DNA of 38,894 nucleotides from Bacteroidaceae bacterium (lineage in GTDB: Bacteria; Bacteroidota; Bacteroidia; Bacteroidales; Bacteroidaceae). The notes under the pieces were generated by a model that saw nothing but the letters and a program-made list of their open reading frames with translations, ran no database searches and was not told where the DNA came from. Location: contig JAFTEV010000045.1 in the NCBI GenBank assembly GCA_017453465.1, forward strand, positions 1-38,894. Direction: 5' to 3'. The position numbers were made by a program, and so were the translations under genes. How positions within the stretch are numbered: position 1 is the first letter of the stretch; every line of letters starts with the position of its first letter. Shown here in pieces: positions 1 to 38,894 of the stretch.

Positions 1-6
1 ATTATT

Positions 7-103
7 GGAAACGAATATGAATAATATGAATAATAATGGGTCCCATCAAGAATATTTATGTCCTAAAATGGAAAAATTATTCATATTATTCATATTCGTT
101 TCC
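7..103. repeat. Perfect 28-bp inverted repeat with 41-bp spacer
   Basis: Bases 7-34 are the exact reverse complement of bases 76-103. The arms are AT-rich (TATGAATAA-like units), and the spacer holds a small TGGGTCCCA palindrome at 37-45. No gene covers it. It could fold as a long hairpin on either strand or be the edge of a dispersed repeat extending left of the window. No T-tract follows directly, so a simple terminator role is not obvious. Confidence 0.8.
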
Positions 104-278
104 CTATAAAAGCCGCACAGCGACATTCGCTGAATAGTTACGAGGCATGGGCAAAACGTTAATTTGTGTTTGTTCGGGCTGAAAAACATTCGTTTTCGCG
201 AAAAACGGAATGGCGAAACGTTTGAAAATGAGTAGTAGAAAGAAGTTGAATGTGTTACAGATAGAATGCGGCTGAATC

Positions 279-357
279 GTGTAGGCAATGCGTCGCTCCC
301 GCGTAGGCAATTGTACGCAACGCATTGCCTACGTGAATGCGGCGCATTGCTAACGCG
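279..357. repeat. Cluster of GTAGGCAAT units in direct and inverted orientation
   Basis: Two direct units (281-289 and 303-311) are followed by inverted units reading ATTGCCTAC (324-332) and the degenerate ATTGCTAAC (346-354). The same arrangement recurs at about 21897-21996 before the MATE gene. Both clusters lie in the upstream region of a plus-strand gene. What they do is unknown. Confidence 0.75.
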
Positions 358-444
358 GCTTAAGAAAGTTTTAAGAATGCAAGCACCGCTGAGCCGAAAA
401 CAGGGGAAGCCCGTTGCGAGCGGGCAAGAAAATGCGGGGTAACA

Positions 445-476
445 TTTGGCATATTCAGACAAATCTGCTATCTTTG
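445..476 (+). promoter_or_regulatory. Bacteroidetes-type promoter of nth
   Basis: A TTTG box at 445-448, a 20-bp spacer and TATCTTTG at 469-476 match the Bacteroidetes sigma-ABfr consensus. The predicted transcript starts near 483, giving a leader of about 16 nt before the ATG at 499. Confidence 0.8.
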
Positions 477-498
477 CGGACTAAAAATAGCTGAGAAC

Positions 499-1167
499 AT
501 GAGGAAACAAGAGCTATACGACAGGGTTGTGGCTTACTTCAGCGAGGCAATGCCGGAGGTGGACACGGAGCTGCACTACGATTCGCCGTTCCAACTGCTG
601 GTGGCTGTCATCCTGAGCGCACAGTGCACCGACAAGCGCGTGAACATGGTGACTCCCCCACTCTTCCGCGACTACGCCACGGCTGAGGAGATGGCCGAAG
701 CCACGCCCGAAGTCATCTACGAATACATCAAAAGCGTGAGCTACCCCAACAACAAGGCGCGGCACCTTGTGGGCATGGCGCGGATGCTGCTGAGCGACTT
801 TGGCGGTAGGGTGCCCGACAACCTGGACGACCTGGTAAGGCTGCCGGGCGTGGGGCGGAAGACGGCCAACGTGATTCAGGCTGTGGTGTTCGGCAAGTCG
901 GCCATGGCTGTCGATACGCACATCTTCCGTGTGAGCCACCGCCTGGGCTTGGTGCCCGACACGTGCACCACCCCTTACGCCGTGGAGAAGGAGCTGACGA
1001 AGTATCTGCCTGCCACCGTCATACCGCGTGCCCACCACTGGCTGCTGCTGCATGGCCGCTATGTGTGCCAGGCTCGCACGCCGAAGTGCGGAAAGTGTGA
1101 CTTGGTGGAGATTTGTAAGGAAGGAGTAAAGAAGAAGAAGTTAGGAGTTAAGGAGTTAAGGAGTTAA
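499..1167 (+). CDS. nth: Endonuclease III (DNA glycosylase/AP lyase)
   Basis: This base-excision repair enzyme removes oxidised pyrimidines and nicks the resulting abasic site. The 222 residues match the usual length (E. coli Nth has 211). The helix-hairpin-helix LPGVGRKTAN carries the catalytic lysine K121, and VDTH holds the catalytic aspartate D139, one residue from the E. coli K120/D138 positions. A C-terminal iron-sulfur cluster is complete, with Cys190, 197, 200 and 206 in the C-x6-C-x2-C-x5-C pattern. The ATG at 499 sits correctly behind a strong promoter. The last codons run into an 8-bp tandem repeat (GGAGTTAA units), so the tail LGVKELRS may be repeat-derived rather than conserved. 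The gene looks monocistronic. Confidence 0.97.
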   Translation: MRKQELYDRVVAYFSEAMPEVDTELHYDSPFQLLVAVILSAQCTDKRVNMVTPPLFRDYATAEEMAEATPEVIYEYIKSVSYPNNKARHLVGMARMLLSDFGGRVPDNLDDLVRLPGVGRKTANVIQAVVFGKSAMAVDTHIFRVSHRLGLVPDTCTTPYAVEKELTKYLPATVIPRAHHWLLLHGRYVCQARTPKCGKCDLVEICKEGVKKKKLGVKELRS

Positions 1168-1260
1168 GCCATTACTGAGAGTTCGCGACTTGGCTTTGCT
1201 GAAGCTTTTGGAAACAATGGTATTGGCTTAACTCCTTAACTTCTTAACTCCTTAACTTCT
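1136..1260. repeat. 8-bp tandem GGAGTTAA repeats forming a large inverted repeat
   Basis: Copies of GGAGTTAA at about 1142-1168 cover the nth stop codon and are mirrored by TTAACTCC/TTAACTTC units at about 1225-1260, giving imperfect arms of roughly 35 bp around a loop of about 54 bp. The structure separates nth from the next gene and could act as a terminator or RNA-stabilising stem, or be a mobile palindromic repeat. The right arm ends only 16 bp before the next ATG. Confidence 0.7.
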
Positions 1261-1276
1261 AAAAAAACAACCCAAC

Positions 1277-2053
1277 ATGATAAAAGCCCTCTTTTTTGAC
1301 ATAGACGGAACGCTGGTGTCGTTCCGCACCCATCAGATTCCCGAAAGCACGCTGCAGGCTGTCCGCACGGCGCGGCAGAGGGGCATCAAGGTGTTCATTG
1401 CCACGGGGCGGCCCCGCCCCTTCATCAACAATCTGGCTGGACTGGAGTATGACGGCCTGATGAGCGTAAACGGTGCAAGCATCATCCTGAACGATGGCAC
1501 CGAGATAGAGAACAAGTTTGTGCCGCAGGAGGATGTGCGGCGGATGGTCGGCTACGTGGATGAGCATCCGCTTTCGGTCGTCTTTGCCGGAAGCCGTGAA
1601 GCCTTCGTCGTGAACATGAACGAGCCGTTCCGCGAGGTGTTCCATCTGCTCAACCTCGCCCAGCCCCCCATTCGTCCTGCGTCGTATGCCCTCCAGGTGG
1701 AGGTGCAGCAGGTCATCGCCTTCTTCCCCATTGAGCAGGAGGCACACATCATGTCCTGTGTGCTGACCCACTGCGAGGCCAACCGCTGGCACCCGGCCTT
1801 TGCCGACTGCATCGCGAAGGGCACCAACAAGGCCACGGGCATCGACAAGGTCTGCCAGCACTATGGCTGGGACATCGGCGAGGTCATGGCCTTCGGCGAC
1901 GGCGGCAACGACAAGACCATGCTCCTCCACGCTGGCACGGGCGTGGCGATGGGCAATGCACGCCCCGAAGTGCAAGCCTGTGCCGACTACGTCACGTCAT
2001 CGGTGGATGAAGATGGCGTGGCGAATGCACTGCGACACTTTGGGGTCATCTGA
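1277..2053 (+). CDS. Cof-type HAD-superfamily phosphatase
   Basis: This 258-residue protein is a cytosolic HAD hydrolase of the Cof/YidA type (subclass IIB cap), probably dephosphorylating sugar phosphates or related metabolites. Motif I is DIDGTLV with D8 and D10, the phosphorylated and proton-donating aspartates. Motif II is the ATGR stretch near residue 42. A conserved lysine lies in KGTNKATG (about residue 183) and motif IV is FGDGGNDKTML (about residue 207). Length is normal and the ATG is the first in frame. The gene stands between two repeat blocks and shows no operon partner, so context does not indicate the substrate. Confidence 0.92.
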   Translation: MIKALFFDIDGTLVSFRTHQIPESTLQAVRTARQRGIKVFIATGRPRPFINNLAGLEYDGLMSVNGASIILNDGTEIENKFVPQEDVRRMVGYVDEHPLSVVFAGSREAFVVNMNEPFREVFHLLNLAQPPIRPASYALQVEVQQVIAFFPIEQEAHIMSCVLTHCEANRWHPAFADCIAKGTNKATGIDKVCQHYGWDIGEVMAFGDGGNDKTMLLHAGTGVAMGNARPEVQACADYVTSSVDEDGVANALRHFGVI

Positions 2054-2054
2054 C

Positions 2055-2490
2055 ACCACGGATTACGCGGATTACACAGATTGTTTTTCAACAACGAATT
2101 GCACGAATGAAACGAATTTTTTTCCTTTGCTAATGCCTTGGCGGCAACGAATGGCGCGAATGTGGCTGCTTTAGTCTTATTCGCCGTCGCTCGCGACATC
2201 CAATAACACTATTCGTGTCATTCGTGCAATTCGTTGTTTTAGAAACTCAGCTTTCTGAAGTTTAACAAGGACCACAGATTACGCGGATTACACAGATTGT
2301 TTTCCGACAACGAATAACGCGAATAGAACGAATATTTACCTGCTAATGCCTTGGCGACAACGAATGGCGCGAATGTGGCTGCTTTAGTCTTATTCGCCGT
2401 CGCTCGCGACATCCAATAACACTATTCGTGTCATTCGTGCAATTCGTTGTTTGCTCCGAATCTGTGTAATCCGCGTAATCTGTGGTGTCA
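2055..2490. repeat. Duplicated intergenic repeat block bounded by inverted ends
   Basis: A 111-bp unit at 2129-2239 recurs at 2342-2452 with about one visible difference; the whole repeat period is about 213-216 bp. Each copy starts with ACCAC(A/G)GATTACGCGG (2055 and 2271). The right end (about 2457-2487) carries the inverted form ATCTGTGTAATCCGCG, so the block is bounded by inverted repeats. Units of the CGAAT/ATTCG type add internal palindromes. No ORF of merit lies here. The right edge touches the 3' end of the GH2 gene. Confidence 0.85.
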
Positions 2491-5400
2491 CTTGAGCCGC
2501 TGCAAGAAGTCAATCTCCACGATGCGGAGTTCTCCTTTCACCTTTTCGCTGCCCGGTGTCTTGTAGAGGTCAAGCTCGGTGGCTGGGCCGCCAGCCAGTT
2601 CGGTGACTTGGCCAAAGGCATCCTTGTCGGTGGCGGTGCCTGTCTGACGGATGGTGTAGCGTTTGGCCTTGACGGGCTGGTCGATGAAGAGGGAGATGTA
2701 GCCCAGCGACTTGTCGGTGTTGCCCTTCCAGACGAGCTGGTCGTCGGCCAGCACTTCGAGCGGATAGGAGCGTTGCCGCCAGCCTGTCAGCTTGATGCTG
2801 ATTTCGTCGATGGCTGCCGGCTGGCTGAGTTCGTAGGTAATCCAGGCAGAGGAGAGTTTGCCGTCGTTCTTCCACTCCGACTGTTCGTTGTCATCCCAAC
2901 TGCTCTTCACGTCGGAGGCGTTGGCTCCAGCCGTGGCCGAAAGGATGCTGACGGTGCGCTTCTTGTCGGTGTAGGAAGGTGTGGCGGGTGTTTCGCCACG
3001 GTCGAGCACAGGGCGCAGGTGGTCTGAAGCGATGTAGCGCGACAGGCCCGCATTGATTTGCTGCGTGTCGGCTGTAGTGTTCCATGTCAGCACAGCATCC
3101 TTCATGCCCTTGGCACGTGCCGTCAGGCGGATAGTGCCAGGCTTCGTCGTGGAGCGCACCAACACGCGGTTCACGCCAGCCTCAACGGGCAGGTCGGTGG
3201 CAAGGATGTAGTTGTCCTGGTCGGGACTCTTGCCAATGCCGCCACGCCATTCGCCTTCGCCCGTGAGTGTCCAGTGGATGAAGCGGTTGTCCAGCGGGCA
3301 ACGCTGTCCGTTCTTATCTACAATCTCCACCTGCACCAGCGCGAGGTCGGCACCGTCGGCCTTCATGCCGCCATCGGGATTCTGCATCAGCGTGAGCTGG
3401 ATGTGGTCGGCTGGGCCTGCGGTCTGGTGTGTGGCCTCTGACTCTACGGTTGTGCCGTCAGCCGCATAGCTGATGGCTTTCACCTGTCCCGGGGCATAAT
3501 GCACGTTCTTGAAGGTGTGGAGGAAGGTGTATTCAGGCTTGTCGCTCTTGCCCACCGACTTGCCGTTGACAAAGAGCTCCACGACGGGCGAGGTCGATAC
3601 CACATACACGTCCTTCACCACGCCGTCGGGGTAGTTCCAGTGGCCAATGATGTAGCTGGCCTTGTGCTCCACATCGACCCAAGAGTTCCACATCACTTGG
3701 TTGGCAAAGAAGGCATCCTTCTCGATGCGCATGGCATCCACCACCCCACTCGTGCGGTAGTTCATTTCGCTGCGTCCGTGGGTGTTGGTGTCAGAGAAGA
3801 TAATCTTCACACCACCGCTGCTGACACGCCGCCCCATGCCGGGACGAACCACATAGTAGTCGTGCCAACGGCGAATTTGCTCGATGGTGAGCTGGTCTTG
3901 GTTCTGGTTGTAGATGTCGGCAGGAGCCTTGCGGTAGTAGGGGCCAGCCCCCCACTTGTGGTAGGGGTAGGAATAGTCGTCCCAGTACATGCGGTAGCCC
4001 TCGTCGCGGCAGTATTCCATGGCCCACACAGGGTGCCCCGCCGACTTGTTGATGTAGAGCATTTCGCCGCCATACTCGGCTTCGCTGATGTCGAGCATTT
4101 CGCGTGAACCGATGGCGCGTCCGCCGTGCGGGTCATACTGGTTGCGGATGGCCACCATCTCCTTCATGTGGTCGCGGCTGATACTCTCGTTGCCGCTTTC
4201 GTAGAAGATGATGCTGGGGTTGTTGCGGTTGTAGATGATGGCATCGCGCATCAGCTCGGTGCGCTGTGTCCAGTGTCGGCCCTCCACGTCCTTTTCGGCA
4301 TCGCCGGCGGGCATGGCCTGGATGAGTCCCACACGGTCGCACGACTCCACATCTTGGCGTGTGGGCGTGACGTGCATCCACCGCACCACGTTGCCACCCG
4401 ACTTCACCAGCAGGTCGTTGCTGTAGTCGGAGAGCCAGGCTGGTATGTCTATGCCGACCGAGGGCCACTCGTTGCTGGTGCGCTGGGCATAGCCGTGCAC
4501 CATGAGGCAGCGGTCGTTGAGCCAGATTTTGCCTTCGCCAAACTTTGTCTTGCGGAAGCCTGTGCGGATGGAGACCTCATCTGTAGCAGAGCCGTTAACC
4601 ACGAGGCTGGACTTGACCGTATAGAGATAGCCGTAGCCCCACGACCAGAAGTGAATGCCCGTAAGCCGCTTCTGGGCCGTAAGTGTAGCGGTGTCGCCAG
4701 CGGCTATGAGCTGCTGCCGGCCTGTGAACTTGCCCACTTGCTTGCCGTCGCCATCGAGGACAACCACCTGCAAGCCCACTTTCTGAGCCTTGGCCGAGGT
4801 GTTGATGACCTGTGCCTCGACGTTGGCCGTGACCTTCTTGCCCTGGATGTCATAGTCTGTGCCATAGACGTAGGTGCCTGTGGTGCCGAGGTTGGAGTAG
4901 AGCGGCAGCGTCTGATAGACATCGCCCAGCACGTGCAGATACACATTCTTGGGCAGACCGCCCATGTTCATGTTGAAGTTCTTGTTGTTCCACTGGAACG
5001 ACGTGGGTGCCAGCTGGTTGTTGGGCAGGTTGTTGCCGTCCTTGGTGGGAGCCGCATTCCGTGGCACCAGCAGTTCGGTGCCGTCGGGATTCTTCTCCTT
5101 GTAGGCCCAGTCGTTGTCGGTCAGCACCTCCAGACGGTTAGCCTTCCCTATATATAAATAAGGTGTCAGCTCGAAGCCAAAAGCCATTACACCGTTCTGG
5201 TGCAGTCCGAGGCGATGGCCGTTGAGCCACACTTCGGCACTCTGACGTGCACCCTCAAACTCGATGAACACATGCTTGCCAGCCCACTCCTGCGGTGCTG
5301 TGAACACCTTGGTGTAGCGGCACGTGTCGTCGGGCAGTTCGGCGATGCCCACACGGAAGGCGTAGTCCTCGTTCCAGGCGCGTGGCAGCGTCACCGTGCG

Positions 5401-5532
5401 GGTCTGCCCTGGATATTGAATGGCTTCTGCAGGATAATGAATCTGCCAATCGCCGTTGAAGTTCAGCTTTTGGCGTTGTGCCATCATGGGCACAGCGCAA
5501 GCCAGCAATGAAATTGCAATGAAGTTTCTCAT
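2488..5532 (-). CDS. Secreted GH2 glycoside hydrolase with C-terminal discoidin-like domain
   Basis: A signal peptide (residues 1-18, ending MMAQ) exports this 1014-residue enzyme, probably to the periplasm. A GH2 sugar-binding N domain (about 25-200) and an Ig-like domain (about 210-330) precede the TIM barrel (about 335-600). SGNES contains the likely acid/base E449, and WAMEY holds a nucleophile candidate, E506. Ig-like linker regions follow, then an F5/8-type carbohydrate-binding region (about 880-985). GH2 members are retaining exo-beta-glycosidases, often beta-galactosidases. Placement 5 bp downstream of a rhamnogalacturonan lyase suggests work on RG-I, for example galactose side chains, but the exact substrate is inference. 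It is translated as the second gene of the lyase operon. Its 3' end abuts a repeat block. Confidence 0.9.
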   Translation of the reverse strand: MRNFIAISLLACAVPMMAQRQKLNFNGDWQIHYPAEAIQYPGQTRTVTLPRAWNEDYAFRVGIAELPDDTCRYTKVFTAPQEWAGKHVFIEFEGARQSAEVWLNGHRLGLHQNGVMAFGFELTPYLYIGKANRLEVLTDNDWAYKEKNPDGTELLVPRNAAPTKDGNNLPNNQLAPTSFQWNNKNFNMNMGGLPKNVYLHVLGDVYQTLPLYSNLGTTGTYVYGTDYDIQGKKVTANVEAQVINTSAKAQKVGLQVVVLDGDGKQVGKFTGRQQLIAAGDTATLTAQKRLTGIHFWSWGYGYLYTVKSSLVVNGSATDEVSIRTGFRKTKFGEGKIWLNDRCLMVHGYAQRTSNEWPSVGIDIPAWLSDYSNDLLVKSGGNVVRWMHVTPTRQDVESCDRVGLIQAMPAGDAEKDVEGRHWTQRTELMRDAIIYNRNNPSIIFYESGNESISRDHMKEMVAIRNQYDPHGGRAIGSREMLDISEAEYGGEMLYINKSAGHPVWAMEYCRDEGYRMYWDDYSYPYHKWGAGPYYRKAPADIYNQNQDQLTIEQIRRWHDYYVVRPGMGRRVSSGGVKIIFSDTNTHGRSEMNYRTSGVVDAMRIEKDAFFANQVMWNSWVDVEHKASYIIGHWNYPDGVVKDVYVVSTSPVVELFVNGKSVGKSDKPEYTFLHTFKNVHYAPGQVKAISYAADGTTVESEATHQTAGPADHIQLTLMQNPDGGMKADGADLALVQVEIVDKNGQRCPLDNRFIHWTLTGEGEWRGGIGKSPDQDNYILATDLPVEAGVNRVLVRSTTKPGTIRLTARAKGMKDAVLTWNTTADTQQINAGLSRYIASDHLRPVLDRGETPATPSYTDKKRTVSILSATAGANASDVKSSWDDNEQSEWKNDGKLSSAWITYELSQPAAIDEISIKLTGWRQRSYPLEVLADDQLVWKGNTDKSLGYISLFIDQPVKAKRYTIRQTGTATDKDAFGQVTELAGGPATELDLYKTPGSEKVKGELRIVEIDFLQRLK

Positions 5533-5537
5533 CTTTT

Positions 5538-8500
5538 TTATTTTCTGATATAAACTTTCTTTCCGTTCACAATGTAGCAGCCGCTCTGAGCAATGGTGTG
5601 AAGGCGGCGACCTGCCAAGTCATAGACCACGTCGTCCGCAGTGAGTCCATCAGCCGAGATATTGCTGATGCCCACAGCTGCGGGGTCTTCCACCACGCGG
5701 ATGATGCCCTCTGTGGCCAACGATGTTGTGTCCCAGATGTAGCCAGCCTTGGGCACCTCTGGCAGGATGACTGCGTCGCCCTTGATGGTCAATGTGCCTG
5801 TACACTTGAATATCTGTATGTCTTGGTCGGGCTTGTAGCTGTAGTTAGCGTTCAGTTCCGACATTTCGATGATGGGCGAAGTGAGCGTGGTCTTGCCCTT
5901 GACGGCAATCACGTCGCTGCTGGTCTTCGTGGCCGTTGTGCGTGTGCGTATCTGGATGATGGCACCAGCCTCTGCCGTCAGATTGCCGTTGACAGTCAGC
6001 GTGCCGACCATCGTGTTCAGCGTAGGTGTTCTGTAGAGCACACCCAGCGTACCACCCTGCTTCACCGTGACATTCTGCACCTGCCCATTGCCCTTCAGTG
6101 TGCCACCATCGCGCACCGTAATCAGTCCCGATGTGGTAGAGGCCGACGAGCAGTTAGCCCACACCATGCCTTCATACACATTGAGTGCACCAGCCGATGC
6201 ACCTGTCAGCGTGAGGGTGCCTTCACCGTATTTATTCAGCGTGGCATTGCCATTGAACGTGCCCGCATAGGTGTCGTTGTTGCCCAGATAACCCACGTTC
6301 CAGGTGCCTGTGCTCAACGAGCAATCCGTAGCAGTAGATTTCAGCGAGCCAATCCTGGCTGCGCGACTTTCTTCCGTGCCGCTCTGCCCTTTGACATGGG
6401 CTGCATACACGCCAGAGCCAAGTTCCAGCGTACCTTTGGCGAGGTTCAGCGTGGTCGAGATGCGGAACTGCCCGCTGGTGGGATTCAGTGTGCCCTCAAA
6501 GGCAGAACAATTGGCCTCGAAGTCGCCACGCACGTAGGGGTAGCTGATTTTCAGTGTGCCCTCACCCTTGAGGCTACCCTGCATACGGCAACGTTGACCC
6601 GCTGCGACGGTGAGTGTCTTGCCTTTCTCTATCGTAATCACATTGTTGATGGACGGTACGGCACTGGTCGAGTTGTTGTTGAAGATGCGGATGGTGGCAT
6701 TGCCCGTCACGTAGATGGGCGAACCCACCTTGCCCAGCGTGGCGTTCCAGGCCCCCTGCGAGAGGGTGCCAGCCTGCAGGATGGTGCCAGCGTAGCCGTT
6801 GCTACCGCCGTAGTTCAGGTTGAGCTGACCGTTGCCCTTCTTCACCAGCACACCTGTGCCCGTGAGGGGTGACTTCAGCGAAGCACTGCCCGTAGGGATA
6901 TTGATGGTGGCTGTGTCGGTGAGCGAAATGCGGCGGTCGGTAGCCGAGTTCGTGTGGTCAATGGTTAGCGTGGCCTTCCCTATCTGGATGATGCTGCCAG
7001 CACCGAAGCAACTCTCTGTGCCAGCATTCTCCATGTTCTTCACCGTAACCGTGCCGCTGTTCAGCACCGTGCGACCCGTGTAGTCGCTCTTGGTGGCGTT
7101 CAGCACCAGTGCACCCTCGCCGTTCTTTACCAACGAGCCTTCGCCACTGAAGCCGCCCTCGCCGTTGAAGGTGTAAGTGCCTGTGTCGTGTGTAAAGAGT
7201 ACGCTGCTCGTCACCATCTTGTCCGTCAGATTGACCACACGCTGGGCGGCCTCATCCGAGAAGACCACGCCGTCGTTGGCCACAAAAGCCGTCGGCTCGC
7301 CGTCGAGCACGAAGTTACTGCTCTGATAGTCCCAGTCTCCACTCTCGCTGCCCGACCAATAGACATTGGCTGCGGCCTCGCGCATACCACGGACAATGAG
7401 TACCAACTGCTGGTCGCGCACCTCCAGGGCATAGTTCAGGCCCACCAGTCCACGCACCTTGATGCGCTGGACATCAGCCGTCAGCGTGCCGGTACACTGC
7501 ATCAGCACATACTCGCCTGCTGCGGGCACAGCCTCGCTGGGCACGATGGTCAGCGTGTTGGTCTTCTGGAGCGTCAGGTCGCCATTGACCTGCAAGAGGT
7601 CGCACTGCGCCGTGCCCTCGGTCTGCAAGTTCAGCTCCACAAACACGTCGCCTGGGAGCGCGAGGTTGCGGTTGAATGTCAAGGTGCCAAACGGACTCTC
7701 TGCCGTGCCCGGAGAAAGGCGGCAACCCTCGTAGTTGAGTGCGCCCTCGAAGGTGATGTCACCCTCAAGCACGGCATTGCCAGCCAACGTACCTCTGGCA
7801 CGCAGTTCGAGCGGGCCAGCCACCGTGCCGTTCACCGCCAGCGTGCCTTCACTCACAAGGGTCTGCCCCTTGGTCTTCAGCGCGCCGTTCAGGGTGGTTG
7901 TGCCTTGCTGCGACTTCACCACGATGCCCTCGCCGCCTATTGTGCCGTTGAGCACATAGTCTGCCCCCTTGGGCGACATGAAGTAGGTGGCAGCAGGATG
8001 CACTTCGTCCGTGATTTCAACGGCTCTCGAGTGGTCGCCACTGAGGTCGAAGAGCACGCTCTGCCCGTCGGCGTAAGCCTGAGCCTGTGTCTGGTCGTAG
8101 GAAGTAAAGCCTGTGGCACCCGCTGCCCAACTGCCCGACCGATAGCGCACATCGGTCTGCATCATCGGCGGCACGGGAGGCAGCGGCATACCTGTGCCCA
8201 GGTAGAAGCTGGTGTTGGGGTGCTGATAGTAGCCGCGTGTGGTGCAGTCGCCCCGATAATGGGGGTCTTGCTGCAAACAGTAAATGCTATAGTTGGTAGG
8301 CAGGTTGGTGCTGTAGCCCACAAGCCCTGTGCTGGAGTCGGCATTCTGTTTGGCCAGAATCACCTCCTCGCGCCAGTCGCCCACGATGTCACCCATGAAG
8401 GCAGGGCGTGTGCCTGTGGCACCCATCGAACCCCAGTTCGATTCACGCGAGAACTCAATCAGGCGCGACTTGCCCAGCACGGTGGTCACCATCAAGTTGG

Positions 8501-10175
8501 TTCCCCAGCCGCTACCGCCGGGCGAACTGAGTTCCTCGCGCAGCAGGTCGCCGTCCCACCAGAAGCCTTCAAACATCGTGCTGATGCCGTGCCCACTGCG
8601 GGTCTCGCCTGTTGCGTCGCCCTTGCAGTCGTAGATGTAATCGTCGGTGAAGCTATAGATTTCGTACCCCTTATGCTTGGGGTCGATGTCCATGCAGGCT
8701 CCGCGCCCCACGTCATAGACGCTGGGCAGGTACCACTCCTTAATGCGCTCGCCCGTGGCGGCATCGTAGAGCAGCTGGCCCAAGAGGGCACTCTGCTGAA
8801 TGGCATACACCTCCATGCCGGGGCGGTCGGGGTCGATGTCGCTCACGATGTAGCGGTCGCCATGGCCAATGCCGGGACTGCGGAAGAAGCCTGTGAGCGG
8901 ATTGAGGCTGTAGCCTCCCTGCACCATCTCGTCGCGTCCGTCGCCGTCCATGTCGGCCACGCGCAACTGGTGGAACTCTGCCGGCCAGGGCTTCTTGTCG
9001 TTGCGGCTCCAGGTGGCAGTCTGGTGCCAGCGAGAAGGCACACCATTGGTCCAGTCGTAGCCCCAAGAGAATACATAATTATGATGGGTCTTGTTGTTGT
9101 CGCGGTCCAGACACTCCATCACCACCGAGGGGTGAATGCCATCCAGGTAGCAAATGGAGAAGTGGCCGTCCATGGCCGAATAGCTGTCGCTCATGTAGCT
9201 GGAGCGGTTATCGCGTGTGTAGGCATCAGCCCCGTCGTGCACCGCGCTGTAGTCCAGTTCGCTGCAAGCCAGCTCTGCACCTGTGGCCCCGTCGATGACC
9301 GAGACGTAGAAAGGACGGTTGCGGCGGCTCTGCGTGCGATAGTCCACAATGCCGTCACCATCCACATCGGCCACGTCGCTGCCCATGGCATACTTGCCCC
9401 ACGTCTCCTTGGCTTTGTCCCAGAAGCGCGTACCGTCCGAACTGCGGATGATGACCTCGCAGCGTCCGTCGCAGTTGATGTCGTAGGCCACGACCATGTC
9501 GTTCTGTCCGCCACAGATGTTCACGTTGGGACCCATATCGACCGTCCAAAGCAGGGTGCCGTCGAGACGGTATGCCTGAATCTTGTGGGACGTTGTTGCC
9601 GTATTGTCGGCGAGGGATTCGGCATCGTCATTGGAAGCCGCACCCGCAAACAAGCGGTCGCAGAGCACGGCATCCACCTCACCGTTGCCGTCGAGGTCCA
9701 TGGGCCAGACAAACTTTGTGCGGTAGTCGTTGCGACGAATCACCTTGTCGTCGAAGTCGAAGTCGAACCACACATTGTCCCAAGCCCGGCTCTGGTAGAG
9801 AAAGGGATGGCTCAGTTCGCCCTCCGTGCCGTTCACGACGGCTGCCACGGCAAACTCCGTGTTGGGCTGCAAGGCAGAGGTAGCCAGCGAGTAGTTTGTC
9901 TGCGTCAGGGGCGCAGTGTTCACCTTGGTGTAGGTGCTTGCGCCCTTCGTCCGACGATAGAGGTTGTAGGTTGTGCCCTCAGGCTCTTGCGCCAACTTGC
10001 GCCACGAGACGAGCGCACCGCTGCCGCCCTGTCCTGTGCGGCTTGTACCTGTGCGCGACACGACTACCACACCGCGCCCCAACTGCTGTTGCAGACGCTG
10101 AGCCTGTGCACCAGTGGAACACAGACCCAGCGCAACAAGCAAGGTTAAAAAGTTAGGTTTCATTTGTTTTTTCAT
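5538..10175 (-). CDS. PL11-family rhamnogalacturonan lyase with long beta-strand-repeat extension and Por-type tail
   Basis: This 1545-residue secreted protein would cleave the rhamnose-galacturonate backbone of RG-I by beta-elimination. The ATG at 10175 is preferred over upstream in-frame codons because it gives a clean signal peptide (MKKQMKPNF...AQA) and lies about 70 nt after a -7 box. The PL11 catalytic region covers about residues 27-650, beginning GRGVVVVSRTG and rich in calcium-type loops such as DLDGNGEVD and DVDGDGIVD, typical of the YesW/YesX beta-propeller. From about 660 to 1440 come repeated segments like GTLAVNG, GGEGIVVK and GEGTLTLTG, resembling autotransporter-associated beta-strand (PATR) repeats. 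The last about 45 residues (VYDLAGRRL...YIVNGKKVYIRK) look like a Por/type IX C-terminal sorting tail. Ordinary PL11 enzymes are about 600 residues, so more than half of this protein is extra. It leads the operon with the GH2 gene. Confidence 0.9.
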   Translation of the reverse strand: MKKQMKPNFLTLLVALGLCSTGAQAQRLQQQLGRGVVVVSRTGTSRTGQGGSGALVSWRKLAQEPEGTTYNLYRRTKGASTYTKVNTAPLTQTNYSLATSALQPNTEFAVAAVVNGTEGELSHPFLYQSRAWDNVWFDFDFDDKVIRRNDYRTKFVWPMDLDGNGEVDAVLCDRLFAGAASNDDAESLADNTATTSHKIQAYRLDGTLLWTVDMGPNVNICGGQNDMVVAYDINCDGRCEVIIRSSDGTRFWDKAKETWGKYAMGSDVADVDGDGIVDYRTQSRRNRPFYVSVIDGATGAELACSELDYSAVHDGADAYTRDNRSSYMSDSYSAMDGHFSICYLDGIHPSVVMECLDRDNNKTHHNYVFSWGYDWTNGVPSRWHQTATWSRNDKKPWPAEFHQLRVADMDGDGRDEMVQGGYSLNPLTGFFRSPGIGHGDRYIVSDIDPDRPGMEVYAIQQSALLGQLLYDAATGERIKEWYLPSVYDVGRGACMDIDPKHKGYEIYSFTDDYIYDCKGDATGETRSGHGISTMFEGFWWDGDLLREELSSPGGSGWGTNLMVTTVLGKSRLIEFSRESNWGSMGATGTRPAFMGDIVGDWREEVILAKQNADSSTGLVGYSTNLPTNYSIYCLQQDPHYRGDCTTRGYYQHPNTSFYLGTGMPLPPVPPMMQTDVRYRSGSWAAGATGFTSYDQTQAQAYADGQSVLFDLSGDHSRAVEITDEVHPAATYFMSPKGADYVLNGTIGGEGIVVKSQQGTTTLNGALKTKGQTLVSEGTLAVNGTVAGPLELRARGTLAGNAVLEGDITFEGALNYEGCRLSPGTAESPFGTLTFNRNLALPGDVFVELNLQTEGTAQCDLLQVNGDLTLQKTNTLTIVPSEAVPAAGEYVLMQCTGTLTADVQRIKVRGLVGLNYALEVRDQQLVLIVRGMREAAANVYWSGSESGDWDYQSSNFVLDGEPTAFVANDGVVFSDEAAQRVVNLTDKMVTSSVLFTHDTGTYTFNGEGGFSGEGSLVKNGEGALVLNATKSDYTGRTVLNSGTVTVKNMENAGTESCFGAGSIIQIGKATLTIDHTNSATDRRISLTDTATINIPTGSASLKSPLTGTGVLVKKGNGQLNLNYGGSNGYAGTILQAGTLSQGAWNATLGKVGSPIYVTGNATIRIFNNNSTSAVPSINNVITIEKGKTLTVAAGQRCRMQGSLKGEGTLKISYPYVRGDFEANCSAFEGTLNPTSGQFRISTTLNLAKGTLELGSGVYAAHVKGQSGTEESRAARIGSLKSTATDCSLSTGTWNVGYLGNNDTYAGTFNGNATLNKYGEGTLTLTGASAGALNVYEGMVWANCSSASTTSGLITVRDGGTLKGNGQVQNVTVKQGGTLGVLYRTPTLNTMVGTLTVNGNLTAEAGAIIQIRTRTTATKTSSDVIAVKGKTTLTSPIIEMSELNANYSYKPDQDIQIFKCTGTLTIKGDAVILPEVPKAGYIWDTTSLATEGIIRVVEDPAAVGISNISADGLTADDVVYDLAGRRLHTIAQSGCYIVNGKKVYIRK

Positions 10176-10248
10176 TACAGGTGCTTGGGTTACATAGGTT
10201 AATCTTGACTCAGAAACATTTCTGTGCACCTTTTCCAGAATTGCTGTG

Positions 10249-10256
10249 CAAAGGTA
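10249..10256 (-). promoter_or_regulatory. -7 box of the lyase/GH2 operon
   Basis: On the minus strand this reads TACCTTTG, matching TAnnTTTG. It lies about 73 bp upstream of the lyase ATG at 10175. No clear TTTG box at the -33 position was seen, which is consistent with dependence on an activator. Confidence 0.6.
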
Positions 10257-10381
10257 GCCGAATTGCAACGAAGAAAGAGTAAAAAGATTAACAAAAATGT
10301 ATAAAATCGTACCAAACCACCTGTTTCTGCCACTTCTGTGCCGCTCCACAGCCAACTGCAAGCAACTCACAAGGCTACATA

Positions 10382-10413
10382 TTTGGCCGTTTGAAAGAAT
10401 TGCCGTAAATTTG
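10382..10413 (+). promoter_or_regulatory. Promoter of the propeller/AraC regulator
   Basis: TTTG at 10382-10385, a 20-bp spacer and TAAATTTG at 10406-10413 match the Bacteroidetes consensus. Transcription would start near 10420, supporting translation from the ATG at 10452 rather than the upstream in-frame codon at 10425. It diverges from the lyase promoter about 130 bp away. Confidence 0.7.
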
Positions 10414-10451
10414 CGCCACATTCCTTGTCAGGGAATAAAGCAGATTTAACA

Positions 10452-12980
10452 ATGAAGCAACAAAGGACTTTCCTTCTCTCCATACTCTTCCTGCTCTGCG
10501 CGCTCTGCGCAGGAGCACAAAATTTCCACTGCACGCCGCTGCCCAACCAGGCACTGTTGCCCGTGCCCAAAATCAGTCACGTGCTGCAAGACCAAGAGGG
10601 CTACCTGTGGTACGGAACACAGGGCGGCGGGGTCTGCCGCGATGACGGCTACCAGCTACAGACCTGGGCCAGCGGACAGCGCAACGGCAAAGCCATCGAG
10701 AACGACGAAGTGACGGCACTGGGCGAAGACACCCGGCTGGGCCGCATCTGGGTGGGCACGCGAGGCGGACTGTACTACATCGACAAGCGCAAAGGCACGG
10801 CACACGCCGTTGACACCGAGGAGGCACGGCACAAGAAGATTCACTGCCTGGCCGTCAGAGCCGACGGAAGCGTCTGGTTCGGCGTGGAGCACAAGGTGGT
10901 ACTGCTCTCCCCACGGCTGAAAGTCGTCAAGAGCTTCTCCATCGGCGAAAACCCACGCGAGGAACCCAAAAGCATGATGATAGACCACAGGGGCACCCTC
11001 TGGGTCTGCATCCTGCGCGGCGGACTGCGCACTGTAGATAAGGAGGCAAAACAACTGGTGGACCGCCCCTGGACACTGGACAAAGCGGCCAACTACATCG
11101 TGGAGGACACCCTGAACCACTGCTACTGGGTGGGCACCTGGGGCAAGGGCATCGTCAGCTACCCCGATATGACGGTGCAGCCCGCCACGCTCCACACCGA
11201 CGGCACCAACCTGTTCGGCTGCGAGGTGAACAACCTCGTCATCGACTACGAGCGGGGACTGCTCTGGACTTCCACCGTGGACAACCTCTATGCCTACCGC
11301 ATCGTCTCCGTCCTCGGCACCGACAACCGCCCCATCTGCACCCTGCTGCCGCTGGAGACCGCTGGCTTCATGTCGCAGGAGAAGAAAATCATCGGTAACC
11401 TTTACCTTGATAAATATAATAATGTGTGGGTGCCGGGCAGTATGCCGCGCACCTTCATCATCTCCGCCCACAAGGGCTGGGGAGCCATTCGCCGCGACCC
11501 CGTCCAGGCCATGACCCAGCAGATAGGCTACAAGCCCATGGTCAGCCGCATCGTGCGCGAAGGCACACACTACTGGATATACCAAGACCGCACCCGACTC
11601 TCCCTCTACGACAGCCAGACGGGTGCACTCTCCTTCATGGCGACCGAAGCCCAGCCCTCGCCGCTCAGCACTAACAAGGCACTGGCACGCTGCCGCGAGG
11701 CCAAGGGCGTGTGGACGTGCAGCGGGCGCAAACTGCTCCGCGTCTGGAGCGAAGGCTCTGCCATCCACTGGAAAGAACAGACCGACCTGCAGCCCCTGCC
11801 CAACTACATTGCCTCGCTGAACGACGTGGGCGGCGGCAAACTGCTGATTGGCACCGAGAAGCAAGTGTTCCTCTACAACTACCATACGCACACCACCACA
11901 CAGCTCACCGACTCGGTGGGCACGGTCCACAGCTGCGGCTACGACAGCAAGGGCCAACTGCAATACTCCCTGCGCCCAGGCCAGCCCCTGCCCCTCACCG
12001 ACCGCCACGGCCACACATGGAAACTGACGGAGACCAGCCTCGTCGAGACCAGCACACGCACTGGAGCCAGCCGCACCATCCGGCCAGCCGACCCCGACGT
12101 ACAGATGGAATACTTCACGGACATCAGCCTCACGGACGACAGCATTTGTCTCGGCGGCATCGGGGCGTTCTGCATCATTGGCCACAGCCCTGCACTCGAC
12201 CACCCCGACAGCACGGCGACCCGCATCGTCATGACCGACAAGCGGCACCTGAGCACACTGAACCCACTCATGGCCCACAGCCTCCAGTTTGCCTACCGTC
12301 TCGCGGGCGACACAGCATGGACCTATCTGCCCGCAGGCATCAACACCATCGACCACGAACACCTGCCCAGCGGCACCCACACACTGGAGGCCATGGTCAC
12401 CGACCCCTTCGGGCGATGGAGCCAGCCCCAGCCGGTTGGCACCGTCACGGGCAGCACCTCCCCCTGGCGATACAGCCTCTGGCTCCTCCCCCTGCTCGGC
12501 CTCGCCATCGGCGGCTATCTGTGGCACAGAAAGAAGAAGGCTGAAGACGTGGCAGAAACAAGCGTGACCACCACGCCACCCGTCACTGCACCCGCTACAG
12601 AACTCCCCGACAATCTGCCCCACGACGAAGTGAAGGAGGAGAAAACTGTGCCGACATCACCCTTCCTGCTGCAAGTGACCGAACTCATCAACCAGAACCT
12701 CGACAAACCCGAATACGGCATCGAGGAACTTTGCGCCGACCTCTCCATCAGCCGCATGAACCTCTACCGCAAGTTCCAGAGCGTCACCGTGCAGACCCCA
12801 TCAGAATACATCCGCACACTGCGCCTCCGGCGCGGAGCCGAACTGCTGCGCACCACCGAGCTTTCCGTCAGCGAAATAGCCTACACCGTGGGCTTCACCT
12901 CGCCCCAGTACTTCACCAAGTGCTTCAGGGAAGAGTACGGCAAGACTCCAAAGAAATATCAGAAAGACCCCAATACATAA
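10452..12980 (+). CDS. Membrane-spanning propeller sensor fused directly to an AraC DNA-binding domain
   Basis: The 842-residue protein has a signal peptide (MKQQRTF...CAGA). A two-component-regulator propeller follows (about 25-560), with repeated blades such as EGYLWYGTQGG, RIWVGTRGGLYYI and TLWVCILRGGL. Next comes a Y_Y_Y-like Ig domain (about 590-665), one transmembrane helix (W672-W691), a Pro/Thr-rich linker (692-735) and an AraC-type double helix-turn-helix (about 736-838; ELCADLSISRMNLYRKF and VGFTSPQYFTKCF). This is the plan of Bacteroides hybrid two-component regulators but without histidine kinase, ATPase or receiver modules. It probably senses an RG-I fragment in the periplasm and activates the divergent lyase/GH2 operon. 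No frameshift marks a recent deletion: the frame is continuous through the TM-linker-HTH junction. Confidence 0.92.
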   Translation: MKQQRTFLLSILFLLCALCAGAQNFHCTPLPNQALLPVPKISHVLQDQEGYLWYGTQGGGVCRDDGYQLQTWASGQRNGKAIENDEVTALGEDTRLGRIWVGTRGGLYYIDKRKGTAHAVDTEEARHKKIHCLAVRADGSVWFGVEHKVVLLSPRLKVVKSFSIGENPREEPKSMMIDHRGTLWVCILRGGLRTVDKEAKQLVDRPWTLDKAANYIVEDTLNHCYWVGTWGKGIVSYPDMTVQPATLHTDGTNLFGCEVNNLVIDYERGLLWTSTVDNLYAYRIVSVLGTDNRPICTLLPLETAGFMSQEKKIIGNLYLDKYNNVWVPGSMPRTFIISAHKGWGAIRRDPVQAMTQQIGYKPMVSRIVREGTHYWIYQDRTRLSLYDSQTGALSFMATEAQPSPLSTNKALARCREAKGVWTCSGRKLLRVWSEGSAIHWKEQTDLQPLPNYIASLNDVGGGKLLIGTEKQVFLYNYHTHTTTQLTDSVGTVHSCGYDSKGQLQYSLRPGQPLPLTDRHGHTWKLTETSLVETSTRTGASRTIRPADPDVQMEYFTDISLTDDSICLGGIGAFCIIGHSPALDHPDSTATRIVMTDKRHLSTLNPLMAHSLQFAYRLAGDTAWTYLPAGINTIDHEHLPSGTHTLEAMVTDPFGRWSQPQPVGTVTGSTSPWRYSLWLLPLLGLAIGGYLWHRKKKAEDVAETSVTTTPPVTAPATELPDNLPHDEVKEEKTVPTSPFLLQVTELINQNLDKPEYGIEELCADLSISRMNLYRKFQSVTVQTPSEYIRTLRLRRGAELLRTTELSVSEIAYTVGFTSPQYFTKCFREEYGKTPKKYQKDPNT

Positions 12981-12983
12981 AGA

Positions 12984-13013
12984 TTATCCCCTCGCTTCGC
13001 AGCGAAGGGATAA
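12984..13013. terminator. Hairpin after the regulator gene
   Basis: Arms TTATCCCCTCGCT and AGCGAAGGGATAA pair over 13 positions with one mismatch around a 4-base loop, 3 bp after the stop codon. There is no T-tract, so it may be a weak or factor-assisted terminator, or a stability element. Confidence 0.6.
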
Positions 13014-13614
13014 CCAGATGAATGTTTAATGTTATTTAGGGAATGGACTCGAACCTCTCGGTCCGTTGGGGTGTTCCAAGGGTAAAAAATTGGGGACAAC
13101 CCTTGAAACTGTCCGATAGCATAAATTGATTGAATGCTTCTCGCGGCCATACCATCGACCACACTTTATCACTAAAACCCAGCCAACAAGCCGTGCGAGA
13201 ACCAAACCAATAAGTGCCTATGAAATTAATTAATGTAGCTATGAAAAAAGTTCTATCTTCTTTTGCACTCGCAAAGGTAGGACTTTTTTCTGAATACACC
13301 GCAAACTTTCTACCATTTTTTTGCGTAAATATCCCATAATTGAAAATTTTTTAGCGATTACTTGGAATAAAATGCCACATATTCCCACCAAAACCCCGCC
13401 CAATCGTGCTTTCCGCCCCCTCTGCCCGAAGTGAATTTTTAGCCCCCCAAAAGCCCCACCCCATCCGCACTGCACACCAAACTCGCCAACACAACGTACC
13501 AAAACCACCCGCACTGCACACCAAACCTGCCAACACTGCACACCAAACGCAACGGCATAGGCATTTATTCTATAAATCACACTTTGATTCTTAAGAATCA
13601 TTGTTTGATTCTTG

Positions 13615-13654
13615 TAAATCATTGTTTGATTCTTAAGAATCAAACAATGATTTA
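13615..13654. repeat. Perfect 40-bp palindrome
   Basis: The segment is exactly self-complementary around CTTAAG at 13632-13637. A partial copy of its TGATTCTTAAGAATCA core lies just upstream (about 13584-13599), and TTGTTTGATTCTT occurs twice. It sits about 190 bp before the toxin-antitoxin genes. With no loop it could extrude as a cruciform or bind a symmetrical protein dimer. Confidence 0.85.
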
Positions 13655-13806
13655 TAGTTTTATTGCCTATCTCGCCCCGAACCTATCGCACTCCGAGCAA
13701 GTTTCCTCTGCACCTCGCCTGCTTTCTGAACGTGGCGCAACAAATCGTTCAAAGAAGCAAAACTCATTTTTCTTAGAAAATCAAGAAGAATTTCGCAGTA
13801 ATGTTG

Positions 13807-13814
13807 TATCTTTG
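13807..13814 (+). promoter_or_regulatory. -7 box of the RelE/ParE-type toxin-antitoxin operon
   Basis: TATCTTTG lies 30 bp before the antitoxin ATG. No clear TTTG partner is present about 20 bp upstream. Confidence 0.6.
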
Positions 13815-13843
13815 CAGCAGAGAACAAAATCAAAGGGAAAAAC

Positions 13844-14137
13844 ATGAGTACAGAGACACTGACTGGACTGCGTGACTATCTATACAGCACGCTCTCGCCC
13901 GCCAACATGATTTGGTTGGGGACACAGCTGATGGAATATGCCCAGCAACAAGAGGCACCACTCAAGCGATTCACCAAGGAGGAACTGAATGCAAGGCTCG
14001 ACCAGGCAGAGGCAGAAATTGCAGCCGGGTTAGGAACACCTCACGAAGAAATGATGCGCGAATGGGAAGAAGAACTTGCCCGCGAAGAGCAGGAGTTACT
14101 TGCCAGACAAGAACTTGAAATGGCTGAAGCGGTATGA
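13844..14137 (+). CDS. Antitoxin of a RelE/ParE-type toxin-antitoxin pair
   Basis: This 97-residue acidic protein probably neutralises the toxin encoded next. Residues 1-35 (LRDYLYSTLSP, MIWLGTQLMEY) would form an N-terminal folded or dimerising part. From about residue 42, KRFTKEELNARLDQAEAEIA and the HEEMMREWEEEL stretch form a long charged helix, as in Bacteroidales antitoxins paired with ParE-like toxins, where this helix wraps the toxin. No classical DNA-binding fold is obvious, so autoregulation is uncertain. Its stop codon overlaps the toxin start by 4 bp (ATGA), the usual coupling in such pairs. The start has its own -7 box. Confidence 0.85.
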   Translation: MSTETLTGLRDYLYSTLSPANMIWLGTQLMEYAQQQEAPLKRFTKEELNARLDQAEAEIAAGLGTPHEEMMREWEEELAREEQELLARQELEMAEAV

Positions 14138-14448
14138 TGAAAGTCATTTGGCTACCACAAGCCCAAGAAGGTAAACGACAAATCGCCAACTACATCCACC
14201 GAAAGTTCGGATTCAAGCGCAAGAAAAATTTCATGCAAGAGGTTGACCAAACGGTAAGGATGCTTATGCGCGTTCCCCAACTTGGCCCCATAGACCCACT
14301 CTATGCAGACCGCCCCACAGCTTATCGCAGCATCATCATCAATGGCTTGAACAAGATGATATACCGCATTGATGACAACATCATCTACATTGCAGATTTC
14401 TGGGACACCCGTTGCGAACCAGAAAATCAGGCAAAGAAAACAAGGTAA
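14134..14448 (+). CDS. RelE/ParE-family toxin
   Basis: This 104-residue basic protein has the RelE/ParE fold pattern: an N-terminal strand (KVIWLPQAQEG), a helix pair (IANYIHRKFGFKRKKNF...VDQTVRMLMRVPQLG) and C-terminal strands (YRSIIINGLNKMIYRIDDNIIYIADFWDTR). RelE relatives cleave mRNA on the ribosome and ParE relatives poison gyrase; the absence of an obvious RelE catalytic set and the DFWDTR ending favour a ParE-like member, but this is not certain. Two adjacent ATG codons (14134 and 14137) are possible starts. It overlaps the antitoxin by 4 bp and is followed 11 bp later by a strong terminator hairpin. Confidence 0.9.
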   Translation: MMKVIWLPQAQEGKRQIANYIHRKFGFKRKKNFMQEVDQTVRMLMRVPQLGPIDPLYADRPTAYRSIIINGLNKMIYRIDDNIIYIADFWDTRCEPENQAKKTR

Positions 14449-14459
14449 AAGACAACAAA

Positions 14460-14498
14460 TGCCCCACGGTGAAAATCCATCAGATTCACCGTGGGGCA
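14460..14498. terminator. Bidirectional terminator between convergent operons
   Basis: Perfect 14-bp arms TGCCCCACGGTGAA and TTCACCGTGGGGCA surround an 11-base loop. The hairpin separates the toxin gene (plus) from the 3' end of rhaD (minus) and would serve both. Confidence 0.85.
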
Positions 14499-14521
14499 CT
14501 TATATTGATTGTATGGGAAGT

Positions 14522-15343
14522 TTAGCAGGGGCGCGTCTTGGGCAGGTGGAAGACATCCTGCACTTCCTTCATGGCGGCGGCAGTCATGCCGTCGGGTTCG
14601 CTGCCCATGTTGCGGGCGCACATGTAGATGTTGGCGGCTTTGCAGAGCACATCGGTCTGGTCGAAGGCATCCATGATGTCGGTGCCGACGGCAACGGTGC
14701 CGTGCTTCTCCCAAAGGACTACGTCGTGGGTCTTGATTTGCTCAAGCGTGGCTTCAGCCAGTTCTACACTGGAGGGCAGTGCGTAGGGCACAATGCCAAT
14801 GCCAAGCGGGGCGAAGGCCAGTGTTTCGGGAATCATGGACCAGAGCACACGGGTCATTTCGTCACCACGCAGGAACCGCTGGATGTGCGACATGGCCACG
14901 AGTTCGATGGGGTGGGTGTGCAGCGTGGCTTTGTAGCAAGAGCCTGTCTCCAGGAGGTAGTTCTGCAGGGCGAGGTGTGTGGGCAGCTCGCTGGTGGGAA
15001 CTACAGGTTCGTCGGCAATGATTTCGTAGCTGGCGCAGTCATCGCAGATGCGGACGATGGAGCCGTTCTGCATGGGGAACTTGGCGAGGTCGCGCATACG
15101 CTTGCCTGTGCCTTTGCAGTAGAAATACTTGCCCTTGAGCTGTGGCAGTGTCATGCCGATTTGCTTGACGGGTGCGATGGCGGGCAGCTGCTTGCACTCG
15201 TCGTCCATGAACTCGGTGACGTTGACGGTGATGTTGCCACCGTTGCGCTCTGCCCAGCCTTTTTGCCAGAGGTAGCCTGTGACCTCTGCTATTTGGTCAA
15301 CCACGGCTTTAAGCCCTGGGCGACCGTCTAATATTGACTTCAT
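14522..15343 (-). CDS. rhaD: Rhamnulose-1-phosphate aldolase
   Basis: This class II aldolase splits L-rhamnulose-1-phosphate into dihydroxyacetone phosphate and L-lactaldehyde. Starting at the ATG at 15343 gives 273 residues (E. coli RhaD has 274). The zinc ligands align with E. coli H141/H143/H212: LHTHP gives H142 and H144, and EKHG gives H214. TSEL (E119) and IPET (E173) match E. coli E117 and E171. The frame can be extended upstream to a TTG at 15418, but that adds only Leu-Glu-X codons from a 9-bp tandem repeat, so the ATG is preferred. It is the last gene of the rhamnose operon, 115 bp after the transporter. Confidence 0.93.
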   Translation of the reverse strand: MKSILDGRPGLKAVVDQIAEVTGYLWQKGWAERNGGNITVNVTEFMDDECKQLPAIAPVKQIGMTLPQLKGKYFYCKGTGKRMRDLAKFPMQNGSIVRICDDCASYEIIADEPVVPTSELPTHLALQNYLLETGSCYKATLHTHPIELVAMSHIQRFLRGDEMTRVLWSMIPETLAFAPLGIGIVPYALPSSVELAEATLEQIKTHDVVLWEKHGTVAVGTDIMDAFDQTDVLCKAANIYMCARNMGSEPDGMTAAAMKEVQDVFHLPKTRPC

Positions 15344-15383
15344 ATTGTTATTTTGGTTTTTTGGGGGTAGTCGGGATAGGTTT

Positions 15384-15442
15384 TCTAGCCCTTCTAGTTT
15401 TTCTAGAAATTCTAGCAATTCTAGATAATCCAGGAAATCTAG
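15384..15442. repeat. 9-bp tandem repeat (TCTAGnnnn), seven units
   Basis: TCTAG occurs at 15384, 15393, 15402, 15411, 15420 and 15438, with a degenerate TCCAG at 15429, an exact 9-bp period. It fills the gap between the transporter and rhaD. Read on the minus strand it forms CTAGAA units encoding Leu-Glu-X. Such arrays can change copy number by slippage and could affect rhaD expression. Confidence 0.9.
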
Positions 15443-15458
15443 CCCGACTGAAAGTTTT

Positions 15459-16790
15459 CTAAATTGTTTCGCCGTAGCGTTCCTTAGTTATCTGCTCCAG
15501 TGATTTGCCGCGAGTGTTGGGCATACCGAGGAGGCCAATGACCAGAGAGGTGAGCAGCAGGGCTACCATGCAGTAGGCGGCCAGGGTGAAGCCTTCGCCG
15601 TTGTCACCATAGATGTAGGTGAAGACGAGACCCCAGACTGCGGAGAGACCGCGCACGATGAAAAACATCAGGCCCTGCGCGCCGGCACGGAACTTGGCAG
15701 GGAAGAGTTCACTGCCCCAGAGGGCGTAGAACACCTGCACGGAGCTGCCGTTGTTGACACCCCACAGAATGGTGAAGAGCCAGATGCCGGCAATGGTAGA
15801 TACGCCACCGCCAATGATGAGAATCCAAGCGGTGAGTGCTGCTGCAAGGCCAAAGATGTAGAAGAAGCGGTGTGACATCTTATCGACAAAGAAGGAGATA
15901 ATCAGCGTAGTAACAACCACAAACACCCAGCTCACACAACTCAGCATGTTGGCAGTTTCGTTGCTCAAGCCTCCTGCCGTCTCGTAGATGTGGGGCATAA
16001 AGAAGCCCATCACCGAGGCCACAAGGTTCCACGTCAGATAGATGGCTGCCAGATAAGCTACGGTCTTGACGGCAATCTTGTTGGTGAACAACAGCTTGAT
16101 GTTGTCAACAATGCCGTTCTTGTCTTTTGCTTTGTTGGCTGTAAACTCTGCACTCTCTTGCAGTTGCCGCTGAAGGTTCCACGCGATGAATGCCACAACA
16201 AAAAGGGTGAAAAATACCACACGCGAGCTGAACACTTCGACTGCCTGCTGCGAAGCATCGGCTCCTATCACGCTGTGAGCCAGAGCCTCAACGGGAGCAT
16301 AAAGGTAGCCACCCGGCGCAAACAACATGCCGAACAGCAGTATGAACATAGGGCCAATGCCCCACGACATTTGCGAAATGCAGATGTTACGCCCACGGTT
16401 GTTCACTTCGGAACTTTCCGAAATGTACGTCCATGAAGCTGGCACACCAATGCCGACGGAGATACCTGTAATGAGGAAGCCGCAGAGGAGCATGGGGAAG
16501 TTGACCGTACACATGATGATGAGCACGCCCAACATATAGACGAGCAGGTTGTAAGTGAAGATGAATTTACGCCCGAATTTGTCGGCCAGGAAACCGCCGA
16601 TGATGGCACCGATGGCTGCGCCCAGCGCGTTTGCACTCAGGGCGTTGAGCCATCCCAGGTGCATTTCGGTCAAGCCCAGATAGTTCTGCCACAGCGTCAC
16701 ACCACTGGCTCCGGCTACGATGGCTCCGGCATCAAGATAATTGTTGAGAGACACCGCCAGGGTGCTCTTCAGACTGCTACTCTTTGCCAT
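15459..16790 (-). CDS. MFS sugar porter, probable rhamnose uptake permease
   Basis: The 443-residue inner-membrane protein shows about 12 hydrophobic segments in the major facilitator arrangement. Sugar-porter signatures include GGFLADKFGRK after helix 2, NNRGR in the first half, SELFPAKFRAGAQG in the second half (compare PE-x-FP-x-x-x-R in the family) and the C-terminal MPNTRGKSLEQI, equivalent to the usual PETKGKSLEEI. The central loop (about residues 205-235) is charged. Position between the isomerase (7 bp upstream) and rhaD argues for uptake of L-rhamnose or another deoxy sugar by cation symport, replacing the RhaT-type permease of other rhamnose operons. The substrate is inferred from context only. 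Confidence 0.88.
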   Translation of the reverse strand: MAKSSSLKSTLAVSLNNYLDAGAIVAGASGVTLWQNYLGLTEMHLGWLNALSANALGAAIGAIIGGFLADKFGRKFIFTYNLLVYMLGVLIIMCTVNFPMLLCGFLITGISVGIGVPASWTYISESSEVNNRGRNICISQMSWGIGPMFILLFGMLFAPGGYLYAPVEALAHSVIGADASQQAVEVFSSRVVFFTLFVVAFIAWNLQRQLQESAEFTANKAKDKNGIVDNIKLLFTNKIAVKTVAYLAAIYLTWNLVASVMGFFMPHIYETAGGLSNETANMLSCVSWVFVVVTTLIISFFVDKMSHRFFYIFGLAAALTAWILIIGGGVSTIAGIWLFTILWGVNNGSSVQVFYALWGSELFPAKFRAGAQGLMFFIVRGLSAVWGLVFTYIYGDNGEGFTLAAYCMVALLLTSLVIGLLGMPNTRGKSLEQITKERYGETI

Positions 16791-16797
16791 ACGCTGC

Positions 16798-18228
16798 TTA
16801 TCTGGTTACGACATCAACTTCAATATCGAATATCTTGGCCACCTTCAGGATGGTGTCGATGTGACGGCCCACGGCTGCTGCCATGTGGTGAGTGGGGCCT
16901 GCTTCGCTCCACTTGTTGACAAACTCGCGGCAGGACAGTGAGAACTTGGTGCGCATGTTGGTGTCGCCGAACATGAAGATGGGGCCTTCTTCGTTGACAC
17001 CTTCAGCCACAACAAACTTGAACACGCCGTTCTTGTCCTGCGTGATGGCCAGATAAGTGACAGGGCCTGTAGGCGGATAGAACTGAGTGAGGTAGCCACC
17101 GCCCGTCTTGCCGTGGAACACAGGCACAATCTTCATTGTGGGCTTGTGGGCTTGCGAAATGTCGAAGTCGCCGGAACCAGAGTGGCCAATGATGCAGATG
17201 TCTTTCGGGAAGTCGATGGAGTACATTTCAGCCAGTGTGCCTGTGCCAGAAATGGTCTTCAGGATTGACATGGCCATTGCCACCTTCATATCGCCCTCAA
17301 CGGCGCAAGCAGTGTGCTGCTTGATGAGCATCGAGAATGCAGGAATGAGCATGGAGTCGAGCTTGCCGGCCACGCCCTGAGCAAAGCCTGCGTAATGGGA
17401 AGCAATCATGCCCAGCTTCTCGTCCTTCACCCATTGCTCAAAGGCTACAACGTATTTGGCCATGTCCCAAACCTTCTCAATGGTGCCTCCACCTTCGATT
17501 TCAAACGTGTCGAGGATGTCTTGTGCCTTGGCACGAATGGCCTCCTCGTCGGTAATGTTATCGGCAATGGCCCACATCTGTTCCCAGTCGAACTGCTTGG
17601 TGTAAACAAACATGCGATGGTAGAGGTTGGTCTCATCAATGTAAAGGTCCATCATGCCAGGATAAGGACGGCCAATCTGTGCAATGTTGGTGTCGCGGAA
17701 ACGGCGGCGCACCTGGGCGGCACGGCACCAGTCCTCTATCTCGGCCTGTACGCCAGGGTCGCCACCCTCAACAACGCCTGTAATCACGGCAGAGCGTTTG
17801 CCGGCACGGTTGAGGTCGGCCACCATTTCGCCGATGGCACCACAGGCATACAGCTCGCCCAACCAAGTGGGGATGTCGGTCTTGGCGTAGTCGGGAGCCA
17901 ACTTCTTCTGCACATTCACGATGACAACAGGAACGTCGATGTCGCGCACAGCGGGCAACATATTGTAAGAAGTGCAATAGGTCAGCATCTGCAAGATGAC
18001 GAGGTCAACGTCGGCTGCGCGGAACTTGTCGCCTGCAGCCATCGACTGCTCCTTGGTCGTCACCATGCCGCCGTCAATCAGTTCGACGGTGTCGGGCAGT
18101 GTTTTCTTGAAAGCCTCATACTGTGCCTGAAACTCAGGTACGAGCGAGGGGAACTGTGGAAGATATGCACCAAGTGCAATGGAAAAGACACCAACACGTG
18201 CCTTCGTTTCTACTAAAGGTTTTGCCAT
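16798..18228 (-). CDS. AraA/FucI-type ketol isomerase, probable L-rhamnose isomerase substitute
   Basis: This 476-residue cytosolic protein belongs to the L-fucose/L-arabinose isomerase superfamily. Likely metal-site residues can be placed against E. coli AraA (E306, E333, H350, H450): E311 in CAVEGD, E334 in LAEMYSID, H349 in IIGHSGSGD and H447/H448 in AGPTHHMA, with similar spacing. It is not the TIM-barrel RhaA normally found beside rhaB and rhaD. Because the kinase and aldolase neighbours are clearly of the rhamnose type, it probably converts L-rhamnose to L-rhamnulose; L-fucose or L-arabinose are alternatives. It is 21 bp downstream of the kinase and 7 bp upstream of the transporter, so is certainly co-transcribed. 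Confidence 0.85.
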   Translation of the reverse strand: MAKPLVETKARVGVFSIALGAYLPQFPSLVPEFQAQYEAFKKTLPDTVELIDGGMVTTKEQSMAAGDKFRAADVDLVILQMLTYCTSYNMLPAVRDIDVPVVIVNVQKKLAPDYAKTDIPTWLGELYACGAIGEMVADLNRAGKRSAVITGVVEGGDPGVQAEIEDWCRAAQVRRRFRDTNIAQIGRPYPGMMDLYIDETNLYHRMFVYTKQFDWEQMWAIADNITDEEAIRAKAQDILDTFEIEGGGTIEKVWDMAKYVVAFEQWVKDEKLGMIASHYAGFAQGVAGKLDSMLIPAFSMLIKQHTACAVEGDMKVAMAMSILKTISGTGTLAEMYSIDFPKDICIIGHSGSGDFDISQAHKPTMKIVPVFHGKTGGGYLTQFYPPTGPVTYLAITQDKNGVFKFVVAEGVNEEGPIFMFGDTNMRTKFSLSCREFVNKWSEAGPTHHMAAAVGRHIDTILKVAKIFDIEVDVVTR

Positions 18229-18249
18229 TATTCTGTTCGTTTTTATGGG

Positions 18250-19722
18250 TTAGTTAGTTTTAGTTACTTCAAGATAACGCTCGTAAGCAGCGTCCCATGC
18301 CTCGCGGTCCTGCGGCTCGTAGGTCTTCATCTCGATGCTGTCAGCAATGATGCGGCGCATTTCAAAGATGTCGCCAACGACACCAGCTGCCTTGGCTTGC
18401 AGCATGATGTTGCCAATGGCCGTACCCTCGATGGGACCCGTAACGACCTCCAGCCCAGTGGAGTTGGCTGCAAACTGCATGAGGAACTGGTTCCAAACGC
18501 CGCCGCCAATGACATGGAGCCGCTCGATGGGGAACGGTGCAAGGTCTTTCAGATAGCCGATGACCTGACGATAGCGCATGGCGAGGCTCTCGAAGATGCA
18601 GCGCGCAATCTCCTGATGCGTTTCGGGCACAGGCTGGTTCGTCTTTCGGCAATAGTTCTGGATGGCCTCAATCATGCTGGCAGGGTTGGCAAAGTCGGGT
18701 GCATCGGGGAAGATGAACGAGCGGAAGGCAGGAGCCTCCATCGCGCTGGCGTTGAGTTCGTTCACATTGGCAGGAGCGTTCTTGAACTCCTTGCGGCTAC
18801 GCTCCAGAAGCCACATGCCGCAGATGTTCTTCAGGAAACGGGTCGTGCCCTCAATGCCGCCTTCATTCGTAAAGTTATACTCAAAGCTCTTCTCCGAAAT
18901 GATGGCATCCTTGGTCTCAATGCCCAGGAGCGACCATGTGCCGCAGCTGAGGTAAGCAAACCGCTCGTTCTGAGCGGGAACCGCAGCCACAGCCGCACCC
19001 GTGTCGTGACCAGCCACTGCCACCACGGGGATGGCTCCCAGCCCTGTCATCTTCTGCACTTCGGGCGTGAGCACACCCACCTTGTCCGACGGGTTAACGT
19101 AGCGACCAAACTGGCTTTCCTTCAGGCCAATCACGTCAAGCAACTCCGTGTCAATCTTCTTGGTGCGCGGGTCGAGCAACTGACTCGTGGAGAGCACGGT
19201 ATATTCGCACACCGCCTCGCCCGTCAGCATATACATCAGCGCATCGGGGATGAAGAGAATCTTATCCGCAGCCTCGATAGCCGAGTCGTGGTTCCGCACC
19301 AGCGTTGCCAGCTGGAAGAGCGAATTGAACTGCATAAACTGAATGCCCGTCTTCCGATAGACTTCCTCCTTCGGGACGAGCTTGAAGTACTCCTCCATCG
19401 CATGGTCGGTGTGGGGGTCGCGGTAGCAATAGGGATTGCGAAGCACGCCGCCGTCCTTGCCTATGAACACAAAGTCACAGCCCCACGTGTCAATGCCAAT
19501 CGAGGTAATCTCAATCCCCTCTTCGCCGACCACCTTCAGTCCACGGATGATCTCGTTGTACAGTGCATAGATGTCCCAGAAGAAGTGGCCTCCTGTCTGG
19601 ATAATATGGTTGGGGAAGCGCGTCAGTTCGCGCTGTTCCAGTTTACCGCCGACGATGGAACCCAAGATGGTGCGCCCACTGGTTGCGCCCAGGTCAACAG
19701 CAAAAAAGTTGGTATTGTTCAT
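18250..19722 (-). CDS. rhaB: Rhamnulokinase (FGGY family)
   Basis: This enzyme phosphorylates L-rhamnulose at O1 with ATP. The 490-residue length equals that of E. coli RhaB (489). The N-terminal FGGY nucleotide fold starts with AVDLGATSGR. The rhamnulokinase-type segment GIDTWGCDFVFI is near residue 80. VAGHDTGAAVAAVP (about 240) and the C-terminal GGGVWNQFLMQ with VTGPIEGTAIGNI resemble RhaB rather than fuculokinase or xylulokinase. It starts 3 bp after the GH51 stop codon, suggesting translational coupling, and precedes the isomerase by 21 bp. All motifs appear intact. Confidence 0.93.
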   Translation of the reverse strand: MNNTNFFAVDLGATSGRTILGSIVGGKLEQRELTRFPNHIIQTGGHFFWDIYALYNEIIRGLKVVGEEGIEITSIGIDTWGCDFVFIGKDGGVLRNPYCYRDPHTDHAMEEYFKLVPKEEVYRKTGIQFMQFNSLFQLATLVRNHDSAIEAADKILFIPDALMYMLTGEAVCEYTVLSTSQLLDPRTKKIDTELLDVIGLKESQFGRYVNPSDKVGVLTPEVQKMTGLGAIPVVAVAGHDTGAAVAAVPAQNERFAYLSCGTWSLLGIETKDAIISEKSFEYNFTNEGGIEGTTRFLKNICGMWLLERSRKEFKNAPANVNELNASAMEAPAFRSFIFPDAPDFANPASMIEAIQNYCRKTNQPVPETHQEIARCIFESLAMRYRQVIGYLKDLAPFPIERLHVIGGGVWNQFLMQFAANSTGLEVVTGPIEGTAIGNIMLQAKAAGVVGDIFEMRRIIADSIEMKTYEPQDREAWDAAYERYLEVTKTN

Positions 19723-19725
19723 CTT

Positions 19726-21726
19726 TTACTTCTTTATCTTATATATATAGAATGTACGCGCAGGAACTACCACCTCGTTGACAGGAGCAGTGAAAGTAGT
19801 CTTGCCCGTCATGGGCACAACCTTGATGGGATTGTCAAGCGTGTTCTCTGCCGTCAGGTCGTTGCTGTGGAAGATGGTGAAATGACCCTCGTGCGTGCCC
19901 TTCATGCCCTTCAGGTTCAGGGTAACAGGCTGGTCGGTGTCTCCGGTGTTAACCACCTTCACAATCACTTCATTCGTGTTCTTGTCATACACCGCACTGG
20001 CAAAGAGGCCGTCCTGGTCAGCATTGCCAGCCACGGGCTTGCCGTTCATGGTGAGCGAAATCATGTTGGTACCCTTGTTCAGCGAATAGAGCTGCTGAAC
20101 GTAGTAAGAACAAGATTTGAAACTGCGCAGGTTGTCGTACCAGATGGCATCGGGCCTCCACTGCCAACCCTCCACGTGGGCAAACAGCGGAGCGTATGTG
20201 GCCATCTCCACCACGTCAGCATTGCGCTCCAGGTCGGTCATGAAGGCAGCCTCCATCAGTGCGGCATTGAAGTGGTTCCACTTCTTGCCCTTGCCGTGAC
20301 AAGCATATTCGCCAGCAAACACCTTCGGTGCGCCCTTGCCACGCTTGTAGTTGTCGTAGCGGTTGCCGCTCTTCAGGAACCACTCTTCGTTGCGGTAGAA
20401 GTGCTCGTCGTAGAGGTCCACCTTCAGCTCGCTCATGCGGGGCTGAAGCATGTCGAACTTGTCGCCCTCCGAGTCGGGTCCCGTCGTGCCGATGTACTTG
20501 ATTTCGGGGTGAACCTTGCGCACGGCATCGAGGAAAATCTTCAGACGCTTCGTGAACACAGGGTTGTCCTTGTAGTCCCACTGCTCGTTGCCAATGCCCA
20601 CATACTTCAGATTGAACGGAGCGGGGTGTCCCATGTCGGCACGCAGCTTAGCCCACTGGTTCGTGGCGGGGTCGCCGTTGGCAAACTCAATGAGGTCAAT
20701 CACATCGTCGATGTAGGGCTGCAACTGGTCGATGGGCACGTGCACCTCGTCCTCCTTCTTGCCGCGAGTGATGTCGTTCTGGAACTGACACGACAGACCC
20801 ACGCTGAGCACGGGCAGCGGCTCGGCACCGATTTCCTCCGACAGCTGGAAGAACTCAAAGAAGCCCAGTCCGTAGCTCTGGTAATAGTCGGGGAAATAGC
20901 GGTGTGTAAACGTATAGTGCCAGCGGTTCTCGTTCAGCGGACGGTTCTCCACGGGACCCACCGAGTTCTTCCACTGGTAGCGCGTGGCCAGGTCTGTGCC
21001 CTCCACGATGCAGCCGCCGGGGAAGCGGAAGATGCCGGGCTTCAGCTGTTCCAGCGCCTCGGCCAGGTCTTTGCGCATACCGTTTTCGTGTCCCTTGTAG
21101 GTGTTGACGGGGAAGAGGCTGACGTGCTCCACGTCGGTTGTCACCTTGCTGTCAGCCCACACACGCAGGTGAGCCTTGGCAAACGTCTTCTTGGGCTTGA
21201 TGATGGCCGTATATTTCTTCCACTCCTTGCCGCTCACCTCCACGCCGACGTTGCCCAGCTTCTGGTCATCGCTCATAGTGGCGTTGTCCACAAGGTCCAC
21301 CCAGATTTTGGCTGTACCGCCATCGGGCACACGCGCCCAGACAGAGAAGCGGTATTCCTCGCCGCCCTTCACGCCCATGCCGAAGAAGCCCCGGTTCTCA
21401 ATCATGGTGTACTTGTCTGTGTGTCCCGACGGAGCCAGGCGCACATAGTGGGGGTTCCGCTTGAAGGGGCCATCGTTCTTCAGGCTCACATTGCCCGAAA
21501 TGTCCCAGCCAGCGTAGTGGTTGGGGAACTCAAACGAGCGGTTCATCACCAGCTCGCCGTAGAGACCGCCGTCCGCAGCATAGTTAATGTCTTCAAAAAA
21601 GATACCATACATGGTAGAAGGAATCGGCCCGCCCACCTTCGACGTGTTGATGTCGAAAGTGTGTGTCTGTGCCGTCATGCCCGCTGTCACAGCCAGTGCA
21701 GCCAGCATCGAGCTCATTTTTTTCAT
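19726..21726 (-). CDS. GH51 alpha-L-arabinofuranosidase
   Basis: This 666-residue secreted enzyme (signal peptide residues 1-19, ending GMTA) releases terminal arabinofuranose from arabinan or arabinoxylan side chains. A carbohydrate-binding-like beta domain (about 60-205) is inserted before the catalytic barrel, as in Bacteroidetes and plant GH51 enzymes. GIGNEQW gives the likely acid/base E381, and VFAGEYA the likely nucleophile E473. DEHFY (about 440) is also typical. A C-terminal beta-sandwich (about 535-666) matches the alpha-L-AF_C domain. It is the first gene of the rhamnose operon. Arabinofuranose decorates RG-I, so joint control with rhamnose use makes sense. A consensus -7 box lies about 57 bp upstream. 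Confidence 0.94.
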   Translation of the reverse strand: MKKMSSMLAALAVTAGMTAQTHTFDINTSKVGGPIPSTMYGIFFEDINYAADGGLYGELVMNRSFEFPNHYAGWDISGNVSLKNDGPFKRNPHYVRLAPSGHTDKYTMIENRGFFGMGVKGGEEYRFSVWARVPDGGTAKIWVDLVDNATMSDDQKLGNVGVEVSGKEWKKYTAIIKPKKTFAKAHLRVWADSKVTTDVEHVSLFPVNTYKGHENGMRKDLAEALEQLKPGIFRFPGGCIVEGTDLATRYQWKNSVGPVENRPLNENRWHYTFTHRYFPDYYQSYGLGFFEFFQLSEEIGAEPLPVLSVGLSCQFQNDITRGKKEDEVHVPIDQLQPYIDDVIDLIEFANGDPATNQWAKLRADMGHPAPFNLKYVGIGNEQWDYKDNPVFTKRLKIFLDAVRKVHPEIKYIGTTGPDSEGDKFDMLQPRMSELKVDLYDEHFYRNEEWFLKSGNRYDNYKRGKGAPKVFAGEYACHGKGKKWNHFNAALMEAAFMTDLERNADVVEMATYAPLFAHVEGWQWRPDAIWYDNLRSFKSCSYYVQQLYSLNKGTNMISLTMNGKPVAGNADQDGLFASAVYDKNTNEVIVKVVNTGDTDQPVTLNLKGMKGTHEGHFTIFHSNDLTAENTLDNPIKVVPMTGKTTFTAPVNEVVVPARTFYIYKIKK

Positions 21727-21782
21727 TTGTTCAGTTAAGGTGTTAAAGTGTTAATATTAGATTTCGTCTTATTTTTCAGCCG

Positions 21783-21790
21783 CAAAGATA
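21783..21790 (-). promoter_or_regulatory. -7 box of the GH51-rhamnose operon
   Basis: The minus strand reads TATCTTTG. The leader to the GH51 ATG would be about 50 nt and contains GTTAA-type short repeats. No clear TTTG at -33 was found, so activation is likely. Confidence 0.7.
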
Positions 21791-21896
21791 CGAATTTTTA
21801 CGTTTGGACTATTTACAATCGCTCTTTTTTTTTCTTAAAAAGTATGAAAGCGAAATTGAGAACCTCCGACCGCCGTGTATGCTACATAGTTACACC

Positions 21897-21996
21897 GCAT
21901 AGGCAATCCGTCGGGTTCGCGTAGGCAATGAAGTGGGAATGATTGCCTACACGAGCGCGACCCATTGCCTACGCGAATGTGAAGGAATGCCTATGC
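21897..21996. repeat. Second cluster of GTAGGCAAT units
   Basis: Direct units at about 21899-21907 and 21921-21929 are followed by inverted units ATTGCCTAC at about 21942-21950 and 21964-21972, and ATGCCTATG at about 21987-21995. The order, two direct then inverted, matches the cluster at 279-357 upstream of nth. It occupies the intergenic space between the divergent GH51 operon and the MATE gene. Confidence 0.75.
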
Positions 21997-22088
21997 GATT
22001 CGACGAAAAAGGGCAACAAAAAGGCCATTTTGTGCAGGCGGATTGAAAAATACAGCCTGTTTTCAGCGATATATTTCGAGATTTGTTT

Positions 22089-22096
22089 TACCTTTG
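22089..22096 (+). promoter_or_regulatory. -7 box immediately before the MATE start codon
   Basis: TACCTTTG ends one base before the ATG at 22098. If used, transcription would begin at about the start codon, giving a leaderless mRNA. No convincing TTTG partner lies 20 bp upstream, so this could be a chance match. Confidence 0.45.
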
Positions 22097-22097
22097 C

Positions 22098-23414
22098 ATG
22101 ATGAACCTTCGCAACCGACAAATACTAAGCATTGCCCTGCCCAGCATCGTGAGCAACATCACGGTGCCGCTGCTGGGCCTGATTGATGTGGCCATCACGG
22201 GACACATCGGCACGGCGGCCTACATCGGAGCCATCGCCGTGGGGGGCATGTTGTTCAACGTCATCTACTGGATGTTTGCCTTCCTGCGCATGGGCACCAG
22301 CGGCATGACGGCGCAGGCCAGAGGGCGACGCGACTTTGCCGGTATCACCAGGCTGCTGGCCCGGAGCTTGGGCATCGCGCTGGGCATTTCGCTAGTGTTG
22401 ATGGCTTTGTCGCCCATCGTCAGGGAACTGGCCCTGCAGGTCATTGCCCCCTCTGCCGACGTTGGCCTGTTGGCACGCCGCTACTTCAACATCTGCATCT
22501 GGGGCGCACCCGCCTCGCTGGGACTGTTTGCCCTGAACGGCTGGTTCATCGGGATGCAGAACTCGCGCACCCCCATGCTGGTTGCCATCAGCCAGAACCT
22601 CGTCAACATCGTGGCCAGCCTCGCGCTGGTCTTCGGACTGGGCATGAAGATTGAGGGCATCGCCCTGGGCACAGTCGTTGCGCAGTGGAGCGGATTTCTC
22701 GCTGCACTGGCATTGCTACACAAGTATTACAGAAAACTATGGAAAAAAGGCTGGCCACCCGACATTTGGGAGCGGCCAGCCATTCTGCGCTTCTTCAATG
22801 TGAACAAGGACATCTTCCTGCGCACGCTCTGCCTCATCTTTGTTCACTTCTTCTTCATTGCCGCAGGAGCACGTCAGGGCGACACCGAACTGGCTGTGAA
22901 CACGCTGCTGATGCAGTTCTTCACGCTCTATTCCTACTTCATGGACGGCTTCGCCTTTGCCGGAGAAGCCCTCGCGGGGAAAGCCATCGGCGCACAGAAC
23001 AGGCAGGTCTATCACAGCGTTGTGAAGCATCTGTTTGGCTGGGGCGTGGCCATGGCCCTGCTCTTCACCCTGCTCTACTTCGTGGCTGGGCCTTGGTTCC
23101 TTCATCTGCTTACCGACGATGCTTCTGTCATCCAGACTGCTGCCGCCTACCAGCCCTGGACCCTGCTGTTCCCCCTCTGTGGCATGGCGGCCTTCATCTG
23201 GGACGGCATCTACATCGGAGCCACAGCCACACGCTACATGCTCCTCAGCATGGCCGTCGGCATGGGCGTGTTCTTCGCGCTCTACGTCCTGCTCATCTCC
23301 ACCCTCGCCAACCACGGCCTGTGGATTGCCTTCCTCTGCTACCTCACCATGCGCGGCGTGGTGCAGACGCTAACCAGAAAACAAATTTATGGCAAGCAAC
23401 AGAAGAAAGCCTAA
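22098..23414 (+). CDS. MATE-family multidrug/cation efflux transporter
   Basis: This inner-membrane antiporter of the MatE/DinF type has about 12 transmembrane segments in two homologous halves. The N terminus RQILSIALPSIVSNITVPLLGLIDVAITGHIG is characteristic of the DinF subgroup (helix 1 followed by the conserved D and GH). The second half begins near residue 240 with FLRTLCLIFVHFFFIAAGAR. Length is normal at 438 residues. The ATG at 22098 (or 22101) is preferred to a TTG at 22083, because the extra codons overlap a promoter box. Substrate unknown. The stop codon overlaps the convergent small membrane protein gene by 4 bp. Confidence 0.92.
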   Translation: MMNLRNRQILSIALPSIVSNITVPLLGLIDVAITGHIGTAAYIGAIAVGGMLFNVIYWMFAFLRMGTSGMTAQARGRRDFAGITRLLARSLGIALGISLVLMALSPIVRELALQVIAPSADVGLLARRYFNICIWGAPASLGLFALNGWFIGMQNSRTPMLVAISQNLVNIVASLALVFGLGMKIEGIALGTVVAQWSGFLAALALLHKYYRKLWKKGWPPDIWERPAILRFFNVNKDIFLRTLCLIFVHFFFIAAGARQGDTELAVNTLLMQFFTLYSYFMDGFAFAGEALAGKAIGAQNRQVYHSVVKHLFGWGVAMALLFTLLYFVAGPWFLHLLTDDASVIQTAAAYQPWTLLFPLCGMAAFIWDGIYIGATATRYMLLSMAVGMGVFFALYVLLISTLANHGLWIAFLCYLTMRGVVQTLTRKQIYGKQQKKA

Positions 23415-23776
23415 TCGTCGCTTGCATCAAAAATCTCTGGCGGAAAGCGCAACTCATCCTCCGGGTCGTCCTTGTATTCCTCATAATGGTCCTGATAATA
23501 GTCGGGGTCGTTCTGTTCCCCAGCCCCCGACCGTGCCGCTTCTGCCCATATCCGCCGCTCCATCTCTTTGGCCGCAGCTGAGTCCACAGCATAATGACCA
23601 CGGGGCACAGCCGCCTTTTCTTTCGCACCAACCATCCGCTGCCGCCACTGCTCCCAACGCTCATTACGCACCCTCTCCCCCTGCCGCTGCCGCTCATTTC
23701 CCCACCACAACAGCAGGCTCATAAGACCAAAAACCACAAGCAGATAGACACAACCAAAGTTTGAGTTTTTTTGCAT
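23411..23776 (-). CDS. Small membrane-anchored protein of unknown function
   Basis: I do not recognise this 121-residue protein. One hydrophobic helix (about residues 8-25, VYLLVVFGLMSLLLWW) is followed by a very charged soluble part: a basic coil (RQRQGERVRNERWEQWRQRM), then an acidic tail (DPDYYQDHYEEYKDDPEDE) ending EIFDASDD. The shape suggests a bitopic protein with a cytoplasmic coiled region. It lies 12 bp downstream of the cupin gene on the same strand and shares its last 4 bp with the convergent MATE gene. Coding seems likely because of this tight packing, but function cannot be assigned. Confidence 0.65.
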   Translation of the reverse strand: MQKNSNFGCVYLLVVFGLMSLLLWWGNERQRQGERVRNERWEQWRQRMVGAKEKAAVPRGHYAVDSAAAKEMERRIWAEAARSGAGEQNDPDYYQDHYEEYKDDPEDELRFPPEIFDASDD

Positions 23777-23788
23777 AAGACATATAGA

Positions 23789-24289
23789 CTATTGTTTATT
23801 CAAGATTTTCCACTTTTGCTCCACTTCATGTTCACCTTCAAAATAGTCTATCTGCTCACCACTGCGGAAAGTTTCGCCACCCGGAATGAGGATAATTTTG
23901 TCTGAATCTGGATATTCACACACATCGAAACCTATGAAAGAACGCAAATCAAGGTATTCGCAAGGTTCCTCGGTGTGATTGTACAACTGATGTGCACCAC
24001 TTTCACCTGCCTCAAAAAAGAGGATGTCGCCTTCTGCAACCGTCACAATCCCCTCCGGAGTGCGAAGAGAAGCAGAGCCTGACAAGATCAAGAAAAGTTC
24101 TTCTGCATACCGATGATAATGGTATGCGGCATTATACTCATGCGGAGGCAGTTTTCGCATATCGAAGTTCAAGTACTGAGGAGAAAGCCCTTTGTGTTGG
24201 CGTGACATATCGGTAAGCAGACGGAAGCCATCAATCCTGTTGGGGTGTGGCTGGTAGTCACGTTCACTCTTTCTAATAATTCTTGCCAT
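23789..24289 (-). CDS. Cupin-domain protein
   Basis: This 166-residue cytosolic single-cupin protein has both conserved motifs. Motif 1 is HYHRYAEELFLILSG, with metal-ligand candidates H57, H59 and E63 or E64. Motif 2 is GDILFFEAGESGAHQLYN with the second-site histidine. Such proteins bind metal and small ligands or act as isomerases, epimerases or dioxygenases; no specific reaction can be read. The N terminus is basic (ARIIRKSERDY). It is the first gene of a two-gene minus-strand unit with the small membrane protein. Confidence 0.88.
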   Translation of the reverse strand: MARIIRKSERDYQPHPNRIDGFRLLTDMSRQHKGLSPQYLNFDMRKLPPHEYNAAYHYHRYAEELFLILSGSASLRTPEGIVTVAEGDILFFEAGESGAHQLYNHTEEPCEYLDLRSFIGFDVCEYPDSDKIILIPGGETFRSGEQIDYFEGEHEVEQKWKILNKQ

Positions 24290-24316
24290 TGTTAAAACAG
24301 TCTAAGATTGAAAGCA

Positions 24317-24324
24317 CAAAAATA
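24317..24324 (-). promoter_or_regulatory. -7 box of the cupin gene
   Basis: The minus strand reads TATTTTTG, 27 bp upstream of the cupin ATG. The -33 element is not evident in this AT-rich spacer. Confidence 0.5.
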
Positions 24325-24480
24325 AGCTTTTACTTTCGCACTTCTTCCCGCCCACAACCTTTTTTAAACTATTCTAACCAATTATAACACCACGCGGGCT
24401 ATTAAGCACAAAACATGTATTTAAACGCAACTGCTTACATTCCTCTAATATCTAATCTTTAACAAACTTTTTCTTCTGTT

Positions 24481-24514
24481 TTTGCATGGAAGTTAAAAAA
24501 AACATGTACTTTTG
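24481..24514 (+). promoter_or_regulatory. Promoter of the VapBC-like operon
   Basis: TTTG at 24481-24484 and TACTTTTG at 24507-24514 (22-bp spacing) lie 29 bp before the small antitoxin ATG. The region is much more AT-rich than the neighbouring genes. Confidence 0.65.
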
Positions 24515-24543
24515 TAGCCTAAATAAAATAACACAAAAAATTT

Positions 24544-24678
24544 ATGGAAGACAACACAAAAAAAACAGCCTCTAAATCCACAGAGGAGAAAAAAGAAAAG
24601 AGGGTGAACCCAACTTGGGAAGCAATGCTCAAATATCAGGGAGCTTTTACATACGTTGCCCCTGAATTCAGAATTTAA
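24544..24678 (+). CDS. 44-residue putative antitoxin preceding a PIN toxin
   Basis: A short frame starts at ATG 24544 behind a good promoter and ends 2 bp before the PIN-domain ATG at 24681. The first half is lysine-rich and probably disordered (MEDNTKKTASKSTEEKKEK); the second half (NPTWEAMLKYQGAFTYVAPEF) could be the toxin-wrapping segment. Small VapB-like or related antitoxins commonly precede VapC toxins with this spacing, so antitoxin is the likely role, but it has no visible DNA-binding domain and is shorter than usual VapB proteins (70-90 residues). It would be missed by length-filtered gene calling. Confidence 0.72.
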   Translation: MEDNTKKTASKSTEEKKEKRVNPTWEAMLKYQGAFTYVAPEFRI

Positions 24679-24680
24679 CT

Positions 24681-25103
24681 ATGCGCTATCTTCTCGACAC
24701 TAATATTTTTATATACTGGGTAACAGACTACAAATTACTCAGCCGAGATGTCCGTGCCATTCTTGATGACTACGACAACACTTTTTGCATGAGTGCAGAG
24801 TCCGTCAAAGAGCTTATAGTAGGCTTTAACAACGGAAAGTTGGTTACCCGCTATTGGAAAACAGCCAAGGAGATGGTAAACGCGATAAGAGAGAAGTTCT
24901 ACATCCGCATCCTCCCTATCGGAGAAGAACACATGGAAACTTATGCGCAGATGGAACTCAACCTGACGGAAGACCACAAAGATCCTTCCGACCATATCAT
25001 TATTGCACATGCTATTACAAACCGAATACCATTGATTTCAAGCGACAAGAAGTTCAAGTTTTATGAAAAGCAGGGGCTTGAATTGGTATTCAACGAAAAA
25101 TAA
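24681..25103 (+). CDS. vapC: PIN-domain ribonuclease toxin (VapC family)
   Basis: This 140-residue PIN protein would act as a Mg-dependent ribonuclease that stops translation by cutting tRNA or rRNA. The acidic site is intact: D6 in LLDTNIFIYW, E44 in SVKELIV, D104 in DPSDHIIIAHA and D122 in SSDKKF. Length and motif order are normal for VapC. It follows a 44-codon putative antitoxin gene by 2 bp and precedes a HAD phosphatase by 9 bp. The two toxin-system genes are more AT-rich than their surroundings, which suggests acquisition by transfer. Confidence 0.9.
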   Translation: MRYLLDTNIFIYWVTDYKLLSRDVRAILDDYDNTFCMSAESVKELIVGFNNGKLVTRYWKTAKEMVNAIREKFYIRILPIGEEHMETYAQMELNLTEDHKDPSDHIIIAHAITNRIPLISSDKKFKFYEKQGLELVFNEK

Positions 25104-25112
25104 TCAACCATT

Positions 25113-25766
25113 TTGAACAACAAAACATTCAAAGCAGCCCTGTTCGACCTGGACGGCGTGGTGCTGGACACAGAGGGGCAGTATTCACAGTTTTATGGTG
25201 AAATAGGCAGGGAGTTTCATCCCGAAGTGCAGGATTTTGCTCAACGCATCAAGGGAATGACGTTGAGCCAGATTTACGAGGCTTGGTTTGGTGGACAGAC
25301 GGAGCTGCAAGCTGAGATTACACGCAGACTCTACAAGCATGAAGCCAACATGACGTATGAATATATTGGTGGCTTTGAAGATTTCATTCAGAGTCTGAGG
25401 GTGGCTGGCATCAAGACGGCTATCGTCACCAGCAGCAATGACGAAAAGATGGAAAACGTATTCCGCTCACGCCCAGAACTGAAGGAGTGGTTCGACCGCA
25501 TTCTCACCTCGAAAGACTACACCGCCAGCAAACCCGACCCAGACTGCTACCAGACTGCGGTACGGCTGTTCGGCGCACAGCCCAAGGAGTGCGTGGTGTT
25601 TGAAGACAGCGTAAACGGCCTGAAGTCGGGGCGTGCGTCGGGCGCATTCGTGGTAGGGCTGACAACAACAAATCCGCAAGAGGTTGTCGCACCCCTTGCG
25701 GATTTAACAATCGGAGATTTTACCGAACTATCACTACCCCTTCTTTCTTCATGCCGTCCATCTTGA
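25113..25766 (+). CDS. HAD phosphatase of the beta-phosphoglucomutase-like group, TTG start
   Basis: This 217-residue protein carries FDLDGVVLDTEG with nucleophile D12 and acid D14, TSSN as motif II, SKPDPD with the motif III lysine, and FEDSVNG as motif IV. The short alpha-helical cap (about residues 18-85) fits the beta-phosphoglucomutase/phosphatase group (subclass IA). It probably acts on a sugar phosphate. No ATG exists near the N terminus and an in-frame stop lies at 25101, so TTG at 25113 is the best start (ATT at 25110 is the only alternative). It begins 9 bp after vapC. Its last 47 bp overlap the convergent gene. Confidence 0.9.
   Translation: MNNKTFKAALFDLDGVVLDTEGQYSQFYGEIGREFHPEVQDFAQRIKGMTLSQIYEAWFGGQTELQAEITRRLYKHEANMTYEYIGGFEDFIQSLRVAGIKTAIVTSSNDEKMENVFRSRPELKEWFDRILTSKDYTASKPDPDCYQTAVRLFGAQPKECVVFEDSVNGLKSGRASGAFVVGLTTTNPQEVVAPLADLTIGDFTELSLPLLSSCRPS
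25670..25705. terminator. Hairpin inside the convergent gene overlap
   Basis: Perfect 11-bp arms AAATCCGCAAG and CTTGCGGATTT lie within the HAD coding region, just beyond the stop codon of the convergent PPDK_N gene. It may terminate the minus-strand transcript, with the arms doing double duty as HAD codons. There is no long T-tract. Confidence 0.5.
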
Positions 25767-28686
25767 TGGTCAGGGGCTGCTGGAACCGAACATGACGCAC
25801 GTGTTCGGTTTCTTCGACGGCGGGCATGGCATTGAGCAAGGCTTGGTCGTAGAGGCCATCGCCCTGGAAGTCGTTGACCGTGAAGTAACCCACACCAAAG
25901 CTGGTAAGGTTTTGGAAGAAGTGGGTGCCTTGACTGGGGTCAACATGGAAGTTCTGAAGACCAGCCTCAACAATCACTTTTGCAGCAGAGATATGCGGCC
26001 ACTTGACGGGTATGCCCAGCCAGGGGTCGCTACTGCCCCAGCGTCCTGGCCCCACGAGCACGTAGTGGTCGCCACGCTGGAGGAAGCCACGATTGATGTG
26101 CTCTACCTCGTCGGCAATCAGCTGGGTATTAGCTGCCGTGAAGTTGTCGGTCTTGATATAAACAATGTCCGACACATCGGTAATGATGCCGTGCCCAATG
26201 GCATTGTGACTGCGAATGAGGCAGTCGGCATCGGGAATCTGACGGATGTCTTCGTCCAGCTGCATGGTGTTGTCAACCATCGGGCGAATCTGCAAGAGGT
26301 AGAGTTCGCCACGTTTTTCCTTGTGCAAATCCACCGCCAATTCTATCTCGACAGGCCGCCCCATTTCCTCCTGCCCATAGCGCAGGACTTTCTGCAAGAG
26401 TTCGGGCAGGGGAATGACACCGTGTTGCAGCACACCTGCAAAGCTGATGATTTTTCGGTTCTTACCTTCATAGAAACCATCGTAAATACACTGGTCGTAG
26501 GGGTCGAAGGTCGAGACAATCCACTGCAAGGAACCGTCGTTCTCGGCATCACGCACCGTGACCGTCTTCAGGTTGAACGCATCGTCAACCTGGAACTGAA
26601 GATTGTCGCTCTGCTTCGAGTCGTCAAGCGACGGAATCTCCAGCGCATAGAACTTTGTCTGGGTTTCGCGCAAGGCTATCTCCATTTCGCTGGTCTGCAA
26701 AATCTTGTCGGGATGTGAAGGACACATACGCAACGACAGTCCGCCATCGACAATGTACTTGCCCAAACCAAGAGCCAGCTGCACAGTGCCTTCTTCTGCC
26801 TTTTCGTCACCGATAGGATAATAATTGATGCTGCGGGCCACACCGCTGATGGCTGGATAGAAGCCGCTGGGATAGTCTTGACCTACGACTTCTTGCAGGA
26901 TGATGGCCATCTTCTCCTGGTCAATGACGTTGGACGTTGCCACCATGTAGTCCTTCGAAGCACGATAGAAGACCGAGGCATAGACGCTCTTGATGGCATT
27001 GGAAAGCATTTCGAGCCGCACATATTTGTCTTCCACAAAGGGAATCATGTAAGTAGAATAGATTCCAGCAAACGGCTGGTAATGACTGTCTTCAAGCAAG
27101 GAAGAAGAACGGATGGCGAGGGGAGCGTGAACCACCTCGAAGAAAGACATGAGGTCATCGGCCAGGTTCTCTGGCAGACGGGCATGGAGGAAATATTGCA
27201 GAATTTCCTCGTCGGGAAGGTCGCTCAGAGCCACTTCGTAGAGGGCATTGGTCTCCATGAACTGGTCGAAGATGTCGGTGCAGAGCACTACGGTCTTGGG
27301 GATGAGCACGTGGGCGTTGGGGTACTCGTTCAGGTCTGTCCGCCGCTTGATGATGTTGTCAAGGAAGGCCAAACCACGTCCCTTGCCGCCCAGCGAACCT
27401 TCGCCAATGCGGGCAAACTGGCTGTAGGCATCGTAGCGGTCACGGTGGAAAATAGCCACCACGCCTTGGTTCTTCATGCGGCGATAAGTCACGATGGCAT
27501 CGAAGATGTATTTGCGATGTTTATCCACATCGCTCAATTTGTCCCACGTAATCTTTTTCAGAAACTCAGAAATGGGGAAGAGTGCACGCGAAGAGAGCCA
27601 GCGGCTCACGTTGTTGCGCATCAGATGATACTGGAGAGACTCTGCCGGAATCTTGAAGATGTTCTCGTGCAGCTCCTTCAAGTTGTGCACACGCACCACC
27701 TCGCGCATGGAGTTGGGGTCGCGAAAGACGAAGTCGCCAAAGCCAAAGTGCTTGGTCAGCACCATCTTCAAGTCATGGTCTATCTTCTTTGAGTTCTTGT
27801 CAATAAAGGCTGCACGGCATTTGTCGGCATATTCCTTGCGGTGGGTTTCGCTGGAGTTGAGCACAAGCGGCACGTATTGGTCCACATCGCGGATGGCTTG
27901 CAGCAACTTGTAGCCGGCAAGCTCATCCTTCTCGGCATCGCCCTCATTGATGGGGTAACGGCAGTCGCTGATGACACCGAGCACATTGTCGCTGTATTTG
28001 CTGTAAAGCTCCCACGCCTCATGGTAGGTTCGGGCCAATGCAATCTTGGGACGGCCACGCATACGGAGCATTTCGAGTTGCGAATTGAGTGCCTCCGTCG
28101 CAAATTCCAGACTTTGCTGCAACACAAACTTATACAGATAAGGCAACACCGAGGAATAAAACCGGATGCTGTCTTCCACCAACAAAATCATCTGCACGCC
28201 AGCGGCAAGGTCGTGGTCCAGATTCATCTTGTCCTCAATCAACTTGATGATGGAAAGCAGCAGGTCTGTATTGCCCAACCAGCAGAACACGTACTCAAAG
28301 GCACTCAGGTCCTCGTTCTCCATCCTTTTCGTAATGCCATGACTAAAGGGAGTCAGCACCACGATGGGGATGGAAGGCAGCTGCGACTTCACATCGCGTG
28401 CAATGGCAAAGATGTCGTTATTGTCCGTGCCAGGCATACAAATGATGAGGTTGAACGAATACTCCTCTATCAGCTTCGCCACCTCGTCCTGCCGAGAAGC
28501 GCGGAAAAATCGCGGCGGATAGCGCAAGCCCAGCTTTGCATACTCATCAAAAATCTTTTCATCCACACGCCCGTCGTCTTCCAGCATGAAGGCATCGTAG
28601 GGATTAGCAATAATCAGCACGTTGAAGATGCGCCGCTGCATCAAGTCAACAAAACTGGTATCTCGCAATTGTAGGTTAGTTGTCAT
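25720..28686 (-). CDS. Tandem receiver-like domains fused to a PEP-synthase-type ATP-binding domain
   Basis: This 988-residue cytosolic protein starts with two receiver-like domains. The first (about 20-155) lacks a clear phospho-acceptor. The second (about 165-300) has LLVEDS (E171, D172) and a candidate acceptor D241 in VISDCRYP. After a helical linker, a PPDK_N ATP-grasp domain runs from about 428 to 810, with GGKGRGLAFL (433 on), IRSSSLLEDSHYQPFAG (524 on) and LLQIRPM near its end. The swivelling domain with the TSHxA phospho-histidine and the PEP-binding barrel of true PEP synthases are not visible; the C-terminal about 170 residues include VGPGRWGSSDPW, which I cannot assign. It may be a regulatory phosphotransferase rather than a metabolic enzyme. 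The gene follows the flippase by 32 bp. Confidence 0.8.
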   Translation of the reverse strand: MTTNLQLRDTSFVDLMQRRIFNVLIIANPYDAFMLEDDGRVDEKIFDEYAKLGLRYPPRFFRASRQDEVAKLIEEYSFNLIICMPGTDNNDIFAIARDVKSQLPSIPIVVLTPFSHGITKRMENEDLSAFEYVFCWLGNTDLLLSIIKLIEDKMNLDHDLAAGVQMILLVEDSIRFYSSVLPYLYKFVLQQSLEFATEALNSQLEMLRMRGRPKIALARTYHEAWELYSKYSDNVLGVISDCRYPINEGDAEKDELAGYKLLQAIRDVDQYVPLVLNSSETHRKEYADKCRAAFIDKNSKKIDHDLKMVLTKHFGFGDFVFRDPNSMREVVRVHNLKELHENIFKIPAESLQYHLMRNNVSRWLSSRALFPISEFLKKITWDKLSDVDKHRKYIFDAIVTYRRMKNQGVVAIFHRDRYDAYSQFARIGEGSLGGKGRGLAFLDNIIKRRTDLNEYPNAHVLIPKTVVLCTDIFDQFMETNALYEVALSDLPDEEILQYFLHARLPENLADDLMSFFEVVHAPLAIRSSSLLEDSHYQPFAGIYSTYMIPFVEDKYVRLEMLSNAIKSVYASVFYRASKDYMVATSNVIDQEKMAIILQEVVGQDYPSGFYPAISGVARSINYYPIGDEKAEEGTVQLALGLGKYIVDGGLSLRMCPSHPDKILQTSEMEIALRETQTKFYALEIPSLDDSKQSDNLQFQVDDAFNLKTVTVRDAENDGSLQWIVSTFDPYDQCIYDGFYEGKNRKIISFAGVLQHGVIPLPELLQKVLRYGQEEMGRPVEIELAVDLHKEKRGELYLLQIRPMVDNTMQLDEDIRQIPDADCLIRSHNAIGHGIITDVSDIVYIKTDNFTAANTQLIADEVEHINRGFLQRGDHYVLVGPGRWGSSDPWLGIPVKWPHISAAKVIVEAGLQNFHVDPSQGTHFFQNLTSFGVGYFTVNDFQGDGLYDQALLNAMPAVEETEHVRHVRFQQPLTIKMDGMKKEGVVIVR

Positions 28687-28718
28687 GTTTTATATATTGA
28701 TTACAGAGTATTCTATAG

Positions 28719-29759
28719 TTATTTCACCCTCATCAAAGCCAGCCCCACCACAGCCCAGAAGAGTTCGCGCACCCGGCAAATGATGGAGATAAACAGCCCC
28801 ACGCCACTGGTCATGCCCAGCTGAGAAACCGACAGGGCAAAGCCACCCTCGCGTCCGCCCAGCTGGAGGGGCAAGAAGCCCAAGATGTTGGCAAAGAGGG
28901 ACGTAAAGCTGAGGATGAGAAAAGAATAAAGAAACAGCAGACCATACGCTGCAGCACCTCCAGTCCACACCTGCCCCACCTGCTCGTCTATGCCAAAAAG
29001 CATCAGCATAAACATGATTTCAAAGCTCTGGCTGATGCGCCCAACGTACTCTATCAACAGGCTCTTATAAAAAGTACGGCGTTCCTGACTGTGGAGTTCA
29101 GCGATTTGGCGGTCAATCTTCACAAGGTCTTCATGGTGCTCACGCTCAAAACGCTCGCTCCAGCCTCCCAGCCCGGGAATCTTCCCCACGAAGCGCACCA
29201 GCCTTTGCACCATGCCATTCTTATATCCTTTTATAAATAAGTATATGCCGCCACCACAGAACAAGGCCGACAAAGCCAGCACAATGCCCATGCCGACATT
29301 CAGCGACAGCAGCCCCACGGCGGCAAACAGCAGATAGAGCACAATGCTCGTTGTCCAGAAACAGAAATGTGCAAACACGTGCATCATGGCAAACAGCACC
29401 ACCGACGACGTGGCTCGCTGCACACCGATGTGTCGCGTCATCTCCATAATCTTATACGGCTCTCCGCCCAGCAGCCCAATGGGGGTCGTATAGTTCAGTG
29501 CAAAGCCCGACACCGTGAGTTTCAGCAAATAGCCATAACTCACGGGGCACTCCCCACTGCCACGGATAATCACCCGCCAAGCCCAGGCATTCAGCATATA
29601 CAGCACACCCCACAACAGCAAGATGGCCACCAGCCAGTACCCAGCCTGACGGCAGTAGCCCCACAGCTCCACAAAACTCACGTCAAACGTCAGCAGCATC
29701 ACGACCACAGCCACAATGCCGATGAAGAAAAAGATATTCTTAATGCGCGTTTGACTCAT
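28719..29759 (-). CDS. Flippase-like integral membrane protein (UPF0104/LPG-synthase TM family)
   Basis: This 346-residue protein has about eight hydrophobic segments, including LVAILLLWGVLYMLNAWAW and a conserved GYLLKLTVSGFALNYTTPIGLLGGEPYK core. The latter (GxxNxxxPxxxGGEPY-like) is characteristic of the AglD/YbhN and MprF-membrane-domain family, thought to move or hold lipid-linked substrates. No catalytic synthase domain is attached. It lies 14 bp downstream of the restriction-modification methylase and 32 bp upstream of the receiver/PPDK_N gene; no functional link to either is evident. Confidence 0.85.
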   Translation of the reverse strand: MSQTRIKNIFFFIGIVAVVVMLLTFDVSFVELWGYCRQAGYWLVAILLLWGVLYMLNAWAWRVIIRGSGECPVSYGYLLKLTVSGFALNYTTPIGLLGGEPYKIMEMTRHIGVQRATSSVVLFAMMHVFAHFCFWTTSIVLYLLFAAVGLLSLNVGMGIVLALSALFCGGGIYLFIKGYKNGMVQRLVRFVGKIPGLGGWSERFEREHHEDLVKIDRQIAELHSQERRTFYKSLLIEYVGRISQSFEIMFMLMLFGIDEQVGQVWTGGAAAYGLLFLYSFLILSFTSLFANILGFLPLQLGGREGGFALSVSQLGMTSGVGLFISIICRVRELFWAVVGLALMRVK

Positions 29760-29773
29760 TTAACCACAAAAGA

Positions 29774-31795
29774 TTACAATACATACACTGTTTCATCCCC
29801 ACAGATGTTCCTTATCTTCATCCGCAAGGGTTTTTGGTCGCTTCGAATGGTTGTATCCCAGAATTTCTGGGTCTTCTTACCATTGATGATGACATAGCCC
29901 AAGCGGTCAATCTTCACTTCCATATCACTGTGCCAAGTGGATTGTTTGTCTGCATTTTGGCAGTCAAGACCTACCCACTCTATTGTTTCCAATCCCTCAT
30001 CACTGATGCAGATGGGATTGAAAGTCTTGTCCTTGCCTCTGGCTCGCTGATGCGTGGCTTGTTGTTGTGCTTTGAGGTTCACCTCGCTAATCTTTTTCAG
30101 CACCCGGTCGCTGTGGAAACTTTCAATCGTAACCTGCCAACCACTCCACAAAGCATCGTGTGTCTCGTTCAGCACCCACTCCGCTTCATCCTCCACCACG
30201 ACGTCGTCCAGCACCTGCTTCAGGTCTCTCAGTTCAACATCAATAAGGGTCTGTCTATTTTCCTGTTTGATGAATTGTTCCATTTCTTGCCGATCTATGA
30301 TGTCAATGTAATAGACAATCACACGCTGTGTTTCATCGGGCAAGTCGGACAGTTGATGTATAATGTTTATCATCTGGGGCTTATCCATCAGTCGGGTGCT
30401 GCTGTCCAACAGATTAGGCAGATAGACCGGCATCATTCCCCGTCTGGAATGAATAATGCTGCCTGCCCAGAAATCACTCAGACCTTCAATCTTGCATAAG
30501 CCCTTAATCAAGCCCTTCAACTTATCCATCGTTTGGGCAGGATTCCGATAGAGTGACACACCATCCTTCACTTCCAACATTTCAAATTCTGCGCCATCTG
30601 CCAACAAGCGGTCTCTGGCTGTCTGTATGCTGTTGATGCCAATGTCGCAATGGATAAACCTGCGACCTGTTTTGTTGGCAACAGCAGCCGTCACACCGCT
30701 GCCACCAAAGAAGTCTGCCACCAACATTCCCTCATTGCTACTGGCTTTGATAATGCGCTCAAGAAGGGCTTCGGGTTTCTGTGTGGCATAGTCAACACGC
30801 TCGTCAGCTTGTGAATTGACAGCAAAAATGTCTGTCCATAAATCCTGTGCAGGAACCCCTTCCATTTCATCCAAATATTGCTTATATCTAGGAGTTCCAT
30901 TTGCTGTATAATAAAGACGGCCTTCTTTTTCCAGACGTTCCATTGTGGATATGGGACAACGCCAATATCCACTTTTCCCCTTCCATTCATACGTATAGCC
31001 AGAACCTTTCAAACCCTTTGCTGAAAGATCCCGATCTAAATATTTTCGTCCATCTTCATCTTTTTTATTATAGTACCGTCCGATATAGTCCTGTGAATAA
31101 GGAACTAACGGAGTGTTAAATAACAGCTCTGTACTTTTTGTATAATAAAATATACAATCATGCAAATTGGCAAATCCTGTACTATCGTTATGTGCAGTTG
31201 AACGTTTCCAAATTATCTCATTCCTAAAATTATCCTCTCCAAATATTTCATCCAAAAGAATCTTCACATAGTGCCCAATATGATAATCCAAATGCACATA
31301 AATACTGGCCTCCTCACTCATCACACTTTTTATCGCCATCAAGTTCTCATACATCCAGTTCAGGTATTTCTCCTTGTCCCACACGTCGCCATACATCTTT
31401 TCTTCAAAAGTCTTCAGTTCTTCCACATTCAGCTCACCCTCTGCCTGGGCAATCGCCTCGGCCACCTTGGGATTGCGACGAACATAGACTTTCTTAGCAT
31501 AGTCAGCACCACTGGCAAACGGCGGGTCAATATATACAAGGTCAACCTGCACGCCTTTGTCTTTCAGATAGGCGCAAGCAGAAAGACACTCCCCCCTAAT
31601 AATCATGTTGTGGCCAAGGTTCTCACCATGCCACTCTGTTTGTTTCATCTCATAAAGCGGCATTCCACGCTGGACGTGACTCACCACTTGACCGTTGTCA
31701 CGATAGCGTAACATTCGCTTCGTGCGAACAAAATTGTCTAAAACAGCCTGCCCCTCCAGTGTGTCAGGATAATAGGGAACATATTTGATTGCCAT
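29774..31795 (-). CDS. mod: Type III restriction-modification DNA methyltransferase
   Basis: This 673-residue subunit recognises the DNA site and methylates adenine at N6. The catalytic motif IV is IDPPF (DPPF at 90-93) and precedes the S-adenosylmethionine motif DFFGGSGVT (361-369), the beta-class order typical of type III Mod proteins. The region between (about 130-330) and the C-terminal part (about 430-640) would carry target recognition. It follows the res gene by 12 bp across a run of A residues (minus strand) that overlaps the res stop codon. Base composition is more AT-rich than that of the ABC exporter and NAD kinase upstream, in line with transfer. Both methylase motifs are intact. 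Confidence 0.93.
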   Translation of the reverse strand: MAIKYVPYYPDTLEGQAVLDNFVRTKRMLRYRDNGQVVSHVQRGMPLYEMKQTEWHGENLGHNMIIRGECLSACAYLKDKGVQVDLVYIDPPFASGADYAKKVYVRRNPKVAEAIAQAEGELNVEELKTFEEKMYGDVWDKEKYLNWMYENLMAIKSVMSEEASIYVHLDYHIGHYVKILLDEIFGEDNFRNEIIWKRSTAHNDSTGFANLHDCIFYYTKSTELLFNTPLVPYSQDYIGRYYNKKDEDGRKYLDRDLSAKGLKGSGYTYEWKGKSGYWRCPISTMERLEKEGRLYYTANGTPRYKQYLDEMEGVPAQDLWTDIFAVNSQADERVDYATQKPEALLERIIKASSNEGMLVADFFGGSGVTAAVANKTGRRFIHCDIGINSIQTARDRLLADGAEFEMLEVKDGVSLYRNPAQTMDKLKGLIKGLCKIEGLSDFWAGSIIHSRRGMMPVYLPNLLDSSTRLMDKPQMINIIHQLSDLPDETQRVIVYYIDIIDRQEMEQFIKQENRQTLIDVELRDLKQVLDDVVVEDEAEWVLNETHDALWSGWQVTIESFHSDRVLKKISEVNLKAQQQATHQRARGKDKTFNPICISDEGLETIEWVGLDCQNADKQSTWHSDMEVKIDRLGYVIINGKKTQKFWDTTIRSDQKPLRMKIRNICGDETVYVL

Positions 31796-31807
31796 AGTTT
31801 CTTTTTT

Positions 31808-34690
31808 TTACACGTTGAAAAACTTTTTAATTGCCGACAGTGCTTTCCTCCGACGCTCATCGGGAGCCAGCGTGTCTTCCAGATAGAGGAAGTCGAAACG
31901 CTCATAGCCAAACTTCTCGTTGTTCTTTTCGACAAATTCCGTTTCCATAAAATGCTTGCGCTCGGCAAACTTGGCAGCATAGCCTTCGCCCTTTGTCTCG
32001 ACAATAATCACTTTGTCAATGTTCTGTTGTCCGTCCCGGCTCAGTACCAAATAGTCAGGATAATACTTTCCGATGTATTCCCAATGCCGCCCTCTTTGAC
32101 TGTAGCAATTGACCGAGAACTCTGTCAGTGTGTCATCACCATTGAAATACACTTCCAGCTGCTGGTCTTTGATTGCCCTGATAAGAGGGACTATTTCTTG
32201 CGAGAAGAAGTCTCTCTCCAGACCGCTGTCGAAATGATAAGGCAAATAGTGGTAGGTCTGTGTGCGTTCCGGGTGCGGATCCTTCTGCGGGTGGATGGCC
32301 GACACGTCTTGTCCCATTGCTTTCAGTTGCTCCAACAACCTGAGCACTTCGGGCCTTTGCTCTTGCAACGGGGGATTTTCGTCCCATTGCAGAATTTCCT
32401 TCACTTCTGGCCGCGACGGATAGAATCGACCATCATCTTCTACAGGGGAAACAAGTTTTTCTATCTGAAGTAAGTTTGCCTTGCAGGGCAGCACTTCCTC
32501 TCTTACCTCATAGTCACGCACATCAGCAAATGCCCGACGAATGAGGGAGCGAACCTGCGGATGGTCATATTGCTTATTCTCCAACAAAAGCCCATCCTTT
32601 TCAATGGTTATCTTGCCAAATATATCCACAAGTTCCTTCTCGCAAGTTTTCAGTTCTTCGACAGAGAGCGTTCCGAAACTCTCCTTCGCTATCTGGTGCA
32701 GCCACCAGCGGAAAGACACAGGCGTTTCCTCCTGGTTCTCCTGTTCGTAGATTTCCACAATGCGACCTTCCAGGTCTTGCTGATGAATTAAGTCTATGTC
32801 GGCACGTGCCAGCACACCTTCTTCCTGCAAGCGTTGAGCCGGCTTGCACGATTCCTCAACGATAAGCGTTTCGTAACTCACCCTCAACTGGTAGAAGTCG
32901 ATTGGGGGCAGCTGCTGGCGTTCCATGCGTGAAAAGCGTTCCACACGCTGATGTCCGCCACGCGGCGTACCGAACTCCTTCAGCGTGATGTCCTGCTGCT
33001 TCTTCAGCTGCTTGTTCAGCGTGTCTGCATTGTACTTGTTCAGCCAGATCAGGGCTGTCTCCCGACTGTCACGCACCACCTGACGCAGACAGCGGCAACT
33101 GGTCTGCAGCACCATGTTGGTGGGACACACACCTTTCTGTGGCAGCACCACACCCGTAAGGCTCTTGCAGTCCCATCCCTCTTTCCCAATCTGCACCAAC
33201 AACACAATCTTTACAACCGAAAACGGCGTGTCGAGCAGGGCAAAAGTTTGGTCTGCGCCTTCCGGCTTGGGGTATTCTTTGTTGCCGCCATGATATTTCA
33301 GTATCACCTCCGTAGGGTTCAGCCCATAGGAGGACACCGTTTCAGCCACCAGTGGGTAGATGCTCCCTTCCAGCGTGGCAATCTGCCCACAATAGACAGC
33401 CAGCTTGGCACATGTGCCGTTTTCATATCTGGTATCTTTATATGCATCCAGAAAGTCCCTCACACCATTCAAGACAATGGTTTCCGTGTCGTTGTCAGCC
33501 AACCTCACACAGGGTTCCTTCAGGAAATTGCCAATGCCGTCGATGAGGGGATAATAATATACGACATTGGAAAGGTCGGTATTTCTGATGGTGAACTCAC
33601 CGGCCAGCGTGACATTCTCTGCACTGTCCAGATAAGGGGTGCCCGAAAAGCCCAGTACAGAATTGAACGTATTCTGCCTTGTCCAACCATTCACCACACG
33701 CCTCAGTTTGATGTCGCCGTCGGCAGCATGATGTACTTCATCGATATATACAGCCAAATGGGGAATCTTTCCAATGATGTCACGCAGCTCGTTGGCACGG
33801 TGAACTTTGTACCATTCCTGCTGCGACACAAACAGGGGCATAAGGCTCTCTTCGTAATGGTCAAGAATCACTTTCTCTGCATTCGTGATGGCCACCAGCC
33901 CCATTAAGTCTTCCAAGGGCTGATGGTTATTTATTTTCTGGGCATTGGGATTTTTGACCAAATTACTCTTGTTGGCCGTCTTCTGCTCGTCCAGCGTTTC
34001 AAACTTGACGAGCTGGCGCAGTTGGGCTGCCCTGGGTTCCGGGATAATCCACGAGGGGTCGAACTCCCGAATGTGCCTCAGGCTGGGCACGATGGAAGAC
34101 TTCAGTCCCGAAGGAGCCATCACCATGAAGTTGTGGGCAAAAGAGGGATTGTCGGGTTCGTTCTGTGCAAAATAGAGGTCAAGATAGATAAATGCAGCCA
34201 TCAGGTAGGTCTTGCCCGCCCCCATTGGCAAACTAAACAGGTAGTCGGTGTAATCTACATCGTAGAAAATTTTTTTGAACGTGGCCTCATAGTCTATCTT
34301 GTCTGCATTTCGCTTGATGAACTTCTCCAATTCTGGTGCCAACTGACGCCCGTTCTTGTCTTTGAGCCTGGAATACTGAAACAGAGCCACAGCCGCTTTG
34401 TTCACAGCAAAGATTTGCCGCGCAGTCTCTGTCAGTTCCACACTCCCAATGTCGGTATCATTGAAGGTGCCAGCAACAAAGAGTGCCCACAGTGGCTGGT
34501 TCTGGCAAGCTATCTTCAAGTATAGATAGGTCTTGATAGCTTCAAGCTGCGCATCGCGCATCATTCCGCGCTGTCTGATGTAGGCAAGCAAATCGAGTAC
34601 CGTGCACCGGTCGGATGCCAGCCATTCGTCCCGTTTTTTTTCAATGAGTTTATAAAACATTGTCCAAATCTCTTTTTTAACATTGGTCAC
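31808..34690 (-). CDS. res: Type III restriction enzyme helicase-nuclease subunit
   Basis: This 960-residue subunit translocates on DNA and cuts unmethylated sites together with Mod. Walker A is LPMGAGKT (GAGKT at 157-161), the DEAH-box equivalent is IDEVHH (317 on), and the helicase C-terminal motifs appear as IGKEGWDCKS and QTSCRCLRQVVR. The PD-(D/E)xK nuclease lies at the end: D879 in YPDYLV, with E898 and K900 in VETKG. ATG 34690 overlaps the ABC exporter stop by 14 bp; ATG 34660 (MFYKLIEKK) is an alternative start. The res-before-mod order is the reverse of the classic EcoP1-type operon. All enzymatic motifs look intact, so the system is probably active. Confidence 0.93.
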   Translation of the reverse strand: MTNVKKEIWTMFYKLIEKKRDEWLASDRCTVLDLLAYIRQRGMMRDAQLEAIKTYLYLKIACQNQPLWALFVAGTFNDTDIGSVELTETARQIFAVNKAAVALFQYSRLKDKNGRQLAPELEKFIKRNADKIDYEATFKKIFYDVDYTDYLFSLPMGAGKTYLMAAFIYLDLYFAQNEPDNPSFAHNFMVMAPSGLKSSIVPSLRHIREFDPSWIIPEPRAAQLRQLVKFETLDEQKTANKSNLVKNPNAQKINNHQPLEDLMGLVAITNAEKVILDHYEESLMPLFVSQQEWYKVHRANELRDIIGKIPHLAVYIDEVHHAADGDIKLRRVVNGWTRQNTFNSVLGFSGTPYLDSAENVTLAGEFTIRNTDLSNVVYYYPLIDGIGNFLKEPCVRLADNDTETIVLNGVRDFLDAYKDTRYENGTCAKLAVYCGQIATLEGSIYPLVAETVSSYGLNPTEVILKYHGGNKEYPKPEGADQTFALLDTPFSVVKIVLLVQIGKEGWDCKSLTGVVLPQKGVCPTNMVLQTSCRCLRQVVRDSRETALIWLNKYNADTLNKQLKKQQDITLKEFGTPRGGHQRVERFSRMERQQLPPIDFYQLRVSYETLIVEESCKPAQRLQEEGVLARADIDLIHQQDLEGRIVEIYEQENQEETPVSFRWWLHQIAKESFGTLSVEELKTCEKELVDIFGKITIEKDGLLLENKQYDHPQVRSLIRRAFADVRDYEVREEVLPCKANLLQIEKLVSPVEDDGRFYPSRPEVKEILQWDENPPLQEQRPEVLRLLEQLKAMGQDVSAIHPQKDPHPERTQTYHYLPYHFDSGLERDFFSQEIVPLIRAIKDQQLEVYFNGDDTLTEFSVNCYSQRGRHWEYIGKYYPDYLVLSRDGQQNIDKVIIVETKGEGYAAKFAERKHFMETEFVEKNNEKFGYERFDFLYLEDTLAPDERRRKALSAIKKFFNV

Positions 34691-36377
34691 TCTGCCGCGT
34701 CAGCGTCAGCGTGTCTGTCGTGAAGTCTGTCACCGCCAGTCGGTGGGTGACGAAGATAATCGTTACATCGGCAAAGTGCGTCTTCAGGTTCTTGAGCAGG
34801 GCCTGTTCGGTCTGCATGTCGAGGGCAGAGGTGGCTTCGTCGAGCAGGAGCACCTTGTAGGGACGCAACAGCGCACGGGCAATGGCAATGCGCTGTGCCT
34901 GCCCCTCGCTGAGTCCGCCGCCCTGCTCGCTGCACACGGTTTCCAGACCCTGCGGCAACTGCATCACAAAGTCGGCCATGGCCAGATGCAGAGCCACCTG
35001 CATTTGCTCGTCGGTGGCATCGGGATTGCCCAAGAGCAGGTTCTCGCGGATGGTGCCCGAAAAGAGCGTGTTGCCCTGCGGAATATAGGAGAAGTTGTTG
35101 CGCATCGACGGCGAAATCCGATGCACCTCCGGCTTCGGCGTAATCAGGTTGTAAGGCTGCGAAGCCCGCTGCTCCGTCGGTTCGCTGTATATCAGGGCCT
35201 CGCCCTCCGTCGGCTCCACCAGGGCCAGCATCATGCGGATGAGCGTGGTCTTGCCGGCACCCGTCTCGCCCAAGATGGCTGTAAACGAACCTGGGCGGAA
35301 GTCGTGGCTGAAGTGCCTGAGCACGGTGCGCCCACTGCGACCTGCCTCCGGGCGATAGCTGAAAGTGACATTCTCGAACTGCAAGCCCACCGCGCCCCTC
35401 ATGCGCACAGGTTCGCCCGCCGGCTCCAGGGGCAGAGCCTCCAGCTCCATCAGACGCTCGGCACTGGTCATCGAGTTGACAAACATGGGCAGCAGCCGTG
35501 CCATGTCGAGCATGGGCCGCTGTATGCGGTTAATCAGTTGAGTAAAAGCAATGAGCACACCCACCGTGATGAGTCCGCTCTGCAGCTGGAACAGTCCCCA
35601 CACCAGGGCCAACAGGTAGGCACCGGCAAAGCCAATGTTCACCAGCGACTTCGACAGGATGCTGAACTTCGCACGGGTCTTAATCTGCTTCCGCAGCACG
35701 CCCTGCCTACGCTCCAGCCTGCTGACCATCGTGCCCGTTTGCTCCAGCGTCTTGATGACCATCTTGTGCTGCACGCTCTCCTGGATAATGGCCTGAATAG
35801 CCGAATTGCTGTCCTTGATGTGCCGCACAATGCGCCGCATCTGCCGGAAATAGACACGCGAAAGCACCACAAACAAGGGCGAAATGGCCACCAGGATGAT
35901 GGCCAACGTCCTGTCCATCACATACAGATAGACAAACGAAGCCACAAACTGCACCACCACAATCAGTGTGGAAGGCACCACCTCGGTCATCAGCCCCACA
36001 ATGTCATTCACATCAGAAAAGAGACGGTTCAGCACATCGCCGCTGTGATACTTCTCCACCCCGCTCCACTGCCCTTTCAGCAAGCGGCGAAAGAACGACT
36101 GCTGCATCAGGTTCTGCGCCTTCACGCCCAGCACTGCAGCAATCCAGGTCGAAGCAATGTGCAGCAGCATCTCCGTCAGGAACACCACCGCCAGCAGCAC
36201 CGCCGTCCAGCCAATGCTCCCCTCGCGGCTCCCCGTCGCAATATCGGTCAGCTTGCGAATGGTATCGACCCCCAGCAAGCCCATGCAAACCATGGCCAGG
36301 CCAATCACCGCATTCAGCACCGCCTGCACGCGGCACCCCTTGTGATGGCTCCACAGCCACAGCACTATCGTCCTCAT
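34677..36377 (-). CDS. ABC exporter with fused membrane and ATPase domains
   Basis: This half-transporter combines a six-helix type IV membrane domain (about residues 1-310) with a C-terminal ATPase (about 330-566). ATPase motifs are complete: Walker A GETGAGKTT, signature LSEGQAQRIA, Walker B VLLLDEATSALD and the switch histidine in VTHRLA. The ATG at 36377 (MRTIVLWLW) gives 566 residues, normal for the MsbA/multidrug group; an upstream in-frame start at 36437 lies in repeat-like sequence and is disfavoured. It would work as a homodimer exporting lipids, peptides or drugs; the substrate is unknown. The linker between Walker A and signature (about 415-455) is longer than usual. NAD kinase lies 102 bp upstream and res overlaps its end. 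Confidence 0.9.
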   Translation of the reverse strand: MRTIVLWLWSHHKGCRVQAVLNAVIGLAMVCMGLLGVDTIRKLTDIATGSREGSIGWTAVLLAVVFLTEMLLHIASTWIAAVLGVKAQNLMQQSFFRRLLKGQWSGVEKYHSGDVLNRLFSDVNDIVGLMTEVVPSTLIVVVQFVASFVYLYVMDRTLAIILVAISPLFVVLSRVYFRQMRRIVRHIKDSNSAIQAIIQESVQHKMVIKTLEQTGTMVSRLERRQGVLRKQIKTRAKFSILSKSLVNIGFAGAYLLALVWGLFQLQSGLITVGVLIAFTQLINRIQRPMLDMARLLPMFVNSMTSAERLMELEALPLEPAGEPVRMRGAVGLQFENVTFSYRPEAGRSGRTVLRHFSHDFRPGSFTAILGETGAGKTTLIRMMLALVEPTEGEALIYSEPTEQRASQPYNLITPKPEVHRISPSMRNNFSYIPQGNTLFSGTIRENLLLGNPDATDEQMQVALHLAMADFVMQLPQGLETVCSEQGGGLSEGQAQRIAIARALLRPYKVLLLDEATSALDMQTEQALLKNLKTHFADVTIIFVTHRLAVTDFTTDTLTLTRQSDQC

Positions 36378-36394
36378 TGAATATCTTGTCTTGA

Positions 36395-36466
36395 GAAATG
36401 AGGAATGAGGAACAGGGTATGAGGAATTGATACTCAAATTGTGAATTGTGAATTATGAATTACAAA
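36395..36466. repeat. Short tandem repeats before the ABC exporter gene
   Basis: GAGGAAT-type units (about 36398-36427) are followed by 7-bp ATTGTGA/ATTATGA units (about 36438-36459). This occupies most of the 102-bp gap between nadK and the exporter. The units are like other short-period arrays in this window and may be prone to slippage. Confidence 0.7.
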
Positions 36467-36479
36467 TTGTCCAATCTCC

Positions 36480-37364
36480 CTATCCTCTCCTATCTGCCCC
36501 CCACATCATCTTCTTCCGCAGGGTCGAGAAGAAACTCTGGCCGGGCTTCACCACCACATTCACCACGTAGGGAGCCTTGCGGATGCGCAGCCGGATGTTG
36601 TCGGGATAGCTCTGACTGCGACCGTCCAGCGAAACGAGGAAGTTACCACTGCGGCTCTCCACGCGCAACGTAATCTCCGCATTGTCCTGCAGCACAATGG
36701 GGCGCATATTCAGAGAGTGAGGAGCCACGGGCGTAAGGCAAATCGTGTCGGTCTGCGGCACCATGATGGGGCCACCCACACTCAGCGAATAAGCCGTGCT
36801 GCCCGTAGGCGTACTGACAATCAAGCCGTCTGCCTGATAAGTTGTCAGGTGCTCGCCATTGATGTCGGTGTGAATCGTAATCATCGAAGAAATGTCGTGC
36901 TTCAAGATGGCAATCTCGTTCAGGGCAAACGGATAGTCCTGCAACTCCGCCTCGTCGCACGACAAGCCAATGACACTGTGAGCCACCACGCTGTAGCGAC
37001 CCGCATAGATGTCGGCCATCGTCTCCTCAATCTTGTTGGGCGAAAAACTGGCCAGGAAGCCCAGCCGCCCCGTGTTGAAGCCAACGATGGGAATCTGCTT
37101 GTCGCGGATGCGGCTCGCCACATCCAGAAACGTGCCGTCGCCCCCCATGCACACCGCATAGTCAGCCGTAAAGTCATCGTCAGCAATCAGTTCACACACA
37201 GGCACATCTATCTGCAAGCCATCGCGCAGAAAGGCATAGAACTGCTCCGTCATCAGCAGCTCTGCCTCGTGCGCCTGAGCCACAGCCAAAAACTTCTGTA
37301 CCGCAGCAGCCTTCCGCTCCTGATACACATTCCCAAACAGGGCAAACCTCAGTTTCTTGTCCAT
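36480..37364 (-). CDS. nadK: NAD kinase
   Basis: This enzyme makes NADP from NAD and ATP (or polyphosphate). The 294-residue length is typical. The catalytic GGDGTFL motif (D76 in the position of the essential aspartate) is followed by FNTGRLGFLA and the NAD-binding NE pair in ALNEIAILK. The family signature is TPTGSTAYSLS, with the conserved GGP behind it, and the C-terminal SLDGRS also fits. The ATG at 37364 lies about 20 bp after a consensus -7 box. It heads the long minus-strand gene run, although the repeat-filled gap before the exporter may separate transcripts. Confidence 0.96.
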   Translation of the reverse strand: MDKKLRFALFGNVYQERKAAAVQKFLAVAQAHEAELLMTEQFYAFLRDGLQIDVPVCELIADDDFTADYAVCMGGDGTFLDVASRIRDKQIPIVGFNTGRLGFLASFSPNKIEETMADIYAGRYSVVAHSVIGLSCDEAELQDYPFALNEIAILKHDISSMITIHTDINGEHLTTYQADGLIVSTPTGSTAYSLSVGGPIMVPQTDTICLTPVAPHSLNMRPIVLQDNAEITLRVESRSGNFLVSLDGRSQSYPDNIRLRIRKAPYVVNVVVKPGQSFFSTLRKKMMWGADRRG

Positions 37365-37384
37365 ATCGCAATCCGTTTTGGCTG

Positions 37385-37392
37385 CAAAGATA
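37385..37392 (-). promoter_or_regulatory. -7 box of nadK
   Basis: The minus strand reads TATCTTTG, 20 bp before the ATG, giving a leader of about 14 nt. An imperfect TTG lies near the -33 position. Confidence 0.7.
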
Positions 37393-37441
37393 CAACTTTT
37401 TTTCTTTACAACAGGCCAACCACATTATTTATTATATACAT

Positions 37442-37518
37442 AAAGTTTTCATGCCGTTCCTGCTCTTCGGCGACCTTTCTTGGGGTCGCCGTTTTCACAG
37501 GGACGGCATGAAAACTTT
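37442..37518. repeat. Nested double hairpin downstream of the FGE-fold gene
   Basis: Outer arms of 21 bp (37442-37462 and 37498-37518, one mismatch; core TTTTCATGCCGT) enclose an inner perfect 8-bp stem, CGGCGACC/GGTCGCCG (37468-37475 and 37484-37491), with an 8-base loop. Read on the minus strand it begins 37 nt after the stop codon of the secreted gene and could be its terminator. It could also be the recognition hairpin that follows variable repeats in diversity-generating retroelements. Confidence 0.75.
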
Positions 37519-37554
37519 TTAAGTCATTCTTTTTTCTCTTTTTTGAGGCTGAAC

Positions 37555-37662
37555 TTAGAGAGCAAGGCGGAGGCCGAGGAAGTAGTACGCGTTCGTGGGC
37601 GCGCTGTAGTACCGATTCGTCACACGACAGAGCCTGGCTGAGTAGTCCCAGCTACCACCACG
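37555..37662 (-). other. Candidate variable repeat (VR) of a diversity-generating retroelement
   Basis: After RGGSW the codons for likely surface residues are GAC, TAC, CTC, TAC, TAC, AGC, AAC, TAC, TAC, TTC and CTC: all of the form NNC, as expected if an AAC (or ATC) template codon had its adenines randomised. The intervening scaffold codons use mixed third bases. The array lies at 37576-37647 and is followed by a GC-rich constant end (GLRLAL, 37555-37575) like an initiation-of-mutagenic-homing site. No reverse transcriptase or template repeat was found in the window. Confidence 0.55.
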
Positions 37663-38894
37663 AAGCACGCGGTTAGAGCCCGTAGTAGGACCAGTAGGAT
37701 TGGACTGGGCAGAAGAATCATAGTTACCCTTCCAATCTTGGCACCATTCCCACACATTACCGCTCATGTCATACAGACCAAGCTCGTTGGCTTGCTTCGA
37801 GCCTACCTCATGGGTCTTCCTGCCGCTGTTCTCCGTGTACCACGCCACATCGCCGAGGGTGTTGCTGCCTGAGTACTTGTAGCCCTGGCTCTTCGTGCCG
37901 CCGCGTGCCGCAAACTCCCATTCGGCCTCAGTAGGCAGGCGGAAGGTCTTGCCCGTCAGTTGGTTCAGCTTCGTGATGAAGGTCTGGCAGTCGTTCCAGC
38001 TTACCTTTTCCACTGGCAAGTTGTCACCCAGCCAGTTGGAAGGATTGCTGCCCATGACGGCCACCCAGAGGGCCTGCGTCACCTCGGTCTCGCCTATCTG
38101 ATAGTCGCTCAGGGTCACGTTGTGAACGGGGGCTTCATCATCGTCAGCATCGGCATCGTAGTTGGTGCCGGAGGCATCTGTATTCTGTGCACCCATCAAG
38201 AACGTGCCGCCATAGACGTACACCATATTGAACGACACGCCGTTCACCGTGTAGGTGGTGGTGTAGCCCACCGTCACCTCGCAGGTGGCTGTTGCAGAGC
38301 CTACCGACGCTGTGATGGTGGCAGTGCCTTCGCCCACAGCTGTAACAAAACCACTGATTACGGTGGCTACGCTCTCATCGCTCGAAGTCCATGTCACAGT
38401 CCCGGCATCTGCGGGAACAACGGTGGCCGTCAAGCGCACATATTCATCGGGCTTCAGGCTGAGTGAAGTCTCAGAGAGGGTGATGCTGGCAGGCTGAGCA
38501 GCAGTATAGACTGTGATGCTGGCCCCCAGACTGGTGACCAAATAATCTGAAGTGACATCTTCAATCTTGAGCAGGGAGACGGGTCTGCCTGTCGAATCAT
38601 AGAAAAGGACTGTGCCCAGCTGCGGACGGAACTTGTAGGTGCAGCCAGCAAGATAGTCGGTGGTTCCGTCGGCATTGAATGTGATGCTTTCGGTTGCCGA
38701 TTTGTACCATGTGCCCACAACGAGGCTGTTGTCCACCGAGAAGGGGTCGGCCTTGGTTTCAATCAGTTCGGTCTCGCCCGTGAGGTAGCCGTCAATGACC
38801 ATGGTCACGTCGCCCACATCGAGCGCATTGTTGTGGTTCAGGTCGCCGTTAATCACTTGTGCGCTGGCCATGGCGGGCAGCAGCACGGCTGCAA
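37555..38894 (-). CDS. Secreted protein with dockerin-like, Big2 and formylglycine-enzyme-fold domains (5' end outside window)
   Basis: The reading frame runs through the window edge, so the true start and most of the signal peptide are missing (visible: LLPAMASAQ at its end). About 440 residues remain. A dockerin-like calcium repeat (GDLNHNNALDVGDV) comes first, then a lipocalin-like or unassigned strand region. A Big2 Ig-like domain (about 135-205; VTWTSSDESVATV) precedes the FGE-sulfatase/C-type-lectin fold (about 215-443), which has EVTQALW, RLPTEAEWEFAARGG, LYDMSGNVWEWCQDW and RVLRGGSW. The active-site cysteine pair of true formylglycine enzymes is not evident, so a binding rather than catalytic role is likely. 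The last 35 codons look like a retroelement variable region (separate entry). Confidence 0.85.
   Translation of the reverse strand, partial: AAVLLPAMASAQVINGDLNHNNALDVGDVTMVIDGYLTGETELIETKADPFSVDNSLVVGTWYKSATESITFNADGTTDYLAGCTYKFRPQLGTVLFYDSTGRPVSLLKIEDVTSDYLVTSLGASITVYTAAQPASITLSETSLSLKPDEYVRLTATVVPADAGTVTWTSSDESVATVISGFVTAVGEGTATITASVGSATATCEVTVGYTTTYTVNGVSFNMVYVYGGTFLMGAQNTDASGTNYDADADDDEAPVHNVTLSDYQIGETEVTQALWVAVMGSNPSNWLGDNLPVEKVSWNDCQTFITKLNQLTGKTFRLPTEAEWEFAARGGTKSQGYKYSGSNTLGDVAWYTENSGRKTHEVGSKQANELGLYDMSGNVWEWCQDWKGNYDSSAQSNPTGPTTGSNRVLRGGSWDYSARLCRVTNRYYSAPTNAYYFLGLRLAL

Follow-up and report, generated by a model that had tools for sequence, protein, structure and literature searches.

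A candidate FGE-type DGR variable repeat, orphaned in its assembly, at the 3' end of a Bacteroidaceae gene

RESULTS

The same repeat ends three FGE genes

We hold with high confidence that the 3' end of a gene at the edge of a Bacteroidaceae contig is a genuine variable repeat (VR) of an FGE-type diversity-generating retroelement (DGR), whose machinery either was lost recently or works in trans, from a locus that is mobile or was left unassembled. The window, that is, the whole stretch of DNA analysed (38,894 nucleotides; contig C27), belongs to an assembly (G000) of 3.16 Mb in 108 contigs that is 85% complete and 6% contaminated; given this contamination, the origin of all contigs from a single organism is an assumption. 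The comparisons below show, at three loci of the assembly and one locus of a congener, the pattern that would be left by rewriting of a VR from one template. The VR is termed an orphan because neither a matching template nor a cognate reverse transcriptase was found in the assembly.

The target gene (37555..38892, minus strand) is truncated at its 5' end by the contig end; the remaining frame spans 445 residues and runs off the edge. It encodes an N-terminal module, a Big_2 Ig-like domain (38275..38487, minus strand; residues 136-206; E = 2.9e-12), and an FGE-sulfatase domain of the C-type-lectin type (PF03781, profile match; 37561..38229, minus strand). The top sequence match among solved structures was 2y3c, Treponema denticola variable protein 1 (E = 1.3e-42), and the variable stretch of the window protein aligned with the RGGSW...GFRLA end of that protein. 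On this homology, the C terminus is assigned a C-type-lectin (FGE) fold; FGE-type C-type-lectin folds have been described for Mtd and TvpA (PMC5006420). The product is probably a secreted binding protein with a diversified lectin-like face.

A preliminary description had placed a possible DGR variable region at 37555-37662, and these limits proved exact: they hold the stop codon and the last 35 codons (105 nt), which encode RGGSWDYSARLCRVTNRYYSAPTNAYYFLGLRLAL. The VR itself (37558..37662, minus strand) is delimited by sibling copies on contigs C47 and C60 and by templates of relatives. A PF03781 search of the assembly gave ten matches in nine genes, two of them within one frame on C101, and the same 105-nt repeat terminated three of the nine genes (C27 in the window, C47, and C60). 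The ends of the other FGE genes differed in third positions or in length, and VR status was not supported for them. Among the three VRs, 23 columns differed in total. Twenty-one of these lay in a hypervariable core of 68 columns (37580..37647, minus strand), all 21 at codon position 1 or 2, and 19 had A in at least one copy; upstream in the same domains, 76 of the 133 variable columns showed an A in one or more copies. The two remaining differences (columns 86 and 101) fell within the 22 columns of a GC-rich constant end, as the preliminary description had it (37558..37579, minus strand; encoding LGLRLAL); both are third positions and were counted against the DGR reading. By analogy with the findings of Guo et al. 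2011 (PMC3240598), this IMH-like end may act as the IMH. The stop codon and the next 10 nt (37545..37557, minus strand) share 12 of 13 bases with both C60 and C47, and homology of C27 with the two siblings stops within the next few tens of bases.

The preliminary description had also given every likely variable residue an NNC codon, which did not hold. Fourteen codons vary among the three VRs, and a fifteenth, at which the templates of relatives have AAC or AAT, was added by hand; 10 of the 15 are NNC, and the others (TCA, ACG, AAT, GCG, and GCG) are those that ACA, ACG, and AAT template codons would be expected to yield. As proof of a VR, NNC bias was discarded as weak, the background in the rest of the gene being 42% of codons. 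The RGGSW...R...GLRLAL pattern is present as described and is not diagnostic, since RGGSW...GFR also stands near the end of the C101 FGE protein, which is not a VR protein by the same tests and which we take to be GldK-like. Because of this background and this second occurrence, motif and NNC codons alone are unconvincing.

Third codon positions of the core are identical in four VRs from two species

Third positions of the core were compared with those of the upstream FGE domain. Within the assembly, 0 of 22 core third positions differed in any pair, and the upstream domain differed at 69/174 (C27-C47), 42/178 (C27-C60), and 68/172 (C60-C47) third positions, that is, at 24 to 40%. When 45 genomes of the genus were searched with the window VR (E ≤ 0.001), matches were confined to this assembly and to congener G037, in which a gene on contig C19 ends in the same VR. 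Its core again differed at 0/22 third positions from each of C27, C47, and C60, with 65/171, 64/169, and 72/177 differences upstream. For the six pairs of these four VRs, Fisher's exact p for core versus upstream ranged from 0.004 to 2.5e-5. All 22 variable core columns of the four VRs lay at codon position 1 or 2, and 21 of the 22 included A.

A second G037 copy (C46) fitted less well: it differed from each of the four VRs at 2/22 core third positions, and the core was not clearly lower than upstream in all pairs (p = 0.054, 0.026, 0.006, and 0.072). With this copy added, 26 of 28 variable columns lay at positions 1 or 2, and 26 of 28 included A. For the four VRs, it would appear that the non-A sites are fixed by copying from one template. 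Identity of all 22 core third positions in four VRs of two species implies that the last rewriting was recent relative to the divergence of the genes.

Relatives carry FGE-type templates with A at the variable columns

A survey of 399 sampled genomes of the family, with the C47 VR as the query and at most two candidates scored per genome, so that templates may be missed, gave matches in 35 genomes. Twenty of these, our own included, were examined, the remaining 15 being mostly weak matches. FGE-type templates were present in six (G012, G201, G305, G308, G277, and G378), and the other examined matches were FGE genes or lacked the motif. In four genomes, the template was paired with a nearby VR, and mismatches fell at template A in 52 of 54 cases (G201, 17/17; G305, 13/13; G308, 11/12; G012, 11/12). 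At the 21 variable columns of our own genome, these independent templates read A in 20 (G201), 20 (G305), 18 (G308), and 19 (G012) cases; at the 47 constant core columns, they did so in 9, 8, 7, and 8 cases, respectively. Sibling copies and independent templates together thus place nearly all of the core variation at what would be template A. The tentative preliminary assignment of a DGR variable region to the end of an FGE protein is borne out by these comparisons, in which the cores of the VRs differ at codon positions 1 and 2, almost exclusively in A-compatible columns that match template As. The G201 template reads RGGSWNNNATNCRVANRNNNTPTNTNNNLGLRLAQ, and its peptide agrees with that of the template proposed below at 31 of 35 residues.

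The FGE-type cis DGRs are arranged as a target, then a small accessory frame, then the reverse transcriptase, and last the template. An HRDC domain is encoded by the accessory gene in G012, the one genome in which this domain was tested and found; the accessory frame of G201 had no PHROGs match. HRDC (PF00570) and MSL (PF01624, MutS domain I) are described as DGR accessories (PMC10053308). The reverse transcriptases beside the four paired templates are 43 to 51% identical to each other. In G277, an accessory-like frame, a reverse transcriptase, and a template lie close to a contig end.

Several further loci were recorded. G012 has two tandem FGE-type frames before the DGR core (L052, 5622-7322), of which the second alone is paired with the template. 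In G378 (L126, 3894-4181; contig C33), the template (about 4052-4181) stands beside a C-terminal reverse transcriptase piece (3894-4022) that covers only profile residues 285-327; the locus looks like a decayed DGR, and decay therefore seems to occur in this family. One more template/VR pairing beyond the four above, called in L126, was discarded as a low-complexity repeat. No template pair was present in L111, L113, or L115, the three loci examined of 12 found. Two congeners each carry two DGR template/VR pairs of a different type, with mismatches at A of 14/14 and 15/15 in G013 (L050 and L051) and of 22/22 and 9/10 in G044 (L048 and L054).

The assembly holds a different, complete DGR

The near-repeat search on which the orphan status depends was run over the whole assembly (85% complete; E ≤ 0.001; 15 of 15 candidates scored). 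It gave seven places, all of them FGE genes and the window gene among them, and no matching template. Searches of the assembly with RVT_1, the C104 and G012 reverse transcriptases, and a four-sequence profile found one reverse transcriptase, on C104, and the G012 query and profile found no cognate enzyme in G000 or G037, both about 85% complete. Of the refuting condition set in the preliminary description, a genome with neither template repeat nor DGR reverse transcriptase, the searches bear out the part on the matching template and the cognate enzyme, but the assembly is not free of DGRs: C104 carries a second, complete cis DGR (L019, 565-4158). This element consists of a target with Big_2 and an Lcl_C-like domain, the latter below Pfam's cutoff (565-1869), a MutS_I-like accessory gene (2034-2579), a template with 22/22 mismatches at A (2756-2956), and the reverse transcriptase (2983-4158). 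As the writer of the window VR, the C104 template (SVRAVCP type) was rejected: it has no similarity to the VR, which had no match in L019 at E ≤ 10.

A phage or plasmid source found no support: the VR had no match (E ≤ 0.01) among 50,697 phage and 72,556 plasmid records, collections that may omit records near the window's genome. Under the same proviso on near-window records, no viral contig contained a 21-base piece of the proposed template exactly, and the G201 reverse transcriptase matched eight viral loci at no more than 34% identity in the best segment.

Contigs C27 and C60 stop at an identical point within two copies of the target gene, which do not differ at any of the 141 bases nearest that end (window 38754-38894; L020 10280-10420 on C60). 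A repeat has probably broken the assembly here.

A long hairpin follows the VR

The preliminary description had noted a hairpin after the constant end, and one was found with strong folding potential by computation (37442..37518, minus strand), beginning 36 nt after the stop codon. Its 21-nt arms (37442-37462 and 37498-37518) are 95% complementary and enclose a 5/4 internal loop, an inner 8-bp stem, and an 8-nt loop; the z-score, folded as DNA, is −8.9. An ordinary terminator was discounted, as a terminator scan did not call the hairpin. The G037 C19 VR is also followed by a copy (89% identical). No further copy was found in our own genome at E ≤ 0.001, and the C47 VR lacks a simple long inverted repeat downstream (score, 6).

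Two surveys addressed such repeats more widely. In the first, an inverted repeat scoring at least 15 lay within 150 nt of 11 of 25 VRs or presumed VRs (12 of the 25 assigned by motif alone, and cis pairs counted from the repeat end, which is not always the stop), 0 of 9 templates, and 10 of 138 controls, which were stop-to-stop frames on both strands and hence include false genes. In the second, long inverted repeats followed 9 of 21 VR-like genes, picked by C-terminal motif and including FGE paralogs that are possibly not VRs, and 12 of 148 other genes, taken as the longest nonoverlapping open reading frames (p = 1.5e-4); some of the 12 control hits are AT-rich simple repeats. In BPP-1, the hairpin is needed for efficient retrohoming, a role proposed as general (Guo et al. 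2011, PMC3240598). A literature search returned no paper on hairpins in Bacteroidales DGRs, and no novelty is claimed for the longer hairpins.

DISCUSSION

We propose that a template reading about RGGSWNNTARNCRVTNRNNNTPTNTNNNLGLRLAL, a reading drawn from the sibling VRs and the templates of relatives and present in no sequence found, would have been reverse transcribed with random bases opposite A. The resulting cDNA would have replaced the ends of the window gene, the C47 and C60 genes, and one congener gene, after these genes had diverged, with retrohoming at the GC-rich end possibly assisted by the hairpin. The cognate reverse transcriptase would be of the HRDC-associated type; it would either serve the VR in trans, its locus being mobile or missing from the contigs, or have been lost recently. 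With the assembly 85% complete, the orphan state may reflect machinery that lies elsewhere or a relic, the two readings already offered in the preliminary description.

The relic reading, in which the writing DGR was lost from the lineage and the VR is now frozen, overlaps the last clause of our preferred explanation and is a serious contender, although we lean somewhat against it. Consistent with it are the failure to find a template or cognate enzyme in either G000 or G037, each about 85% complete, the G378 template with its residual reverse transcriptase piece, and T. denticola SP32, which is thought to keep a remote VR left over from a lost DGR (PMC4891356). Against it, the invariant core third positions of four VRs in two species place the last rewriting recently, the assembly lacks about 15% of the genome, and the C27 and C60 contigs both break off within the target gene.

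That the C104 reverse transcriptase also serves the window VR, by way of a second template elsewhere, is quite improbable. It is the sole such enzyme that the assembly searches found, its DGR looks intact by its 22/22 mismatches at A, and its target has the window gene's N-terminal module (57% identity over 223 alignment columns). Its own template is nevertheless unrelated to the window VR, the four cis FGE-type templates accompany another reverse transcriptase group, the G012 enzyme matches it in pieces only (31 to 34%), and its accessory is MutS_I-like, versus HRDC in G012. Scarcely credible is an origin without any DGR, in which these are ordinary FGE paralogs shaped by diversifying selection or by gene conversion: the C60 gene is 91% identical to that of C27, the motif recurs in a non-VR protein, and NNC codons are common in the gene, but neither process limits changes to A-compatible columns or leaves all 22 third positions unchanged when as many as 18 of the 68 core bases differ between VRs, and the variable columns coincide with A positions of independent templates.

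The preferred reading, a genuine VR written in trans or recently orphaned, has parallels in known systems. The T. denticola DGR (2y3c; PMC4891356) shares the FGE-type C-type-lectin target with its RGGSW...GFRLA end, and several remote VRs there derive from one template; the window target differs in its Big_2 scaffold and in that searches found neither its template nor its reverse transcriptase. The G201, G305, G308, and G012 elements have template peptides resembling the proposed one and differ in being complete, in cis, and equipped with other N-terminal target modules. A GC-rich VR end followed by a hairpin or cruciform, as at the window VR, is described for BPP-1 (PMC3240598). The hairpins of BPP-1 and other phages in that report have 7- to 10-bp stems and 4-nt GRNA loops, whereas the window hairpin, with its longer interrupted arms, lacks the GRNA loop. 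In Thiohalocapsa PB-PSB1, as reported in PMC10907252, a distant template agrees with the targets of DGRs 4 and 5 wherever it does not read A, the targets of DGR 6 end in FGE domains, and those of DGR 7 have no match elsewhere in the genome, with an intact template and reverse transcriptase held by long-read variants. DGR 7 is a close parallel to the window VR. Reads prove diversification in Thiohalocapsa, whereas the window VR is known from sequence comparison alone.

The window VR adds one case to the already known phenomena of remote, trans-diversified, and leftover VRs. It illustrates that a DGR target can be recognized without its own template, from sibling copies and the templates of relatives alone, and that this genome joins one N-terminal scaffold to two different types of DGR target end. 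With core third positions the same in both species, one may ask whether FGE-type DGR cassettes pass from one of these bacteria to another and act in trans on targets resident there. A broader proposal, speculative and on balance doubtful, is that one FGE-type template, part of a mobile or shared cassette, rewrote genes in two species although the searches found its machinery in neither assembly, and that a long two-storey hairpin marks many Bacteroidales targets. If true, such a cassette would diversify resident chromosomal targets in trans and then move on.

Elsewhere in the window (29777-34690, minus strand), a DNA methylase (N6_N4_Mtase) adjoins a protein whose match to ResIII is weak, and the two perhaps form a type III restriction system.
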